From positions 62,001 to 126,000 of the forward strand of contig NZ_SLXH01000005.1 in assembly GCF_004341365.1 (NCBI RefSeq): a stretch of 64,000 nt of DNA, written 5' to 3'. The translations under genes and the position numbers were made by a program. This DNA comes from Simplicispira metamorpha. Its GTDB lineage: Bacteria; Pseudomonadota; Gammaproteobacteria; Burkholderiales; Burkholderiaceae_C. Of the stretch, positions 1 to 64,000 are shown in pieces. The first letter of the stretch is position 1. Every line of letters begins with the position of its first letter. Below the pieces are notes generated by a model. It was not told where the DNA came from. It saw only the letters and a list, made by a program, of their open reading frames with translations, and searched no databases.

Positions 1-2
1 GC

Positions 3-743
3 GCCATCTTGTTTGCCGGGTCGCTGGTCAACGCGGCGGCCACCCGCTGGGCGCCGCCAGGCTGCACCATTGCCGACAGCAAAGACATGACGCTGGCGCA
101 GATGGCCGCATGGCTGATCGAGCAAGCCCGCCAGCACACCACGGTGATTCGCCTGCAAACGGGCGACCCGGCGCTGTACGGCGCCCTCATCGAGGTGGTG
201 CAGCCGCTGGACGCGGCGGGCGTGCCGGTGCGCGTGGTGCCGGGCGTGTCGTCGGCCATGGCCTCGGCGGCAGCGGCGGTGGAGAGCTTCACGCTGCCCG
301 AGGTAACGCAAAGCGTGATCTTCACCCGCGTGGAGGGGCGCACGCCCATGCCCGAGGGCGAATCGCTGGCCGAGCTGGCGCGCCACCACTGCACGCTGTG
401 CATCTTTTTGTCGATCACGCTGCTGCACAAGGTCGAGGCTGGCCTGCGCGCGGCGGGCTGGGCCGAGGACGCGCCCATGCTGGTCGTCCACAAGGCCAGC
501 TGGCCGGGTGAAGAGCAGATCGTGCGCGGCACGCTGGCCGACATTCGCCAGCGCTGCCGCGACGCCAAGATCGTCAGCCAGGCCATGGTCATTGCCAGCC
601 CCACGCTGGGCGCGCGCCAGTGGCCCGAGCTGGTCAAGTCCAAGCTCTACGACCCCACTTTCACCCACCGCTTCCGGCGTGCCAGCGAAGCCGCGCCCGC
701 CCCTGCCCCGGAATTTCTGCCGACCCAACCCGCTCCCCTATGA
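3..743 (+). CDS. cobM: Precorrin-4/cobalt-precorrin-4 C11-methyltransferase, 5' end outside window
   Basis: Transfers a methyl group from SAM to C11 of the corrin precursor in cobalamin synthesis. The reading frame is open from the window edge, so the N-terminus (including the first SAM-binding glycine loop) is missing; 246 residues are visible. The central part carries the tetrapyrrole-methylase motifs: VIRLQTGDPALYGAL near residue 50 and VPGVSSAMASAAAA near residue 80, as in CobM/CbiF. The proline/alanine-rich tail is variable. The gene ends in an ATGA overlap with cbiX, so the two are translationally coupled. With CbiX, CbiD and CbiG encoded next to it, the likely substrate is the cobalt-containing intermediate (CbiF activity) rather than the metal-free one. 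Confidence 0.9.
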   Translation, partial: AILFAGSLVNAAATRWAPPGCTIADSKDMTLAQMAAWLIEQARQHTTVIRLQTGDPALYGALIEVVQPLDAAGVPVRVVPGVSSAMASAAAAVESFTLPEVTQSVIFTRVEGRTPMPEGESLAELARHHCTLCIFLSITLLHKVEAGLRAAGWAEDAPMLVVHKASWPGEEQIVRGTLADIRQRCRDAKIVSQAMVIASPTLGARQWPELVKSKLYDPTFTHRFRRASEAAPAPAPEFLPTQPAPL

Positions 744-1705
744 CCACGCAGCACGACACCATTCTTCTCATCGGCCACGGCTCACGCGAGAGCGAGGGCA
801 ACGACGAAATCCACCGCTTTGTGGCGCAGTGGCGCACACGCCAGCCGGGCTGGAACATCGAGGTTTGCTTTATCGAATTTGCCCCGCCCAGCCTGCACGA
901 TGGGCTGCTGCAAGCGGCTGCGGGCAGCGCGCGGGTGCTGGTGTTGCCGCTGATCCTGAACGCTGCCGGGCACGTGAAGATGGAAATCCCCGAGGCCATT
1001 GAGCACGCCCGCGCCCACTGCCCCGGCACCGAGTTTCTGTACGGCCCGCACCTGACGGCCTGCGACCCCATCCTGGCCGTGTTGCGGCGCAACCTGCGCC
1101 AGTGCATGGCCACGCTGGACATGCCCGACCCCACCACCACCGGCGTGGTGCTGCTGGGGCGGGGTGCGTCCGACCGCCAGGCCAATGGCGATGTGGCCAA
1201 GATGGCGCGCTGGCTGATGGAAGAAACCGACCACGAACTGGTGGACCTGGCCTTCACCGGCATCACCTGGCCCCGGCTGGAGCGCGTGGTGCAGCGCCAG
1301 GTGCAGCTGGGCATGAAGCAGGTCGTGGTGCTGCCGTATTACCTTTTTACAGGCACGCTGATGCAGCGCATTGCCCGGCAGGTGGAGCACCTGCGCCAGC
1401 AATACCCGCAGGTGCGTTTTGCGCAGGCGTCGTATTTTGGTTTTGAGAAGGAAATCTTCGCCCTGTTGGAGCAGCGTGTGGCCGACCTGCGGGCGGGCGT
1501 GCAAGACAGCCGCCTGCCCTGCGACGGCTGCAAATACCGCGAGCTGGCCCACGACCTGGGCCACGGCCACAGCCACGCACACACCCATGCCCCTGCACCG
1601 GCCACAGACGCCGTGGTGCATCTGCACCAGCACGACCATGGCCACAGCCATGCCCCCGCGCACGACGAGCACCACCCGCACAGCCACGGGGTGCTGACCG
1701 CATGA
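740..1705 (+). CDS. cbiX: Sirohydrochlorin cobaltochelatase, long CbiX with His-rich tail
   Basis: Inserts cobalt into sirohydrochlorin, the first committed step of the cobalt-early route. The ATG at 740 overlaps the cobM stop; an upstream in-frame extension lies inside cobM and was rejected. The 321-residue protein has two chelatase halves. The first starts with LLIGHGSRESEGNDE and its active-site histidine. The second has VVLLGRGASD, in which Arg replaces the usual His, so the first half probably holds the catalytic His. After a CDGC pair near residue 258, the last ~50 residues are a histidine-rich tail (HGHSHAHTH, then HDHGHSHAPAHDEHHPHSH). Such tails in CbiX proteins are thought to store or deliver metal. 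Translationally coupled on both sides. Confidence 0.92.
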   Translation: MTTQHDTILLIGHGSRESEGNDEIHRFVAQWRTRQPGWNIEVCFIEFAPPSLHDGLLQAAAGSARVLVLPLILNAAGHVKMEIPEAIEHARAHCPGTEFLYGPHLTACDPILAVLRRNLRQCMATLDMPDPTTTGVVLLGRGASDRQANGDVAKMARWLMEETDHELVDLAFTGITWPRLERVVQRQVQLGMKQVVVLPYYLFTGTLMQRIARQVEHLRQQYPQVRFAQASYFGFEKEIFALLEQRVADLRAGVQDSRLPCDGCKYRELAHDLGHGHSHAHTHAPAPATDAVVHLHQHDHGHSHAPAHDEHHPHSHGVLTA

Positions 1706-2403
1706 GCACCGTCAACACCGTCACCGAGCAGCTCACCCGCGCCGGGCAGGCCATTGAGCACGACAGCTTTGCCATCATCGACGCCGAGGTGCCAAGCCAC
1801 GCCTACACGCCCGAGCAGTGGCCCATCGTGCGGCGCATGATCCACGCCAATGCCGACTTCGACTTCAACGGCCTGACGGACTTTCACCCCCAAGCCGTGC
1901 AGGCGGGCATGGCCGCCATGCTGCGTGGCGGCACGCCAGTGGTGGCCGATGTGGAGATGATTTGCTCGGGCCTGTCACAGCCACGGCTGGCGCACTTTGG
2001 CATGCGCACGCACCAGTTCATTTCCGATGCCGATGTGATCGCACTGGCGCAGCAAGAGGACACCACCCGCGCCGTGCAGGCCATGCGCAAGGCCCACCGC
2101 CTGGGCTTGTTGCAAGGCGCCATCGTGGGCATTGGCAATGCGCCCACGGCGCTCATCGAACTGGCCCGGCTGATTGCGCAAGAGGGTGTGCGCCCCGCGC
2201 TGGTCGTGGGGATGCCGGTGGGCTTTGTCTCGGCCGCCGAATCCAAAGACTTGATTGCCAGCCAGCACGAAGTGCCCTGGCTGGTGATTCGCGGGCGCAA
2301 GGGCGGCTCGACGCTGGTCGTGGCTGCCTTGCACGCGCTGCTGGCGCTGACCGAGGCGCAGCAACAGCAGTGGCGCCAGGCCAACCCCTGCGGGCAGGGC
2401 TGA
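1702..2403 (+). CDS. cbiC: Precorrin-8X / cobalt-precorrin-8 methylmutase
   Basis: Moves the methyl group from C11 to C12, giving (cobalt-)hydrogenobyrinate. The 233-residue product has the family signature: the IIDAEVP region near the N-terminus, HANADFDFNGLTDFHP around residue 50 (with the catalytic His), and GNAPTALIELARL around residue 150 followed by VVGMPVGFVSAAESK. The length is normal for CobH/CbiC. The ATG overlaps the cbiX TGA by four bases. The symbol cobH would be used in an aerobic pathway; cbiC is preferred here because the neighbours are of the cobalt-early type. Confidence 0.93.
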   Translation: MSTVNTVTEQLTRAGQAIEHDSFAIIDAEVPSHAYTPEQWPIVRRMIHANADFDFNGLTDFHPQAVQAGMAAMLRGGTPVVADVEMICSGLSQPRLAHFGMRTHQFISDADVIALAQQEDTTRAVQAMRKAHRLGLLQGAIVGIGNAPTALIELARLIAQEGVRPALVVGMPVGFVSAAESKDLIASQHEVPWLVIRGRKGGSTLVVAALHALLALTEAQQQQWRQANPCGQG

Positions 2404-2410
2404 CACCGCC

Positions 2411-3523
2411 ATGATGGAAAAAACCGTTCGCCGGGGCACCCGCACCGGGTTCACCACCGGGGCGTGCTCTGCCGCCGCCGCTGCCGCCGCAGTGCAGGGC
2501 CTGGTGCATGGCACGGTGCCCGACGCGGTCGATTGCCTGCTGCCCAATGGCGATGCGGTGCGCTTTGCCGTCCACGATGGCCGCTGCGATGGCACCACCG
2601 CCCACGCCATGGTCATCAAAGATGCCGGTGACGACCCCGACTGCACCGACAAAGCCCACCTGACCGCCGATGTGTGTACCCTGCCCGGCCAACCCGGCGT
2701 GGTGTGCCTGCGCGGCGGTTTTGGCATTGGCACCGTGACCATGGCCGGGCTGGGGCTGGAGGTGGGTGGCCCGGCCATCAACCCGGTGCCCCGGCGCAAC
2801 ATCGAAAGCAACGTGCGCGCCGCCGCCGGGGCGCTGCTGGAGCACACCGGGCTGGCCATCACTTTGTCGGTGCCGCAGGGCGTGGAGATGGCCAAAAAAA
2901 CGCTCAACGCGCGGCTGGGCATTGTGGGCGGCATCTCGATTCTGGGCACCACTGGCATCGTCAAACCGTATTCCACCGCGGCCTACCGCGCCAGCGTGGT
3001 GCAAGGCATTCAGGTGGCGGCCACGCTGGGCCACGGGGTGGTGGTGCTGACCACGGGCGGGCGCACCGAGCAGTTCACCATGAAAGAGCGCCCCGACCTG
3101 CCCCCCGCCTGCTTTGTGCAGATGGGCGACTTTTTGCGCTACGCCCTGGATGAGGCCGTGGCCCAGGGGCTGCGCCAGGTGGTGATTGGCGGCATGGTCG
3201 GCAAGCTGACCAAAATTGCCCAGGGCGAAACCATCACCCACGCCCAGCGCGCCGAGGTCGATACGCAACTGCTGGCCGACCTGGCCGCCAGCCTGGGCGC
3301 ACCGCCCGCCGACTGCGCGGCCATCGCCGCTGCCGAAACCGCCCGCTTTGCCGCCGAGCGCATGGAGGCGCTGGGCCTGTCGGCGCCGTTCCATACCGCC
3401 CTGGCCCGCGCCGTGGTGCGCACGCTGATGGCACCGGCGCGCTATGGCGGCCAATTTCAACTCCATGTGCTGGTGTGCGACTTTGACGGTCGCAAAGTGG
3501 CAGAGGCTTTTTCCCATGACTGA
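2411..3523 (+). CDS. cbiD: Cobalt-precorrin-5B C1-methyltransferase
   Basis: Methylates C1 of cobalt-precorrin-5B in the cobalt-early pathway. The 370-residue protein starts with the typical RRGTRTGFTTGACSAAAAAA segment and has GFGIGTVTMAGLGLEVGGPAINPVP in the middle (glycine-rich, around residues 100-125) and GTTGIVKPYS near residue 180. Two ATG codons are adjacent at the start; the first is taken. The start lies 7 bp after the cbiC stop and the end overlaps cobL by 8 bp. CbiD is the strongest single marker in this operon that cobalt is inserted early. Confidence 0.94.
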   Translation: MMEKTVRRGTRTGFTTGACSAAAAAAAVQGLVHGTVPDAVDCLLPNGDAVRFAVHDGRCDGTTAHAMVIKDAGDDPDCTDKAHLTADVCTLPGQPGVVCLRGGFGIGTVTMAGLGLEVGGPAINPVPRRNIESNVRAAAGALLEHTGLAITLSVPQGVEMAKKTLNARLGIVGGISILGTTGIVKPYSTAAYRASVVQGIQVAATLGHGVVVLTTGGRTEQFTMKERPDLPPACFVQMGDFLRYALDEAVAQGLRQVVIGGMVGKLTKIAQGETITHAQRAEVDTQLLADLAASLGAPPADCAAIAAAETARFAAERMEALGLSAPFHTALARAVVRTLMAPARYGGQFQLHVLVCDFDGRKVAEAFSHD

Positions 3524-4808
3524 CCCCCAACCCTGCCGCGTGATTGGCGTTCTGGACGACGGCGCAGCCAGCCTGAGCGCCACGGCACTGGCCTTTTTGC
3601 GCCGGGCCGATTGGGTCATTGGCGGTGCGCGCACGCTGGCGTTGCTCGACGATGACATCGCCCCCCACGCCATCCGCCGCGACCTGACCGGCCAGCTCAG
3701 CGCCGTGCCCGGCTGGATTGCCCAGGCCCGCGAAGCCCAGCAAACCAGCGTGGTGCTGGCCACGGGCGATCCGCTGTGCCACGGCATTGCCAGCTACCTG
3801 GCCGCGCGCCTGTGCATTGCGGCCATTGAGGTCTTGCCCAACGTCTCCACGCTGCAACTGGCCTGCGCCCGTTTTGGCGTGGCCTGGCAAGACGCGCGCA
3901 TTGTTTCGGTACACAGCAAAGACGCTGGCGAATGGCAAGCGGGCACCGCACCCGGCCACGGCCTGTATGCGCTGGCGCAAGCGGTACGCCAGCACGAGCG
4001 CCTGATCGTGCTGACCAGCCCCGACAACAGCCCCGACCGCATTGCCCGCCTGCTGCTGGCCGAAGGGCTGGGGGACGACTTTGTGCTGTGCGTGGCTGAG
4101 CGCCTGTGCTCGCCGCACGAGCGCACCTGGGCCGACATGCCGCCCGCAGAAGCCGCCCTGCACCGCTTTGCCGACCCCAACGTAGTGCTGCTGCTGCGCA
4201 CCACGGCACGCCCGCGCCCGGTGTGCCTGGGCCTGGCCGACAGCGCCTACCAGCAGCGCCAGCCCGACAAGGGGTTGATCACCAAACAGGAAGTACGCGC
4301 CGTCTCGCTGGCGCGGCTGCAACTGCGCTGCGACAGCCGGGTGTGGGACATTGGCGCGGGCAGCGGCTCGGTGGGGCTGGAGGCCGCGCGCCTGTGCCCG
4401 CAAGGCCATGTCTGGGCCATAGAGAAAAACGAGGCCGATGCCGCCATTGCCCGCTGCAACGCGCGCGCCCTGGGCGTCAGCAACCACACGCTGGTACACG
4501 GCAAAGCCCCCGAGGGCCTGGGCACCTGGCCCGACCCCGACGCCATCTTCATCGGTGGCTCGGGCGGCGAACTGGCCGACTTGATTGCCCTGTGCCTGCG
4601 CCGCCTGCGCCCCGGCGGCTGGCTGGTGATGAACTTTGTCACCCTGGAGAACCTGGCCACCGCCACACAAACATTGCAAGCGCTGGGGGCCACCTGGGAT
4701 GTGCTGCAACTGCAAGCCGCCCGCAGCAAACCCATCTTGCACATGCACCGCATGGCCGCCGAAAACCCGGTGTGGATCGTCTGCGCCCAGCCGGGAGATG
4801 GAGCATGA
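3516..4808 (+). CDS. cobL: Bifunctional precorrin-6B C5,15-methyltransferase/decarboxylase (CbiE-CbiT fusion)
   Basis: Carries out the C5 and C15 methylations and decarboxylation of the C12 acetate. The 430-residue protein is a fusion: residues 1 to about 205 are a CbiE-type tetrapyrrole methylase (VIGVLDDGAASLS at the start, VLATGDPLCHGIASYL near residue 75), and residues about 235-430 are a CbiT Rossmann methyltransferase with the SAM loop DIGAGSGSVGLEAARL near residue 278 and FIGGSGGEL further on. The ATG at 3516 overlaps the end of cbiD; the frame stays open upstream but that part lies within cbiD. The stop overlaps the next ATG. Confidence 0.93.
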   Translation: MTDPQPCRVIGVLDDGAASLSATALAFLRRADWVIGGARTLALLDDDIAPHAIRRDLTGQLSAVPGWIAQAREAQQTSVVLATGDPLCHGIASYLAARLCIAAIEVLPNVSTLQLACARFGVAWQDARIVSVHSKDAGEWQAGTAPGHGLYALAQAVRQHERLIVLTSPDNSPDRIARLLLAEGLGDDFVLCVAERLCSPHERTWADMPPAEAALHRFADPNVVLLLRTTARPRPVCLGLADSAYQQRQPDKGLITKQEVRAVSLARLQLRCDSRVWDIGAGSGSVGLEAARLCPQGHVWAIEKNEADAAIARCNARALGVSNHTLVHGKAPEGLGTWPDPDAIFIGGSGGELADLIALCLRRLRPGGWLVMNFVTLENLATATQTLQALGATWDVLQLQAARSKPILHMHRMAAENPVWIVCAQPGDGA

Positions 4809-5671
4809 CCGTCATGACCCCTGCCGCCGCAGCCCCCACCGCCCCATCGCTGGGCCGCCTCATCGGTGTATCCCTCGGCCCTGGCGACCCGGGCCTCATC
4901 ACCCGCGCCGCGTGGGCGCAATTGCAGCGCACCGATGCAGTGTGGACGTACCCGGCCCGCAGCACCAAGACGCCCAGCTACGCTTTTGACATCGTGCAGC
5001 GCGCCGGGCTCACACCGCCTGCGCAGCACCAAACGCTGCTGTTTCCCATGACACACGACGGCGACAAGCTCGCCCGCGCCTGGCTGCGCGCCGCCCAGAC
5101 GGTGCTGCCCTGGCTGCTGGCCGGGCAAGACGTGTTGTTTTTGGTGGAAGGCGACGCCAGCACCTACGCCACCTTCGGCCACCTGGCGCGCACGGTGCAG
5201 GCGCTGGAGCCGCGCACCACCACCCAGGTGATTGCCGGGGTCAACGCCTTCACCGCCGCCTGCGCCGCACGCAACCTGCCGCTGGCCGAGCAGGACGACA
5301 CCATCGCCATCGTGCCCGCCGCCTACGGCGTCAGTGCAGTCGATCGCCTTCTGACCGACTTCGACACCCTGGTGCTGATGAAGGTCAAGCCCCTGATGGA
5401 CGACCTGATCGACTGGCTCACCCGCCGCGACCTGCTGCCCCACACCCAGTTCATCGAGCGCGTGGGTGCGCCCGACGAGCGCAGCATCAACGGCGTGGAT
5501 CTGCCCGCGCTGCGTGGCACCAAAGTCAGCTACCTCTCGCTCATGGTGGTGAAGAACCCGCACCGCATCCGGGGCGAGCGCATCAAGGGCTGCCTCAAGA
5601 AGGCATCGCCTGCGCCATTGCCGCCTGCCGATCGCCATGGCCTCTGTGCCGCACTGGAAACCTCCGAATGA
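4805..5671 (+). CDS. cobI: Precorrin-2 / cobalt-factor II C20-methyltransferase
   Basis: First peripheral methylation of the corrin ring, at C20. After an alanine/threonine-rich lead of about 15 residues, the 288-residue protein has LIGVSLGPGDPGLITRAA, the SAM-binding start of CobI/CbiL; FLVEGDASTYATFGHL around residue 115 and VIAGVNAFTAACAA around residue 140 are the other methylase motifs. The ATG at 4805 forms an ATGA overlap with cobL; the longer open frame upstream lies inside cobL. It also overlaps the next gene by four bases. cbiL would be the equivalent anaerobic-pathway name. Confidence 0.92.
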   Translation: MTVMTPAAAAPTAPSLGRLIGVSLGPGDPGLITRAAWAQLQRTDAVWTYPARSTKTPSYAFDIVQRAGLTPPAQHQTLLFPMTHDGDKLARAWLRAAQTVLPWLLAGQDVLFLVEGDASTYATFGHLARTVQALEPRTTTQVIAGVNAFTAACAARNLPLAEQDDTIAIVPAAYGVSAVDRLLTDFDTLVLMKVKPLMDDLIDWLTRRDLLPHTQFIERVGAPDERSINGVDLPALRGTKVSYLSLMVVKNPHRIRGERIKGCLKKASPAPLPPADRHGLCAALETSE

Positions 5672-6507
5672 CCGCCACCGCATCCCCCGCAGCGCCCGCC
5701 GTGGTGCTCTCAGCCCCCGCACAGCCTCTGCAAGAAGCCCGCGTCTGCATCGTCGCCATCACCCGCCACGGCGCGGCCCAGGCGGCCCAGCTGGCGCGTG
5801 ATTTGCCTGATGCCCATGTCTGCACTGCCGCCAAATTTGCCCACGCATTTGACGGCCTGGGCAACCCGGTGCGCGCCTATGAAGGCGCGCTGCGCGACGA
5901 AATGGCACCGCTGTTTGCGGCCTACGATCAACTGGTGTTTTTTGTCTCACTGGGCGCGGTGGTGCGGCTGGTGGCGCCGCACTTGCAATCCAAAGACGAA
6001 GACCCCGGCGTCACGGTAGTGGATGACGCCGGGCAATTTGTCATTCCGGTGCTGTCGGGCCATGTCGGTGGTGCCAACGCCATGAGCGAGCGCATTGCCG
6101 ACCTGATCGGCGCCACCCCCGTGCTGACCACCGCCTCGGATGTGGGCAAAACCATCCCCGTCGATATCCTGGGCCGCCACCTGGGCTGGCGCGTGGAGGC
6201 GCCCAAAATCAACATCACCCGGGTTTCGGCGCATGTGGTCAATGGCGAGCCCATCGCCGTGGTGCAAGAGGCGGGCAGCACCCGCTGGTGGACGCGGCCC
6301 ACGCCGTTGCCCGCGCACATCGAGCGGTTGAGCGCCTTCAGCCAGGTGCGCCCCACGCACCACCGGGCCGTGCTGTGGATTACCGATGCCAGCGTTCCCC
6401 CGGCGCTGTGGGATGCCTGGGCCGAGCGGTTGGTGGTGTACCGCCCGCCAGCAGGCCAGCCCGCTGACGCCAGCACGGCCTGCACACCCACGGCAGCGGG
6501 GGCATGA
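5668..6507 (+). CDS. cbiG: Cobalt-precorrin-5A hydrolase, N-terminal and middle domains (CbiG)
   Basis: CbiG opens the delta-lactone of cobalt-precorrin-5A and releases acetaldehyde, contracting the ring. This 279-residue product has the CbiG N-terminal domain (VFFVSLGAVVRLVAPHLQSK near residue 90, then VIPVLSGHVGGANAMSERIA near residue 130) and the middle domain up to about residue 250, but not the C-terminal domain, which is encoded by the next gene. The tail is low in complexity. Start and end overlap the neighbours by four bases. Split cbiG genes occur elsewhere; here the split looks stable, not a frameshift, because the second part has its own ATG in an ATGA overlap. Confidence 0.87.
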   Translation: MTATASPAAPAVVLSAPAQPLQEARVCIVAITRHGAAQAAQLARDLPDAHVCTAAKFAHAFDGLGNPVRAYEGALRDEMAPLFAAYDQLVFFVSLGAVVRLVAPHLQSKDEDPGVTVVDDAGQFVIPVLSGHVGGANAMSERIADLIGATPVLTTASDVGKTIPVDILGRHLGWRVEAPKINITRVSAHVVNGEPIAVVQEAGSTRWWTRPTPLPAHIERLSAFSQVRPTHHRAVLWITDASVPPALWDAWAERLVVYRPPAGQPADASTACTPTAAGA

Positions 6508-6926
6508 CGCCGCGCACCTTGCTCAGCGTCGGGCTGGGCTGCGACCGGGGCACACCGCTGGCCACCGTACAGGCCTGCCTGCACGAAGCCCTGGCGCAAC
6601 TGGGCGCCACGCCCGCCGACATCGTGGCCGTGGCCAGCATCACCCTCAAGGCCGACGAGCCGGCCCTGGCACAACTGGCCGCGCTGCACGGCTGGACGCT
6701 GCAATGGTTCAGCCCGGCAGAGCTGGCCGCTGTGCCCGTGCCCAACCCCTCGGCCACGGTGCTGCGCCATGTCGGCACGCCCTCGGTCAGCGAGGCGGCG
6801 GCGCTGCTGGCCGGGCGGGTGCCCATGTCGGCCCTGCTGGTCGAAAAACACAAGCATCGCGGGCCCGATGGCAAGAACGCCACCGTGTCGATCGCCCGTG
6901 CGGCCGCGTCGTTTTCTGCTTCGTAA
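6504..6926 (+). CDS. CbiG C-terminal / CobE-like domain protein
   Basis: A 140-residue stand-alone version of the CbiG C-terminal domain, also called CobE in aerobic pathways. Visible marks are LLSVGLGCDRGTPLATVQAC at the N-terminus, ASITLKADEPALAQLA near residue 50, and a late segment with LLVEKHKHRGPDGKNATVSIARA. Its ATG overlaps the stop of the upstream cbiG part, so the two are probably made together and together replace a full CbiG. CobE function on its own is poorly defined; structural or substrate-handling roles have been proposed. Confidence 0.85.
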   Translation: MTPRTLLSVGLGCDRGTPLATVQACLHEALAQLGATPADIVAVASITLKADEPALAQLAALHGWTLQWFSPAELAAVPVPNPSATVLRHVGTPSVSEAAALLAGRVPMSALLVEKHKHRGPDGKNATVSIARAAASFSAS

Positions 6927-6968
6927 TTTCCCCCCCACCCCTCTGACGTTTCTTGAAAGGAAACCACC

Positions 6969-7631
6969 ATGCACATCGAAATCGGCATCCTCTCGCCCGA
7001 AAAAATTGCCTATGCCTCAGCCGCTGCCACCGCGCTGCTGGGCGCCCACGCCCTGGGCCTGCTCAAAAGCCCTGCGGCGTGGCTGCGCACCGCCCTGGCT
7101 GCGTTCTTCTTCAGCGTGCTGATGCAGGCGTGGCACGTGCCTGTGGGCCCGTCGGAGCTGCACCTGGTGGGCGCGATGCCGATTTACCTGTTGTTTGGCT
7201 TTGTGCCCACGCTGTTTGGCTTTGGCGTCGGTCTGCTCATGCAGGCGCTGGTGTTTGAGCCGCAAGACCTGGCCCACCTGGCCATCAACTTCCTGAGCCT
7301 GGCCGTGCCGCTGGTCACGGTACACCACACCCTGGGCAAAAAGATGCAGGGCATCAACGTGGCCAACGTGCTCCAGCTCGACGCCGTGTACTACGCGGGC
7401 GTGACGCTCATGGTGGGTTTCTGGCTGTCCATCAGCAGCGATGCCGCGCCCGTGGCCGACTGGGCGCTGTTTGCCGCGTCCTACGTCAGCCTGGTCGCCA
7501 TCGAGCCGCTGCTGACCATCGGTCTGGTGGCGCTGGTGGGCCACCTGCGCGGCAGCCGCTGGCTGGCAGCTTGCATCGACGAAGGCTTGCTGCGCCGTGC
7601 AGCCCCGGCGGCGTTATCGGCAGCGGCCTGA
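6969..7631 (+). CDS. CbiM-like cobalt ECF-type permease subunit
   Basis: Integral membrane protein of 220 residues with about six hydrophobic segments, related to CbiM, the substrate-specific subunit of cobalt ECF transporters. It starts MHIEIGIL; in CbiM the N-terminal Met-His-Ile is processed so that His2 helps bind Co(II), and that feature is kept. MPIYLLFGFVPTLFGFGVGLL and VHHTLGKKMQGINVANVL are recognisable middle motifs. GAAAGGA lies 6 bp before the ATG. No cbiN, cbiQ or cbiO gene follows, so it either works alone, as reported for some CbiM relatives, or borrows partners from elsewhere. Its place in the operon points to cobalt supply for CbiX. Confidence 0.82.
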   Translation: MHIEIGILSPEKIAYASAAATALLGAHALGLLKSPAAWLRTALAAFFFSVLMQAWHVPVGPSELHLVGAMPIYLLFGFVPTLFGFGVGLLMQALVFEPQDLAHLAINFLSLAVPLVTVHHTLGKKMQGINVANVLQLDAVYYAGVTLMVGFWLSISSDAAPVADWALFAASYVSLVAIEPLLTIGLVALVGHLRGSRWLAACIDEGLLRRAAPAALSAAA

Positions 7632-7650
7632 TCGGCAAAGGGCCCTACCC

Positions 7651-8658
7651 ATGACCGCAGGAAAAATCATGCTCGTGGGCATTGGCCCCGGCAGCACCGA
7701 GCACATGACGGCGCGCGCTCGTGCCGCCATTGCCGAGGCCGACACCATCATCGGCTACGTCACCTACATCAAGCTGGTGGCCGACCTGATCGAGGGCAAA
7801 GAGATCGTGCGCAAGTCCATGACCGAGGAGCTGGACCGCGCCATCGAAGCGCTGGAGCGCGCCCGCCAGGGCAAAAAAGTGGCGCTGATTTCATCGGGCG
7901 ATGCGGGTGTGTACGGCATGGCCGGGCCCACGTTCGAGGTGCTGTTCCAGGCGGGCTGGACGCCGCCCGTGCTGGATGCGCACGGCGTGCCCGAACCCGG
8001 CGGCATTGTGGTGGAAGTGGTGCCCGGCGCATCGGCCCTCAACAGCTGCGCGGCCCTGGTGGGCGCACCGCTCACGCATGACTTTTGCGCCATCTCACTG
8101 TCGGATCTGCTCACGCCCTGGCCCACCATTGCGCGCAGGCTGGATGCCGTGGCTTACTCCGATTTTGTGGTGGCCCTGTACAACCCCAAAAGTGGCCGCC
8201 GCACGCGGCAGATTGTGGAGGCGCAGCGCCTGTTCCTGCGCCACCGCAGCCCTGATACGCCCGTGGCCATCGTCAAAAGCGCCTACCGCCGCCGCGAGCG
8301 CATCGAGTTCACCACGCTGGCGCACATGAGCGATGCCGACATCGGCATGCTCAGCACCGTGCTCATCGGCAACAGCAACACCGTGGTGCTGGGCGGCCTG
8401 ATGGTCACGCCACGCGGCTACGCCAACAAGTACGACGTGCAGGCCGGTGGCACCACGCGCGAGGGAGAGCGCCCAGGCAGGTCGCTTTCCACCGGGCTCA
8501 ATGGCTGGCTCGAAAATTTGTTTGCCGACCATGCAGCGGGGGACAGTATCGAAGCCCTGGCCCAGCGCCACCGCCTGCCGGTGGAATACATCCGCGACAC
8601 CCTTGAAAACCCGCTGGAAGCCGCAGCGCAAGATGCCCCCGAAGAGGCCGAAGCATGA
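7651..8658 (+). CDS. cobJ: Precorrin-3B / cobalt-factor III C17-methyltransferase
   Basis: Methylates C17 and promotes ring contraction. The 335-residue protein opens with IMLVGIGPGSTEHMTARA, and has VALISSGDAGVYGMAGPTFE near residue 85, EVVPGASALNSCAALVGAPL near residue 125 and FVVALYNPKSGRRTRQ near residue 175, all typical of CobJ/CbiH. The last ~75 residues, after the methylase fold, form an extra tail seen in some relatives. The ATG at 7651 fits the family start; an earlier in-frame codon lies inside the permease gene. It overlaps the ferredoxin gene by four bases. Confidence 0.92.
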   Translation: MTAGKIMLVGIGPGSTEHMTARARAAIAEADTIIGYVTYIKLVADLIEGKEIVRKSMTEELDRAIEALERARQGKKVALISSGDAGVYGMAGPTFEVLFQAGWTPPVLDAHGVPEPGGIVVEVVPGASALNSCAALVGAPLTHDFCAISLSDLLTPWPTIARRLDAVAYSDFVVALYNPKSGRRTRQIVEAQRLFLRHRSPDTPVAIVKSAYRRRERIEFTTLAHMSDADIGMLSTVLIGNSNTVVLGGLMVTPRGYANKYDVQAGGTTREGERPGRSLSTGLNGWLENLFADHAAGDSIEALAQRHRLPVEYIRDTLENPLEAAAQDAPEEAEA

Positions 8659-9047
8659 GCACTGACAACACGAATGCGGCTGTGGCCGCCGATGCCAGCA
8701 CACCTGAAGTCGTTCGCCCCAAGATCAGCGACTACCGACGCCACCTCCTCATCTGCACCGGCCCGCGCTGCGCGCCCGAGGGCGAAGCGCAAACCCTGTT
8801 CGATAGCCTGGGTGACAAGCTCAAGGCGGCGGGCCTGCACGAGGGGGATTTGCGCGTCAAGCGCAGCCGCGTCGGTTGCTTTGCCGCCTGCAAGGGCGGG
8901 CCGGTGGTGTGCGTGCAGCCCGACGGCACCTGGTACTACAACGTCACCCCGGGCCACATGGACCGCATCGTCACCGAACACCTGGTGGGCGGGCGCGTGG
9001 TGCAGGAGTTGGTGTTCCACCAGGGCCCATCGGGAGCAGCGCTGTAA
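8655..9047 (+). CDS. Thioredoxin-like [2Fe-2S] ferredoxin of the cobalamin operon
   Basis: A 130-residue soluble protein of the thioredoxin-like 2Fe-2S ferredoxin family. The likely cluster ligands are the cysteines of LLICTGPRCAPEG (near residue 34) and of VGCFAACKGGPVVC (near residue 75). It is the last gene of the cobalamin operon and overlaps cobJ by four bases. Related ferredoxins often sit in cobalamin operons of betaproteobacteria, where they may donate electrons to a corrin or cobalt reduction step; the exact role is inferred from context only. Confidence 0.8.
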   Translation: MSTDNTNAAVAADASTPEVVRPKISDYRRHLLICTGPRCAPEGEAQTLFDSLGDKLKAAGLHEGDLRVKRSRVGCFAACKGGPVVCVQPDGTWYYNVTPGHMDRIVTEHLVGGRVVQELVFHQGPSGAAL

Positions 9048-9082
9048 CCCGGCAGCCTCTGCATCCCACAAAAGCTCCTGAA

Positions 9083-9134
9083 TCGATAGCTGCAAGCGCT
9101 CACCACACGGGCGCTTGAGGCCGATTTGGCTTCA
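9083..9134 (+). repeat. Dispersed Comamonadaceae-type intergenic repeat, copy 1
   Basis: Core GATAGCTGCAAGCGCTCACC then GGGCGCTTGAGGCCGATTTG: an imperfect inverted repeat around AAGCGC/GCGCTT. It sits between the convergent ferredoxin and MFS genes, a position suited to transcription termination. Eleven other members occur in this window. Confidence 0.65.
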
Positions 9135-9145
9135 ACTCTTGGGTG

Positions 9146-10414
9146 TCAGGCCGGTGTGGCCGCGCTGCGCCGTACCTGCGCGGCCACCCCCGCCCCCACC
9201 AGCGCTGCCGAGCCCACACTCAGCAACAGGGCCAGCGCCGAGCCGTAGAAGATGCCCCCGGTCAGCCCCCGATCGAGCAGCGCGCCAAACACCGGCGCCG
9301 CCACCGAAAAGCCCAAATCCAGCCCCGAATACACCGTGCCATACACGCGCCCCGTGGCCCCGGGCGGCGCGGCGCGCTTGATCAGCATGTCGCGCGACGG
9401 GCTGGCAATGCCCGTGCCCAAGCCCGCCAGCGCCGCCACCACCACGGCGGCCATACCGGGCAGCCAGCCCGTGCCCACCAGCACCAGCAGCACCGCTGCG
9501 GCGGCCAGGCACACCGAGATGATTTTCTCCAGCCGCGCCACCCGCCCCACCAGGAAGCCGCCCACCACCATGCCCGCCGCACCGCACAGCATGTAGCCCG
9601 TGACGACCAGCGCCGTCAGGCTCAGCGGCAGGCCGTACATGGTTTGCAGCGCCGGGCTGGCAAAGCTCTGGATGGCACTGAGCGCGCACGTGCTCCAGAA
9701 GAAGAACGAGAAACACAGCCACACCGACGGCAAGCGCAAAAACGCCATCGGGTGTTCGGCGGGCGGCGCACCGGCGGCGCCCGGTGTACTCTGGTGCGCC
9801 CAGGCGCCCTGGCGGTCGTCCAGCGCGTCACGCTGCCAGACCATCACCGCCAGTACCAGCACGGCCAGCGCCGCACCGCTCAGGCAGGCGATACGCCAGG
9901 AACCCGTGGCCGTGGCAATCCCCGCCATGAACAGCGGCGCCGTCGCCCAGCCCAGGTTGCCCGAGATGCCATGCACCGAAAACGCATGGCCCAGCCGCAC
10001 CTGCGACACGCGCTTGTTCAGGATGGTGAAGTCCACCGGATGGAAAGGCGCATTGCCCAGCCCCGCCAGCGCCGCTGCCACCACCAGCCCGGCATACCCC
10101 CCGGCGGTGCCCGCCACCAGCCCGGCCAGGGCAAAGCAGGCCAGCGCAAAAAACAGCACAGGCCGCGCGCCCACCTTATCGACCAGAAACCCCGCCAGCG
10201 CCTGCCCCACGCCCGACACCACAAAAAACACCGTGACCAGCAGCCCCAGCTCCGAGTAGCTGAAACCGAACTCGGCAATCAGCCACGGAAACAAGGGCGG
10301 CAACAGCATGTGGAAAAAATGCGAACTGCCGTGGGCCAGCCCGATCAGGCCGATGGTGCGCGCGTCCTGGCGCAAAGGGGTGGCGCCCGGGGCGCTGACA
10401 GAAGAGGTACTCAT
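9146..10414 (-). CDS. MFS transporter, probable drug/metabolite exporter
   Basis: A 422-residue major facilitator protein with twelve predicted hydrophobic segments. The first half shows IGLIGLAHGSSHFFHMLLPP and LAGFLVDKVGARPVLFFALA (the loop 2-3 motif G-x-x-x-D-x-x-G-x-R), and the second half repeats a weaker version (GGFLVGRVARLEKIISV). The N-terminal region resembles fosmidomycin-resistance-type (Fsr) transporters, but the substrate cannot be told from sequence. The ATG at 10414 gives a 14-residue lead before the first helix; the longer open frame upstream has no helix or motif. It converges with the cobalamin operon and there is no sign that it belongs to it. Confidence 0.85.
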   Translation of the reverse strand: MSTSSVSAPGATPLRQDARTIGLIGLAHGSSHFFHMLLPPLFPWLIAEFGFSYSELGLLVTVFFVVSGVGQALAGFLVDKVGARPVLFFALACFALAGLVAGTAGGYAGLVVAAALAGLGNAPFHPVDFTILNKRVSQVRLGHAFSVHGISGNLGWATAPLFMAGIATATGSWRIACLSGAALAVLVLAVMVWQRDALDDRQGAWAHQSTPGAAGAPPAEHPMAFLRLPSVWLCFSFFFWSTCALSAIQSFASPALQTMYGLPLSLTALVVTGYMLCGAAGMVVGGFLVGRVARLEKIISVCLAAAAVLLVLVGTGWLPGMAAVVVAALAGLGTGIASPSRDMLIKRAAPPGATGRVYGTVYSGLDLGFSVAAPVFGALLDRGLTGGIFYGSALALLLSVGSAALVGAGVAAQVRRSAATPA

Positions 10415-10551
10415 GGCATGGATGGTAGAGCGGGTTCCGGGAACGTGCAGGCGCGGCCCGCACGGTTGACGTGCGTCAACATGGAACCGCGCGGCTCTGG
10501 CCAGAATCCGCGCCAATACAATGGTTTTTTTATTCCAACAGGAGGGCTCCG

Positions 10552-10701
10552 ATGAAGCTGCTGAACGATCTTTTCACGACAGACTATGGCCTGATGAGCA
10601 TCATCGGGATTGCCATGATGGTGGCTGCCAGCGTCGCTTTTGTGTATGTCTTGCAGCGCAAGATCAACGCCGACCCAGGCCCGTCGGACAAGCAAAAATA
10701 A
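10552..10701 (+). CDS. DUF3149 membrane microprotein
   Basis: A 49-residue protein starting MKLLNDLFTTDYGLMSIIGI, with one membrane segment (about residues 14-36, IIGIAMMVAASVAFVYVL) and a short charged cytoplasmic tail. The start Met-Lys-Leu-Leu, the FTTDYGLMS motif and the length match the DUF3149 family, which has no known function. GGAGGG lies 7 bp before the ATG, a strong ribosome site. It is divergent from the MFS gene. Confidence 0.85.
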   Translation: MKLLNDLFTTDYGLMSIIGIAMMVAASVAFVYVLQRKINADPGPSDKQK

Positions 10702-10728
10702 GCCCTTGCCGGGTGCGCCCTCCTGCGC

Positions 10729-11760
10729 TCACGGCGTTTCTCCCTCCGCGCACGGCCCGGCCTGCGGCCTGCGCGCCCATTGCTCCAGCCACCCCCACAC
10801 CTGCTGCACGCCGTCATGCCCCGGGCGCTGCAAGCCATGGTCTGCCCCCGGCAGACTGCGTGGGCAATACGGTGCTGAGCGGCTTGCGGCCTGCGCGGCA
10901 AAGCGCTCATAGGCCACGGCGGGCACCAATTCGTCATCCGCACCCCAGACCTGGAGCAGCGGCCAAGGCCCGGCGATGAGCGGCGCGGCCAGCGGCCAAT
11001 GCCACAGGTCGCGCCAGTAACGCAGGCTGCGGCCCTGCACCACGGCAGTGTCGGCCCGGGCGCTGGCCTGGGCCCGCCCCACCGCCTGCCAGGGCGCCAA
11101 TGCGCCCTGGCGCCGGGCCTGCAACGTGCCCGCTTCCAGCGGGTCCAGGCCGCTGGAAGCCAGCAGCACCAGGCCCGCGAGCCGGGGCACCTCGGGCGCC
11201 AAGGTCGGCAGCAGCTCGCCTCCTTCTGAAATCCCCACCAGCCATTGCGGCACCTGGGGGCCGCCCGGGTGGCGGGCGGCATCGGTGCGCAGGGCGGCAC
11301 GCGCATGCGCGGCCCAGGTGCTCAGGGCATCGGCCTGGACGAAGTCGGGTGCGCAATCGCCCGGCGCGGTGCGTGCCCAAGGCGCGACGCCGGGTTTGTG
11401 CAGCACCAGCACCTGCGCGTGCAGCAAACCGGCAAAGTAGCGCTCGGCCACCGCCCCCATCCCCGCACAGCCCGAGCCAGGAATGACGATGACGCGGTAG
11501 CGCAGCGGTGCTGCGCGCTCGGCACGCTCCAGCACCTGCACCGTCTGCCCGTCGGCAGCGGGCCAGCGGTGCTCGGTAAACCCGCCCGGCAGCGCGTGCA
11601 ACGGCGGAGCGGGCGGTGCTGTCATGGTGGTTGTCGGCGCCGTGCAAGCGCACAGCAGTGCCGCCAGCACGGCCCACGCTGCCCCCGCCCGCCCCCGGCG
11701 CCCGCGCGCAAAAAAGGCCAGCACGGGGCTGGCCTGGGGGTGGCCGGTGGTGCGGTGCAT
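10729..11760 (-). CDS. Alpha/beta hydrolase lipoprotein
   Basis: A 343-residue alpha/beta hydrolase. The N-terminal stretch has an Arg-rich segment, a hydrophobic helix and a lipobox-like ALLCACTAP, so it is probably a lipoprotein facing the periplasm. The fold is shown by VIVIPGSGCAGMG (oxyanion region), the nucleophile elbow VGISEGGELLP (Ser in G-x-S-x-G), WGADDELVPA with the acid, and PGADHGLQ with the likely catalytic His. The ATG at 11760 was chosen because it leaves a standard signal sequence. Substrate unknown. The gene ends 27 bp from the DUF3149 gene, convergently. Confidence 0.75.
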   Translation of the reverse strand: MHRTTGHPQASPVLAFFARGRRGRAGAAWAVLAALLCACTAPTTTMTAPPAPPLHALPGGFTEHRWPAADGQTVQVLERAERAAPLRYRVIVIPGSGCAGMGAVAERYFAGLLHAQVLVLHKPGVAPWARTAPGDCAPDFVQADALSTWAAHARAALRTDAARHPGGPQVPQWLVGISEGGELLPTLAPEVPRLAGLVLLASSGLDPLEAGTLQARRQGALAPWQAVGRAQASARADTAVVQGRSLRYWRDLWHWPLAAPLIAGPWPLLQVWGADDELVPAVAYERFAAQAASRSAPYCPRSLPGADHGLQRPGHDGVQQVWGWLEQWARRPQAGPCAEGETP

Positions 11761-11782
11761 GCCCGTCACGGCGGCAGCGCCC

Positions 11783-12736
11783 TCAGCGCAGGATGAGCAC
11801 CTGCTCCGGCTGCTGCTGCGGCACGGGCTGGCCGCCATGCAGGGGCACCGGCACGGCCATGGGCGCGCGCACGCCGCGCGAGAGGTGGGGGTCGGTGTAG
11901 CCCAGCTGGTCGCTCAGTTGCTGGAAAACGCTCTGGGCCAGGCTTTGCGATGTCTCGCGCATGACCTTGGCGCGGTTGGGCGGGGCGATGTCGCCACGGT
12001 GGGACAGGATTTTGGTGTCGTTGCCCGCGCCCTGCGCCGAGAACGCGGCCTTGATCTCGTAGGTCTTGGTGTGGATCAGCGAAAAGTCGGCCAGCAAATC
12101 CAGGCCGTACTGGCGCGTAGCGCTGCTGGTGCCTTGCAGCGGCGACAGCGCATCGGAGAACTCGACGCTGGAGACCACGCCAAACAGCACGTAGTCGGCA
12201 CCGTTGAATTCGCCCTTCTTGATGCGCGCAATGATGTCGTTCACCTCGGGCTGGCGCACCGGCTTGGCCATCTTGCCGCCCTGCACCTGGTTGAGCACCT
12301 GCTCGGCCTTGCTGGGCTGCGGGGCACCGGCGTCAAAGCCCTTGCCCTGCACCAGGCGAAACGCTGTGCCACGCAGCAGCACGCCCTTGATGTCGTTGGT
12401 GAAGCCACCCAGTTCGCGCTGCTCGATGTAGCTGTAGCGCCCTGCCACATAGGTGCCGCTGGCCTGCTCGGAGGCCTGCACCGAGTGGCTGCCCGAGTGC
12501 GACCCCGAGCCGCTGTAGGGCCCGTGGCTGTAGCCGCCGCTGTGGCTGCCCTGGGCACTCATCTGGCTGCTTCTTTGGTAGGTGCCGGCCTCGAAGTATT
12601 CCGACACCCGCTGGGCGTAAGCCAGGTCGGTCACGGCGATCTTGGGCGCGTTTTGCGCGCTGGCCGCGCTGCCCCAGACCAGTGCCGTGGCGGCCAGCAC
12701 GGACAGCGCCGCGGTCAAGGTGGTTCTGCGTTGCAT
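11783..12736 (-). CDS. CsgG/HfaB-family periplasmic or outer-membrane protein with Ser/Gly/His-rich insert
   Basis: A 317-residue exported protein with a signal peptide (cleavage likely after SAASA) and no lipobox Cys. APKIAVTDLAYAQRV after the signal, GADYVLFGVVSSVEF near residue 200 and LLADFSLIHTKTYEIKAAFS near residue 230 resemble the CsgG/HfaB/LpoB superfamily fold. Between about residues 53 and 93 there is a low-complexity insert rich in Ser, Gly and His (SHSGGYSHGPYSGSGSHSGS). It is the last gene of a four-gene operon with lpoB, ycfL and COG3014, starting 11 bp after lpoB. The name is by fold; curli export is not implied because no curli subunit genes are present. Confidence 0.65.
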   Translation of the reverse strand: MQRRTTLTAALSVLAATALVWGSAASAQNAPKIAVTDLAYAQRVSEYFEAGTYQRSSQMSAQGSHSGGYSHGPYSGSGSHSGSHSVQASEQASGTYVAGRYSYIEQRELGGFTNDIKGVLLRGTAFRLVQGKGFDAGAPQPSKAEQVLNQVQGGKMAKPVRQPEVNDIIARIKKGEFNGADYVLFGVVSSVEFSDALSPLQGTSSATRQYGLDLLADFSLIHTKTYEIKAAFSAQGAGNDTKILSHRGDIAPPNRAKVMRETSQSLAQSVFQQLSDQLGYTDPHLSRGVRAPMAVPVPLHGGQPVPQQQPEQVLILR

Positions 12737-12747
12737 GGCGAGTCCTT

Positions 12748-13362
12748 TCAGCGCTTGCTGGTCTTGCGGATTTCTTTTTCATCCTGCCATTCGATGGTGC
12801 CCTCTTGCACGTCAAACAGCTTGAGCGTGAACTTGTAGTACACGTCTTTGGTGGCAGCGCTTTGCTTGACGATGCTGGTCAGCTCGCCCTCCATCTGGTA
12901 CTTGGCTGCCGTCATCTGGCCCACCTTGGCCGTGGTGCCCTGCTTGTACAGGCCGCTCTGGTTCTGGCGCTGCAACTCGTCCACGCCCTGCTGCATTTCG
13001 TTGATGGAGCGCACAAAGCGCACCTTGCCCGACTTGACCAGCGCCGTCTGGATAGAGCTCATCACGTTGGTGGTGTCGATGTACTCGCTGGTCTTGTTCT
13101 TGACGGTGGAAATGGTCACCGTGGGCCGGCCCTGGAAGATGCCGGTTTCCAGCAGGCCGCCGGTCATCTTTTCGGCAATCATCTGCAAGTCGGTGGAACC
13201 GAATTCGTTGGTCACCAGCTCGACGGCCTTGGCGTCGCCGTAATTGACCTGGCGGTCAAAGCGCACCACCGGGGATGACAGGTTCTGGCAGGCCGACAGG
13301 GCCAGGCTGCTGGCGGCCAACGCCAGGACGAGCGCGCTGCGCTGGATGGTGTGTTGCTTCAC
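12748..13362 (-). CDS. lpoB: LpoB-like penicillin-binding protein activator lipoprotein
   Basis: In enterobacteria, LpoB is an outer-membrane lipoprotein that activates the peptidoglycan synthase PBP1b. This 204-residue relative has a signal sequence with lipobox ALSACQN, then VELVTNEFGSTDLQMIAEKM, TVSTV-like VTISTVKNKTSEYIDT near residue 90 and YQMEGELTSIVKQSA near residue 160, all typical of the LpoB domain. The predicted start is a GTG at 13362. It lacks the long proline-rich linker of the E. coli protein. Operon position after ycfL matches the ycfL-lpoB order known in enterobacteria. Confidence 0.85.
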   Translation of the reverse strand: MKQHTIQRSALVLALAASSLALSACQNLSSPVVRFDRQVNYGDAKAVELVTNEFGSTDLQMIAEKMTGGLLETGIFQGRPTVTISTVKNKTSEYIDTTNVMSSIQTALVKSGKVRFVRSINEMQQGVDELQRQNQSGLYKQGTTAKVGQMTAAKYQMEGELTSIVKQSAATKDVYYKFTLKLFDVQEGTIEWQDEKEIRKTSKR

Positions 13363-13408
13363 AGTGTTTACTCCTCACTCAATCTATCTATCTGGGTCGA
13401 TGCCGCTG

Positions 13409-13804
13409 TCAGCGCGGCTCCACGTTCATTTCCAGGCGCAGGTCCACGGCAGCGCCAGTGGGCGCCACGCTTTTGACCGTCTGCTGGCCCAGGCCCAGCA
13501 CGGTCATCTGCTTCCAGGATTCGCCATCGCCCACCTGGTTGCCCACGTTGTCCAGCCAGCGGAAACGGTAGAACACGGTGCGGTCGCTGCGGCCCATGTT
13601 GGCCATGTCAGCCTGCACCACCAGGATGTCGTTCTTGCGCACGAGGCGCATCTCGCGCACGGCAATGCCGTGGGCATCGCCACGCAAGGCCACTTTGGAG
13701 GCCACGGCCAGCGGTGTGGCGGGGTCGTGTTGCTGCGCCTGGGCGCAGCCGACCAGCGCCCAAAAGGCCACGCCGATGGCAGCCAGGGTGTGTCGGGGGG
13801 TCAT
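13409..13804 (-). CDS. YcfL-family (DUF1425) protein
   Basis: A 131-residue exported protein. The N-terminal helix ends in ALVGCAQAQQ, a lipobox-like site, so it may be a lipoprotein. The remainder is a compact beta domain (LVVQADMANMGRSDRTVFYR, then FRWLDNVGNQV) that fits DUF1425/YcfL, a family regularly encoded upstream of lpoB. No enzyme motif is seen. It starts 21 bp after the end of the COG3014 gene and precedes lpoB by 46 bp. Confidence 0.8.
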   Translation of the reverse strand: MTPRHTLAAIGVAFWALVGCAQAQQHDPATPLAVASKVALRGDAHGIAVREMRLVRKNDILVVQADMANMGRSDRTVFYRFRWLDNVGNQVGDGESWKQMTVLGLGQQTVKSVAPTGAAVDLRLEMNVEPR

Positions 13805-13825
13805 GCGGGAAAAGCTCCTTCAAAG

Positions 13826-15352
13826 TCAGCGGGCGGCGGCCTGCGGTGCGGTGGCGGCGGGTTTGGCCGCAGGGCGCGGCGCACGCGCGGGGCGCTCACG
13901 CCGCGCAGGCTTGGTGGCAGCCGGGGCGGCCACAGGCTCTGCCGCAGCAGGCTTGTCGGCCACGGCCACCAGTTGGCCCACCGTGGCCACATCGCCGGTC
14001 AGCACGCTGCGGTGGTAAAAGCGCAGCGGCACCAGGGCGTACTGCCCGTCGATCTTGACGGGCTGCTCCATCTCACGGCCATTGATGGTGATGCGGTGCT
14101 CGCCGGGCGGCAGGTAGCCGCGCGCCACATACACGCGCCCGGGCAGCATGCGCCACAGGCGGTCATCGGCCTGCTCGGTGGCCACCGAGGCCACGGCGCC
14201 GATCAAGCCGCCAATCAGGCCGCCATTTTTTTGCAGCTGGTCTTGCACCACGCCTTTGGCCACGGCGCGCGTGACGCCGCGCAGCACCATGCCAGGCATT
14301 TCATCCTTGAGCGCACGGCGCGCCATGACGTTCACGTCCACCACTTTTTCCAGCTTGAAGTCGTAACCGGCCACCGACACCTGGCCCAGCGGCGGGTCGT
14401 TCGAGGGCTCGATCACGGGGTAGGCAATGCTGGCCGTCACCATGCCCCGCCCCGTGGGCACGGGCAGCGTGAAGGCGATGGATTTGCGCGCGGGGGCATC
14501 GCCCGCTTCCACGATGAACAGCACATCGGTCATGCGCTGGCGGCGCTTCCACGTGAAACTGGCGCGGCTGTCGAGGCCGCGCAGGCCCTCTTCCAGCACC
14601 CCGGTTTCGGGCTTGAGTTCGATGGCTTTGCGGTAGCCGGGTGCGGCCAGACCGGGCTCGTTCATGGCCTCGTACAAAAAGCCCGCCAGGTAGTGGCTGA
14701 GTGCGTTCTGGTAGCCATTCTTGAGGGCCAGCACTTCAGGGTCGTTGAGGGTTTCGACGGGATAGCCGTTAATTTCCTTGCTGCCGGAGGTAGCGCCCTT
14801 GGACTTGGCCTCTTCCTCGGCCGCCAGGGTTTCTTTGGCACGGAACTCGGCGATGACGGCCTCGCGCTCGTGCGTGCGCTTGATGTCCACGCGGGCATTC
14901 TCAAAATCGCCCAGAGCCACGCGGTTGAGTGCCAGGCGCGTGGTGAGCCAGACTTTTTCGTAGTCCTGGCCTTCATAGACCTTCAGCCGCTCGCTGACCA
15001 GTGCCGCCCCCACGGTGCCCATGAGCTTTTGCGGATCGGTCTTGGCGGCCTCTTCCCATTCTTTGACCTTGTTATCGGCCAGCATGAAGGCGTGGTTGCT
15101 GTCTTCGTAGCGGCGGTCCAGGCGCAGCAGCTCGCCGCGTTCCATGTTGTAGAGCAGTGCGGTTTTTTGCTCTTCGGTGGTGGCCGATGCGTCCAGGCGG
15201 GCCAGCGCTGCCGATATGCCCTGCGTCTGGCCAGCGCTGTGTACGTCGCTGGCCAGCTTGTCGTGGCTTTGCATGCTGGCGCAGCCGGTCAGGGCCACGC
15301 TCAGCGCCAAGGTGCCCCAAACGCGGTTGCGGGGCAGAAAACGGTGATTCAT
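13826..15352 (-). CDS. COG3014-family outer-membrane lipoprotein
   Basis: A 508-residue lipoprotein (ALTGCASMQSHDKL lipobox) with tetratricopeptide-like helices in its first half (LLYNMERGELLRLDRRYEDS around residue 70) and a Gly-rich middle (GGLIGGLIGAVASVATEQAD near residue 385). The last ~60 residues are an Ala/Pro/Arg/Lys-rich tail. This family is found with ycfL and lpoB in several proteobacteria, suggesting a shared cell-wall role; the biochemical function is unknown. The ATG at 15352 gives a clean signal peptide, while the open frame upstream has none. It is the first gene of the operon. The 240 bp before it hold GC-rich hairpins and two T-runs near 15500-15520, possible promoter or terminator elements. 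Confidence 0.75.
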   Translation of the reverse strand: MNHRFLPRNRVWGTLALSVALTGCASMQSHDKLASDVHSAGQTQGISAALARLDASATTEEQKTALLYNMERGELLRLDRRYEDSNHAFMLADNKVKEWEEAAKTDPQKLMGTVGAALVSERLKVYEGQDYEKVWLTTRLALNRVALGDFENARVDIKRTHEREAVIAEFRAKETLAAEEEAKSKGATSGSKEINGYPVETLNDPEVLALKNGYQNALSHYLAGFLYEAMNEPGLAAPGYRKAIELKPETGVLEEGLRGLDSRASFTWKRRQRMTDVLFIVEAGDAPARKSIAFTLPVPTGRGMVTASIAYPVIEPSNDPPLGQVSVAGYDFKLEKVVDVNVMARRALKDEMPGMVLRGVTRAVAKGVVQDQLQKNGGLIGGLIGAVASVATEQADDRLWRMLPGRVYVARGYLPPGEHRITINGREMEQPVKIDGQYALVPLRFYHRSVLTGDVATVGQLVAVADKPAAAEPVAAPAATKPARRERPARAPRPAAKPAATAPQAAAR

Positions 15353-15593
15353 GAATTTCCTTGCATGTCCATGGATGTGGGCACCAGAAAACCCCGACCG
15401 GGCTACTGGCACAGCAGCCGCCGGGCCAGGAAAGCGGGGGCCTGCGCGCGCCCTCCCGCGCGCACCGGCAATGCAAGCCGCCCTTCCCTCTGGCTCTGGG
15501 TTTTTTGGTTTTTTTGTGTCGCAGCGCGCCGCGCTCTGGTCAGTGCGGCAAGGCCCTGGGGCCCCGGCCTGTCTAGCGCAGCTAGCTGCCGTC

Positions 15594-16361
15594 TCAGGAT
15601 GCCCGATCCCGCTTACCAGAGCCTTGCGCAAGGGCCCCAGGCATGCGGTACACCCACACCCGGCGCTCGCCTGCCAGGGCGATGTGCGCGTGCGCCGTGG
15701 CCTCGGGCACCGCAAACTCCAGGCTCACCAGCCAGGTGCCCGGCGCCATCTCAGCGCAGGCCTTGGCCCAGGCGCGGGGCATGCTCTCGGGGCGCTGGAA
15801 CAAATACACCAGCGCATAAGCGCCCCAGTCGGCCTGCCAGATGTCGCCGCGTTCCACGTGGGCCCAGGGGCAGCGCCGCGCGCACAGCCAGCGCAACGGG
15901 CGGCTCCACTCCAGGCCGTGCAGCACGGCCAGCGGGTAGGCCTGGCGCAGGGCCATCAGGCCATCGCCCAGACCGCAACCGGCATCCAGCACCTCCGCGC
16001 CCGGCTCCACAGGGGCCACACCGGGCAGGTCGTTGAGGGCGTCGGGCGGGGTGGGAAACAGCGGCGCGTCTTTCCACGATTGCAGCGGGTACAGCAGCAG
16101 CAGACAGGCCAGCGGCAGCAGCCAGGCCCACGCGGGAAACGCCTGGGCCTGCGTGAGCGCCAGCGACAGCGGAAACCCGCCCGCAATGAACAATTTGCGC
16201 CACAGCGTATCGCCCCACAGGCTGATGAGCGCGCCCCACAGGCTGGCCGCCAGCAGCGCCCACAGCGGCGTCCAGCCACCGCGCTGCAACAACAGAAACA
16301 GCAGCCAGGAGCTTGACCAGCCCAGCACGGCGGGCAGGGGCCAGGGCAGGTGCGGCAGCAT
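15594..16361 (-). CDS. Membrane-anchored SAM-dependent methyltransferase
   Basis: A 255-residue protein with three or four hydrophobic segments in the first ~95 residues (LGWSSSWLLFLLL, LWALLAASLWGALISLW, FPAWAWLLPLACLLLLYPL), followed by a small Rossmann methyltransferase domain with the SAM loop EVLDAGCGLGDGLMALR near residue 125 and GLEWSRPL after it. Substrate unknown. It ends 24 bp upstream of no obvious partner; parB follows on the same strand downstream, 24 bp away in genome order, but transcription runs from parB toward it. Confidence 0.7.
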   Translation of the reverse strand: MLPHLPWPLPAVLGWSSSWLLFLLLQRGGWTPLWALLAASLWGALISLWGDTLWRKLFIAGGFPLSLALTQAQAFPAWAWLLPLACLLLLYPLQSWKDAPLFPTPPDALNDLPGVAPVEPGAEVLDAGCGLGDGLMALRQAYPLAVLHGLEWSRPLRWLCARRCPWAHVERGDIWQADWGAYALVYLFQRPESMPRAWAKACAEMAPGTWLVSLEFAVPEATAHAHIALAGERRVWVYRMPGALAQGSGKRDRAS

Positions 16362-16385
16362 GGACAGCGGGCCTGTCAGCGGCGC

Positions 16386-17312
16386 TTAATCGGGGCGGCC
16401 GCGCAGCCGCTCGATCAGGCCGTTGAGCGCGTCCAGCGAGCCAAACTGGATGGCCAGCTCACCCACGTCTTCGGTGCGCGCGCCGCGTTTGACGCGCTTT
16501 TTCACGCGCACTTCCACCTCGGCCATGAGCAAGTCCGACAGCTCCTCTTCCACGCGCTGGATGTCGCGCGACTTGGCGGGCGCGGACTTGGGCTGCGCGG
16601 GGCTGAAATCGGTGCCCATCTTTTTCACCAGCGCCTCGGTTTCGCGCACCGACAGTTTTTTGGCGGCAATCTGGTTGCCTGCGGTGATTTGCGTGGCCTT
16701 GTCCAGCGCGAGCAGCGCGCGCGCGTGGCCCATGTCGATGTCGCCCGCCATGAGCATGGTCTGCACCGGATCGGCCAGATTCAGCAGGCGCAGCAGGTTG
16801 CTGGCGGCGCTGCGCGAGCGGCCCACAGCCTGCGCGGCCTGCTCGTGCGTCAGGCCAAATTCTTTGACCAGGCGCGACAGGCCCTGCGCCTCTTCCAGCG
16901 GATTGAGGTCTTCGCGCTGGATGTTTTCGATCAGCGCCATGGCGGCGGCGGCCTCGTTGGGCACGTCGCGCACCAGCACGGGCACGCTGTCCAGGCCCGC
17001 CAGCTTGGCGGCGCGGTAGCGGCGCTCACCGGCAATGATTTCGTAGCGCCCCGCGCCGCCCTCGCCCGCCAGTGGCCGCACCAGAATGGGCTGCATGATG
17101 CCCTGGGCCTTGATGCTTTCGGCCAGCTCGTAGAGCGCGCCCTCGTCCATGCGCGTGCGCGGTTGGTACTGGCCGGGCACCAGATCGGCCAGGGCCAGGC
17201 TGCTGGGCAGGCCCGCTTCGGCGGCCAGGGCCTGTTCGGTTTTTTCTTCGACCTTGGGGCCGAGCAGCGCTTCGAGGCCGCGCCCCAGGCCCTTGGGTTT
17301 TTTGGTGACCAT
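16386..17312 (-). CDS. parB: Chromosome-partitioning protein ParB
   Basis: DNA-binding CTPase that loads at parS sites and spreads on DNA for origin segregation. The 308-residue protein starts MVTKKPKGLGRGLEALLGP, has the box II/CTP motif region YEIIAGERRYRAAKLAG near residue 95 and the helix-turn-helix GLTHEQAAQAVGRSRSAASN near residue 155. The ATG at 17312 is preferred to a TTG three codons upstream. It follows a small hydrolase gene by 5 bp and so belongs to the parA transcript. Five parS-like sites in the window are probable targets. Confidence 0.95.
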   Translation of the reverse strand: MVTKKPKGLGRGLEALLGPKVEEKTEQALAAEAGLPSSLALADLVPGQYQPRTRMDEGALYELAESIKAQGIMQPILVRPLAGEGGAGRYEIIAGERRYRAAKLAGLDSVPVLVRDVPNEAAAAMALIENIQREDLNPLEEAQGLSRLVKEFGLTHEQAAQAVGRSRSAASNLLRLLNLADPVQTMLMAGDIDMGHARALLALDKATQITAGNQIAAKKLSVRETEALVKKMGTDFSPAQPKSAPAKSRDIQRVEEELSDLLMAEVEVRVKKRVKRGARTEDVGELAIQFGSLDALNGLIERLRGRPD

Positions 17313-17317
17313 GTTCT

Positions 17318-17857
17318 TCAATCTTTCTTCAGGGATGCGAGCAGCGCATAGCCTGCGGGCCAGTCGCCCAGAGCGGCCGCAGTGTCAAAGTGGCCACAGG
17401 CGCCGCCATCGACCAAGCCCGCGCCCCAGGCGCTGGCCAGCGCCTGCGCGCGCTCAAAACGGCAGTGTGGGTCGTTGCGGCTGGCCACCAGCAGCGCGGC
17501 AAACGGCAGCGGCTGCTGCGCTATCGGTGCCCAGCCGGGCAGGCGCTGGCGGGCGTCTTCGGCCTCGGTGTCGGTGGGCGCCACCAGCAACGCCGCCTGC
17601 ACCCGGTGCGCCTGGCCCGAGTGCGCCGCCCACCACGCGGCCAGGATGCAGCCCAGGCCGTGCGCCACCAGCACCACCGGGCGCGGGCTGTCGATCACGG
17701 TCTCTTGCAGGCGCGCACTCCAGTCGCCGCGCAACGGGCGCTGCCAGTCGTGCTGCTCCAGGCGCTGTGGGCCGTGGAGCAGCTCCCAGCGGCTGAGCCA
17801 GTGGTCAGGGCCAGCGCCGTGCCAGTCGGGCAGGGTCAGAATCAGGGCAGATTTCAC
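17318..17857 (-). CDS. RBBP9/YdeN-type alpha/beta hydrolase lacking the nucleophile Ser
   Basis: A 179-residue protein of the RBBP9 (DUF1234/YdeN) family: ALILTLPDWHGAGPDHWLSR at the start, WSARLQETVIDSPRPVVLVA, and FAALLVASRNDPHCRFE near residue 120, where the acid residue sits. At the nucleophile elbow, where the family has H-S-L-G, the sequence reads VAHGLGCIL; the Ser codon is GGC (Gly). The catalytic His (GHFDTAAALGDW) remains. It may be a non-catalytic relative or use another residue. The start is a GTG at 17857. It is sandwiched between parA and parB and is co-transcribed with them. Confidence 0.8.
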   Translation of the reverse strand: MKSALILTLPDWHGAGPDHWLSRWELLHGPQRLEQHDWQRPLRGDWSARLQETVIDSPRPVVLVAHGLGCILAAWWAAHSGQAHRVQAALLVAPTDTEAEDARQRLPGWAPIAQQPLPFAALLVASRNDPHCRFERAQALASAWGAGLVDGGACGHFDTAAALGDWPAGYALLASLKKD

Positions 17858-17861
17858 TATG

Positions 17862-17922
17862 CTTTTGATAGCTTATGGCGCAGGTGCATCGGGCGTTACA
17901 GGCTGTTTTGCCTGTTTTTTTG
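17862..17922 (-). repeat. Dispersed intergenic repeat, copy 2, overlapping the parA 3' end
   Basis: TTTTGATAGCTTATGGCGCA followed by GGGCGTTACAGGCTGTTTTG and CCTGTTTTTTT. It is close to the copy at 54441 (both end in CAGGCTGTT...CCTGTTTTTTT). It covers the last ~15 codons and the stop of parA, so part of the ParA C-terminus is encoded by the repeat. Confidence 0.6.
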
Positions 17923-18709
17923 CCGCTGCGGGCCGGGGTTTGGCCGCGCCCACACGGGCCACCATCTCGCGGGCAAACTCGACAAACGCCTGGCTGCCCT
18001 TGGCCGACGGATCGAACACCACGCCGGGCAGGCCATAGCTGGGCGCCTCGGCCAGTCGCACATTGCGCGGGATGACGGTATCGAACACCTTGTCGCCAAA
18101 ATGGCCCTTGAGCTGCTCGCTGACCTGCTGCTGCAAGGTGGTGCGCGGGTCGAACATCACGCGCAGCAGGCCGATGATTTCGAGGTCGGGGTTGAGGTTG
18201 GCGTGGACTTGCTTGATGGTGTGTACCAGATCGGTCACGCCCTCGAGCGCAAAGTATTCGCACTGCATGGGCACGACCACGCCGTGGGCCGCGCACAGCC
18301 CGTTGAGCGTGAGCATGGACAGCGAGGGCGGGCAATCGACCAGCACAAAGTCGTAATCGGCATCGACGGCGGCCAGCGCGGTTTTCAGGCGCTTTTCGCG
18401 CTGGGGCAGCGACACCAGTTCGATCTCGGCACCGGCCAGTTCGCGGTTGGCGCCCAGCACATGGTAGCCGCAGGGCTCGGCCAGCATGGCGGCGTCGCGC
18501 ACCGGCGTGGAGTCGATCAGCACGTCGTACACCGACAGGGCCAGTTGGCGCTTGTCCACGCCCGAGCCCATGGTGGCGTTGCCCTGGGGGTCCAAATCCA
18601 CCAGCAGCACACGCTGGCCGACCTGCGCCAGCCCGGCGGCAAGGTTGACGGCGGTGGTGGTTTTGCCCACGCCGCCCTTCTGGTTGGCAACACAAAATAT
18701 CTTGGCCAT
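17873..18709 (-). CDS. parA: Chromosome-partitioning ATPase ParA
   Basis: Walker-type ATPase that moves ParB-parS complexes. The 278-residue protein starts MAKIFCVANQKGGVGKTTTA, including the deviant Walker A motif KGGVGKTT, and has LLVDLDPQGNATMGSG, FVLVDCPPSLSMLTLNG near residue 120 and PMQCEYFALEGV. The last residues (QPVTPDAPAP) are encoded within a dispersed repeat and are not conserved in the family. The ATG at 18709 is the only sensible start; the open frame upstream runs into the lysE-like gene. It is 8 bp after that gene. Confidence 0.95.
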   Translation of the reverse strand: MAKIFCVANQKGGVGKTTTAVNLAAGLAQVGQRVLLVDLDPQGNATMGSGVDKRQLALSVYDVLIDSTPVRDAAMLAEPCGYHVLGANRELAGAEIELVSLPQREKRLKTALAAVDADYDFVLVDCPPSLSMLTLNGLCAAHGVVVPMQCEYFALEGVTDLVHTIKQVHANLNPDLEIIGLLRVMFDPRTTLQQQVSEQLKGHFGDKVFDTVIPRNVRLAEAPSYGLPGVVFDPSAKGSQAFVEFAREMVARVGAAKPRPAAAKKQAKQPVTPDAPAP

Positions 18710-18717
18710 GGTGGTGT

Positions 18718-19332
18718 TTACTTGGTAATAGCGAGCTTGATGCCAAAGGCAATGAGGAACACCCCGGCGGTTTTTTCCAGCACACGGGCGATGAGGGGGT
18801 TGGCGCGCATGCGCTCGGCCAGGTGGTGCGTGAGCAGCACCACGATCAGGCCATATACCAGCGTCAGGGTGGCAATGGTGATGGCCATGACGGCAAAAGT
18901 GAACAGACCCTGGTGGCGCTGAGTATCGACAAACAGCGGAAAGAACGCCATGTAAAACACGATGGCCTTGGGGTTGAGCAGCGTAATCAGCGCGCCCTGG
19001 CGGAAGTAATGGCGCGGTGCAATGTTCAGCACCGGCTTGGCCCCGGGCGCTGCCGTGAGCATTTTCCAGCCCAGCCAGGCCAGGTAAGCGGCGCCCAGCC
19101 ACTGCACCGCATGGAACGCTGCCGGGTAGGTGGCCAGCAGCGCGGCCACACCGGCCACGGCCAGCCACATCAGCACCTGGTCGGCGGCCATCACGCCCAG
19201 CGTGGCGGCCACACCGGCGCGCACGCCGCCCTTGCCGGTGGAGGTGATCAAGGCCAGATTGCCCGGCCCCGGAATGGCCAGAAACAACACGATGGCTGCG
19301 ACGAAAGCGCCGTAATCTGCAATGCCAAACAT
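18718..19332 (-). CDS. LysE/RhtB-family amino-acid exporter
   Basis: A 204-residue inner-membrane protein with about six hydrophobic segments and the family signature LFLAIPGPGNLALITSTGKG near residue 20, plus GALITLLNPKAIVFYMAFFP near residue 115. Such proteins export amino acids or related metabolites; the substrate is unknown. It lies between rsmG and parA on the same strand, an arrangement commonly seen in Comamonadaceae, so it is probably co-transcribed with parAB without a partition role. Confidence 0.88.
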   Translation of the reverse strand: MFGIADYGAFVAAIVLFLAIPGPGNLALITSTGKGGVRAGVAATLGVMAADQVLMWLAVAGVAALLATYPAAFHAVQWLGAAYLAWLGWKMLTAAPGAKPVLNIAPRHYFRQGALITLLNPKAIVFYMAFFPLFVDTQRHQGLFTFAVMAITIATLTLVYGLIVVLLTHHLAERMRANPLIARVLEKTAGVFLIAFGIKLAITK

Positions 19333-19392
19333 GGTGGTTTCCTCCGGACTGGAGCTGCCGAGTTTACGCGACGCACCTGCGCGCGCAGCGCA

Positions 19393-20052
19393 TCACGCCG
19401 TGGGCCGCAGCCAGACGATGCAGCGCTCGGCGTCCAGGCCCGGCACCTGCAACGGTTCCACGTGAAACACCTGCACCGCTGCGGGCAGCGCAGCGATCTC
19501 GTCCGCCGGGTGCTTGCCCTTCATGGCCAGCCAGACGGCGCCGTTGCCCAGCGCCGAGTGCGACCAGCGGGTGAAGTCGGCCAGCGCGGCAAACGCGCGG
19601 CAACTGACCACATCGAACGGCCCGGCCAAAGACTCGACCCGGGCGTGGATGCCGTGCAGATTCGGCAGGCGCAGCGTGACGGCCGCTTGCTGGATGAACG
19701 CGGCTTTTTTGGCCACGGTATCGACACAGCTCACGTCCAGCTGCGGGCAGCAAATGGCAAACACCACGCCGGGCAGGCCACCGCCCGAGCCCACATCCAG
19801 CAGGCGCTGCGCGGGCGCACCGGCTTGCGCGGCCTGCGCCAGATGGCGGCGCAGCGGCCCTACCGCTGCCAGGCTGTCGAGCAGGTGGTGGGTGAGCATC
19901 TCGGCGGGGTCGCGCACCGCCGTCAGGTTATAGACCTTGTTCCACTTTTGCAGCAGCGCCATGAAGTCCAGCAGCTGCGTGATTTGCGCGTCGCTCAAGT
20001 CCAGCGCCAGGGCCTGGGCGCCGCTGCGCAGGGTTGCTTCCATGGTGCTCAT
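19393..20052 (-). CDS. rsmG: 16S rRNA (guanine-527-N7)-methyltransferase
   Basis: Methylates G527 of 16S rRNA; loss gives low-level streptomycin resistance. The 219-residue protein has [20 protein letters not shown] near residue 37, the SAM loop [17 protein letters not shown] near residue 88 and [17 protein letters not shown] near residue 155. Its ATG overlaps the mnmG stop by four bases, the usual gidA-gidB coupling. A parS-like site lies inside the 3' part of the gene. Confidence 0.95.
19454..19469. promoter_or_regulatory. parS-like ParB-binding site 1
   Basis: GGTTCCACGTGAAACA differs from the classical consensus TGTTCCACGTGAAACA only at the first base. It lies inside rsmG, 2-3 kb from parB. 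Inferred ParB-binding site. Confidence 0.85.
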
Positions 20053-22097
20053 GCCGCCTCTCCGTTCTGGGCGGCAGCGCCCGGTGCCGGTGTGGCAAAA
20101 CCCTTGAAGCCGCCTTTCTTCAGGTGCACCATCAGCAGCGAGATGGCCGCCGGGGTAATGCCCGTGATGCGCGATGCCAGCCCCAGCGTTTCAGGCCGGT
20201 GGCGGGTCAGCACCTGGCGCGCCTCAATGCTCAGTGCCGTGACCTGCATATAGTCCAGGTCGGGTGGCAAGCGCAGTTTTTCGTAATGGGCAGCGCGCCC
20301 TACTTCGTCGCGCTGGCGGTCGATGTAACCCGCGTACTTGGCGGCAATCTCTACCTGCTCCACCACCGGCTCGCTCAGGGCGCCCAGCGTTTCACGTGAA
20401 ACATCGCTGCTGGCGTACTTGCCGCCGTCCATGTCCATCAGCGCGCCATAGGCCACATCGGGGCGGCGCAGCAGCTCGAACAGGTTGTATTCGTGCTCAA
20501 TGCGCTTGCCCAGCACGCGCGCCGATTCTTCAGCAGGCAGGTTGCGCGGGTTCACCCAGGTGGATTTGAGGCGCTCGGTTTCACGTGAAACCGCATCGCG
20601 CTTGCGGCTGAAAGACTCCCAGCGGGCGTTGTCGATCAGCCCCAGCTGGCGGCCCACTTCGGTCAGGCGCATGTCGGCGTTGTCCTCGCGCAGTTGCAGG
20701 CGGAACTCGGCGCGGCTGGTAAACATGCGGTAGGGCTCGGTCACGCCCTTGGTGATCAGGTCGTCCACCAGCACGCCCAGGTAGGCCTGGTCACGGCCCG
20801 GCAACCAGCGCTCGCCCGTGTAGCTGATGGCGCCTGCGGCACTGGCTGCGGCATTGCCGCCGCCCAAAGCGCGCACTTGCAGCGCCGCATTCAGGCCCGC
20901 AAACAGGCCCTGGGCCGCAGCCTCTTCGTAGCCGGTGGTGCCGTTGATCTGGCCCGCAAAAAACAGGCCCTGAATCTGCCGCGTCTCAAAATTGCTTTGC
21001 AGCGAGCGCGGGTCAAAGTAGTCGTACTCGATGGCGTAGCCGGGGCGCAGGATGTGTGCGTGCTCCAGCCCCGGCATGCTGCGCACCAGGGCCAGCTGAA
21101 TATCAAAGGGCAAGCTGGTGCTGATGCCGTTGGGGTAGAACTCGTGGGTGGTCAGGCCCTCGGGCTCCAGAAAAATCTGGTGGCTGTCCTTGTCGGCAAA
21201 GCGGTTGATTTTGTCTTCCACGCTGGGGCAATAGCGCGGGCCCACGCCCTCGATCTTGCCGGTGAACATGGGGCTGCGATCAAAGCCGCTGCGGATGATG
21301 TCGTGCGTGCGCGTGTTGGTGTGCGTAATCCAGCAGGGCATCTGGCGCGGGTGCATGGCTGCGCCCCCGTAAGCGTGTGCCATGAAGCTGAACACCGGCA
21401 CCGGGCTGTCGGCATTCACACCGCCGGGCATGCCGTCGCCAGGCTGCTCGGTGCATTGGGAAAAATCAATCGTGCGGCCATCGATGCGCGGCGGGGTGCC
21501 GGTTTTCAGGCGCGCCTGGGGCAGCTGCAGCTCTTTCAGCCGCGCGGACAACGACACCGCTGGCGGATCGCCTGCGCGGCCTGCGGCGTAGTGGTTCAGG
21601 CCGACGTGGATTTTTCCGTCCAGAAACGTCCCCGCCGTCAGCACCACCGTGCGGCCGCGAAAACGCACGCCCACCTGCGTGACGGCGCCCACCACGCGGT
21701 CGCCCTCCACCATCAAGTCGTCCACGGCCTGCTGGAAGATGAGCAGGTTGGGCTGGTTCTCCAGCACGCGGCGGATGGCGGCCTTGTACAAGATGCGGTC
21801 GGCCTGCGCCCGCGTGGCGCGCACCGCCGGGCCTTTGCTGCTGTTGAGGATACGGAACTGGATGCCGCTCTCGTCCGTGGCCAGCGCCATGGCGCCGCCC
21901 AGGGCATCCACCTCTTTGACCAAATGGCCCTTGCCGATGCCGCCAATGCTGGGGTTGCAGCTCATCTGCCCCAGCGTCTCGATGTTGTGCGTCAGCAGCA
22001 GCGTCTGGCAGCCCATGCGCGCAGCGGCCAGCGCGGCCTCGGTGCCCGCGTGGCCACCGCCAACGACGATCACATCAAATTCCTGGGGGTACAACAT
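20049..22097 (-). CDS. mnmG: tRNA uridine-34 5-carboxymethylaminomethyl modification enzyme, FAD subunit
   Basis: With MnmE, installs the cmnm5 group on wobble uridine of certain tRNAs. The 682-residue protein starts with the FAD-binding [20 protein letters not shown], has [20 protein letters not shown] near residue 45, [12 protein letters not shown] near residue 155, and [20 protein letters not shown] near residue 370. The length is slightly above the usual 620-630, with an extended C-terminus ([20 protein letters not shown]). It is first in the mnmG-rsmG-lysE-parA-parB series and contains two parS-like sites. Confidence 0.96.
20388..20403. promoter_or_regulatory. parS-like site 2
   Basis: CGTTTCACGTGAAACA: perfect inner palindrome GTTTCACGTGAAAC, within mnmG. 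Inferred ParB-binding site. Confidence 0.85.
20577..20592. promoter_or_regulatory. parS-like site 3
   Basis: GGTTTCACGTGAAACC: a fully palindromic 16-mer within mnmG, 189 bp from site 2. Inferred ParB-binding site. Confidence 0.85.
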
Positions 22098-22303
22098 GGA
22101 ACAACTCCGGGGGCAGGCACAACGGCCTGGTAGTCAACAAAGGGCCGCGCAAGGCAGGCCAGGGGGATTGGCGCCTGCACCGATTGCGCAGCCACGCAGG
22201 CAGCCAACTGGGCGCAGAAAAGGGGCAATTTTCCCACTTTGCGCACGGACTGTCGCTGGCAGTGCTGCCAAGGGCGTGGTCTTTACCCGGCGCGCTGCGG
22301 CGG

Positions 22304-22319
22304 TGTTTCACGTGGAACA
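22304..22319. promoter_or_regulatory. parS site 4, exact consensus
   Basis: TGTTTCACGTGGAACA is the exact complement of the classical parS TGTTCCACGTGAAACA. It lies in the 259-bp intergenic space between the divergent mnmG and FMN reductase genes, which must also hold both promoters. Confidence 0.9.
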
Positions 22320-22356
22320 CGCGCGCAGCCTGCATGCCTGTGCTCCAATCGTGGCC

Positions 22357-22944
22357 ATGAAAATCCTCATCTTCGCGGGCAGCACCCGCCAACAATCGTT
22401 CAACCGTCGGCTGGCGCGCGTGGCCGCTGAGATGGCGCAAAGCAGCGGCGCGCAAGCCACGCTGCTGGAGCTGGGCGAGCTGGACATCCCCATGTACAAC
22501 GCCGATCTGGAGGCCCGTGGCACGCCCGCCGATGTGCGCCGCCTCAAGCAGCTGATGTGGGAGCACCCGGCCTGGATCGTCTGCACGCCCGAGTACAACG
22601 GCAGCTACACCGCCCTGCTCAAGAACACCATCGACTGGGCCTCCAGCCCCATCGCTGGCGACGCCGACTGGAGCGATGGGGTCAAGCCGTTTCGCGATAC
22701 GGTGGTGGGCATGCTCAGCGCGTCCAATGGCCGCCTGGGTGGTCTGCGCGCGCAAAGCCATCTGGCGCCCCTGCTCACCAACCTGGAATGCTGGCTGGCA
22801 CCGCGCGCCTACGCACTCAGCGGCGCAGCCAGCGCCTTTGATGACCACGGCGCCCTGGTGGCAGAAGAGCACCGCCAGGGCGTGCGCGCTGTGGTCGAAC
22901 AGGTGCTGTGGGCAGCGCAGCGCCTGCACGGCCCGGCGGCATGA
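22357..22944 (+). CDS. NADPH-dependent FMN reductase family protein
   Basis: A 195-residue flavodoxin-fold reductase. ILIFAGSTRQQSFNRRLAR at the start is the FMN-phosphate loop, WIVCTPEYNGSYTALLKNTI near residue 75 is the second family motif, and GGLRAQSHLAPLLTNLECW near residue 130 the third. Likely reduces FMN, quinones or azo compounds with NAD(P)H. The ATG at 22357 is preceded by no strong ribosome site but fits the family start. The gene stands alone, divergent from mnmG. Confidence 0.88.
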   Translation: MKILIFAGSTRQQSFNRRLARVAAEMAQSSGAQATLLELGELDIPMYNADLEARGTPADVRRLKQLMWEHPAWIVCTPEYNGSYTALLKNTIDWASSPIAGDADWSDGVKPFRDTVVGMLSASNGRLGGLRAQSHLAPLLTNLECWLAPRAYALSGAASAFDDHGALVAEEHRQGVRAVVEQVLWAAQRLHGPAA

Positions 22945-22970
22945 GCGCTGGCCTGGCAAACGGCCTGAGA

Positions 22971-23035
22971 TTTCAGACCAAATCGGCCTCTAGCGCCCGC
23001 GCAGTGCGCGCTGGCAGCTATCATTAAGATAGCAA
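22971..23035 (-). repeat. Dispersed intergenic repeat, copy 3
   Basis: On the minus strand it reads GATAGCTGCCAGCGCGCACT then GGGCGCTAGAGGCCGATTTG. It lies between the FMN reductase gene and the truncated YkgJ copy, and ends directly before the ATG of that copy. Confidence 0.65.
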
Positions 23036-23036
23036 A

Positions 23037-23156
23037 ATGGACTGCCGACCCGGCTGCGGTGCCTGCTGCACCGCCCCTTCCATTTCCAGTGCCATCCCCG
23101 GCATGCCGCAGGGCAAGCCGGTTGTCAACCAAAGTGATGCAGATGCAGTGCCGTGA
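23037..23156 (+). pseudogene. Truncated duplicate of the YkgJ-like gene (5' fragment)
   Basis: A 39-codon frame starting [20 protein letters not shown] and continuing PGMPQGKPV before it turns into unrelated sequence and stops. The first ~27 residues match the N-terminus of the intact gene that begins at 23143 ([12 protein letters not shown] and IPGMP-GKP identical). At DNA level many third positions differ, so the duplication is old or was brought in by recombination with a diverged copy. The end of this fragment overlaps the start of the intact gene in another frame. Confidence 0.75.
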
Positions 23157-23403
23157 ACGTTGTGGCGCGTGCTGCACGGCGCCGTCCATTTCCAGCCCCA
23201 TCCCAGGAATGCCCACGGGAAAACCGGCGGGCGTGAGATGCGTGCAGCTTGACGAGCAAGAGCGGTGCAGGATTTTTGGTCACCCCGAGAGGCCGGCTGT
23301 CTGCGCATCTCTTCAGCCGTGCCCCGACATGTGCGGCGACAGCCGCGAGCAGGCCATGCACTGGCTTGAGCAGGTCGAGGCTGAGACGGCACCAAGACGC
23401 TGA
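23143..23403 (+). CDS. YkgJ-family cysteine-cluster protein
   Basis: An 86-residue protein of the UPF0153/YkgJ family, which is thought to bind zinc or an iron-sulfur centre. It starts [18 protein letters not shown] and has further cysteines in [28 protein letters not shown], giving nine in total. The ATG at 23143 was chosen by alignment with the truncated upstream copy; an ATG two codons earlier is possible. No partner gene; it is followed by a restriction-modification island after 34 bp. Confidence 0.82.
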
Positions 23404-23437
23404 GTGACAACTCACCCCTGCCATTAAACTAGGCAAT

Positions 23438-24751
23438 ATGCACAGCTTCCAAGCGCAATCCAACGACGTTCTCTCTTTTTTCTCCGGGGCCGGCGGCTTT
23501 TCTTATGGATTTGCACTTTCTGGGTTGAAGCCCGTTTGTGGTGCAGAGGTTGACAAGGATGCGTGCGAAACTTACGAGCGCAACGTCGGCAGTGACTGCC
23601 ACAACGTTGACCTTTCGTCCATTGACCCGGGTTATTTTCGAAGAATCTCCGGCGGGCGTGCTCCATTTGCCGTCATCGGTGGCCCCCCGTGTCAAGGGTT
23701 TAGTACGGCCGGGTCGCGCGACTCAAGCGACCCACGTAATCGGCTGATATTCAACTATCTGAACATCGTTGACCACCTACGTCCGCGTTGGTTCATCTTT
23801 GAGAATGTTGAAGGTCTGCTTACGTCCGGACACGGCGTTGCGGTTTTTTCTCTTGTGAAGGAATTTATTCGGATTGGGTATTCGGTGCGAGTACAGAAAG
23901 TCAACCTTGCCGCCTATGGCGTTCCTCAAACGCGGAAGCGCGTCTTGATAATAGGAAATAGCTTGGGGGTTGATTTTGAATTTCCTGAGGAAACGCATTC
24001 GTATGCGTCCGGGAAGTCAAAGAAACATAGCGGCAAGCCTTTTGCGCCTACGCTCGACGAGGCGCTGGCCGGGTTGCCAATGGCAGGAAAATCTCGGCAG
24101 GAGAAAATTAACTATTCATCAGATATTCCGGCAAACGAATTCGACCAGGAAATGAGGCAGGGTAATAATGGTGGCACTTTGACCGAGCATTTTCAAAATG
24201 TCGATATCAAGGACGCTGAAATGTATTCGCTCCTTCGGGCTGGTCAGACGATGAAGGACTTACCTCAAGAACATTGGCATGAGAGCTTCAAGCGTCGGGC
24301 CTTCAGACGTGTGCAAGACGGGACACCTACCGAGAAACGGGGCGGCGCCCCGTCGGGGGTAAAGCGCTTGACTGGTGACCTGCAGAGCCTGACTATCACC
24401 GGAGCAGCGTCCCGAGAATTTATTCATCCGCACGAGAATAGGCCATTGACTATTCGCGAGTGCGCAAGAATTCAGACTTTCCCGGACGCATATTTATTTT
24501 CTGGTAACGCTGCAAGCGTCATTCAGCAGATTGGAAATGCTGTTCCGCCATTGGCGGCATCTGTTTTTGCTAGGCACCTTGAGGCGCTCGACGGGAAATT
24601 TGGTTCAGGGGTCGAGTTGCCGCGTAAGGGTGCTGCGAGACTTCTTGGATACCTGCTTACGGAAGCATCCGGGATGAGTGAGGCACTCCAGAAAACTGAG
24701 TCGCTTCTGCGGGGTATCCAACAACAACAACTTGAATTTGACGAACTATGA
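23438..24751 (+). CDS. DNA (cytosine-5-)-methyltransferase of restriction-modification pair 1
   Basis: A 437-residue C5 methyltransferase with all core motifs: [35 protein letters not shown] (catalytic Cys near residue 82), [41 protein letters not shown] and [13 protein letters not shown]. The target-recognition region lies between about residues 220 and 320. Codon use is clearly more AT-rich than in the flanking genes, which points to horizontal transfer. It overlaps the next gene by four bases (ATGA), the expected coupling of methyltransferase and endonuclease. Confidence 0.92.
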
Positions 24752-25875
24752 GCGTAGCCCCATTGAGACTTTCTGCGGAAGAGTCGAAGTTTTTGACCAA
24801 AGTGACGACACTTGGTTCTGCAACAGCGCTCCCGGTGGTCATGAGTCCAGGTGAGTTTGCTAAGCTTATCGGCGTGGTTTACTACGATACGGAGCGTTTC
24901 CAGGAGCTTGAGAAGACGCACCCTGATTTGGCTCTGAAGATAAACCCCGGGGTCGATTACTATTGCGTTCCCGAAGGATGGTTTGAAGCTCCAATTCAGT
25001 TGGGCGAACTTGAGCATGTGTCGTTGATGCGCCAGGCCGCAATTGACATACCGGATTTCGTTACCTACCTAAGGTGTTTATCGGAGCTGCACAAGCGTCG
25101 AAAGAAGTACTCCAAGATTTTGTCCGCCCAACCAATGCCGACAATGGTTCAGGTTTCTCCTCGCTCACTCATGGAGTATGGACACGTCGAACCTGAAGCC
25201 CTTGCCTCATGGTTGACCTGGCGAAAATTCTTCTACGACCTAGACAACAGGTCAGCACAGGAGACAGGCTACCTTTTCGAGCCTATTCTTGCAGCCGCTA
25301 TAGGCGGAGAGTCTAAGGGTTCACGCGCCAAAGTCGTCAAGCGCACCGACGACCCTTCGAAGGGGCGTCAGGTGGACTGCTGGAAGGCAGTACCTGGAAG
25401 GCCACCGCTCGCATATGAATTTAAATTACGAGTGACTATTGCTGCTAGTGGTCAAGGGCGTATTGGTGAAGAGCATCAGTTTGCCGTTGACTGTAAGACC
25501 TCAGGCGCCGTCCCCGTGCTGGTGATATTAGACCCCACTCCAAATCCGACAATGGCAGGCCTGAAAGCTGTGTATGAGGCCAATGGTGGTCATGCCTACA
25601 TCGGCGATGAAGCTTGGGCACATTTGGAGGCCGAGGCAGGCGTAGTAATGGCTCGGTTCATCGAAAAGTATGTGAGAGCGCCAGTTACTGAAATATCTGC
25701 GTTTGAAAAGACGATTAACGGCGACCCAGGAAAGCGACGTATTCAGCTGCTAGATTTCGGCGCTCGCGCTTCTGCCGGTGAAATCCGGATTACTCTCGGT
25801 TCACACGAGCGCGTGATTGTCCGCAACGAGGACCAATCGCTAACAAATGACGACGAGAATGGGGAAGAAGAGTAA
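24748..25875 (+). CDS. Putative type II restriction endonuclease of pair 1
   Basis: A 375-residue protein, AT-richer than the chromosome, whose ATG overlaps the stop of the methyltransferase. I did not recognise the family with certainty; an ApaLI-like enzyme is possible. The stretch [10 protein letters not shown] (Asp) followed about 14 residues later by [10 protein letters not shown] (Glu-x-Lys) around residues 207-230 fits a PD-(D/E)xK nuclease core. The second half has [20 protein letters not shown], reminiscent of the strand and helix after that core. The C-terminus is acidic (NDDENGEEE). Function is inferred mainly from gene pairing. Confidence 0.7.
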
Positions 25876-26337
25876 TCGTAACCAGCGGCCGTGGGCGTGA
25901 GCGGCGGCATCCAGATAGTGCGACCGTAACGCAGTGTGAGAACACTATATTCTCCGGGGTACACCTCTCCTTACTCTCGGATGTAAGCCGTCCGCCGACA
26001 CAGTTATCTGCGGCGGACTGCAATGGCGGGTCACGGCCAGGACAAGGTGACTGATGACAACCCCGTAGGGCTTGGACAACTATGTCTAACTATCCCCGGC
26101 CGCATCGGCCGGGGCCGGCTTTGGACGGGGTTTGGCCTTCGGCTTCACTTGCCAGTGCGCCGTACGCGTGCTCACGCGCTCCAGCACCGCGCCGTCACTG
26201 ACCAGCTCGACGCCCTCTACCCGCTGGACTTGCCCGGCGTCTGAAGCGGTGCATGGCCGCTGTGGGCGGCGCCTGCAAAAAAGCCCGCCAGCGCATAGCA
26301 TCGGACTCCCGCTTTTTTCTCACCAAGGACTTTGCCC
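25876..26337. other. Intergenic region with possible gene remnant and a perfect hairpin
   Basis: 462 bp without a convincing gene. The left part keeps the lower GC of the restriction island. CCCCGGCC and GGCCGGGG at 26094-26114 form a perfect 8-bp stem with a 5-nt loop. On the minus strand, 26086-26259 can be read as VEGVELVSDGAVLERVSTR followed by a Lys/Pro-rich tail, which looks protein-like but has no good start and no family I recognise; it may be the 3' end of a decayed mobile gene. The last ~20 bp hold an AAGGA ribosome site for the GST gene. Confidence 0.4.
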
Positions 26338-26943
26338 ATGAAGCTATACTACTCCACCGGCGCGTGCTCGCTGTCGCCCCACATCGCCCTGCACGAAGCG
26401 GGCCTGGCCTTTGAGGCCGTGCTGGCCAGCACCAAGACACACCAGCTGCCCGATGGCACCGACTTCTACACCATCAACCCCCTGGGCTACGTGCCCGTAC
26501 TGGAGCTGGACAACGGCGAGCGCCTGCGCGAAGGCCCGGCCATCGTGCAATACATCGCTGACCAGGTGCCCGACAAAAAGCTGGCCCCGGCCAACGGCAC
26601 GCTGGCGCGCTACCGTCTGCAAGAGTGGCTGAGCTTTATCGGCACGGAGCTGCACAAAGGCCACAGCCCGCTGTTTGCCCCCGGCACCCCCGAAGACTAC
26701 AAACCCGTGCTGCGCCAGCGCCTGCTGTCGCGCTTTGAGTGGGTCAATGCGCAGCTGGCCGACAAGGACTACCTGCTGGGCGACTTCAGCGTGGCCGATG
26801 CCTACCTGTACACCGTCTCGCGCTGGGGCCAGTTCGTGGGCGTGGACACCAGCGGCCTGCCGCACCTGATGGCCTTCAAGCAGCGCATGGAAGCGCGGCC
26901 CGGCGTGCAGGCCGCTCTGCGCGCAGAAGGGCTGCTCAAGTAA
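26338..26943 (+). CDS. gstA: Glutathione S-transferase, beta class (GstA type)
   Basis: A 201-residue GST. MKLYYSTGACSLSPHIALHE contains Tyr5 and Cys10 of the beta class; the thioredoxin-like domain ends near residue 80 with GPAIVQYIADQVP, which holds the usual Glu/Ser-type glutathione contact region, and the helical domain carries GDFSVADAYLYTVSRW near residue 150. AAGGA precedes the ATG at 26338; a TTG two codons upstream was rejected. Its 3' end overlaps the convergent MFS gene by 8 bp. Confidence 0.92.
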   Translation: MKLYYSTGACSLSPHIALHEAGLAFEAVLASTKTHQLPDGTDFYTINPLGYVPVLELDNGERLREGPAIVQYIADQVPDKKLAPANGTLARYRLQEWLSFIGTELHKGHSPLFAPGTPEDYKPVLRQRLLSRFEWVNAQLADKDYLLGDFSVADAYLYTVSRWGQFVGVDTSGLPHLMAFKQRMEARPGVQAALRAEGLLK

Positions 26944-28171
26944 GAGGCTTTTGGCGCGCGGCCACCAGCGCGCCCAGCCACAGCGCCGCGGCAGAAAACA
27001 CCAGGCCGCGCGCCAGCCCCCCGGGCCCGTCGGCAATCAACCCCACCACGGTGGGGCCGACGATCTGGCCCGCTGCAAACACCACCGTGAAGGCGCTGAT
27101 GCCCAGCGCCCACTGCGCAGGCGCCAGGTTGTGCCGCACCAGCGCCGTGGTCGATGCCACCACCGACAAGAACACCCCGCCAAACAGCAGCCCCGAGGCC
27201 AGCATCACCGGCCACACCGAGGTCACTGCGGGCAACACCGTGGCCACGCCCAGCAGGCCGCACAGCACGGCCAGCGCCTGCCCGCCCCGGCTGCGGTCAA
27301 GCAGCCCCGCCCAGATGCGCGAAGACAGCACCACCGCCAGCCCCAGCAGCGCATAAAACAGCGTCACAGCGGCAGCACTGGCGCCCTGCTCGCGCAGCAG
27401 TGCCACCACAAAAGTCATGTAGCCGATGTAGCCCACGCCAAACAGGCCATAGCCCACCAGCGCAGGCGCCATGGCCCGGGCACTGAACACGCCCTGCCCT
27501 TGCGGCAACGGCACCGCAGCCGCCGCCTGCACCGCTGGCTGCGCCGCCGCATCCAGGCGCCGCAGCACCCGCACCGGCCAGACCAGCACCGCCGTGGCCA
27601 GCACGCAGGCCACGGCCAGTGCCCACCAGGCCCAAGTCCAGGCATGGGGGTGGGGGGCACGCTCCAGCACCCAGGGCACCAGCAGTGCCGACAGGCTGAT
27701 GCCCCAGCCCGTGCCGCCGTAGTACAGCCCCAGCAGCAGGCCGCCGCGCTGGGGCGCCAGCGCACCCAAACGCGCCGCCATCAGGCCACCGGCCACAAAC
27801 ACCAGCGCACTGGCCACCCCGGCCAGCAGCCGCTGCACCAGCAACGGCGCCGCATCCAGAAAGAAACCGCACAGCCCCATGAACAGCGACGCCAGCGCCG
27901 CACCGCACAGCAACACCCCTCCGGGCGCCCAGCGGCGCAGCAGCCACGGCGTGGCCAGCGCGCCCAGCAAATAGCCCAGCGCATTGACCGTGTTCATGCC
28001 ACCCGCCAGGGTGTACGACCAGCCCAGGTCGGCCCGCATGGGCGGCAGCAATAAAGCGTAGGCAAACCGCGTAATGCCCAACGACACCGCCGCACCCAGC
28101 GACAGCGCCAACGCCAATACCACGGGGTGCGCGCCCCCTGCCGGTGTACCGGCCCTGTTGTTTGTCTCCAT
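26936..28171 (-). CDS. YbfB/YjiJ-family MFS transporter
   Basis: A 411-residue protein with about twelve membrane segments. SLGITRFAYALLLPPMRADL near residue 35 and GGMNTVNALGYLLGALATPW after it are typical of the YbfB/YjiJ subgroup, which lacks the classical loop motif. Substrate unknown. The ATG at 28171 is used rather than a TTG two codons upstream. The stop lies inside the last codons of gstA on the other strand. Confidence 0.85.
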   Translation of the reverse strand: METNNRAGTPAGGAHPVVLALALSLGAAVSLGITRFAYALLLPPMRADLGWSYTLAGGMNTVNALGYLLGALATPWLLRRWAPGGVLLCGAALASLFMGLCGFFLDAAPLLVQRLLAGVASALVFVAGGLMAARLGALAPQRGGLLLGLYYGGTGWGISLSALLVPWVLERAPHPHAWTWAWWALAVACVLATAVLVWPVRVLRRLDAAAQPAVQAAAAVPLPQGQGVFSARAMAPALVGYGLFGVGYIGYMTFVVALLREQGASAAAVTLFYALLGLAVVLSSRIWAGLLDRSRGGQALAVLCGLLGVATVLPAVTSVWPVMLASGLLFGGVFLSVVASTTALVRHNLAPAQWALGISAFTVVFAAGQIVGPTVVGLIADGPGGLARGLVFSAAALWLGALVAARQKPLT

Positions 28172-28207
28172 GGCCAACGATTGTGCCCCACACCCTGAGC
28201 GCGCTAC

Positions 28208-28271
28208 AAGCTATCAAAAAATGAGCTACTCGCGCACAGCACACGGGCGCCAGAAGCCTTTTTGGGTCAAA
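28208..28271 (+). repeat. Dispersed intergenic repeat, copy 4
   Basis: AAAATGAGCTACTCGCGCAC then GGGCGCCAGAAGCCTTTTTG, a diverged member with the GCGC/GCGC inverted core, in the 280-bp space between two divergent genes. Confidence 0.6.
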
Positions 28272-28451
28272 GAATGCCCATGCAAAGTTTGCACAGCCCC
28301 ATGCCAGCGCCCTACCATACAAGCCATGCGCTTGCAGTCACCCCACGGCACAGGGCGGTTGCGCTAGCGCGTTACGCTCTGCGCCCAAAGTGTCCTGGGG
28401 CCGTGAGGCTCCAGGCCCGTTTTTTTGTCCATGATCCTGAAAGGCTTCTTC

Positions 28452-29570
28452 ATGCCCAGCTTGTTTGATCGCGTCCAGATGGGCGACATCGCCCTGGCCA
28501 ACCGCATCGCCATGGCACCCCTGACGCGCAACCGCGCCCCCAATGCCATCCCCACTGCGCTCATGGCGCAGTACTACGCGCAGCGCGCCAGCGCCGGGCT
28601 GCTCATCACCGAGGCCACCGCCATCAGCCCCCAGGGCCAGGGCTATGCCGACGTGCCCGGCCTCTACAGCACCGAGCAGCTCGATGGCTGGAAGAAGGTG
28701 ACGCAGGCCATCCACGACGCGGGCGGCAAAGTGGTGGTGCAGCTGTGGCACGTGGGCCGCGTCTCGCATTCGAGCCTGCAACCGGGCAACCTGCCGCCCG
28801 TGGCGCCATCGGCCATTGCGGCCAAGTCCAAAACCTACCTCATCGACCATGCCACCGGCCAAGGCCACTTTGCCGCCACCTCCACGCCGCGCGCGCTGGA
28901 GGTCGATGAGCTGCCCGGCATCGTCCACGACTTCCAGATCGCGGCGCGCAACGCCGTCGGCACCGCTGGTTTTGATGGCGTCGAAATCCACGCCGCCAAC
29001 GGCTACCTGCTCGACCAGTTCCTGAAAACCGGCGCCAACCAGCGCCAGGACGATTACGGCGGCAGCATCAAAAACCGCGCCCGCCTGCTGCTGGAAGTGA
29101 CCCGCGCCGTGGTCGAGGCCGTGGGCGGCGGCAAGGTGGGCATCCGCCTGTCGCCCGTCACCCCCGCCAACGACATCCACGACGACGCACCGCAGGCCCT
29201 GTTTGAATACGTGCTGCGCCAGCTGGGCCACCTGAACCTGGCGTATATCCACATCGTCGAAGGCGCCACCGGCGGCCCGCGCGAGCTGCCCGACCGCCCC
29301 TTTGACTACGACGCGCTCAAGGCCGCCTACCGCGCCGCTGGCGGCAAAGGCGCCTGGATGCTGAACAACGCCTACACCCGCGAGCTGGCCGAGCAGGCCG
29401 TGGCCAGCGGGCGTGCCGATGTGGTGGCGTTTGGCAAAGCGTTTATTGCCAACCCCGATCTGGTCGAGCGCCTGCGCCAGAACGCGCCGCTCAACGCCTG
29501 GGACCAGAGCACCTTCTACGGCGGCGGCGCCCAGGGCTACACCGATTACCCGGTGCTGGCGGCAAGTTAA
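28452..29570 (+). CDS. Alkene reductase, Old Yellow Enzyme family (NemA type)
   Basis: FMN-dependent reductase of activated C=C bonds or nitro compounds. The 372-residue protein has IAMAPLTRNRAPNAIPTALM near residue 20, VQLWHVGRVSHSSLQPGN near residue 97, GFDGVEIHAANGYLLDQFL near residue 175 (with the substrate-binding His-Ala-Asn) and DDYGGSIKNRARLLLEV near residue 200. The ATG at 28452 with AAAGG 8 bp upstream was preferred to an ATG seven codons earlier. Single gene between two repeats. Confidence 0.9.
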   Translation: MPSLFDRVQMGDIALANRIAMAPLTRNRAPNAIPTALMAQYYAQRASAGLLITEATAISPQGQGYADVPGLYSTEQLDGWKKVTQAIHDAGGKVVVQLWHVGRVSHSSLQPGNLPPVAPSAIAAKSKTYLIDHATGQGHFAATSTPRALEVDELPGIVHDFQIAARNAVGTAGFDGVEIHAANGYLLDQFLKTGANQRQDDYGGSIKNRARLLLEVTRAVVEAVGGGKVGIRLSPVTPANDIHDDAPQALFEYVLRQLGHLNLAYIHIVEGATGGPRELPDRPFDYDALKAAYRAAGGKGAWMLNNAYTRELAEQAVASGRADVVAFGKAFIANPDLVERLRQNAPLNAWDQSTFYGGGAQGYTDYPVLAAS

Positions 29571-29636
29571 TGGTCAAAAGTGGCCGCAGCGCCCTGCCAG
29601 TGGGCGCAAGCAGCTATCAATAAAGAAGCAAAAGTG
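29571..29636 (-). repeat. Dispersed intergenic repeat, copy 5
   Basis: On the minus strand TTGATAGCTGCTTGCGCCCA then CAGGGCGCTGCGGCCACTTT. It separates the convergent ends of the alkene reductase and hemerythrin genes. Confidence 0.62.
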
Positions 29637-29665
29637 TCCCTGACATCGCGCCTGGGCCTGCGCGC

Positions 29666-30244
29666 TCAGCCCAGGCCGATGGGGCTGGGGGCGCGCAGCA
29701 CGATGCGCGAGAACAGGCGGTCGTAGGCCGCATCGCGCGGCTGCGAATCGCACAGCGGATCGGCATTGTTGGCAAAGGCCGCATCCAGTTCACGCCAGTC
29801 GTCGCCGTCCAGGTGCTGCTGGGCCAGCGGCAGCACCTGGGTTTCTTCCAGGCGCATGTGTTCCATGTAGAACTGCACGTAGCGCGCCAGCTCGTTGGCA
29901 AAGGGCGCGCGCCGAGGCTCGCCCATCAGCTCCCAGGCCAGCAGCAGGTGCTGCAACTGGCGCACGGCGGCCTCACCGCCTGCGTGGTCTTGCTCCAGTT
30001 GGGCCAGCACCGGGGCCACCTCGGGGGCGCGCTGGAGTACCAGCGGAAACAGCAGCCGGGACTCCTTGGGGTGGTGCAGGCGCTCGGGAATCTCGTCGAT
30101 GTAGAACAGCATCGCGCGCATCGAATCAAAGAATGCCTCGGGCGCATCGCCCGGGCCTTTGTCGAGCAACAACAGCAGGGAGCGCAGCACCGCTGACAGC
30201 GAGGCGTGTTCTTTGCGAATTTTTTGCAGGCAGATTGAGGGCAT
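29666..30244 (-). CDS. Hemerythrin-domain protein
   Basis: A 192-residue four-helix protein of the HHE/hemerythrin family, expected to bind a di-iron centre. Likely ligands are His in IRKEHASLSAVL, the HPKESRLLFP motif near residue 55 (His and Glu), His in LEQDHAGGEAAV near residue 83, and YMEHMRLEETQVLPLA near residue 130 (His and Glu). Roles in oxygen or nitric-oxide sensing or iron repair are known for such proteins; none can be assigned here. The start at 30244 begins the first helix. Confidence 0.85.
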   Translation of the reverse strand: MPSICLQKIRKEHASLSAVLRSLLLLLDKGPGDAPEAFFDSMRAMLFYIDEIPERLHHPKESRLLFPLVLQRAPEVAPVLAQLEQDHAGGEAAVRQLQHLLLAWELMGEPRRAPFANELARYVQFYMEHMRLEETQVLPLAQQHLDGDDWRELDAAFANNADPLCDSQPRDAAYDRLFSRIVLRAPSPIGLG

Positions 30245-30345
30245 GGGCGGACTCCGGTAGGGCAACAACAAGGGAACGCCCCATGGTAGAGCGGGTTGGC
30301 CCTGCGCGACACCCGGGTTGACCACACCCGGGGCGCGGTGCGCGC

Positions 30346-31989
30346 TCAGGCCAGCCGTGCCATGGCCTGGGTGCGGTGCCGGGCCGCAGCGCGGGTGGGC
30401 GCCAGTGCCTGCCCATCCTGCACCCCTTCGGCCAACCGGAACTGCTGCACCACCTGCGACAGGCGATCGGCCTGCTCGCGCAGCGACTCGGCCGCCGCCG
30501 CCGACTCTTCGACCAGGGCGGCGTTTTGCTGCGTCATGCGGTCAATCTCGCCCACCGACTGGTTGACCTGGCCGATGCCCGCCGACTGCTCGGAGGCCGC
30601 CGCCGTGATCTCGCCAATGATGTCGCCCACGCGCTGCACGCTGCCCACGATCTCCTGCATGGTCTTGCCCGCGTCTTCCACATGGCGCACGCCGCCTTCG
30701 ACGGCGCTGACGCTGTCGTCAATCAGCTGCTTGATTTCCTTGGCGGCGGCGGCGCTGCGCTGCGCCAGGCTGCGCACCTCGCTGGCCACCACGGCAAAGC
30801 CCCGGCCTTGTTCGCCCGCGCGGGCCGCTTCCACGGCGGCGTTGAGCGCCAGGATGTTGGTCTGGAAGGCGATGCCATCGATCACGCCGATGATGTCGGC
30901 AATCTTGCGGCTGGCCACCGAGATGCCGTGCATGCCCGCCACCGCCTGCTCCACCACCGCGCCGCCGCGCGTGGCCGTGCCCGAGGCCGACACCGACAGC
31001 TGATTGGCCATCTGCGAGGACGTGGCCGTCTGCTGCACCGTGCTGGTCAGCTGCGAGAGCGAAGTCACCGCCTCTTGCGCGTTGCTGGCGGTCTGCTCGG
31101 TGCGCACCGACAAGTCCTGGTTGCCCATGGCGATTTGCGCGCTGGCCGTGGCAATGCTGCCGCTGGCATCGCGCACCTGCGCCACCAGCGCGCTCAGGCC
31201 CTGCTGCATCTGGGCCAGGGCGCGTTGCAGGTCGGCAGCCTCATCGCGGCCCTGGGCATCAATGCGTTGCGACAAATCGCCCCCGGCAATGGCCAGCGCC
31301 ATCCGCTGGGCCTGCTCCAGCGGCTTGCAGATGGCCTGCATGTTGAGCCAGGTCAGGGGCACCACCACCACAATCATGAGCAGCACAGCCAGCCCGAACA
31401 GCCATTTGGTCTGGGTGCCCGCATCCATTTGCGCTTTTTCCGATGCCTGCACTTCGGCGTCCAGCAAAGCGCCCAGCTCCTGCACCAGTTTGTCTGCCGC
31501 CTCGAACTCGGCCACGGCCTTGCCACTCATGCGGTTGGCAATGGTGGCCGTGTCATAGCCGCCGGCTTCGAGCTGGCGCGCCACATGGGCAAACTGCTCG
31601 CGGTAACTGTCCAGCCGCTGCACCAGGGTGCGAATGATGGTGTTGTCCTCATCCTCGGCGCCTTCCAGAAAACGGTTGGCCACTTTTTTGGCATCTTCCA
31701 GGCTGGTCAGCCACTGGGTGTGCGCCTTCTTCACCGCTGCGGGCTTTTCGTAGTGGATGATCATGTCCTTCTCGTGCTGGCGCACCGTGCCCAGCGCAGC
31801 GCGCAAGTCGCCCATGTGCCCGACTTCTTTGAACTCGTGGGCCACAAACTCGGCGCTCATGGCCTGGATGCGGAACATGCCCAGCATGCCCGCGCCCCCC
31901 AGCATGCCCAGCAGCCCCATCACCACCGCGATGGCGCTCAGCATGCGAAAACGGATGGTGAATTGCCTCATGAGCGCCTGGATCGTCAT
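30346..31989 (-). CDS. Methyl-accepting chemotaxis protein
   Basis: A 547-residue chemoreceptor with a first membrane helix (about residues 16-38), a periplasmic four-helix-bundle sensor domain to about residue 190, a second membrane helix ([20 protein letters not shown]), a HAMP domain and a long signalling coiled coil. The hairpin tip [20 protein letters not shown] is intact, as is [19 protein letters not shown]. The C-terminus lacks an NWETF-type pentapeptide for CheR tethering. The ligand is unknown. No che genes nearby. Confidence 0.93.
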
Positions 31990-32102
31990 GTGTCTTCCTC
32001 TCGGTAAGGGTGAGCGCCACAGGCACAGCGCCCGTGGCCAGTTCAAATGCAACGAAGCGTTGCAGTTTGCCACCGCCTGCCAAGCCTGCGCATAGGTGGT
32101 TG

Positions 32103-34493
32103 TCACATCGGTTTCACCCCGTTTTGTGGCATGCGCCAGCGTTTGAGCAGCAGTGCGTTGGTCACCACGCTGACCGAACTGAGCGCCATGGCCGCCCCGG
32201 CCACCACCGGGCTCAAGTAGCCCAGCGCGGCCAGCGGGATGCCGGCGACGTTGTAGGCAAAGGCCCAGAACAGGTTTTGCCGGATTTTGCGCACCGTGCG
32301 GCGCGAGATATCCAGCGCCGCCGCCACCAGTGCCGGGTCGCCGCGCATCAGCGTGATACCGGCGGCGTGCATGGCCACATCGGTGCCGTTGCCCATGGCC
32401 ATGCCGACATCGGCAGCGGCCAGCGCGGGCGCATCGTTGACGCCATCGCCCACCATGGCGACCACATGGCCCCCGGGGTGACCATCGCCTTGCTGCAAGG
32501 CGCGCACCTGGGCGGCCTTGTCACCGGGCAGCACGTCGGCGCGCACATCGGCGGCGTCCAGGCCCAGGCGCTGCGCCATGGCCAGGGCAGCGCCCCGGTT
32601 GTCGCCCGAGATCATCACCGTGCGGATGCCGCGTTCGTGCAGCTGCGCCAGCGCCGCGCGCGCGCCGGGCTTGGGCTCGTCGCCAAAGGCCAGCAGGGCC
32701 TGCAATTGCAGACCGGGCGCAGCGCCTGTATCGGCACCGGCAGGAGGCGCATCGTTTTCTGCACGGGCCTGCACACGCACCGCCACCGCCGACACCGTGG
32801 CGCCCTCGCTTTGCCACTGCTGCGCTTGCGCAGCCAGCGGGCCCAGCGCCACGCCCAGCTCGTCCATCCAGCGCAGGCTGCCCACCAGGTAGCTGCGCGC
32901 GCCCACGGTGCCCTCGGTGCCGCGCCCAGGCACGGCGCGCACCGCGCCGGGCGCGGCCACGTCCAGCCCCCGGTCGTGCGCGGCCTGCACCACAGCACGG
33001 GCCAGCGGGTGCTCGCTGCCGCTTTGCACTGCCGCCAGCGCCGCCAGCAGCGCGGCTTCGTCCTGGCCCGGTTCCACGTGAAACGCCGTCAGGCGCGGTT
33101 GGCCCACGGTGAGGGTGCCGGTCTTGTCAAAGGCCACGGTGTCCACGCGGTGGGCCAGCTCCAGCGCCTGCGCGTCCTTGATGAGGATGCCGTGCCGGGC
33201 CGCCACACCCGTGCCCGCCATGATGGCGGCGGGCGTGGCCAGCCCCAGCGCGCAGGGGCAGGCAATCACCAGCACCGCCACGGCGCGGATCAGTGCCACC
33301 TCCATGCCCACGCCCGCCCACCACCAGCCCAGGAAGGTACACAGCGCAATCAGCAGCACCACGGGCACAAAGACGTTGGCCACCTGGTCCACCAACCGCT
33401 GTATCGGTGCCTTGGCGGCCTGCGCATCCTCCACCAGCCGGATGATGCGCGAGAGCACCGTCTCCGCGCCCACGGCGCGCACTTGCAGCACGATGCGGCC
33501 CTCGCCGTTGATGGCGCCGCCCGTCAAGCCATCGCCCTGCGCCTTGGCCACGGGCAGCGGCTCGCCCGTCAGCATGGATTCGTCCACCTGCGTGTCGCCC
33601 TCCAGCAGCACGCCATCGACGGGGATGCGCTCGCCGGGGCGCACCACCAGCCGGTCGCCCACCATCACCTCGGCCACGGGCACATCGACCTCGCCGGTTT
33701 TGCCCAGCAGGTGCGCCACATCGGGCCGCAGGCCGTGCAGGGCGCGGATGGCCGCCGTGGTCTGGTGCTTGGCGCGTGCCTCCAGCCACTTGCCCAGCAG
33801 CACCAGCGTGATGACCACCGCCGACGCCTCGAAGTACAGGTGCGGCGTGTGCCCCGGGTGGGCGGTGAGCCACAGCCACACCGACAAGCCCCAGCCCGCA
33901 CTGGTGCCAATGGCCACCAGCAAATCCATGTTGCCCGATAGCGCCTTGGCCGCATGCCAGCCCGCCTGGTAAAAGCGCGCGCCCAGAATGAACTGCACCG
34001 GCGTGGCCAGCACGAACTGCGCCCAGGCCGGCAGCATCCAGTGCGCGCCGAACAGGTCGCCCAGCATGGGCAGCACCAGCGGCAACGACAGCACCAGCCC
34101 GATGGCCACCGGCGCAAACCCGGCCCAGGGCGAATCGTCCTGCTCGCGCGCAGCGCTGGCAGCGGGCGTGAGTGGCTCGTAACCGGCGTTGCGCACGGCG
34201 CGGCGGAGCAGCGCCTCCATGGCGGCGTCGCCCCCCTCGGGCGGGGTGAACTGCACGCGCGCCGACTCGGTGGCCAGGTTCACGGTGGCCTGCTGCACGC
34301 CCGGCACCTTGCCCAGGGCGCGCTCGACACGGCCCGAGCAGCTCGCACAGGTCATGCCGCCAATGGACAAGTCCAGCGTGTGCGCCGGCGCAGAGGCAGC
34401 CGGTTCAGGCACAAAGGCCGGGGCGGTGGCAGGCGTGGTGTCCGGGGTAGCGCTGGCCTGGGGCGCTGCCGGGGTGGGGGCGGAGGTGTTCAT
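32103..34493 (-). CDS. copA: Copper-exporting P1B-type ATPase
   Basis: Pumps Cu(I) out of the cytoplasm. The 796-residue protein has an Ala/Pro-rich lead of about 44 residues, one heavy-metal-binding domain with [16 protein letters not shown], eight expected membrane segments, the CPC motif [13 protein letters not shown] near residue 420, the phosphorylation site [11 protein letters not shown] near residue 465, [10 protein letters not shown] and [16 protein letters not shown]. The ATG at 34493 is the only ATG before the metal domain. It is divergent from copZ-cueR and carries its own CueR-like promoter. Confidence 0.95.
33070..33085. promoter_or_regulatory. parS-like site 5, inside copA
   Basis: GGTTCCACGTGAAACG matches the parS consensus except at the two end bases. 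It lies 10.7 kb from the main cluster, on the side facing the putative origin. May be chance, but the 14-base core is exact. Confidence 0.65.
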
Positions 34494-34499
34494 GGCGCT

Positions 34500-34530
34500 A
34501 CGGTAATCCTTCACAGCGTGGCAAGGTCAA
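34500..34530 (-). promoter_or_regulatory. CueR-type promoter of copA
   Basis: On the minus strand TTGACC (34530-34525) and TACCGT (34505-34500) are 19 bp apart, the long spacer typical of MerR-family promoters. The half-site ACCTTGCCA is followed by the weaker TGTGAAGGA arm. The expected transcription start falls on or next to the copA ATG. Confidence 0.7.
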
Positions 34531-34628
34531 GCCCTGGTGCCGTATCAACGATCCAGCGGTGCCCCATGGCGCCCGCGCGCAGGGCGCAGGCCGCCCCCCC
34601 GCACCGGGGCCATGGTGCAGCGCGGGGC

Positions 34629-34659
34629 TTGACCTTGCCACGATGGCAAGGTTCATGAT
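34629..34659 (+). promoter_or_regulatory. CueR-type promoter and operator of copZ-cueR
   Basis: TTGACC at 34629 and CATGAT at 34654 are separated by 19 bp. Between them lies a perfect inverted repeat with arms ACCTTGCCA and TGGCAAGGT around CGA (34632-34652), the expected CueR operator. Confidence 0.82.
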
Positions 34660-34694
34660 GGCAACCATCATTCACTCACACCGGAGCCACCACC

Positions 34695-34892
34695 ATGCAA
34701 CACCAATTTGACGTCCAGGGCATGACCTGCGGCCACTGCGAGCGTGCCGTCACCGACGCCGTGCTGGAACTTGACCCGCAGGCCCAGGTGCGCATTGACC
34801 GCGCGCAGCACCGCGTCGAGGTGGACAGCACCCAGCCGCGCGAGGCCCTGGCCGCTGCCATCGCCGCAGAAGGCTACCAAGTCGCGCCATGA
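34695..34892 (+). CDS. copZ: Copper chaperone CopZ-like protein
   Basis: A 65-residue heavy-metal-associated domain. QHQFDVQGMTCGHCERAVTD carries the Cys-x2-Cys copper site at residues 12 and 15, and the rest fits the ferredoxin-like fold with EGYQV at the end. Expected to carry Cu(I) to CopA or away from CueR. Its ATG follows a CueR-like promoter by 35 bp with GGAG near it, and its stop overlaps cueR by four bases. Confidence 0.92.
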   Translation: MQHQFDVQGMTCGHCERAVTDAVLELDPQAQVRIDRAQHRVEVDSTQPREALAAAIAAEGYQVAP

Positions 34893-35323
34893 CCGCACGC
34901 GCCAGCGCCCAGGCCTGGCCTGTGGCCATTGGCCAGGCCGCGCGCCGTGCAGGCATCTCGGCGCGCATGGTGCGCCACTACGAATCGCTGGGCCTGCTGG
35001 CGCCCGTGGCCCGCACCGATAGCGGCTACCGCCAGTACGCCGAGGCCGACGTACACGCGCTGCGCTTTATCGGGCGCGCGCGGGTGCTGGGCTTTTCGAT
35101 AGAAGAAATCCGCGCGTTGCTGCAACTGTGGCAAGACCAGGAGCGTGCCAGCAGCCAGGTCAAGCGCATTGCCCAAGCCCACATCGACGACCTGGGCGCG
35201 CGCATCGCCGCCATGCAGGCCATGCAGCGCACCCTGCAAACGCTGGTGTCGTGCTGCCAGGGCAACGAGCGGCCCAACTGCCCCATCCTGGACGACCTGG
35301 CGGCAGCGGGCCAGCGGCTGTAG
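34889..35323 (+). CDS. cueR: Copper-responsive MerR-family regulator CueR
   Basis: A 144-residue MerR regulator. The winged helix-turn-helix is seen in IGQAARRAGISARMVRHYES and GYRQYAEADVHALRFI; the dimerisation helix follows; the C-terminal metal loop reads SCCQGNERPNCPIL, with the two cysteines eight residues apart that bind Cu(I) in CueR. It is the second gene of the copZ operon, and probably controls both that operon and copA through the promoters at 34500-34659, an autoregulated arrangement. Confidence 0.93.
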   Translation: MTARASAQAWPVAIGQAARRAGISARMVRHYESLGLLAPVARTDSGYRQYAEADVHALRFIGRARVLGFSIEEIRALLQLWQDQERASSQVKRIAQAHIDDLGARIAAMQAMQRTLQTLVSCCQGNERPNCPILDDLAAAGQRL

Positions 35324-35355
35324 CGGGACTGGACTGCAGCGCGGGGGCTGCGATT

Positions 35356-35422
35356 CACTATCAAATCAATAGCTTATAGCGCACGTCCAGCGGTGCTTTG
35401 AGACCAAAAAATATCTGAAACC
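35356..35422 (+). repeat. Dispersed intergenic repeat, copy 6
   Basis: ATCAATAGCTTATAGCGCAC then CAGCGGTGCTTTGAGACC, a diverged copy between the convergent cueR and tetR-type genes. Confidence 0.58.
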
Positions 35423-35445
35423 TGCGCGCAACCTGCGCTAAGCGC

Positions 35446-36192
35446 TCACTTTTTTGCAGCCCGTGGCTTGCGCGCCGGGGCCACCGGGGCAGTCTCTGCG
35501 GGCGCAGCCCGTGCCACCGCCGGCACATCGGCCCGGCGCAGCACGCCCTCGCACAGGGTGGTGATGCACTGCTGGGCGATCTGCTCGGGCGTGTACTCGC
35601 CGCCGCTTTGGTACCAGCGGCCAATCCAGCTCAGCGCACCGGCAATCACAAACGCGGTCATCTTGGGGTCGCACGGTTGCAGCGAGCCCTCTTCCACGCC
35701 TGCGGCCACCAGGCGCCGAAACGCCTGGTCAATGCCGGACTTGAGCCGGCGCAGCTCTTTGCGGCTGTCGGGGGGCAGCTCCTCATCGCCCACACGGATC
35801 AGGCACATGCCAAAAGGCTGGGTGACGATGTGCGCATACACCTGCATGCAGGCCATGAGCTGGTCAATGGCCTTGCCACCGGCAGCGCGCGAGGCTTCGA
35901 TGCCCTCAATGGTCATCTCCAGGCCCTGGCGCACGCACTCGATCAGGATCTGGTCTTTGTTCTTGACGTAGTAGTACAGCGTCGGCTTGGTCACGTTCAG
36001 CCGCGCGGCGATGTCGTCCAGCGACGTGGCATGGAAGCCCTTTTCATTGAACAACTGCGCTGCGGTGCTCAACACCGCGTGGCGTTTGGCCTCGCGCTGC
36101 TGCTCGCGGTCGGGCGCGCTCGCCCAGGGCGAAGCGATGGCGGAAGTCGCAGGGGCGGCTTTTCTTTTTTTGGCGGGAGTCGGCTCAGTCAT
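35446..36192 (-). CDS. TetR-family transcriptional regulator
   Basis: A 248-residue TetR-type repressor. After a Lys/Ala-rich lead, the DNA-binding domain (about residues 40-85) reads LSTAAQLFNEKGFHATSLDD and IAARLNVTKPTLYYYVKNKD. The C-terminal ligand domain ends in an Ala/Pro/Arg/Lys-rich tail (ARKPRAAKK). It is divergent from the liv/acyl-CoA operon, with inverted repeats between them, so it probably represses that operon in answer to an acyl-CoA or similar ligand. The ATG at 36192 was preferred to an upstream start. Confidence 0.88.
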   Translation of the reverse strand: MTEPTPAKKRKAAPATSAIASPWASAPDREQQREAKRHAVLSTAAQLFNEKGFHATSLDDIAARLNVTKPTLYYYVKNKDQILIECVRQGLEMTIEGIEASRAAGGKAIDQLMACMQVYAHIVTQPFGMCLIRVGDEELPPDSRKELRRLKSGIDQAFRRLVAAGVEEGSLQPCDPKMTAFVIAGALSWIGRWYQSGGEYTPEQIAQQCITTLCEGVLRRADVPAVARAAPAETAPVAPARKPRAAKK

Positions 36193-36248
36193 GGCGGTAT
36201 TACACAGGGAAAGTACCAATGCGGACAGTGGCTGCGCATCCCAAAATC

Positions 36249-36281
36249 TACTCAGAAGTAAATAGTCTACGTAAAAGTAGA
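36249..36281. promoter_or_regulatory. Candidate operator of the TetR-type regulator
   Basis: Two adjacent inverted repeats in an AT-rich stretch: TACT-CAGA-AGTA at 36249-36260 and TCTAC-gtaaaa-GTAGA at 36266-36281. They lie between the divergent regulator and ABC-transporter genes, 57-126 bp from the two starts. Confidence 0.5.
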
Positions 36282-36317
36282 TTTTTCACGGTTCGCACAA
36301 ACCCGAATAAGAGACCG

Positions 36318-37178
36318 ATGGAGACAAAACACCCTGGCGGCAGCCCTGCCGCCCCCCTGCTGCAAGTCGATGGCGTGACGCTGGCGTTCGGTGGCGTCAA
36401 AGCCCTGACCGGCGTGGGCTTTGACGTACAGCCTGGCTCCATCACTGCCGTGATCGGGCCCAACGGCGCGGGCAAAACATCGCTGTTCAACACCATCTCG
36501 GGCTTTTACCGGCCCACGGGCGGCAGCATCCGCTTCAAGGGCCAGGACATCACCCGCATCCCTGCACCGCAGCGCGCCAGGATGGGGCTGGGGCGCAGTT
36601 TCCAGAACATTGCGCTGTTCCGTGGCATGACGGTGCTGGACAACATCAAGCTCGGGCGCCACGCCCACCTGAACACCAACGTGCTGGACGCGCTGCTGTA
36701 CTTTGGCCGTGCCCGGCGCGAAGAGGCCGCGCTGCGCGCCGACATCGAGGAGCGCATCATCGACTTCCTGGAGATCGACCACATCCGCCACGCGCCGGTG
36801 TCGGCCCTGTCTTACGGCCTGCAAAAGCGCGTGGAAATGGCCCGCGCCCTGGCCATGCAGCCGCAAATCCTGATGCTCGATGAGCCCGTGGCCGGCATGA
36901 ACCGCGAAGAAACCGAAGACATGGCGCGCTTCATCCTCGATGTGCGCGACGAATGGGGCGTCACGGTGCTGATGGTCGAGCACGACATGGGCATGGTGAT
37001 GGACTTGTCTGACCACGTGGTGGTGCTCAACTTCGGCCAGGTGATTGCCCAGGGCCAGCCCGCCGCCGTGCAGGGCAACCCCGAAGTCATCAAGGCTTAT
37101 CTGGGCTCGGGCGATGTCCACGACCTGCGCCGCAAGCTGCACGCCAGCACCCCCGCCAACGCCGCAGGAGTCGCATGA
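36318..37178 (+). CDS. LivG-type ABC transporter ATP-binding protein
   Basis: A 286-residue ATPase of a branched-chain-amino-acid-type (HAAT) uptake system. Walker A is IGPNGAGKTSLFN near residue 50, the signature ALSYGLQKRVEMARAL near residue 168, and Walker B PQILMLDEPVAGMN; EHDMGMVMDLSDHVVVLNFG is the LivG-type H-loop region. The ATG at 36318 follows GAGACCG. Overlaps livH-type gene by four bases. The cargo is probably a carboxylic acid rather than an amino acid, given the CoA ligase downstream. Confidence 0.9.
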   Translation: METKHPGGSPAAPLLQVDGVTLAFGGVKALTGVGFDVQPGSITAVIGPNGAGKTSLFNTISGFYRPTGGSIRFKGQDITRIPAPQRARMGLGRSFQNIALFRGMTVLDNIKLGRHAHLNTNVLDALLYFGRARREEAALRADIEERIIDFLEIDHIRHAPVSALSYGLQKRVEMARALAMQPQILMLDEPVAGMNREETEDMARFILDVRDEWGVTVLMVEHDMGMVMDLSDHVVVLNFGQVIAQGQPAAVQGNPEVIKAYLGSGDVHDLRRKLHASTPANAAGVA

Positions 37179-38056
37179 TGGATTGGGCCTACCTTTTTGA
37201 AATTTGCCTCACCGGTCTGTCCGGGGGCGGTTTGTACGCACTGGCCGCGCTGGCCTTTGTGATGGTTTACAAGGCCACGCGCGTGGTCAACATCGCCATC
37301 GGCGAGCTGCTGATGGTGGGCGCCTACCTGTTCTTCACCTTTGCCTCGATGTTTGCGCTGCCGCTGTGGCTGGCCATTCCGGCCGCCGTGCTGGGCACGG
37401 GCCTGCTGGGCGCGGTGATCGAGCGCACCATGATCCGCCCGCTGCTGGGCGAGCCACCGATCTCGGTGTTCATGGTCACGGTGGGCCTGGCCTCGGTGCT
37501 GGTGGGCCTGGTCGAGATGATCTGGAGCGCCGACCAGCGCCGCCTGCCCGAGTTCATGCCCACGCAACCCATCATGGTGGGCGAGGCCTTCCTGGCGCCC
37601 AAGGTGTTCTGGGGCGCGGTGGTGGCGGTGGTGTTCATTGCCGCCGTGCTGCTGGTGTTTCGCTTCTGGCGCGGCGGCGTGGCACTGCGGGCCACGGCGT
37701 CTGACCAGGCGGCGGCGTACTCGGTGGGCATCAACGTGCCGCGCGTGTTCTCGCTGGCCTGGGTGGTGTCGGCCATGATCGCCGCCGTCTCCGGGATCAT
37801 CGTCGGCTCGATTGGCGGCATCTCGTCCAGCATGGGCGTGTTTGGCCTGTCGGTGCTGGTGGTGGTCATCGTCGGCGGGCTCGACAGCGTGCTGGGCGCG
37901 CTCGTCGGCGGTTTGCTGATTGGTCTGGTGGAGGCCCTGGCGGGCAGCTACCTGGGCGGCGAATACAAGCTGCTGGCCACCTTCCTTGTTCTGGTGGCCA
38001 TCTTGATGGTGCGCCCCTACGGCCTGTTTGGCACCCACGAAATCGAAAGACTCTGA
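37175..38056 (+). CDS. LivH-type ABC transporter permease
   Basis: A 293-residue inner-membrane permease with about eight hydrophobic segments. LSGGGLYALAALAFVMVYKA near residue 12 and VVNIAIGELLMVGAYLFF are the LivH family start; LSVLVVVIVGGLDSVLGALV near residue 228 is the loop that contacts the ATPase. Two ATG codons overlap at the start; the first is in ATGA overlap with the ATPase gene. Works with the LivM-type protein that follows. Confidence 0.9.
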   Translation: MMDWAYLFEICLTGLSGGGLYALAALAFVMVYKATRVVNIAIGELLMVGAYLFFTFASMFALPLWLAIPAAVLGTGLLGAVIERTMIRPLLGEPPISVFMVTVGLASVLVGLVEMIWSADQRRLPEFMPTQPIMVGEAFLAPKVFWGAVVAVVFIAAVLLVFRFWRGGVALRATASDQAAAYSVGINVPRVFSLAWVVSAMIAAVSGIIVGSIGGISSSMGVFGLSVLVVVIVGGLDSVLGALVGGLLIGLVEALAGSYLGGEYKLLATFLVLVAILMVRPYGLFGTHEIERL

Positions 38057-39093
38057 TGAGAATCGGCACCCTCAAAGAGAGCTACATCGCCGACGCGGCG
38101 CTGTTCGACTCGCGCACACAAAAGACCTGGCTGGCCGTGGCAGCGGCACTGCTGGTGCTGTTCCCGTTCATGGCCAGCGACTACTGGCTGTACCTGGCCT
38201 GCCTGGTCAGCATCAACGTGGCCAGCGCCACCGGGCTGAACATCCTGACCGGCTACACCGGCCTGGTCAGCCTGGGGCAGGCGGCCTTCATGGGGCTGGG
38301 CGCCTACACCGTGGCGGTGATGGAGACGCGGCTGGGCACGCCGTTCTTGCTGAACCTGCTGGCCGGTGGTTTCGTGGCCATGCTGGGCGGCATCGTGGTG
38401 GGCATTCCGTCGCTGCGCGTCAAGGGCCTGTACCTGGCCATTGCCACCATTGCGGCCTCGTTCATCGCCCATTTCATTTTTGCCAACTGGTCGTTCACCG
38501 GGGGCACGGGCGGCCTGTCCATCCCGCCGGCCAGCCTGCTGGGCATGCCGCTGGACACGTCGTTCCGGCTGTACTGGGTGATCGTGCCCATCACCATCGT
38601 GATGCTGCTGGGCGCAGCCAACCTGTTTCGCACCCGCATTGGCCGCGCCTTCATCGCCATCCGCGACCGCGACATCTCTGCCGAGGTGCTGGGCATTCCG
38701 CTGTTGCGCTACAAGCTGCTGTCGTTTGGCCTGTCCTCGTTCTACGCCGGGGTGGCGGGCGGGCTGTGGGCGTACTTCTTCCGCGTGGTCACGCCCGAGA
38801 GCTTTCCGCTCTTGATGTCCATCTTCTTCCTGGCGGCCATCATCGTCGGCGGCATGGGCACGATTCTGGGCGGCATCCTGGGCGCGGTGTTCATGACCAT
38901 GGTGCCCGAGCTGCTCAAGCTGGTGTTCGACCTGCTGCCCAACAGCGCCGAATACACGGTGTTCCTCTCGCCCGTGCGCACCATCATTTTTGGCCTGTTG
39001 ATCATCGGCTTTCTGGTGTTCGAGCCCCACGGCCTGGCGGAAATGTGGCGCCGCGTGCGCCGCTTCTTCCACCTCTGGCCCTTCCGCAACTAG
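38056..39093 (+). CDS. LivM-type ABC transporter permease
   Basis: A 345-residue permease with about nine membrane segments. ATGLNILTGYTGLVSLGQAA near residue 57 is the LivM signature and AAIIVGGMGTILGGILGAVF near residue 260 the ATPase-coupling loop. Its ATG overlaps the stop of the preceding permease by one base. Confidence 0.9.
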   Translation: MRIGTLKESYIADAALFDSRTQKTWLAVAAALLVLFPFMASDYWLYLACLVSINVASATGLNILTGYTGLVSLGQAAFMGLGAYTVAVMETRLGTPFLLNLLAGGFVAMLGGIVVGIPSLRVKGLYLAIATIAASFIAHFIFANWSFTGGTGGLSIPPASLLGMPLDTSFRLYWVIVPITIVMLLGAANLFRTRIGRAFIAIRDRDISAEVLGIPLLRYKLLSFGLSSFYAGVAGGLWAYFFRVVTPESFPLLMSIFFLAAIIVGGMGTILGGILGAVFMTMVPELLKLVFDLLPNSAEYTVFLSPVRTIIFGLLIIGFLVFEPHGLAEMWRRVRRFFHLWPFRN

Positions 39094-39143
39094 GCCCCGC
39101 CACTGTTTTCATGCCACCACACAACCAACCCAAGGAGACACGC

Positions 39144-40337
39144 ATGGACAACCAACGCATTTCCAGCCAACGCCGCAGCCTGATGCTGGGCGCCGCCGCA
39201 GCCGCAGGCGCTGCTGCGCTCACGCACCCGCTGTCGGTGCTGGCGCAGGGCACCGAAGACATCGTCATCGGCGGCTCCATCCCCATGACCGGCGTGTTCG
39301 CCTTTGCGGGCGTGGGCATCAACGCCGGCATCCAGGACTACGTGAAGATCACCAACGACGCCGGTGGCATCAAGGGCCGCAAGCTCAAGTACGTGCCCGA
39401 AGACACGGGCTACAAGGTCGATGTGTCGGTGGCCACCTTCAAGAAGATCACCAGCCAGAACAAGGTCAACCTGTACTACGGCGACTCCACCGGTTTCTCC
39501 AAAACCATCAACCCCGAGCTGGAGCGCAACGGCGCCATCATGATGGCGGGCGCCTCGTTTGCCACCGAGCTGAACGACCCCAAAAAGTACCCCCACCAGT
39601 TCCTGGTCGGCCCCGACTACACCGAGATGTTCGGCATCCTGCTGAAACACATCGCCCAGGAAAAGCCCGGCGCCAAGGTGGCCTTCGTCTATTCCGACTC
39701 CGAGTTTGGCCGCGACCCCATCGACGAGAGCGAAGCGCTGGCCAAAAAGCTGGGCCTGTCGGTGCCCGTCAAGATCATGACGCCCGCAGGCAGCGTGGAC
39801 GTGTCCACCGAAGTCATCAAGCTGCGCCGCGCCGCGCCCGACTACACCATCTTCCACGGCTACATCCTGGCGCCCATCCCCGAGTTCATCACCCAGGGCA
39901 AGCAAATGGGCATGACCAGCAAATGGATGGGCACCTTCTGGACGATGGACAGCTCCACCGTCATGAAGATGGGCCCCGCAGGCGACGGCTTCATGGGCGT
40001 GATGCCCTACCGCTACTACTACGACACCTCGGCCAAGGCGCCCATGCTGGACAAGATCCGCGCCATGCGCCCCGAGTACCAGAGCACGGCCTACATGCAA
40101 GGCTTTCTGGCCGCCATGCTGTTCACCGAATCGGCCAAACGCTGCCTGGAGGCGGGCAAGCCCCTCAACGGCACCAACCTCAAGGCCGCGCTCAACTCCA
40201 TCAAGGACTTCGACACCGGTGGCCTGATCGGCGTGCCCGTCACCATCAAGGGCAACTCCATCCCCGTGGGCCGCGTCTACAAGGCCGACATGAAGGCGCA
40301 GAAGATGCTGCCCGCCTCCGACTGGATCACCCTGTAA
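39144..40337 (+). CDS. Periplasmic substrate-binding protein of the HAAT/Liv type
   Basis: A 397-residue periplasmic binding protein. The N-terminus has an Arg-Arg signal (SSQRRSLMLGAAAAAGAAAL) that could be a Tat signal, cleaved near VLAQG. The mature part starts IVIGGSIPMTGVFAFAGVGI and has KVAFVYSDSEFGRDPIDES near residue 190, the hinge region of LivJ-like proteins. AAGGAGA lies 7 bp before the ATG. The gene lies between the permease and second ATPase genes. Confidence 0.9.
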   Translation: MDNQRISSQRRSLMLGAAAAAGAAALTHPLSVLAQGTEDIVIGGSIPMTGVFAFAGVGINAGIQDYVKITNDAGGIKGRKLKYVPEDTGYKVDVSVATFKKITSQNKVNLYYGDSTGFSKTINPELERNGAIMMAGASFATELNDPKKYPHQFLVGPDYTEMFGILLKHIAQEKPGAKVAFVYSDSEFGRDPIDESEALAKKLGLSVPVKIMTPAGSVDVSTEVIKLRRAAPDYTIFHGYILAPIPEFITQGKQMGMTSKWMGTFWTMDSSTVMKMGPAGDGFMGVMPYRYYYDTSAKAPMLDKIRAMRPEYQSTAYMQGFLAAMLFTESAKRCLEAGKPLNGTNLKAALNSIKDFDTGGLIGVPVTIKGNSIPVGRVYKADMKAQKMLPASDWITL

Positions 40338-40351
40338 TCCCTGAGCGCACC

Positions 40352-41185
40352 ATGACCCAGCCGTCCACGGACCACGTCCTCGCCGTCAACAACATCGAGG
40401 TCATCTACAACAAAGTGGTGCAGGCCCTGCGTGGCCTGTCCCTGGTCGTGCCACGCGGCCAGATCGTGGCCCTGCTGGGCAGCAACGGGGCGGGCAAGAG
40501 CACCACGCTCAAAGCGGTGTCGGGCCTGCTGGCGCTGGAAGATGGCACGCTCGATGCGGGCACCATCTTGTTCAACGGCCAGAGCACGGCGCAGCACGCA
40601 CCCCAGCAGCTGGTGCGCGCGGGCCTGTCGCACGTGATGGAAGGGCGCCGGGTGTTTGAAGACCTCACGGTCGAAGAAAACCTGATCGCCGCCACCTACG
40701 CCCTCACGGGCCGCCCCCACACCGCGCACGGCGCGCCCAAGCCCGACTTTGATCTGGTCTATGAATACTTTCCGCGCCTGCACGAGCGGCGCAAGGGCCT
40801 GGCCGGGTACCTGTCGGGCGGCGAGCAGCAGATGCTGGCCATTGGCCGCGCGCTCATCGCCCAGCCCCAGCTGATCTTGCTGGACGAGCCCTCGCTGGGC
40901 CTGTCGCCCAAGCTGGTGGAGGACATCTTCACCATCATTGCCCGCATCAACGCCGAGCGCGGCACCTCCATGCTGCTGGTGGAGCAAAACGCCACCGTGG
41001 CGCTGGCCGTGGCGCACAGCGGCTACATCATGGAAAACGGCAAGATCGTCATCGACGGCTCTGCCGAACGGCTGGCCAGCGACCCCGACGTGCGCGAGTT
41101 CTACCTCGGCATGGGCGGCGGTGGCGAGGCCAAGAGCTTCAAAGAAATCAAGCACTACAAACGCCGCAAGCGTTGGTTGTCATGA
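40352..41185 (+). CDS. LivF-type ABC transporter ATP-binding protein
   Basis: A 277-residue ATPase with Walker A LLGSNGAGKSTTLKAVSGL near residue 45, signature LSGGEQQMLAIGRAL near residue 155 and Walker B LILLDEPSLGLSP. A basic tail (KSFKEIKHYKRRKRWLS) extends beyond the usual LivF end. The ATG at 40352 is 14 bp after the binding-protein gene; the stop overlaps the CoA ligase start. Confidence 0.9.
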   Translation: MTQPSTDHVLAVNNIEVIYNKVVQALRGLSLVVPRGQIVALLGSNGAGKSTTLKAVSGLLALEDGTLDAGTILFNGQSTAQHAPQQLVRAGLSHVMEGRRVFEDLTVEENLIAATYALTGRPHTAHGAPKPDFDLVYEYFPRLHERRKGLAGYLSGGEQQMLAIGRALIAQPQLILLDEPSLGLSPKLVEDIFTIIARINAERGTSMLLVEQNATVALAVAHSGYIMENGKIVIDGSAERLASDPDVREFYLGMGGGGEAKSFKEIKHYKRRKRWLS

Positions 41186-43014
41186 CTGCGCGCGAGTCCG
41201 ATATGTCTGTTTCCACCCCCCTTCCTGAACTGACCCTGGTGCAAATGCTGCGCGAACGCGCACGCACGGACGCCACGCGCATCGCCATCCGGCAAAAGGA
41301 CTTCGGCATCTGGAAGCCCTTTACCTGGGCCGACTACTACCGCCGCGCCTGCCACTTCGGCCTGGGCCTGCGCGCGCTGGGCCTGCCCGACAACGGCCAC
41401 GTGGGCGTGATCTCCGAGAACCGCATCGAATGGGTGCTGGCGCAAATGGGCGCGGGCCTGGTCGGCGCCGTCACGGTGGGCGTGTACCCCACCAGCCCGA
41501 CGCACGAGGTGGCCTACGTGGTGGGCCACGCCGACATCGAGGTCATGGTCTGCGAAGACCAGGAGCAAACCGACAAGGTGCTCGCCGCCCTGTCCGAGCT
41601 GCCCCGCCTGAAAAAAATCGTGGTCATGGAAACCAAGGGCCTGCGCAGCCACGACCCCGAGATGCGCCGCCTGATCTGCACCTTTGCCGAGGTCGAGGCG
41701 CTGGGCGCGCAAACGCGCGACACCACCCTCATCGACCAGGCGCTGGCGCGCCAGCAGCTCGACGACACCGGGCTGATGATCTACACCTCGGGCTCCACCG
41801 GCAAGCCCAAGGGCGCGATGATTTCGTGGCGCAACATGCGCGGCGCCGCGCCCGGCATCATCGAGCGCCTGGGCCTGTCGGCCGACACCACGCACCTGTC
41901 TTACCTGCCGCTGTGCCACGTGGCCGAGCAGATGCTGACCACGTTCTGCCCGCTGTACCTGGGCTCGCAGGTGAACTTTGGCGAATCCATCCGCACCGTG
42001 CAGGAAGACCTGCGCGAAGTGGCGCCCACCATGTTTCTGGGCGTGCCCCGCATTTGGGAAAAAATGCACGCCGCCATCAGCATCAAGCTGCAAGAAACCG
42101 GCGGCCTGCGCCGCGCGCTGTTTGATCGGGCCTACGCCGCCTGCGCCCACCTCGCAGAAAAACCCCGCAGCCAATGGAGCCTGGCCGACAAGGCCCGCTA
42201 CTTTGCCAGCTACTGGACGGTGCTGCGCGCGCTGCAAAACTTCATCGGCCTGCGCAACGCCCAGGTGGCGCTGACGGGCGCAGCGCCCATCCCGCCTGAC
42301 GTGGTGCGGTTCTTTCGGGTGCTGGGCGTGCCGCTGATCGAGGTCTATGGCCTGACCGAATCGAGCGGCATGGTCACTGGCCACCCGCGCGACCAGGTGG
42401 TGGTGGGCACGGTGGGCACACCCACGCAGGGCGTGCAGTGGCGCATCGGCGAGGCGGGCGAGTTCCAGATCAAGGGCGAGATGGTGTTTGCCGGGTACTA
42501 CAAAAACCCCGAAGCCACGGCGCAAAGCATCCAGGACGGCTGGCTGCACACCGGCGACGTAATCCGCGAAGAGCGCGGCCAGCTCAAGATCGTGGACCGC
42601 CTCAAGGACATCATGATCACGGCGGGCGGCAAGAACCTCACGCCCTCCGAGATCGAGAACACCATGAAAGGCAGCCCCTACATCAAGGAGTGCATCGTGG
42701 TGGCCGACGGGCGCAAGTTTGTCAGCGCGCTGGTGATGATCGACTACGAGACGGTGGGCAAATGGGCCGAGGCCCAGCGCCTGGCGTTCACGCACTTTCG
42801 CTCGCTGGTGGAGATGCCGCAGGTGCGCGCCCTGATAGAGCAGGCCATCGCCCAGGGCAACGAGCGCTTGGCGCAGGTGTCGCACATCCGCAAGTTCCAC
42901 CTGCTGACCAAAGAACTCGACCACGACGATGGCGAAGTCACCGCCACCATGAAGGTGCGCCGCTCCAGCATCTACAAGACCTACGCCGCAGAAATCGAGG
43001 CCCTGTACCGCTGA
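41182..43014 (+). CDS. AMP-dependent acyl-CoA synthetase
   Basis: A 610-residue adenylate-forming ligase. The P-loop LMIYTSGSTGKPKGAMISW lies near residue 200, GLTESSGMVTGHP near residue 395 and GWLHTGDVIREERGQLKIVD near residue 455 (hinge Asp), with KNLTPSEIEN and the catalytic Lys region later. It looks like a long-chain or aromatic acyl-CoA synthetase. The ATG at 41182 overlaps the stop of the ATPase gene; another ATG lies 21 bp on. With the ABC system it probably traps an imported carboxylic acid as CoA thioester. Confidence 0.9.
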   Translation: MTARESDMSVSTPLPELTLVQMLRERARTDATRIAIRQKDFGIWKPFTWADYYRRACHFGLGLRALGLPDNGHVGVISENRIEWVLAQMGAGLVGAVTVGVYPTSPTHEVAYVVGHADIEVMVCEDQEQTDKVLAALSELPRLKKIVVMETKGLRSHDPEMRRLICTFAEVEALGAQTRDTTLIDQALARQQLDDTGLMIYTSGSTGKPKGAMISWRNMRGAAPGIIERLGLSADTTHLSYLPLCHVAEQMLTTFCPLYLGSQVNFGESIRTVQEDLREVAPTMFLGVPRIWEKMHAAISIKLQETGGLRRALFDRAYAACAHLAEKPRSQWSLADKARYFASYWTVLRALQNFIGLRNAQVALTGAAPIPPDVVRFFRVLGVPLIEVYGLTESSGMVTGHPRDQVVVGTVGTPTQGVQWRIGEAGEFQIKGEMVFAGYYKNPEATAQSIQDGWLHTGDVIREERGQLKIVDRLKDIMITAGGKNLTPSEIENTMKGSPYIKECIVVADGRKFVSALVMIDYETVGKWAEAQRLAFTHFRSLVEMPQVRALIEQAIAQGNERLAQVSHIRKFHLLTKELDHDDGEVTATMKVRRSSIYKTYAAEIEALYR

Positions 43015-43041
43015 GCACCGCTGGCGCAACCCCGCTGCCTG

Positions 43042-43080
43042 CGCTATTAAAAGAGAAGCTGCTAGCGCACACCCACAGAC
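43042..43080 (+). repeat. Dispersed intergenic repeat, copy 7 (with nearby inverted repeat)
   Basis: AGCTGCTAGCGCACACCCAC in the 148-bp gap after the CoA ligase gene. GTTTCAG (43082-43088) and CTGAAAC (43101-43107) add an inverted repeat with a 12-nt loop. A second partial copy (GCGCTATCAGC) follows at about 43123. Confidence 0.55.
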
Positions 43081-43162
43081 AGTTTCAGCACGATTCAATA
43101 CTGAAACCACCTACAGACGTGCGCTATCAGCTCCCATATCCATAGCAAACAAACCGTCCCCC

Positions 43163-43969
43163 ATGAGCCTGCCCCACCCCCCCGACGCCCCCGCCGACGC
43201 CCCGCTGCTGCTGGAGCGCAACGGCGCCATCGCCACGCTGCGCTTTCACCGCCCCGGTGCGCTCAACGCCGTGGATGTGCCCATGGCCCAGGCGCTGCTG
43301 GCCGCCGTGCGCAGCCTGGCCCAGGATGACAGCGTGCGCTGCGTGGTGCTGTGCGGCGCGGGCAAAGGCTTCATGGCCGGGGGCGATCTGGCCACCCTGC
43401 GCGCCGACCCCGTGCAAGGCGCCGCCGACCTGCTGGCGCCGCTGAACGAAGCCGTGGCCCTGCTGGCCCAGCTGAACGCCCCCGTCATCGCCCAGGTGCA
43501 CGGCGTGGCCGCCGGGGCGGGCCTGTCGCTGATGCTGCAAGCCGATCTGGTGCTGGCCGCCGACACCACGCGCTTCAACCTCGCCTACATCAACCTGGGC
43601 ACCAGCTGCGACGTGGGCGCCTCGTGGGCGCTGCCGCGCCTGGTGGGCCTGAACCGCGCGCTGGAGATTGCCCTGCTGGGCGACGCCTTCACCGCCGTGC
43701 AGGCGCAGCAGTGGGGCCTGATCCACCGCGCCGTGCCCGCCGCCGAGCTGGACGCCGCCGTGCAGCAACTGGCCCAGCGACTGGCCAACGGCCCCACGCG
43801 CGCCTACGGCCACATGCGCCGCCTGCTGCGCAGCGCCTTCGACCGCGCCCTGCCCGAACAACTCAGCGCCGAGGCCCAGGCCTTTGGCGACTGCGCCCGC
43901 ACGCACGACCTGCGCGAAGGCATTGAAGCCTTCTACGCCAAACGCCCCGCCGCCTTCCAGGGCCGCTGA
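43163..43969 (+). CDS. Enoyl-CoA hydratase/isomerase family protein
   Basis: A 268-residue crotonase-fold protein. ATLRFHRPGALNAVDVPMAQ near residue 30, GAGKGFMAGGDLATLRADP near residue 67 (oxyanion loop) and PVIAQVHGVAAGAGLSLMLQ near residue 108 (second oxyanion glycine) identify it; DLVLAADTTRFNLAYINLG follows. The usual second catalytic Glu position lies in the NLAYINLGTSCDVGASWALP region, which has no Glu, so isomerase or another crotonase activity is as likely as hydration. Same strand as the CoA ligase. Confidence 0.88.
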   Translation: MSLPHPPDAPADAPLLLERNGAIATLRFHRPGALNAVDVPMAQALLAAVRSLAQDDSVRCVVLCGAGKGFMAGGDLATLRADPVQGAADLLAPLNEAVALLAQLNAPVIAQVHGVAAGAGLSLMLQADLVLAADTTRFNLAYINLGTSCDVGASWALPRLVGLNRALEIALLGDAFTAVQAQQWGLIHRAVPAAELDAAVQQLAQRLANGPTRAYGHMRRLLRSAFDRALPEQLSAEAQAFGDCARTHDLREGIEAFYAKRPAAFQGR

Positions 43970-44007
43970 ACGCACCCTTTATTTCCGACACCTCCAGGAG
44001 CACCACC

Positions 44008-45195
44008 ATGTCCCACCGCGACGTTTTTGTTGTCAGCACCGCCCGCACCGCCATCGGCACCTTTGGCGGCGCCCTGAAAGACGTGCCCAACACCCAACTG
44101 GCCACCACCGCCGTGAAGGCCGCCATTGCGCGCAGCGGCCTCGCGCCCGACGCCGTGGGCCATGTGGTGATGGGCAACGTCATCCCCACCGACACCAAAG
44201 ACGCCTACCTGGCGCGCGTGGCCGCCATCGACGCCGGTTGCCCTATTGAGACGCCCGCCTTCAACGTCAACCGCCTGTGCGGCTCGGGCTTGCAGGCCAT
44301 CATCAGCGCCGCGCAGGCCATTGGCTACGGCGACTGCGACGTGGCCGTGGGCGGCGGCAGCGAGAGCATGAGCCGCGGCCCCTACTTCGACCAGGCCGCC
44401 CGCTGGGGCGCGCGCATGGGCGACGCCAAAAGCATCGACTACATGCTGGGCATCCTGCACGACCCCTGGCAAAAAATGCACATGGGCATCACCGCCGAGA
44501 ACGTGGCCGCGCGCTACGGCATCACGCGCGAGATGCAAGACCAGCTGGCCCTGCAAAGCCAGCAGCGCGCCGCTGCTGCCATTGCAGCGGGCCACTTCAA
44601 AGCGCAGATCGTTCCGGTAGAAATCGCCACGCGCAAAGGCACCGTGCTGTTCCAGGAAGATGAACACGTGCGCGCCAGCACCACGCTGGAGGCGCTGGCA
44701 GGCATGAAGCCCGCCTTCCAAAAGGACAACGGCACCGTGACGGCGGGCAACGCCTCGGGCATCAACGACGGCGCCAGCGCCGTGGTGCTGGTGGCGGGCG
44801 ACCGCATCGGCGCGCTGGGCGTCAAGCCGCTGGCGCGCCTGGTGGGCTACGCCCACGCCGGCGTGGAGCCGGGCTACATGGGCATCGGCCCCGTGCCCGC
44901 CACGCAAAAGGTGCTGGCGCGCACGGGCCTGACGGTGGCCGACCTGGACGTGATCGAGTCCAACGAAGCCTTTGCCGCCCAGGCCTGCGCCGTCATCCAG
45001 GAGCTGGGCTTTGACCCCGCCCGCGTCAACCCCAACGGCTCGGGCATCTCGCTGGGCCACCCGGTGGGCGCCACCGGCGCCATCATCACCACCAAAGCCA
45101 TTGCCGAACTGCACCGCACCGGGGGCCGCTACGCGCTGGTGACCATGTGCATTGGCGGCGGCCAGGGCATTGCGGCCATCTTCGAACGGGTTTGA
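44008..45195 (+). CDS. Acetyl-CoA C-acyltransferase (BktB-type beta-ketothiolase)
   Basis: A 395-residue thiolase. FNVNRLCGSGLQAIISAAQA near residue 90 holds the nucleophile Cys, NPNGSGISLGHPVGATGAII near residue 345 the His, and VTMCIGGGQGIAAIFERV near the end the second Cys. AGGAG lies 8 bp before the ATG. It would cleave the 3-ketoacyl-CoA formed by the neighbouring beta-oxidation enzymes. Confidence 0.93.
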   Translation: MSHRDVFVVSTARTAIGTFGGALKDVPNTQLATTAVKAAIARSGLAPDAVGHVVMGNVIPTDTKDAYLARVAAIDAGCPIETPAFNVNRLCGSGLQAIISAAQAIGYGDCDVAVGGGSESMSRGPYFDQAARWGARMGDAKSIDYMLGILHDPWQKMHMGITAENVAARYGITREMQDQLALQSQQRAAAAIAAGHFKAQIVPVEIATRKGTVLFQEDEHVRASTTLEALAGMKPAFQKDNGTVTAGNASGINDGASAVVLVAGDRIGALGVKPLARLVGYAHAGVEPGYMGIGPVPATQKVLARTGLTVADLDVIESNEAFAAQACAVIQELGFDPARVNPNGSGISLGHPVGATGAIITTKAIAELHRTGGRYALVTMCIGGGQGIAAIFERV

Positions 45196-45198
45196 GTC

Positions 45199-45252
45199 TT
45201 TTTTTGCCGCTAGCGCTTATCTGGCAAGCGCTGGCAGCTCTCATCTTCATAG
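45199..45252 (+). repeat. Dispersed intergenic repeat, copy 8
   Basis: CCGCTAGCGCTTATCTGGCA followed by AGCGCTGGCAGCTCTC; the arms AGCGCTT and AAGCGCT form a hairpin. It fills the 61-bp gap before the acyl-CoA dehydrogenase gene and so lies in its leader. Confidence 0.65.
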
Positions 45253-45256
45253 CACC

Positions 45257-46423
45257 ATGCTGACCAACCACTTCCTGAGCGCCGACGAGCGCGCCGAACT
45301 CGACCTGTTCCGCCAATCGCTGGAGCGCTTTTGCGACGCCGAGATCGAGCCCCACTACCGCGACTGGGAGCGCGCCGGGCAGGTGCCGCGCGCCCTGTTC
45401 ACGCAGATGGGTGCGCAAGGCTACCTGTGCGCCGACGTGCCCGAGCCCTACGGCGGCGCGGGCGCCAGCGTGCATTTTTCGTTTGCCGTAACCGAAGTGC
45501 TGGCGCGCCGGGGCTACGGCGGCCTGGTGGGCGGCGTGCAAGTACACAACGACGTCATCCCGCCCTACCTGCTGCACTGCGGCACCGAGGCGCAGCGCGC
45601 CCACTGGCTTCCGCGCATGGCCCGGGGCGAGGCCATTGCCGCCATCGGCATGACCGAGCCCGGCGCGGGCAGCGACCTCAAGGCGCTGCGCACCACGGCG
45701 CGCAAAGACGGCGACCACTACGTCATCAACGGCAGCAAAATTTTCATCAGCAACGGCCAGAACTGCCACCTGATCGTGCTGGCCGCCAAAACCGACCCCA
45801 GCGCGGGCGCCAAGGGCGTGAGCCTGTTTTTGGTGGACACCAGCACGCCCGGCTTCTCGCGCGGGCGCAACCTGGACAAAGTGGGCCAGCACGCGGGCGA
45901 CACCTCCGAGCTGTTCTTTGAAGATATGCGCGTGCCGCTGGACGCCCTGCTGGGCGGCGTGGAAGGCCAGGGCTTTGCGCAGATGATGCGCGAGCTGCCG
46001 CGCGAGCGCCTCATCATCGGCGTGCAGGCCGTACACGGCGCCCAGGGCGCACTCGACGTAACGCAGCGCTACGTGCAAGAGCGCCAAGCCTTTGGCCAGG
46101 CCATTGGCCAGTTCCAGAACACGCGCTTTACGCTGGCCGCCTGCGCCACCGACATCGCCGCCGCCCAGGCGTTTTTGAACGCCAGCGTGGACGCCTACCA
46201 GCGCGGCGACCTCAGCCCCGAAGCCGCCTCGGCCCTGAAGCTGCACACCAGCGAACTCATGGGCCGCGTGGCCGACCAGTGCCTGCAACTGTTTGGCGGC
46301 TACGGCTACATGGCCGAATACCCCATCGCCCGCTTCTGGACAGACGCGCGCGTGCTGCGCATCTACGGCGGCACCTCCGAGATCATGAAAGAGCTGGTGG
46401 CGCGAGGGTTGTTGGGGCGGTAA
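45257..46423 (+). CDS. Acyl-CoA dehydrogenase
   Basis: FAD enzyme of 388 residues for the first step of beta-oxidation. AIAAIGMTEPGAGSDLKALR near residue 130 is the FAD/substrate motif, VINGSKIFISNGQNCHLIVL follows, and CLQLFGGYGYMAEYPIARFW near residue 345 and LRIYGGTSEIMKELVARGLL at the end are the C-terminal motifs; the catalytic Glu is probably the one in IYGGTSEIM's region or earlier. The last 157 bp occur again at 47432-47588 beyond the beta-lactamase gene. No clear ribosome site is seen before the ATG at 45257. Confidence 0.92.
   Translation: MLTNHFLSADERAELDLFRQSLERFCDAEIEPHYRDWERAGQVPRALFTQMGAQGYLCADVPEPYGGAGASVHFSFAVTEVLARRGYGGLVGGVQVHNDVIPPYLLHCGTEAQRAHWLPRMARGEAIAAIGMTEPGAGSDLKALRTTARKDGDHYVINGSKIFISNGQNCHLIVLAAKTDPSAGAKGVSLFLVDTSTPGFSRGRNLDKVGQHAGDTSELFFEDMRVPLDALLGGVEGQGFAQMMRELPRERLIIGVQAVHGAQGALDVTQRYVQERQAFGQAIGQFQNTRFTLAACATDIAAAQAFLNASVDAYQRGDLSPEAASALKLHTSELMGRVADQCLQLFGGYGYMAEYPIARFWTDARVLRIYGGTSEIMKELVARGLLGR
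46267..46423 (+). repeat. 157-bp direct repeat, left copy (within acyl-CoA dehydrogenase gene)
   Basis: From CGTGGCCGACC to the stop codon TAA. It matches 47432-47588 with one visible mismatch (A at 46405, G at 47570). The offset is 1165 bp. The flanks differ on both sides, so the repeat ends exactly at the stop codon. Confidence 0.93.
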
Positions 46424-46455
46424 AGCCGATATACGGCTGTTCTGCGCAAAGCAGC

Positions 46456-47250
46456 CTAATCCGGTAAAGCCGCCATCGAGCGGAGCACTTGCCGGGTGAT
46501 GATTTGGCGCTTGGCCACATCACCCATGCGATGGGGTGTGTCGATATTCATGGCGAAAAATACCGCGCCGTTGGGATGTTCGACCCAGCCAATCCACCAG
46601 CCAATGCTGCCTGTCCAGCCCGTTTTGGCTCGCAGAATCCAATGGCTGCCGGCTTCGTTGACCATCAGGTCTTTCACCAAACGTTGGTGCGCCAGCTCGA
46701 ACGGCAACGCATTGCGATACAGCTTCTGCAAAAACTCCAGCTGCTCCAGCGCGGAAATCGCCAAGTCGCCTTCTACCCAAAAAGGTGCTGCGCCAGTGGT
46801 GGCCGCATTGCCATAGCCAATTTGCTGCATCCATTGATGTTCTTGGTGCTGACCCATGGTTTGGGCAAACCGCTCAAACACCCAAACCGTCGAGTTGCGC
46901 ATCGCAGAGCGCAAATCCTGGTCTTGATTCCACGCCGGATTGCCGCGCTGCTTTTGGTCCCAAGCGATCACGTCAAATTCATCTTTGACCACCTTGGCCT
47001 GCAATGCAAACAAGCTGTGGGGAACTTTGAAAGTAGAGGCAGGAGAAAAGCGCTGCTTGGCGCGCTCGGTGGCATGCACCCACAACTTCTCAGTGCCGTT
47101 ACGCGCGTCCAGAACCGCAATGGTTCCTACAGCGGGGGCGCCCTCAAAAAAATGGGCCCACTCTTGCTGCTCTATAGCCTGGGGCATGGCCATCGCGGCG
47201 CAGCTCCAAACGAGTGACAACAAGGCAAAAATTTTTCGGGTTTTTTTCAT
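46456..47250 (-). CDS. OXA-2-like class D beta-lactamase
   Basis: Periplasmic serine beta-lactamase of 264 residues, with a signal peptide ending near AAMAMP. The class D motifs are complete: SPASTFKVPHSLF (catalytic Ser and carbamylated Lys), NSTVWVFERFA (S-x-V), YGN in IGYGNAATTG, WVEGDLAIS and RAKTGWTGSIGWW (K-T-G). DQDLRSAMRNSTVWV and HQRLVKDLMVNEAG are very close to OXA-2. Base composition is about even, below the surrounding DNA. It is inserted between the acyl-CoA dehydrogenase gene and a duplicate of that gene's 3' end. No integron attC site was found next to it. Spectrum cannot be told from sequence. Confidence 0.95.
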   Translation of the reverse strand: MKKTRKIFALLSLVWSCAAMAMPQAIEQQEWAHFFEGAPAVGTIAVLDARNGTEKLWVHATERAKQRFSPASTFKVPHSLFALQAKVVKDEFDVIAWDQKQRGNPAWNQDQDLRSAMRNSTVWVFERFAQTMGQHQEHQWMQQIGYGNAATTGAAPFWVEGDLAISALEQLEFLQKLYRNALPFELAHQRLVKDLMVNEAGSHWILRAKTGWTGSIGWWIGWVEHPNGAVFFAMNIDTPHRMGDVAKRQIITRQVLRSMAALPD

Positions 47251-47369
47251 CGAAAGATTTTATGGACTGGCTGCTTTTCCGCTGGAAGCGGCACAACCCG
47301 CCGAAGCGGACACCCTGCTGTTTGCCGCAGGTGGGGAGTGAAAACCATCCACGGTTTTTAAGAGGTTTT

Positions 47370-47431
47370 TTGCACTCCAGCCCAATCAGCATAAGCGCGA
47401 GCAGCTCACATTTTTGAATGCTGGAGTGCAA
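47370..47431. repeat. 12-bp perfect inverted repeat at the right junction of the OXA segment
   Basis: TTGCACTCCAGC (47370-47381) and GCTGGAGTGCAA (47420-47431) flank 38 bp. The right arm ends at the base before the 157-bp repeat begins. The rest of 47251-47369 upstream of the beta-lactamase is AT-richer and should hold its promoter. Confidence 0.85.
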
Positions 47432-47588
47432 CGTGGCCGACCAGTGCCTGCAACTGTTTGGCGGCTACGGCTACATGGCCGAATACCCCATCGCCCGCTT
47501 CTGGACAGACGCGCGCGTGCTGCGCATCTACGGCGGCACCTCCGAGATCATGAAAGAGCTGGTGGCGCGGGGGTTGTTGGGGCGGTAA
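47432..47588 (+). pseudogene. 157-bp direct repeat, right copy: 3' fragment of the acyl-CoA dehydrogenase gene
   Basis: Duplicate of 46267-46423 including the stop codon; encodes only the last ~51 residues (from VADQCLQLFGGYGYMAEYP) and has no start of its own. Together with the left copy it brackets the beta-lactamase gene. Confidence 0.9.
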
Positions 47589-47609
47589 GGCGGGGCGCTG
47601 GGGGGGCAG

Positions 47610-48215
47610 TCAGGTTTTTACCGTCGACCACTCTGCTGCTTGTTTGGGGAATTTCTTGATGAGCCATTGCAAAACTGCCAACTGGTCTTGCGATGTACCC
47701 CGGCGCACCTGAATGAGCAATTTTTGCAAGTCTGGCCGGGTGAGTGTGGCATTGGATGCCCCCTCATTGCACACAGAGCAGATGGCACGAAGATTGGCTG
47801 GATCATCCGTCCCACCCATGCTTTTATCGATGACATGTCCCAGATGCAATCTGGTTTTTCGGGTGACATCGTAGGGATGGGCCTCACCTGCGACAGCACC
47901 GCACATTTGGCAGGTGAACCCATTTCGATCCAGTACAAATGCCCGGGTTTCCTTGGAAATGGCGCGCTCAAACGCAGGCTGAGGTTTTGGCGTTTCCAGA
48001 AGATATTGCCCTGGCTTCAACTCGCTCCTGTCATTGTGCGTGAGTATTTGATAACCCTCTTCAGTACGCAATTCCCGAACACGGCGAGCCCACTCTGATT
48101 GATTTTCAGCGACAACGCGCAACTCATCTGAGTCCATTACTCTGCCAATATTTTCGAGAAAATGGGCTCTTAATTTACCGCGAGCCCCACCTCGCGCTTT
48201 TTTCTCTGTTGCCAT
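47610..48215 (-). CDS. HNH endonuclease, probable restriction partner of pair 2
   Basis: A 201-residue protein with a C-terminal HNH domain: RNGFTCQMCGAVAG (first Cys pair), LHLGHVIDKSMGGTDDPANL (His and Asn) and RAICSVCNEGASN (second Cys pair), from about residue 95 to 155. The N-terminal half is basic and may recognise DNA. Low GC compared with the chromosome. It starts 2 bp after a cytosine methyltransferase gene on the same strand, so it is most likely the endonuclease of a type II system. The ATG at 48215 was chosen over a TTG. Confidence 0.85.
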   Translation of the reverse strand: MATEKKARGGARGKLRAHFLENIGRVMDSDELRVVAENQSEWARRVRELRTEEGYQILTHNDRSELKPGQYLLETPKPQPAFERAISKETRAFVLDRNGFTCQMCGAVAGEAHPYDVTRKTRLHLGHVIDKSMGGTDDPANLRAICSVCNEGASNATLTRPDLQKLLIQVRRGTSQDQLAVLQWLIKKFPKQAAEWSTVKT

Positions 48216-48217
48216 GG

Positions 48218-49177
48218 TCAAGCCCGTTTGAGTCGTTTTTTTGCTTCTGCATTCAATGCAGCATGAATTTTTTGGCCAACAGCGCAGGCTACTGGAGGCG
48301 GAAAAGCATTGCCAATTTGACGGTATGCAGATGTTTTTTTTCCACTGAATTGCCAGCTATCAGGAAACCCCTGAATACGGGCAGCCATTCTGACGGTGAG
48401 GCGGGGCATGCCCACAAATTCTTTTGTAGGTGGCGCATCAGCGATGCCCATGCCATCTACACCAATAGATGCCCATGCCTTTTTGGCTCTAGTTGGCCCA
48501 AGATCAGGGCCACCATGCTTTTTGCTCCCACCTACCAAAGTGGGGGCAATATCACACGCACGATCACGCCATTGCTCGGCACCATGCCAGCCGTCTGCGT
48601 GCATGAGGTCAAACAGGCAATCACCGACTGTCAAAGGTGTTTTTTCATGGGGTGTCGGCCAATTGAAAAAATCAGTGGCCCCTTTTTTAAGCGCAACAAA
48701 TACCACTCTTGGCCTGAGTTGTGAAACGCCGAAATCACTGGCATTTAAAAGACGCCATTCGGCAAAATACCCCATCTTCTTAAGATCAGCCACCAGTTTG
48801 GTTCTGTATTCATCAAAAATACTGTCCAATATTCCTCTCACATTCTCAAACATGACTGCCTGAGGCCTGCATTCAGCCACTAAACGAAGTGCCTCAGGAA
48901 ATAAATCCCTTTCGTCCTCATTACCAAGCTGCTTGCCAGCACGAGAAAATGGAGGACATGGAACTCCTCCAGCAAGCAAATCAATTCCTCGCCATTTTTC
49001 AGCAGAGTAGTGGCGCAAGTCTCCTTCGACAACATTCCAATGAGGGCGATTCACCCGCAGGGTTTGACAAGCTGGGGCTTCAATTTCGACAAGGCTGAGA
49101 TGGTCAAATCCAGCCAACTCAAGCCCTAAGGCCTGACCTCCGGCGCCAGCGCAAATTTCTATAGAACTGAGTGACAT
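48218..49177 (-). CDS. DNA (cytosine-5-)-methyltransferase of restriction-modification pair 2
   Basis: A 319-residue C5 methyltransferase. Motif I is IEICAGAGGQALGLELAG, motif IV LLAGGVPCPPFSRAGKQLG (Cys in P-C-P-P), motif VI MFENVRGILDS, motif VIII FGVSQLRPRVVFVAL, motif IX LTVRMAARIQGFP and motif X RQIGNAFPPPVA. It is not closely related to the methyltransferase at 23438. AT-rich codon use marks it as acquired. The ATG at 49177 gives the standard start; a TTG eight codons upstream is possible. Confidence 0.92.
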   Translation of the reverse strand: MSLSSIEICAGAGGQALGLELAGFDHLSLVEIEAPACQTLRVNRPHWNVVEGDLRHYSAEKWRGIDLLAGGVPCPPFSRAGKQLGNEDERDLFPEALRLVAECRPQAVMFENVRGILDSIFDEYRTKLVADLKKMGYFAEWRLLNASDFGVSQLRPRVVFVALKKGATDFFNWPTPHEKTPLTVGDCLFDLMHADGWHGAEQWRDRACDIAPTLVGGSKKHGGPDLGPTRAKKAWASIGVDGMGIADAPPTKEFVGMPRLTVRMAARIQGFPDSWQFSGKKTSAYRQIGNAFPPPVACAVGQKIHAALNAEAKKRLKRA

Positions 49178-49225
49178 GGGATTGGTTTTTTGAGGGTTCA
49201 ATGAATGAGGGCGCGCAGCCCGCGC

Positions 49226-49483
49226 TTATTTGTAAAACGCCTCGACCTGGCCCTTCAGCGTGATCAGCAGGGGGCGGCCTTTGCGGTCCAGGGTTTTGCC
49301 GGCGGGCACCTTCACCCAGCCTTCGCTGACGCAGTATTCCTCCACATCAAAGCGCTCTTTGCCGTTGAACACGATGCCGATGTCGTGCTGGAACACGGCG
49401 GCGATGTGGTGCGGGCTGCGCGGGTCAATGCTCAGGCGGTCGGGCAGGGCGGGGGCTTGGGTGGCGGCGGTGGTATCGGTCAC
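49226..49483 (-). CDS. DUF3297 family protein
   Basis: An 85-residue soluble protein with LPDRLSIDPRSPHHIAAVFQ, HDIGIVFNGKERFDVEEYCV and VSEGWVKVPAGKTLDRKGRP, which match the small DUF3297 family (function unknown). The start is a GTG at 49483. GC content returns to the chromosomal level here, so this marks the right edge of the accessory pocket. Confidence 0.85.
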   Translation of the reverse strand: MTDTTAATQAPALPDRLSIDPRSPHHIAAVFQHDIGIVFNGKERFDVEEYCVSEGWVKVPAGKTLDRKGRPLLITLKGQVEAFYK

Positions 49484-49591
49484 GGGTTAACGCTTTCTGG
49501 GTGAATGCACAAAGCCCCGGATTTTCCCGGATTTGGCTGCACCCACGCTTGGCCCGGTGCGGGTGCAGCCAGCGCTTTGTAGCGCTGCGCT

Positions 49592-50611
49592 TTAAAACGG
49601 CGCCGAGTCGGGGTCGGTATCGGGCGGTGCGGTGGCCGGGCCGGTCACGGTGCCAGCGCTGCTGGCACGGGTGGGCTGGGCGGTGGCGGGCGAAGAATCA
49701 GATGCAGGCGCAGCGCCCATGCCGCGCTCACTCTCGCCGCCCAGGGCCTCGATCAGGTCGGGAATCAGGCTGCGCAGCTCGCCCGTGGCAATGGCCACAT
49801 CGGCATCAAAGCCGCTGTCGTCCTGGCTTTTGCCTTCCATCACGGCGTCCAGAAACGCCAGCTTTCTGATTTGCAATCCCTCACTGAGGATGAACGACAC
49901 GCGGCCATCCCAGGTCATCGCCAGTTTGGTGGGCAGCTTGCCAGCGGCAATGTGCGCCTGCACTTCTTCGATGTCCAGCGGGTGGCGGGCGTAGCGCACC
50001 ACGGCTTTTTCTTCATCGGCGCTTTTGAGCTCGCACTCGCGGTCGATGCTGAAGCCGGCGGGCGGCTCTTGCGTGGCCAGCCAGTGGGCCATGGCGGCGG
50101 CGGGCGAGGTCTGCGTGTCCAGCAGCGACACCGACAGCCCCGGCAGCGCCTCGACCAGCGCGCTCACCACCTCGTCGGCGCGGCCCTGGGATGAGGTGCC
50201 CAGCACCAAAAAGCGCGCCTCGCGGTCAATCCACACCCACATCGCACCCTGCTTGGTGAAGGCCATGGGCAGCAGGTCGAGCTTGGCTTCTTCCTTCAGC
50301 TCTTTGCTTTCTTTTTTGCCGGGCTTGCGGCCCGTTTCCTGCTCGATGCGGGCGGCTTTCTCGGCCACACGGCGCGCCAGCACGGAGCCGGGCAGCACCT
50401 TGGACTCGACCATGAAGCGCAGCACCCACTGGCCGCCGACGGATTCGGCCAGCGGGCCGTGGGCCTCGCCGCGCGGCGGCACCCAGCCCCAGGCGCGCTC
50501 TTGCGTGGCGCCGCACTCCATGAACGGCGCCTTGGCCAGCACGGCTTCGACTTGCTCCAGACCGATCTGCCACTGCGGCGCGATGCGGTACACGATCATG
50601 TTCTTGAACAT
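49592..50611 (-). CDS. rdgC: Recombination-associated protein RdgC
   Basis: Ring-shaped DNA-binding protein that modulates RecA. The 339-residue protein starts MFKNMIVYRIAPQWQIGLEQ, then FMECGATQERAWGWVPPRGE and GQWVLRFMVESKVLPGSVLA, and has LPTKLAMTWDGRVSFILSEG near residue 235, all RdgC signatures. The last ~40 residues are a Pro/Ala/Ser/Thr-rich extension. The ATG at 50611 fits the family start. Confidence 0.94.
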   Translation of the reverse strand: MFKNMIVYRIAPQWQIGLEQVEAVLAKAPFMECGATQERAWGWVPPRGEAHGPLAESVGGQWVLRFMVESKVLPGSVLARRVAEKAARIEQETGRKPGKKESKELKEEAKLDLLPMAFTKQGAMWVWIDREARFLVLGTSSQGRADEVVSALVEALPGLSVSLLDTQTSPAAAMAHWLATQEPPAGFSIDRECELKSADEEKAVVRYARHPLDIEEVQAHIAAGKLPTKLAMTWDGRVSFILSEGLQIRKLAFLDAVMEGKSQDDSGFDADVAIATGELRSLIPDLIEALGGESERGMGAAPASDSSPATAQPTRASSAGTVTGPATAPPDTDPDSAPF

Positions 50612-50918
50612 AGACACCTTTTCTTCTGACGGAGGGGCAAAAACACCCCAAGGCGGCCATTGTCGGGGCTGGCCCCATGGCGCGTGGCCCGTCTGGCCGC
50701 CGGAAAATGAATGAATTTGATAGCTGCTCGCGCTTATCCAGCAAGGGTTTGAGGCACTTTTTGTTCTCAATATGGCCCAGCCCTGGCCAGCGCGAGAGGG
50801 GGCAACTTTACACAGCCTCATCACGGCGGTCATGGCGGCGATACACGCGCGCGGCACACTGTCTGTCACCGCTGGTGCAATGGCGCTGGCGTCCACACTT
50901 TCCTGAAAGGATTTCTCC
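50612..50918. other. Intergenic region between rdgC and the Spy-like gene
   Basis: 307 bp between divergent genes. It holds dispersed repeat copy 9 (50716-50770) and, just before the next gene, GAAAGGA as ribosome site. Both promoters should lie here; no clear regulator site was recognised. Confidence 0.6.
50716..50770 (+). repeat. Dispersed intergenic repeat, copy 9
   Basis: TTTGATAGCTGCTCGCGCTT then CAGCAAGGGTTTGAGGCACT and TTTTGTTCTCAA; one of the best matches to the family consensus. Confidence 0.68.
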
Positions 50919-51536
50919 ATGGCCTTTTTTGCCCACCGCCTTGCTGCTGCTGCGGCTGCCGCCGCACTGAGCGTTTTGACCCTGCCCGCACTGGCCCAGC
51001 CAGCGGCCAGCGCACCCACCGCCGCCAGCCCGGGCGCAGCCACTGCCCCAGCGCCCGGCTACGCCATGCACCACGGCCAGCACATGCGCCACGCCCCCGA
51101 TATGGCCCGGATGCAAGAGCGCCGCGCCCAGCACCTGGCCGCCTTCAAAGACAAGCTGCAAATCACCGCTGCACAAGAAGGCGCCTGGAACACCTTCACC
51201 GAGGCCATGCAGCCAGGCCGGCGCCACGCCCGCCTGGACGCCCAGGACATGGCCCAGCTGACCACGCCCGAGCGCATCGACCGCATGCGTGCCCTGCGCG
51301 CCCAGCGCAACGCCGAGGCCGACCGCCGTGGCGACGCCACCAAGGCGCTGTACGCCGCGCTCACGCCCGCCCAGCAAAAAACCTTTGACGAACACGCCCA
51401 CCGCATGCAGCGCCAGCACGGCGCACGCGCTGGCCATGGCGAGCACCATGGGCACCACCACGGCCAGCACCACGGTGGTGGCACAGGCGATGGGCCGCGC
51501 AGCGAGCGCCCCGAGCCAGGCCGCGCCGCCCCCTGA
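50919..51536 (+). CDS. Spy/CpxP-like LTxxQ periplasmic protein with His-rich tail
   Basis: A 205-residue exported protein with a signal peptide ending in LPALAQP. Two LTxxQ-like motifs are seen: LQITAAQEGAWNTF near residue 82 and ALTPAQQKTFDEHAHRM near residue 148, the marks of the Spy/CpxP family of envelope-stress chaperones. The tail after residue 160 is rich in His and Gly (HGEHHGHHHGQHHGGG), suggesting metal binding. Ribosome site GAAAGGA precedes the ATG. Confidence 0.78.
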   Translation: MAFFAHRLAAAAAAAALSVLTLPALAQPAASAPTAASPGAATAPAPGYAMHHGQHMRHAPDMARMQERRAQHLAAFKDKLQITAAQEGAWNTFTEAMQPGRRHARLDAQDMAQLTTPERIDRMRALRAQRNAEADRRGDATKALYAALTPAQQKTFDEHAHRMQRQHGARAGHGEHHGHHHGQHHGGGTGDGPRSERPEPGRAAP

Positions 51537-51608
51537 ACGCCAGCCTGCGGGCACGGCGGCGGGGCACGCCACTACACTGAATCCTTTCAGACCAAGAGGG
51601 ATTTCGCC

Positions 51609-52193
51609 ATGGCCGCCACCTTGTTCAGCCCCCTGCCCGCCCCCCGCGCCCTGGCGTGCAGCATCGTCCTGGCGCTGGCCGCGCTGCCTGCCCTGGCGCA
51701 AAGCACCGCGCCAGCACAGGCCACGCGCAGCCTGTACCTGCAAGTGGCACGCGCCAGCGAGCACACCCAAACCTACACCGTGGGGCTGACCCAGCCCTGG
51801 GCCACCTGGCAGAGCACGCTGTGGGGTGCGCCGCTGCGCGGGCACTGGGATCTGCACCTGAGCCAGTGGGCCAGCGACCACCCCGGGGGCAGGCAGCACA
51901 CCACGGTGCTGGGCATCACGCCCACGCTGCGCCTGTGGCCGGGCGGCCTGGGCGCAGCCTGGTTTGTCGAAGGCGGCATAGGTGCCGTGCTGGCCAACCG
52001 GCGCTACAGCACGCCCAGCAAAACCTTCAGCACCCGTTTCAACTTTGCCTCGCACCTGGGCGTGGGCGTGCGCCTGGGGGCGCAGCAGCAGCACGAATGG
52101 CTGCTGCGCGTGCAGCATGTCTCCAACGCGGGCCTGAAAAAACCCAACCCGGGCGAGAACTTCCTGCAACTGCGCTACGCACTGCATTTCTGA
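51609..52193 (+). CDS. pagL: Lipid A 3-O-deacylase PagL
   Basis: Outer-membrane beta-barrel of 194 residues that removes an acyl chain from lipid A. A signal peptide ends near LPALAQ. FVEGGIGAVLANRRYS near residue 120, FNFASHLGVGVRLG near residue 145 and LRVQHVSNAGLKKPNPGENF near residue 165 are PagL motifs; the His-Val-Ser holds the catalytic His and Ser, and the final aromatic Phe fits an outer-membrane protein. Preceded by AAGAGGG. Lies after the Spy-like gene in the same direction. Confidence 0.92.
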   Translation: MAATLFSPLPAPRALACSIVLALAALPALAQSTAPAQATRSLYLQVARASEHTQTYTVGLTQPWATWQSTLWGAPLRGHWDLHLSQWASDHPGGRQHTTVLGITPTLRLWPGGLGAAWFVEGGIGAVLANRRYSTPSKTFSTRFNFASHLGVGVRLGAQQQHEWLLRVQHVSNAGLKKPNPGENFLQLRYALHF

Positions 52194-52211
52194 AGCGCCC
52201 AGGGCAGGCCG

Positions 52212-52754
52212 CTACCGCCAGCGCATGGCCGCCGCGAGGGCAAACACCGAATTGGGCACCCCTTCGGGTGGCAGCTGGCGCTTGGGCTGGACGGGGTAGT
52301 GCTTGGGCGCGGGCACCGGTACGGGTTTTTTCTGGGGCACATACCCGGTCGCCAGATGCTGCTCGACCAGCTCGGCCAGCGGCACCGAGCTCAGGTGCTC
52401 CAGCAGCGTCTGGTTGAATGCCAGCCACAGCTCGTGGGTCATGGCGCCCTGGTGAACGCTCATGGCATCGCTGGTGGCGGCGGGTTCTCTGGTTTTGCGC
52501 TCTTCAGCCGCCAGGGCAATGTCTGCGGTGGTGATGTCCGCCGCGCTTTTGGCCAGTGCGTAGCCGCCGCCAGGCCCCCGGGTGCTCACCACCAGGCCCG
52601 CCCGGCGCAGGGCGCTGAACAATATCTCCAGATACGACAATGAAATGCCGTGGCGCTCGCTGATGGCAGACAGAGCCACCGGCCCGTCGCCACAGTGCAG
52701 TGCCACGTCCACCATTGCCGTCAGGGCAAATCTGCTTCGTGTCGTCAAGCGCAT
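52212..52754 (-). CDS. Rrf2-family transcriptional regulator without the cluster cysteines
   Basis: A 180-residue Rrf2 regulator: MRLTTRSRFALTAMVDVALH and LSYLEILFSALRRAGLVVST with RGPGGGYALAKSAADIT form the winged helix of the IscR type. The loop that binds the Fe-S cluster in IscR (three Cys within about 12 residues, near residues 90-105) contains none here; the only Cys is at residue 21. It must therefore sense something else or act without a cofactor. The C-terminal half is Pro/Lys-rich. No isc genes nearby. Confidence 0.85.
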   Translation of the reverse strand: MRLTTRSRFALTAMVDVALHCGDGPVALSAISERHGISLSYLEILFSALRRAGLVVSTRGPGGGYALAKSAADITTADIALAAEERKTREPAATSDAMSVHQGAMTHELWLAFNQTLLEHLSSVPLAELVEQHLATGYVPQKKPVPVPAPKHYPVQPKRQLPPEGVPNSVFALAAAMRWR

Positions 52755-52763
52755 GGGGTACTC

Positions 52764-53339
52764 CTAAAAATCCGACAACGCCAAGTGCGTTGCCAATGGT
52801 TGCCACTGAACGATGCCCTCATCGGTGCATCCTTTTTCCATCACCCGCAATACCCTGGACATGCCCACGGCCAGTGCCCAGTCTTGCGCCTCCAGTACCG
52901 TGACCTGGTGCGGTGCGCCCGGGTTGACGGGCTTGACCTCCACATCAAAGGTCTGGTCGGCCTTGTCCGTAGCCACCTTGACCACAGCGCCGCGCAACGG
53001 AATGTCAAACGGCGGGCGCGGCCCGGCCTTGCCGTCAAAGTCAATGCGCAGCACACAGCCGGGCCGCATGGCGTAGCTCCATTTGCGCTCGGGATGGGCA
53101 TCGTTGCCCAGGGCATTGAGCTGCGCCAGGCGCTGGTCTTGCGTCAGGTAAAGCGGGTCTACGGCCGCAACGTCCTGGGTGGGGTAGCCCTCCATGCAGG
53201 CCGTCGTGGCGCCCAACGCCAGCAGGGCAAACACGAGGCGCCAGCGCGGCAGGGGTGGGGCCTGGCCAGCGCCGGGCCGGGGGGCAAAGCGCGCCAGCCG
53301 GTTGCGGCGAACAAGGGCAGACAGTAAGGTGGTGTCCAT
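52764..53339 (-). CDS. Hypothetical envelope protein
   Basis: A 191-residue protein I do not recognise. After a basic lead it has a hydrophobic segment ending in LLALGATTACMEGYPTQDV, a lipobox-like site, so it may be a lipoprotein. The remainder has two Cys (RPGCVLRIDF and MEKGCTDEG) and a beta-rich look. It lies 9 bp upstream of the Rrf2 gene in the same direction and may be co-transcribed with it. The ATG at 53339 gives the shortest lead before the helix. Confidence 0.55.
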   Translation of the reverse strand: MDTTLLSALVRRNRLARFAPRPGAGQAPPLPRWRLVFALLALGATTACMEGYPTQDVAAVDPLYLTQDQRLAQLNALGNDAHPERKWSYAMRPGCVLRIDFDGKAGPRPPFDIPLRGAVVKVATDKADQTFDVEVKPVNPGAPHQVTVLEAQDWALAVGMSRVLRVMEKGCTDEGIVQWQPLATHLALSDF

Positions 53340-53512
53340 GGTTTGGAATTGGCAGGTGTTTTGGTACAGACAGCACCCTGCGGATTCGGGCGTGCATGCG
53401 TACACGACCACCCCCATCCGAGGGAAGAAAAACGCACCGCCCGGCGCATCCGAAGCGGTGTCTGGGCCCAGTCACCCAGCGCCTTGGGCACCAACGTGCC
53501 AGCGCCAGTCGA

Positions 53513-53854
53513 TCAGGCCGCGAAGCCTGCCGTTTCAGGGGGTTTGTGCGGGGGATCGGTGATGGCGGACAGCGCCGTGTTCACGCGCCGGGGCACGGCG
53601 GCGACGGGGTTGGCGGTGTCGGTGCTGGCGCCTGCGCATGGCTCCAGCTGGTCGGGGAGATCGTCCTTGTTGTCCATCAAGGCGTGATCGTCTGCATCCG
53701 AGAAAGCGCCCGGCACTTCAGGGCTGTGCTGCGTGCCCTGCACAGCCACCTCCTGCCCCTGTGTGACAGGGAGCGGGGGATTCACGCCTGCGGCGGACAA
53801 CCCCACGCACAGGAGAAAGTGAAGAATCAAAACCGCAATGAAGCGCCGTAGCAT
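53513..53854 (-). CDS. Small hypothetical exported protein next to the origin
   Basis: A 113-residue protein with a likely signal peptide (FIAVLILHFLLCVGLSAAGV) and an acidic, low-complexity mature part (SDADDHALMDNKDDLPDQLE). No family recognised. The ATG at 53854 borders the DnaA-box region. Confidence 0.5.
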   Translation of the reverse strand: MLRRFIAVLILHFLLCVGLSAAGVNPPLPVTQGQEVAVQGTQHSPEVPGAFSDADDHALMDNKDDLPDQLEPCAGASTDTANPVAAVPRRVNTALSAITDPPHKPPETAGFAA

Positions 53855-54084
53855 GGTGGCGCAATTATAGGGATGGCCTTCCAGGCCCCGTGCCCGGGCG
53901 CGTTTTGGCACGGCCCTGCTGCACTTTTCCCTCTTTCCCATTTGTTCTTGGCACGGCCCGCGCCGCAGTGCAGCCCGGCCTGGACGGCTCCCCTCCCCCC
54001 ACATACATACCTTGCTCCCGCGCAACCAGCGGGCTCCCGGCGGCACAACGTGCCCGCCGAAGTTTGTCCAGGACAAAACCAGCC

Positions 54085-54283
54085 TGTGGATAACCCTGTG
54101 GTCAAAAACAGGACAACCAGGCAGTTATCCACAGAAAAATGCCACGGCACGCAGTTATCCCCGTTGCGCAGCGCCAGCAACAGGGCTTGGCACACAGGGT
54201 TTGGCGCGCGCTAACTGTTTGGCAGCATTCAGGAAAGAATAGTTATCCACAGGATAGGCCAATCCTTACTATTACTACTATTG
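54085..54283 (+). repeat. Origin module 1: boxes and DnaA-trio-like tract
   Basis: TTATCCACAGAAAAATG at 54125, then TTATCCCCGTTGCG at +30, TTATCCACA at +118, trio tract at +141; GGATAACCCTG precedes at -37. The tract continues into AT-rich DNA (GAATTAGATTGG). Confidence 0.85.
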
Positions 54284-54440
54284 AATTAGATTGGTTTAGC
54301 AGAACAAGTCTGATTTTTTCCGGCGTGCGATGTTCCCCGTTCAACTTCGCGCGGCGCGGGGGGGACCTGACAAGAGTTATCCACAGGCCTTTCAGAAAAA
54401 TGGGCTTTGCGGCGCAAAAAATCGGTTTTTTGCTCTTTTT

Positions 54441-54498
54441 TTGAGAGCTATTAGCGCTTTACTGGCGGGGTTTTCAGGCTGTTGACCTGTTTTTTTTC
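54441..54498 (+). repeat. Dispersed intergenic repeat, copy 10, between the two origin modules
   Basis: TTGAGAGCTATTAGCGCTTT then TTTTCAGGCTGTTGACCTGT and a T-run. It resembles the copy at the parA end. Confidence 0.6.
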
Positions 54499-54517
54499 GG
54501 CGCCCGGCGCGCACAAG

Positions 54518-54712
54518 GACAACCCTGGGGAAAAAACCCGCACAACCCAAGACTTATCCACAGAAAAATGACCCGGCCCCAAGTTGTCCCCGTTGCGGTG
54601 ACAGCAGGCGCGGGGGGCAGCGCACAGACATGTCCGAAACACAAGTCCTTGTTTGACAAAGGAAAAGTGAAGTTATCCACAGAAAAGGCAAAACCTTACT
54701 ACTACCACTATG
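54518..54712 (+). repeat. Origin module 2: boxes and DnaA-trio-like tract
   Basis: TTATCCACAGAAAAATG at 54554, TTGTCCCCGTTGCG at +30, TTATCCACA at +119, trio tract at +142; GGACAACCCTG precedes at -36. Offset to module 1 is 429-430 bp. The tract leads into ATTCATAGAAGTTATAGATA. Confidence 0.85.
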
Positions 54713-54808
54713 TATTCATAGAAGTTATAGATAACAACATCCCATCGCGCCCATGCCAGACACCAGCGCAGCGCCCGCGCGCGTTGCGAGCTTGCTTTTT
54801 GCTATTAC

Positions 54809-54862
54809 TTTGATAGCTACTTGCGCTGATTACGCAAGGCTTAGAGCCTGATTTGGCTTGTA
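54809..54862 (+). repeat. Dispersed intergenic repeat, copy 11
   Basis: TTTGATAGCTACTTGCGCTG, then GCAAGGCTTAGAGCCTGATT and TGGCTTG, at the right side of the origin region. Confidence 0.65.
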
Positions 54863-54982
54863 TTCACGCACGGCATGCGCACACGGCCTGGGTGTGCAGT
54901 GGCTGTGGACAACAGGCGTGCGCAGGCCGCACAGGCGGGCGCTGCACGGCAAACGGGTCGGGGTGGAGGGGGTGGGGCCTGC

Positions 54983-57900
54983 TCAGCGCACAGGACGGCG
55001 CAGCAGGGGCTCCAGCAGGTGCTGTGGCAGGGGTTTGCTGAACAGGTAGCCCTGGAAGGCGGGGCAGCCGGCGTGCAGCAGCGCATCGCGCTGTTCGGTG
55101 GTTTCCACGCCTTCGGCGATCACGGTCAGGCCCAGGCTGCGACTCAGGCCGATGATGGTGTTGACGATGGCGGCGTCATTGGGGTCGGTGAGCAGGTCGC
55201 GCACAAAGCTCTGGTCGATCTTGAGCTGGTGCAGCGGCATGAGCTTGAGGTAGCTCAGCGAGGAGTAGCCGGTGCCAAAGTCGTCCAGCGAAAAGCCCAC
55301 GCCCAGCGCGCCCAGCGCGGTCATGGTGGCAATGGTGGTTTCCATGTCTTCCACCAGCAGGCTTTCGGTCAGCTCCAGCTTGAGCAGGTGCGCCGGGGCG
55401 CCGGTGATTTGCAGCACATGGGCCACGTCATCGACGAAGCCAGCGTGGCGGAACTGGCGCGAGCTGACGTTGACGGCCATGCTCAGGCCCTGCAGCGCGG
55501 GGTCGCTGCGCCACTGTGCCAGCACCTGGCAGGCGGTGTGCAGCACCCAGCGGCCCAGGGTCAGCACCAGCCCGGTTTCTTCGGCCAGGGGGATGAAATG
55601 GACGGGCGTGACCAGGCCGCGCTCGGGGTGCAGCCAGCGCACCAGGGCTTCCACCCCGATGTACTGGCCCAGGCGATCGACCTGGGGCTGGTAGTACAGC
55701 AGGAACTGGTCTTGCGCCAGCGCCTGGCGCAGGTCGGACTCCAGGGCCGCGCGCGCCGTGACCACGGCCTGCATGTGCGGGTCAAAAAACCGCAGGGTGT
55801 TGCGCCCTGCCGTCTTGGCCTGGTACATGGCCAGATCGGCCTGGCGCAGCAAGTCGCCCACGCTGGTGGTGCCTTCGCAGCAGAACGGGGCAATGCCGAT
55901 GCTGGGGGTGCTTCGGTACTGGTAGCCCGCCAGCGCATAGGGCGCGGCCAGGGTGGTGAGGATTTTCTCGCCCACGCTGCGTGCGGTCAGGGCCAGCGCC
56001 TCGGGCTCGGGGCTGAGCCCTTCGAGCATCACCACGAACTCGTCGCCGCCCAGGCGTGCCACGGTGTCGGCGCCGCGCACACAGGTGTTCAGGCGCTGGG
56101 CCACCTGTTGCAGCAGCAAGTCACCCTTGTCGTGGCCCAGCGTGTCGTTGAGGGTTTTGAAGTTGTCCAGATCAATGAACAGCAGCGCCCCGCCTTCGTG
56201 GTTGCGCTGCGCGGTGGCCAGCGCCTGGTGCATGCGCTCCATCAGCAGCGTGCGGTTGGGCAGCCCGGTGAGGGAGTCAAAAAAGGCCAGGCGCTGGATT
56301 TCGCGCTCGGTGGCCTTGCGCTGGCGGATGTCGGTGTGGATGGCCAGGATGGACTCGGGCTGGCCGTCTTCGCTGCGCACCAGTGTCCAGCGCCCTTCCA
56401 GGTCGATGGCCTGGCCATCGCGGTGGTGCTGCACCAGTTCGCCCGTCCATTCGCCCTGGGTCAGCACGGTGTCGGTGGCGCGCTGAAAATGCGTCACCTG
56501 CTGGCGCAGGAGTTCGGGCATGGACTGGCCCAGCGCCTGGACGCGCGCCCAGCCGTACAGGCGCTCGGCACCCTGGTTCCAGAAGGTGATGCGGTGATCG
56601 AGGTCGCGCACCACGATGGCGTCCTGCGCCTTGTCCAGCAGTGAGGCCTGGTGGCGGATGCGGGCGTCCGAGAGCTGGCGGTCGATTTCGGTGGAGGCGC
56701 GGGCGGCAAAAATTTGCAGCGTGGACATGACGAACTCGGGGCTCTGCAAGGGCTGGCGAAACAGCACAAACACCATGCCCAGTGGCTGGCCCTGGGTGTC
56801 GCTGAGCTGCAAGCCGGCATAGGCCTGTGCGTTCAGCATTTTGACCAGGGCGGCCTGCGGGTAGCGCTGCACTGCGCTGTGTCGCACCACATGCTGGCGC
56901 TGGGTGAGCAGCACCAGGCTGGGCGTGCCCCCCAGGCTGTATTCGTCGTTGGGCAGCAGGTGCCCGTCTTGCACCACGGCCAGGGTGGTGATGCGCGGCA
57001 CCTGGCCGCTTTTGCGCGGCAGCAGGCGGGCCACACAGCCGAGCTGGGCGCCCAGCACCTCGGCCATGTTGCGCGCCAGCTGGATAAAAAACTCGGTGCC
57101 CGTGGTGGCCGAGACGGCAGCGGCCACTTTGAGCACCGACGCTTGCAGGCGCTGCTGTTCTTTGCGCGCGCGCAGGCTGGTGATGCCAAAAGCCAGGTCG
57201 TTGGCCAGTCGTTGCAGCAGCCGCGCCTCTTCGGGGCTGATGTGCAGCACCTCGGGGGCATACAGGTACAGCAGCCCGAAGGTGCGCTCGTCCTGGCGCA
57301 GCGGCAGGCTGATGACGCCATGAAAACCGTGCGCCAGCATGCGATCGCGCAGGTCAGCATAGGCGGGCTCGCTGCGCACATCCTGCACGATCACGGGCTG
57401 GCCGGTGCGCACCGTGGCACCCGAGGGGCCTTGGCCGCGCGGGTCGGTGGCCGACCACGACAGGTTCAGGGTTTCCAGGTAGCCATCGTTGGCGCCGGCG
57501 TGGGCCACGGGCTCGATGGTTTTTTGCGCATCGTCGTGGGCAAAGCCCACCCAGCCCAGGCGGTAGCCGCCAATGTCCACGGCAATGCGGCACACGTCTT
57601 GCAGCAGGGTTTGTTCGGAGGTGGCGCGCACCATGGCCTCGTTGCAGGCGCCCAGCAGTTGCTGGGCGCGGCCCATGCGGGCCAGTTCGCGCTGGGCGCG
57701 CAGGCGCTCGGTGATATCGGTGGCCATGATCTGGCGCGCTGGCTGGCCATTGAAGGTGGTGCCGCGCGACCAGATCTCGACCTCCAGCACGGCGCCGCTT
57801 TGGTGCAGGTGGCGGTGCTGCAAGGCGTCGCAGCCGCCATCGAGGGGGATGGCCATGACCTCGGCGCGCAGCTGCGCGCGCTCTTGCGGCAGCCACAAAT

Positions 57901-59479
57901 CGGTCATGGACATGGCCAGCAGCTGCGCTTCGGTGTAGCCGTACAGCGCCACCGTGGCCTGGTTGACGGCCAGGATGCGCAGGCTGTCGTCAAAGGCGTA
58001 CACCCACATGGGTTGGGGGTGGGCATCAAACAGCAGCCGGTATTGCTGCTCGGAAGCGCCCAGGCGCGCGGCCACCTGGCGCAGGTGCAGCAAAGCGCCC
58101 AGGGATTCCGAGAGGATTTGCAAATGCGCGGCATGCCGTGCGCTGAACGCACCGGGCTGGGCGCTGGTGGCTTGCAGGGCACCGGCCACGCGGGCGTTGA
58201 TGCGCAGCGGCGTGGCCAGCACAGCGCGCACCTGCGGCGGGTAGGCGGGCAGGCTGCCATCCAGTTCCTGCGGGGGGGCCTGGGTGTCGTTGCACTGCAC
58301 CGTCTGGCCCGCTTGCAGTGCGCTCCACAGCGGGCTGTGCGCCAGGAGCGGCACAGACGGCGTGCTGCCTTCTTCGCACAGCCCCGGCCCGGCGCAGGCA
58401 CGGGCCACGCCATTGAGTTCGACCACAGCGTCCGTGGCGCCGGTGATGCGCAGCACCGCCTGCGCCACCAGCTCCAGCAGCGCGCTTTGGCGCAGCTCCA
58501 GCGAGGACATTTTTTGCTGCACCTGCACCAGCTCGGCCTGCACCTGCGCCTCGTCCAGCGCGGCCAGGTGGGCGTGTTTGTCGGCGCTGATGTCTTTCAT
58601 GCCGCCCACCATGCGCAGTGCCCGGCCCTGGGCATCGCGCAGGACAAAGCCCCGGTCGAGCACCCAGATGCTGCGGCCATCGTCGCGCAGCATGCGGTAC
58701 TCGGCCTGCCAGGCGTTGTGGTCGTGGTCGGCGGAGGGGGCGCCGGGCTGGTCTTGGGTGGCTGCGCGCAGTGCCTGCACCACGCGCTGGCGGTCAGCCG
58801 GGTGTACGCGCTGGGCCCAGGCTTCGTTGTTGGGCATGGGCTGGTCGGGGGCCATGCCCCACAGCGCCCTGAACGAGCCGCTCCACCAGATGTTGCCGCT
58901 GCGCACGTCCCAGTCCCACACCGTATCGGCGGTGGCGTCAGCCACCAGGTGAAAGCGCTCTTCGCTCAGGCGCAGCGCCTCGTGCTGGCGGCGCAGTTGC
59001 AGTTGCGCCATGGCCTGGCTGGCCAGGCTTTGCAGGGCGCTGCGCTGGGCGACGTCCAGGGTGCGTGGCTGGGTGTCCATCACCACCAGCGTGCCCAGGG
59101 CAAAACCGTCGGGGGTGACCAGCGGCGCGCAGGCATAAAAACGGATGTGCGGTGGCCCCAGCACCAGCGGGTTGTCTTTGAAGAGCGGGTGCTGGCGCGC
59201 ATCGGGCACCTCGACCACCTCGCGCCGGCCATCGAGCCAGTGCGTGCAAAAGGCCACGGCGCGGTCGGTCTGGGGCATGGCCACGCCCACTGCCGCCTTG
59301 AACCACTGGCGCCGGGCATCGACGAAGTTGACCAGCGCCATCGGCACGGCGCACACCTGCGCAGCCAGACGGGCCAGCTGGTCAAAGGCCTCTTCGGGCG
59401 CGGTGTCCATGATGGCGTGCGACTGCAGCACAGCCAGGCGCTGGGCTTCGGCGTTACCGGGCTGCACGGGTGCGGTCAT
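54983..59479 (-). CDS. Multi-sensor GGDEF-EAL cyclic-di-GMP enzyme (PAS/GAF)
   Basis: A 1498-residue cytoplasmic sensor. In order: GAF (about 15-155, HAIMDTAPEEAFDQLARLAA), PAS (165-290, ERFHLVADATADTVWDWDVR), GAF-like (325-480), PAS (490-600, YRLLFDAHPQPMWVYAFDDS), two GAF domains (615-930), PAS (945-1060, ITFWNQGAERLYGWARV), GGDEF (about 1075-1240) and EAL (about 1250-1495). RLGGDEFVVML is intact with an RxxD (RGAD) five residues before it, the product-inhibition site; GVEALVRWLHPERG and SLDDFGTGYSSLSYLKLM show an intact EAL site. It can in principle make and break c-di-GMP. The ATG at 59479 fits the GAF start. Large antisense frames here are shadows. Confidence 0.92.
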   Translation of the reverse strand: MTAPVQPGNAEAQRLAVLQSHAIMDTAPEEAFDQLARLAAQVCAVPMALVNFVDARRQWFKAAVGVAMPQTDRAVAFCTHWLDGRREVVEVPDARQHPLFKDNPLVLGPPHIRFYACAPLVTPDGFALGTLVVMDTQPRTLDVAQRSALQSLASQAMAQLQLRRQHEALRLSEERFHLVADATADTVWDWDVRSGNIWWSGSFRALWGMAPDQPMPNNEAWAQRVHPADRQRVVQALRAATQDQPGAPSADHDHNAWQAEYRMLRDDGRSIWVLDRGFVLRDAQGRALRMVGGMKDISADKHAHLAALDEAQVQAELVQVQQKMSSLELRQSALLELVAQAVLRITGATDAVVELNGVARACAGPGLCEEGSTPSVPLLAHSPLWSALQAGQTVQCNDTQAPPQELDGSLPAYPPQVRAVLATPLRINARVAGALQATSAQPGAFSARHAAHLQILSESLGALLHLRQVAARLGASEQQYRLLFDAHPQPMWVYAFDDSLRILAVNQATVALYGYTEAQLLAMSMTDLWLPQERAQLRAEVMAIPLDGGCDALQHRHLHQSGAVLEVEIWSRGTTFNGQPARQIMATDITERLRAQRELARMGRAQQLLGACNEAMVRATSEQTLLQDVCRIAVDIGGYRLGWVGFAHDDAQKTIEPVAHAGANDGYLETLNLSWSATDPRGQGPSGATVRTGQPVIVQDVRSEPAYADLRDRMLAHGFHGVISLPLRQDERTFGLLYLYAPEVLHISPEEARLLQRLANDLAFGITSLRARKEQQRLQASVLKVAAAVSATTGTEFFIQLARNMAEVLGAQLGCVARLLPRKSGQVPRITTLAVVQDGHLLPNDEYSLGGTPSLVLLTQRQHVVRHSAVQRYPQAALVKMLNAQAYAGLQLSDTQGQPLGMVFVLFRQPLQSPEFVMSTLQIFAARASTEIDRQLSDARIRHQASLLDKAQDAIVVRDLDHRITFWNQGAERLYGWARVQALGQSMPELLRQQVTHFQRATDTVLTQGEWTGELVQHHRDGQAIDLEGRWTLVRSEDGQPESILAIHTDIRQRKATEREIQRLAFFDSLTGLPNRTLLMERMHQALATAQRNHEGGALLFIDLDNFKTLNDTLGHDKGDLLLQQVAQRLNTCVRGADTVARLGGDEFVVMLEGLSPEPEALALTARSVGEKILTTLAAPYALAGYQYRSTPSIGIAPFCCEGTTSVGDLLRQADLAMYQAKTAGRNTLRFFDPHMQAVVTARAALESDLRQALAQDQFLLYYQPQVDRLGQYIGVEALVRWLHPERGLVTPVHFIPLAEETGLVLTLGRWVLHTACQVLAQWRSDPALQGLSMAVNVSSRQFRHAGFVDDVAHVLQITGAPAHLLKLELTESLLVEDMETTIATMTALGALGVGFSLDDFGTGYSSLSYLKLMPLHQLKIDQSFVRDLLTDPNDAAIVNTIIGLSRSLGLTVIAEGVETTEQRDALLHAGCPAFQGYLFSKPLPQHLLEPLLRRPVR

Positions 59480-59692
59480 GGGCCTGCTCTGTGCCACAGC
59501 GGACAGGCGCTGATTCGGTAGGAAAGAAACCAGAACGCTTGCATGGATCCATCGCTGGGGTCGGTTGAAAAAAGAACCACCGACGCAGCACCAAGGCAAT
59601 GGTGCCTACGCCGTGGGCGTTTTCAGGGGGTATTTATCCTACACCGCAGGTTGTGGCGGCAAGCCGTGATTACATCAATTCCGTGACACTAT

Positions 59693-59752
59693 GAAAAAGT
59701 GAGCTGTTAGCGCTTTTTACGCAAGGGTTGGAGGCACTTTTGACCGGTTTTT
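59693..59752 (+). repeat. Dispersed intergenic repeat, copy 12
   Basis: AAAAAGTGAGCTGTTAGCGC then GCAAGGGTTGGAGGCACTTT and TGACCGGTTTTTCAGG. It ends at the stop codon of the NlpC/P60 gene. The 272-bp gap it lies in also holds the promoter of the GGDEF-EAL gene. Confidence 0.63.
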
Positions 59753-60240
59753 CAGGGCCTGCGAAACGCCACGGTCTGCGCTGACCAGTAGTGTGCGTTG
59801 AGCCGGTCCAGCCGCACGGTGCCACCCGTGGACGGGGCGTGGACAAAGCGCCCCTCGCCCACATAAATGCCTGCATGGTGGGGCGCACGGCCCTTGCCGA
59901 ACACTACCAGATCGCCCGTGCGCAGCTGCTCGCCCGCCACCGGCTGGCCCCAGCCGCTGAGCTGCGCCACGGTGCGCGGCGGCGCCACCGACACCCGGGC
60001 GCGGTACACGTAGCCGATCAGTCCGCTGCAATCGAAGCCGCTGTCGGGGGTGTTGCCGCCGTAGCGGTAGGGCGTGCCCACCAGCCCCAGGGCGTGGATG
60101 GCGATGTCATGGGCCATCTCGTCCGTCAGGCGCGAGGCCTGCGGCGGTGCAGTCGGTGCGCGCGGCGCTGGCGGGGTGCTACAGCCCGCCAGCCACCACA
60201 CCAATGCGGATGACAGGGCCAGGGTATGGAGTGATCGCAT
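59752..60240 (-). CDS. NlpC/P60-family lipoprotein, putative murein endopeptidase
   Basis: A 162-residue lipoprotein (lipobox WWLAGCSTPP) with an NlpC/P60 domain: YRYGGNTPDSGFDCSGLIGY near residue 65 holds the catalytic Cys, GDLVVFGKGRAPHHAGIYVG near residue 115 the His, and GRFVHAPSTGGTVRLDRL the end of the domain. Such enzymes cut peptidoglycan cross-links or stem peptides (MepS/Spr type). The ATG at 60240 gives the signal peptide; divergent from chrA. Confidence 0.92.
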   Translation of the reverse strand: MRSLHTLALSSALVWWLAGCSTPPAPRAPTAPPQASRLTDEMAHDIAIHALGLVGTPYRYGGNTPDSGFDCSGLIGYVYRARVSVAPPRTVAQLSGWGQPVAGEQLRTGDLVVFGKGRAPHHAGIYVGEGRFVHAPSTGGTVRLDRLNAHYWSAQTVAFRRP

Positions 60241-60300
60241 GGCAAAAGGGTAGCGCAATTCGATGATGATGGCCCCCTTGCCACCACGCCGCCTGCCTGC

Positions 60301-61506
60301 ATGACCGATACCCCCCAGACTGACCGCAGCCCCTGGGCTGTTTTCTGGATTTTTCTGCGCCTGGGCCTGACCTCGTTTGGGGGGCCGATAGCCCACCTGG
60401 GCTACTTCCGCCAGGAGTTGGTGGTGCGGCGCCAGTGGCTCACCGAGCGCAGCTATGCCGACCTGGTAGCCCTGTGCCAGTTTCTGCCTGGGCCTGCCAG
60501 CAGCCAGGTGGGCATCGCCCTGGGGCTGTCGCGCTCTGGCTACGCGGGGGCCTTGGCGGCGTGGGCGGGTTTTACGCTGCCGTCGGCGGTGGTGCTGATG
60601 TTGTTTGCGCAGGGCATCACCCATTACGGCGATGCCTTGCCCACGGGTGTGCTGCACGGCCTGAAGGTGGTGGCGGTGGCGGTGGTGGCGCAGGCCGTAT
60701 GGGGCATGGCACGCAACCTGTGCCCCGATGTGCCGCGCATCACCACCATGGTGGCCGCCACCTGCGCGGTGCTGCTGGTGCCATCGGTGTGGGTGCAGGT
60801 GGGTGTGATGGCCCTGGCGGCGGCGGTGGGCCTGCGCTGGTGCAAGCCACCGCCCGGACAGGCGCATGACCCGTTGCCCATGGCCATCGGGCCACGGGCG
60901 GGCGCGTTCTGGCTGACGCTGTTTTTTGCGCTGCTGATCGGGTTGCCGCTGTGGGCTGGCGCATCGGCCCACCAGACGCTGGCCTTGGTCGATGCCTTCT
61001 ACCGCGCAGGCGCCCTGGTGTTTGGTGGCGGCCATGTGGTGCTGCCGCTGCTGCAAGCCGAGGTGGTGCCGACGGGCTGGGTGGGCAACGATGCCTTTCT
61101 GGCTGGTTACGGCGCCGCGCAGGCCGTGCCCGGCCCGTTGTTCACTTTTGCGGCGTTTCTGGGCGCGGCGATGCAGCAGCCGCCCACGGGCTGGCTGGGG
61201 GGGCTGGTGGCCCTGCTGGCCATTTTTGCGCCCTCTTTTTTGCTGGTGCTGGGTGCCTTGCCGTTCTGGGAACGCCTGCGCGGCCACCCCCGTACGCAAG
61301 CGGCGCTGGCGGGCACCAACGCGGCGGTGGTGGGGCTGCTGCTGGCAGCGCTGTACCAGCCGGTGTGGACCAGCGCCATCCACACGCCGCCAGACTTTGG
61401 CCTGGCCCTGGTGGCCTGGGTGGCGCTGATGTTCTGGAAATGGCCACCCTGGCTGGTGGTGCTGGGCAGCGCTGTGGGGGGTGCGGTGTTAGCCCACGCC
61501 CTTTGA
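60301..61506 (+). CDS. chrA: Chromate transporter ChrA
   Basis: Membrane protein of 401 residues, long-chain CHR type with two homologous halves. The first half has FLRLGLTSFGGPIAHLGYFR near residue 18 and ALCQFLPGPASSQVGIALGL near residue 58; the second repeats it with VLFGGGHVVLPLLQAE-like FGGGHVVLPLLQAEVVP near residue 240 and YGAAQAVPGPLFTFAAFLGA near residue 265. It exports chromate with proton coupling. No chrB regulator next to it. Confidence 0.93.
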   Translation: MTDTPQTDRSPWAVFWIFLRLGLTSFGGPIAHLGYFRQELVVRRQWLTERSYADLVALCQFLPGPASSQVGIALGLSRSGYAGALAAWAGFTLPSAVVLMLFAQGITHYGDALPTGVLHGLKVVAVAVVAQAVWGMARNLCPDVPRITTMVAATCAVLLVPSVWVQVGVMALAAAVGLRWCKPPPGQAHDPLPMAIGPRAGAFWLTLFFALLIGLPLWAGASAHQTLALVDAFYRAGALVFGGGHVVLPLLQAEVVPTGWVGNDAFLAGYGAAQAVPGPLFTFAAFLGAAMQQPPTGWLGGLVALLAIFAPSFLLVLGALPFWERLRGHPRTQAALAGTNAAVVGLLLAALYQPVWTSAIHTPPDFGLALVAWVALMFWKWPPWLVVLGSAVGGAVLAHAL

Positions 61507-61519
61507 CGGTGCTGGGGCG

Positions 61520-62140
61520 CTACGGCTGCGCAGCGGCGGCCAGCTGGGCCAGCAACGTGGGCACCGCCGCTTTGGTGCAGCGCTGCAACTGCACCAGCAG
61601 ATCGTGGTCGGGGGCGGCCACGCCCCAGCGGGTGCGCAGGTCGTGCTGCATGCGCGCCAGCAGCGCAGCGGCCATTTCGGCATCGGCCAGCGCGCGGTGG
61701 GCCTGGCCGGTGCGCGGCAGGCCGTGGTAATCGACCAGCACGCCCAGCTGGTGGTTGGGCGCCTGCGGGTACAGGCGGCGCGATAGCAGCACGGTGCAGG
61801 CAAAGGGCTGCGCTGCGGGCAGACCGGCCAGTGCCAGCTCGGCCTGCCAGAACTTGCGGTCAAACGCCGCGTTGTGCGCCACCATGGGCGCGCTGCCCAC
61901 AAAGCGCGCGGCCTCCGCCATCACACTGGCCGCCGCAGGCGCGGCTTGCACCATGGCGTTGGTGATGCCCGTGAGCTGCGTGATGAAGGGCGGCACCCAG
62001 GTGCCCGCGTTCATCAGGCTCTGGAAGCGGTCTACCACCCGGCCCCCTTCGAGCAGCACGATGGCCACCTCGGTGGCGCGCGCCCCCTGATCGGGCGAGA
62101 TGCCGGTGGTTTCAAAGTCGATGACGGCGATGGGAGACAT
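61520..62140 (-). CDS. DnaQ-like 3'-5' exonuclease (DEDDh)
   Basis: A 206-residue exonuclease domain protein. IAVIDFETTGISPDQGARAT near the start gives the first Asp and Glu; MVAHNAAFDRKFWQAEL near residue 90 the second Asp; TGQAHRALADAEMAAALLAR near residue 150 the His and last Asp. It could be a stand-alone proofreading or repair nuclease; no polymerase gene is adjacent. The ATG at 62140 was chosen over a TTG. Converges with chrA. Confidence 0.9.
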   Translation of the reverse strand: MSPIAVIDFETTGISPDQGARATEVAIVLLEGGRVVDRFQSLMNAGTWVPPFITQLTGITNAMVQAAPAAASVMAEAARFVGSAPMVAHNAAFDRKFWQAELALAGLPAAQPFACTVLLSRRLYPQAPNHQLGVLVDYHGLPRTGQAHRALADAEMAAALLARMQHDLRTRWGVAAPDHDLLVQLQRCTKAAVPTLLAQLAAAAQP

Positions 62141-62169
62141 AGGCAGCAAGGGGCAATCGAAAAAACGCT

Positions 62170-62835
62170 TCAGGGGCGTGGCCGCACCAGGCGCACGGGC
62201 AGCAACTCGCTCTTGGCGATATCGCCGCGCGCCTCGCCGCTGGACAAGTCCACCGCCCAGCCCTGCGTAAAGGCCATCTGGTTGGCGCTGCGGTCGCTGT
62301 TGCCCTGCTGGACGTTGTCGTATTTATAGGCATTGACCGAGAAGGTCTTGATGTTGGCCGTGCCCGTCCAATGCCAGTCTTGCGGCGCGTTGGGGAACAG
62401 CTCGGGGTCCAGGCCGGGCGGATCGGCACGCTTGTTCACCAGGCGGCGCAGCTCATTGACGCGTGGCAAGCGCCAGCGCACTCCCTCGGCCTTCCAGCGC
62501 GCGGTGGCCAGCGCAGCCGCTTCGGTGTAGGTCAGCAGCAGCGGCTGGCCGGTGCAGGTGCGGCCATTCCAGCGCATGCCGTGGACGCAGCGCGGCCAGG
62601 CCAGGTGGGCGCGCTGGTCGATGGCGTAAGCGCCATCGGCAGACAACACCCACTGCGCCTTGGCAGGCACAGCGGCTGCGGTGGAGTCCGCCGACATCGC
62701 AGCGGCATCTGTTGCTTCAGCCTCTGGCGCAGCCAGGGCGGCGGGCGCAGCAGGCTGTGCGGGCGCCAGCGCAGGCGCCACAGCACTGGCCAGGCACACC
62801 AGCGCCTGACAAAAGACGGGTACGAGCGGTTTCAT
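62170..62835 (-). CDS. DUF1566 domain-containing exported protein
   Basis: A 221-residue exported protein with a signal peptide (to about residue 27), an Ala/Pro-rich linker, and a DUF1566 (Lcl C-terminal) domain from about residue 70: LAWPRCVHGMRWNGRTCTGQ, WRLPRVNELRRLVNKRADPP and WHWTGTANIKTF. The family is common in phage and surface proteins and has no proven function. Starts at the ATG preceded by GGAGAA. Confidence 0.78.
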   Translation of the reverse strand: MKPLVPVFCQALVCLASAVAPALAPAQPAAPAALAAPEAEATDAAAMSADSTAAAVPAKAQWVLSADGAYAIDQRAHLAWPRCVHGMRWNGRTCTGQPLLLTYTEAAALATARWKAEGVRWRLPRVNELRRLVNKRADPPGLDPELFPNAPQDWHWTGTANIKTFSVNAYKYDNVQQGNSDRSANQMAFTQGWAVDLSSGEARGDIAKSELLPVRLVRPRP

Positions 62836-62894
62836 GGGGGTTCTCCTGCGGGCATCCAACATGGTTGCATGGTAGCTGCCCGCCAGCGGTGTTT

Positions 62895-63875
62895 TCAGTG
62901 CCCGGCTGTTTTGGGATGGGCCAGAAAGAAGCGCAGCATCTCTTGCGTCGCACTGATGCCGCGCGGGTCCGTGTGGCTGCCTGTGGCATGGCCGCCCGAC
63001 CACGCATGGCCTGCGCCGTGCAGCACCCAGTGCTCGGCCACCACATCGGCATCGACGTCGGTATCGGCACCGGGGCTGACCCTGCCAGCCCTGCGGTGGT
63101 GGTACACCGTGCGGGTGTAGCGCTGGCCTGCCACCGACTGGCCCGGAATGCTTTGGCGCTGCACCCTGGCGGGGCTACCGGCCAGGGCCTGCAAGGCGGC
63201 ATCCACCAGGTGCTCGCTGTTTTTGGCATGAACGATGGTGTCGGCATCGCCATGGAACACGATCAGCGGGGGGTACGAGGCCGGGTTCGGGGCGGCGTGC
63301 GCGGGCACCACAGTGGGCAGGGTGCCCGTGCGCATGGCCGACAGGGCTGCCGTCAGGTTGTGGGCCGCACCGGCCTGCAAGCCCGAGTGCACGCCCACGG
63401 CAGCGAACACATCGGGGTATTCACGCCCCAGCACCGCTGCCATGGCACCGCCTGCTGACAGCCCGGCCGCGTACACCCGCTGCGCATCCACGCTGTGGCG
63501 TTGCGCCACGTCGCGCACCATGGCCACCAGCAGGGCGGGTTCGCCCATGCCCCGGCGCTGGTGGTGCGGTTCAAACCAGTTCCAGCAGGCGTTGACGTTG
63601 GCGCTGCGCGGCTGGGCCGGGTACAGCACCAGGGCGTTGGCCTGCGCTGCTGCCAGGTTCATGCCGGTGCCGATGGCAAAGTCGTCGGGGTTTTGGGTGC
63701 AGCCGTGCAGCATCAGCACCAGCGCCATGGGCTGCTGTGGCGTAGCGCCTGGGGGCACATACAGCCGGTAATGGTGCAGCGTTCCAGCGTGGCGGAAGTC
63801 CACGTACTCAAAGCTGCCCGGGGGTTCGGTGTGCACCAGTGCGTTGGTGGCAGAGGGGGTTGCGTTGCCGTCCAT
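62895..63875 (-). CDS. PHB-depolymerase-family esterase
   Basis: A 326-residue alpha/beta hydrolase of the PHB depolymerase/feruloyl esterase family. MALVLMLHGCTQNPDDFAIG near residue 55 is the oxyanion region, VYAAGLSAGGAMAAVLGREY near residue 140 the nucleophile elbow (Ser in G-x-S-x-G), VFHGDADTIVHAKNSEHLV near residue 210 the acid, and GAGHAWSGG near residue 290 the His. No signal peptide is clear, so it may act in the cytoplasm. The 125 bp before it to the window end show no other gene. Confidence 0.9.
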   Translation of the reverse strand: MDGNATPSATNALVHTEPPGSFEYVDFRHAGTLHHYRLYVPPGATPQQPMALVLMLHGCTQNPDDFAIGTGMNLAAAQANALVLYPAQPRSANVNACWNWFEPHHQRRGMGEPALLVAMVRDVAQRHSVDAQRVYAAGLSAGGAMAAVLGREYPDVFAAVGVHSGLQAGAAHNLTAALSAMRTGTLPTVVPAHAAPNPASYPPLIVFHGDADTIVHAKNSEHLVDAALQALAGSPARVQRQSIPGQSVAGQRYTRTVYHHRRAGRVSPGADTDVDADVVAEHWVLHGAGHAWSGGHATGSHTDPRGISATQEMLRFFLAHPKTAGH

Positions 63876-64000
63876 GGTGGGTCCTTGTCGATAAAGCCGA
63901 CCATGCAGGCCAGACCGGATACGCTGGTTTCCAGCGCCCGGCCCGCAGTCCGCACGGCCTGCCGCTATCCTAAAAAAGAACCCGGATGTTTGCAGGATCG

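Follow-up and report, generated by a model that had tools for sequence, protein, structure and literature searches.

The window analysed here is a stretch of 64,000 nucleotides from Simplicispira metamorpha, corresponding to bases 62,001-126,000 of a 162,963-base contig (C5) in a 3.78-Mb draft genome of 68 contigs. Within it, the region 54,060-54,920 is flanked on the left by pagL (lipid A 3-O-deacylase; 51609..52193, plus strand) and on the right by a gene for a PAS/GAF-GGDEF-EAL protein (54983..59599, minus strand, ORF extent as listed), both of which are recurrent neighbours of the putative origin site. The region contains two direct-repeat modules of ~170 bp, module 1 at 54122-54292 and module 2 at 54551-54722, in which the DnaA box TTATCCACA occurs on the plus strand at 54125, 54243, 54554, and 54673. 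Module 1 is composed, all on the plus strand, of box 1 (54125..54133), a weak box 2 with the sequence TTATCCCCG at +30 from box 1 (54155..54163), a weak site ending in CACA at −55 from box 3, i.e., at the place of R5M in E. coli (54188..54196), an IHF-like site, TAACTGTTTGGCA, that matches 7 of 9 consensus positions 31 bp 5' of box 3 (54212..54224), box 3 itself at the place of E. coli R1 (54243..54251), and a DnaA-trio tract, TTA CTA TTA CTA CTA, with five unbroken trios and an AT-rich start (54266..54282). Module 2 follows the same plan on the same strand, with box 1 at 54554..54562, box 2 (TTGTCCCCG) at +30 (54584..54592), a weak site ending in CACA at −55 from box 3 (54618..54626), an IHF-like site, CAAGTCCTTGTTT, that matches 8 of 9 positions 31 bp 5' of box 3 (54642..54654), box 3 at 54673..54681, and a tract, TTA CTA CTA CCA CTA, with three trios, one broken, and one more (54696..54712). 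The places of box 2 in module 1 and of both IHF-like sites are conserved, and both tracts were read directly from the sequence. Outside the modules, an inverted perfect copy of TTATCCACA lies 40 bp 5' of box 1 of module 1 (54085..54093, minus strand), an extra perfect DnaA box lies in the linker (54377..54385, plus strand), and an inverted box with one mismatch, TTGTCCACA, marks the right edge of the region (54904..54912, minus strand).

An earlier note had described two tandem box-and-tract modules at these positions. Upon re-reading the sequence, all of its coordinates and offsets for boxes and tracts were correct in both modules, as were the 14 bp between the third box and the tract and the three repeated flanking words, including GGAYAACCCTG. 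Its description of the modules as "matched" holds for the boxes, the spacing, and the tracts, but is slightly too strong, as the inverted upstream box occurs only at module 1 and the fourth triplet of module 2 is CCA. Additions to that note are the boxes at 54085, 54377, and 54904, the IHF-like sites and R5M-like core, a third copy, differences between the ends of the two modules, and the wide distribution of the module; its interpretation is as a whole supported by the results below.

The two modules are identical at 114 of 175 positions, and their local alignment score of 71 lies far above the values obtained from 1000 dinucleotide shuffles (16.2 ± 2.3, maximum 27), so the resemblance is not the random similarity that the note had raised as an objection. 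Across the broader halves of the region that it had proposed to align, 54060-54500 and 54500-54920, 255 of 457 positions are identical. DnaA boxes are likewise clustered beyond chance: the window includes 12 matches with ≤1 mismatch for 3.4 expected, and 6 of the 16 perfect boxes in the whole draft genome are packed into ~600 bp at this locus. A 171-position profile detected three modules in the draft genome at E ≤ 0.01 (4e-31 to 1e-28); these E-values are not independent since all three modules are among the 23 sequences from which the profile was built, but the count itself is still informative. We also observed a short interspersed repeat, of the GATAGCTA..GCGC type, that is scattered along the contig, with occurrences in the linker near 54443 and to the right of module 2 near 54809, and that is found beside the third copy as well (L004, near 9181).

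Alignment of 23 modules from the genus revealed a rigid frame in which, counted from box 3, the positions are −118/−119 for box 1, −89 for box 2, −55 for a 9-mer that ends in CACA, and −31 for CAAGTnnTTGAT; downstream of box 3 come ~14 bases, the trio tract, and AT-rich DNA. The trio-like tract is retained in all 23, upstream and downstream copies alike. The distance between boxes 1 and 3 was 118 or 119 bp in 127 of 136 modules found with the profile. The element at −31 is the reverse complement of the IHF consensus. To avoid circularity, we also searched with a pattern blind to IHF, composed of the boxes and CTACTA only, which yielded at least 118 loci; this pattern allowed 115-121 bp from box 1 to box 3. 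Among the 105 Betaproteobacterial stretches in the matches listed, this distance was 118 or 119 bp in 98, and the IHF consensus was matched at ≥7 of 9 positions at −31 in 79, compared to 63 of 9555 trials at other offsets. Among the matches listed, the same IHF threshold was reached by 5 of 18 control stretches titled outside Betaproteobacteria, namely a Pantoea record, a Chitinophaga record, two stretches from one record titled only Proteobacteria, and one Christensenellaceae bin; the Pantoea- and Chitinophaga-titled stretches also match the module profile strongly.

The same geometry, with an IHF site at a fixed place before R1, is found in the E. coli core. In E. coli MG1655, the 9-mer at R1−55, the place of R5M, is TCATTCACA, and an IHF-like site at R1−31 matches 7 of 9 positions, tied by score with two other oriC places (7 of 9 each). 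The E. coli IHF sequence printed in the available text of PMC4285127 corresponds, once reverse-complemented, to the bases at R1−31, which singles out that place among the tied sites. The BUS rule, as given in the portion of PMC8287927 available to us, calls for three or more trios no farther than 16 bp from a DnaA box, and both modules conform to it, module 1 with five trios and module 2 with three before the broken one. Judged on its sequence, the module is an R5M-IHF-R1 spacing of the E. coli type joined to a DnaA-trio tract of the Bacillus type.

We next evaluated the distribution of the module in relatives. In the genus, 25 of 26 genomes include a module at a profile threshold of E ≤ 0.01, 17 with two or more matches and 8 with one; the genome for which this search of 26 returned no match is 67% complete. 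Since four of the eight single-copy genomes are at least 97% complete, one copy suffices elsewhere. In the family, matches were obtained in 197 of 200 genomes, with the profile being built from the genus, own copies included, and with some of the single family hits being weak (E up to 0.002). Two or more matches, counted by eye, were found in 69 of the 200 genomes, our own included, and when the other 68 were searched again, 67 kept at least two hits of ≥135 bp, in five cases on different contigs only. Two copies within 8 kb were detected for instance in Paracidovorax wautersii, Acidovorax sp. Leaf160, Delftia acidovorans, and Comamonas denitrificans. Spacing between copies in the family ranges from 266 bp to tens of kb: measured start to start, the 65 neighbouring same-contig pairs include 21 at <1 kb, 27 at 1-5 kb, 11 at 5-15 kb, 3 at 15-50 kb, and 3 at >50 kb (two at 98-99 kb, and one pair, in G148, that would be short if the contig is circular). 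These neighbouring pairs, which are not independent cases because of shared ancestry, are direct repeats in 60 of 65 instances. Across the order Burkholderiales, 51 of 150 genomes were matched, and the matches outside the family were mostly weak or partial.

The position of the copies is also recurrent. The typical gene order, from which some genes are missing in some genomes, is site X, rdgC, an LTXXQ gene, pagL, site Y, an EAL gene, an NlpC/P60 gene, and an exonuclease (RNase T family) gene, and the copies are laid out on it in several ways: at both X and Y in some genomes, at X with two at Y (G028, G147), as two at Y (G000, G005, G013, G208), or at X alone (G014). The region is thus present beside the same genes in relatives, and the earlier note's proviso that its absence from close relatives would speak against an origin does not apply. 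In S. metamorpha, the place of X (window 47610-49201) is taken by a low-GC stretch beside rdgC with a cytosine methyltransferase gene and an HNH gene (its match to an IscB model is below cut-off). Neither gene was found in the loci of the 17 relatives searched, and this island may have replaced the X copy. A second cytosine methyltransferase gene is located at window 23438-24751, likewise in a low-GC stretch (about 0.53-0.54).

For X/Y genomes with copies 3-9 kb apart, the DNA separating the copies shares its skew sign with the X-side arm in all 11 genomes, a comparison that is confounded by gene content and that leaves out the split genomes G087, G066, and G032 with their different neighbours. 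This suggests that X is inactive or minor at split X/Y sites. In G239 and G029, the 9 kb that separate the first two modules have almost no skew (0.001 and −0.002, respectively). We considered these values as proof of dual firing, since mixed use would produce them, but rejected them as such because the switch of X/Y genomes is not at X. A different arrangement is seen in G182, with two modules in inverted orientation between dnaA and dnaN.

Modules 1 and 2 are not equally equipped. We examined 47 copies for an inverted box (≤1 mismatch, within 60 bp 5'). All 13 upstream tandem copies have one, always at a distance of 40-42 bp, as do all 10 copies at site X, all four single copies, and 7 of the 8 lone Y copies. 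By contrast, it precedes only 3 of the 11 downstream tandem copies, and none is found before the third copy of S. metamorpha. The word GGAYAACCCTG is part of this inverted-box element in module 1, and its occurrence in module 2 looks like a decayed form of the same element. The tracts differ as well, with five uninterrupted trios in module 1 versus three, a CCA, and one more in module 2. Module 1 is probably the main opening site, since it is the better equipped of the two, having an additional inverted box and an unbroken set of five trios. The anatomy of module 2, with a broken trio and without the inverted box, would also suit a helper role.

Region 54,060-54,920 is most likely the chromosome origin. 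In addition to the box cluster and its conservation in relatives, it is located at a GC-skew switch. Cumulative GC skew was calculated for 12 regions, each 80-300 kb long, and the distance from its minimum to the nearest module centre was measured: the minimum fell within 1.2 kb of a module in six of the 12, namely our own contig (1146 bp), the closed genome G003 (295 bp), G208 (136 bp), G147 (425 bp), G029 (265 bp), and G239 (858 bp). It fell farther away in the other six (G108, 5.4 kb; G183, 9.4 kb; G028, 34 kb; G022, 55 kb; G014, 58 kb; G013, 61 kb), so skew is only a rough guide, and its resolution is too coarse for sites 430 bp apart. The lack of a skew switch, which the earlier note would have counted against an origin, is not observed either here or at the homologous modules of G003. 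Four parS-like sites (≤2 mismatches) are found around mnmG at window 19454-22319, 32-35 kb to the left of the modules; beside mnmG are rsmG and a parA-like gene (parA models matched below cut-off). In G003 and G208, parS-like clusters are likewise found, at ~24-30 kb from the modules. The gene dnaA is 20 kb away in our genome, 54 kb in G003, 149 kb in G005, and 35 kb in G013.

A third module, in inverted orientation, is located on the same contig outside the window (C5:154,912-155,079, minus strand), 38.2 kb from module 2. It holds box 1, TTATCCCCG, an IHF-like site matching 7 of 9 positions, a degenerate box 3 (TTATCCCCA), and five trios, and its nearest relative is module 2 of the same genome (78% in one comparison, 76% in another). 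A role as second active origin was considered and rejected: skew dips near 154 kb, but the matching segment of G013 has local skew of the same sign, and the tandem pair of G013 makes up all the modules found on the contig of that segment, so the dip is no evidence of firing. Similarly, an inversion between the third copy and the main origin was rejected based on synteny with G003 and G013, according to which the site at 116 kb is conserved and only the dnaA cluster was turned. The rpmH/dnaA/dnaN block (C5:130184-141525) is reversed relative to both of these genomes. Just 5' of dnaA, a single inverted perfect DnaA box (C5:136082-136090) perhaps serves autoregulation.

With regard to mechanism, we lean towards one oriC with two genuine, selected modules that would both be opening sites. 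DnaA on the outer boxes 1 and 2 would be folded by an IHF bend onto box 3, and DnaA would then extend along the trio strand and open the AT-rich end. Each module would be complete for this DnaA/IHF route, with module 1 probably acting as the main site and module 2 as a second, weaker one; IHF binding, unwinding at either module, and this division of labour are predicted from motif content and spacing. Because they are 430 bp apart, the modules are considered to belong to one origin, and forks from either would be equivalent for the genome. The nearest rival, which is less probable but still a serious contender, is that only one module opens and that the other is a DnaA/IHF regulatory partner, i.e., a titration site or enhancer, a switch of DnaA nucleotide state similar to datA or DARS, or a helper similar to oriC1 of B. 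subtilis. A regulatory second copy would fit the weaker anatomy of module 2, in which the inverted box is missing and the trio is broken, and would be consistent with the degenerate box 3 of the third copy and with the skew switch lying away from X at all 11 split X/Y sites. In E. coli, datA and DARS2 act with IHF according to the available text of PMC10950094, PMC4245941, and PMC13036160. However, all 23 aligned modules retain a trio-like tract, for which no use in a titration site is known, and titration needs no direct orientation, yet nearly all neighbouring pairs, non-independent as they are, are direct repeats.

By contrast with both of these functional readings, the second module could be a functionless relic of a recent tandem duplication, an option that the earlier note had left standing and that we now consider improbable. 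Copy number does vary in relatives, down to one in 8 of 26 genus genomes, and in the subclade of S. metamorpha the copies YA and YB form one clade (89/88), as expected from recent duplication or gene conversion. Yet over the 36 pairs formed by nine genus genomes, mean identity was 58% for module 1 and 57% for module 2, compared to 38% for the linker and 39% for the flank, the latter (of fixed length, compared by mean only) being the fairer control since length differences lower the linker score. Each of the two modules surpassed the linker in identity in every one of the 36 pairs, which makes a bare relic unlikely, and the spacing of boxes, IHF-like site, and trios is intact in both. A tree of 54 copies also groups them by site across species, with 13 label changes versus 32.8 when labels were shuffled and 0 of 200 shuffles as low, although this tree is weak (172 columns, with a star on 16 of its 51 internal branches and a bootstrap that had not stabilised) and near-copies alone cluster labels. 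We rejected the use of this tree to date the duplication, as it supports retention by site and provides no date. Finally, the region might be a DnaA-box cluster of some other role, with the real origin lying either at dnaA or, near 155 kb of the contig, at the third copy. This is very unlikely in our view: the distance of 20 kb to dnaA, the one perfect box before that gene, the second skew dip near the third copy, and the six of 12 regions whose skew minimum is >5 kb from the nearest module would be in line with it, but the minimum lies at modules in the closed genome G003 and five others, and G013 has the same local skew beyond dnaA, where no module was found, so that the second dip needs no third copy.

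Each module shares with the BUS of B. subtilis, H. pylori, and others a high-affinity box, a 14-bp spacer, trios of the 3'-GAT-5' type, and an AT-rich end, as far as described in the available part of PMC8287927; unlike in that account, in the available part of which doubled units are absent, the origin proposed here has two full copies, each with an IHF-like site before it. With the left half of E. coli oriC (R5M, IHF site, R1, DUE), the modules share an IHF site at −31 and an R5M-like 9-mer at −55 from R1 or box 3, in the same orientation toward the unwinding side. They differ from it by a clear trio tract, where E. coli has weak trios and 13-mers, by the positions of the outer boxes, −89 and −119, at which E. 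coli is arranged otherwise, and by the doubling of the whole unit. A 2026 review (PMC13220808) suggests, in its available text, that E. coli may be able to dispense with trios owing to the IHF bend; here, IHF-like site and trios are kept together. Bipartite origins such as those of B. subtilis and H. pylori also have two close DnaA-box clusters per chromosome, and in some of our relatives genes lie between the copies as well. According to the available text of PMC4285127, however, the DUE of bipartite origins is in one of the two subregions and the spacer is usually dnaA, while here a trio and AT-rich tract is present in both modules and dnaA lies outside the interval that separates them. DoriC also includes putative double origins, with more than one origin-like cluster per chromosome; the table in PMC4403523 (2015), in the part available, includes four of these, in Acidaminococcus, Dehalobacter, Ralstonia pickettii 12D, and Ochrobactrum, and no Comamonadaceae. 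As presented there, these four rest on box counts, neighbouring genes, and disparity curves rather than on repetition of an unwinding module. In our literature search, none of the titles among the matches listed concerned a doubling of such modules. To our knowledge, datA and DARS2, the E. coli DnaA-IHF regulatory loci, contain no trio tract. What they share with the modules, in the available parts of their descriptions, is the combination of DnaA and IHF at one locus.

The new element would thus be two unwinding units in one origin, known split origins having one as far as the available descriptions go. The fixed IHF-box-trio geometry would unite the opening modes of E. coli (IHF bend) and B. 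subtilis (trio) in one conserved unit. More broadly, we tentatively propose for a whole bacterial family (f1, which includes the Comamonadaceae), as an idea that is itself rather doubtful, that chromosome replication begins at between one and three unwinding modules of ~170-210 bp that are portable and self-contained, can be doubled in place or moved kilobases past genes, keep mostly one orientation, and are each able to open DNA. If true, this would represent a natural bacterial chromosome with more than one initiation site, in which the origin can shift by losing one copy. An origin with two units, together with relatives in which two or three are spread over up to tens of kilobases, provides a natural series for asking whether multiple opening sites can exist and how origins move. 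Separately, two perfect DnaA boxes 358 bp apart, with a common longer context (CCCACAAAGTTATCCACAG), were observed upstream of priA on another contig of the draft genome (C18; L008, 9958-10324), where they possibly reflect DnaA control of replication restart.
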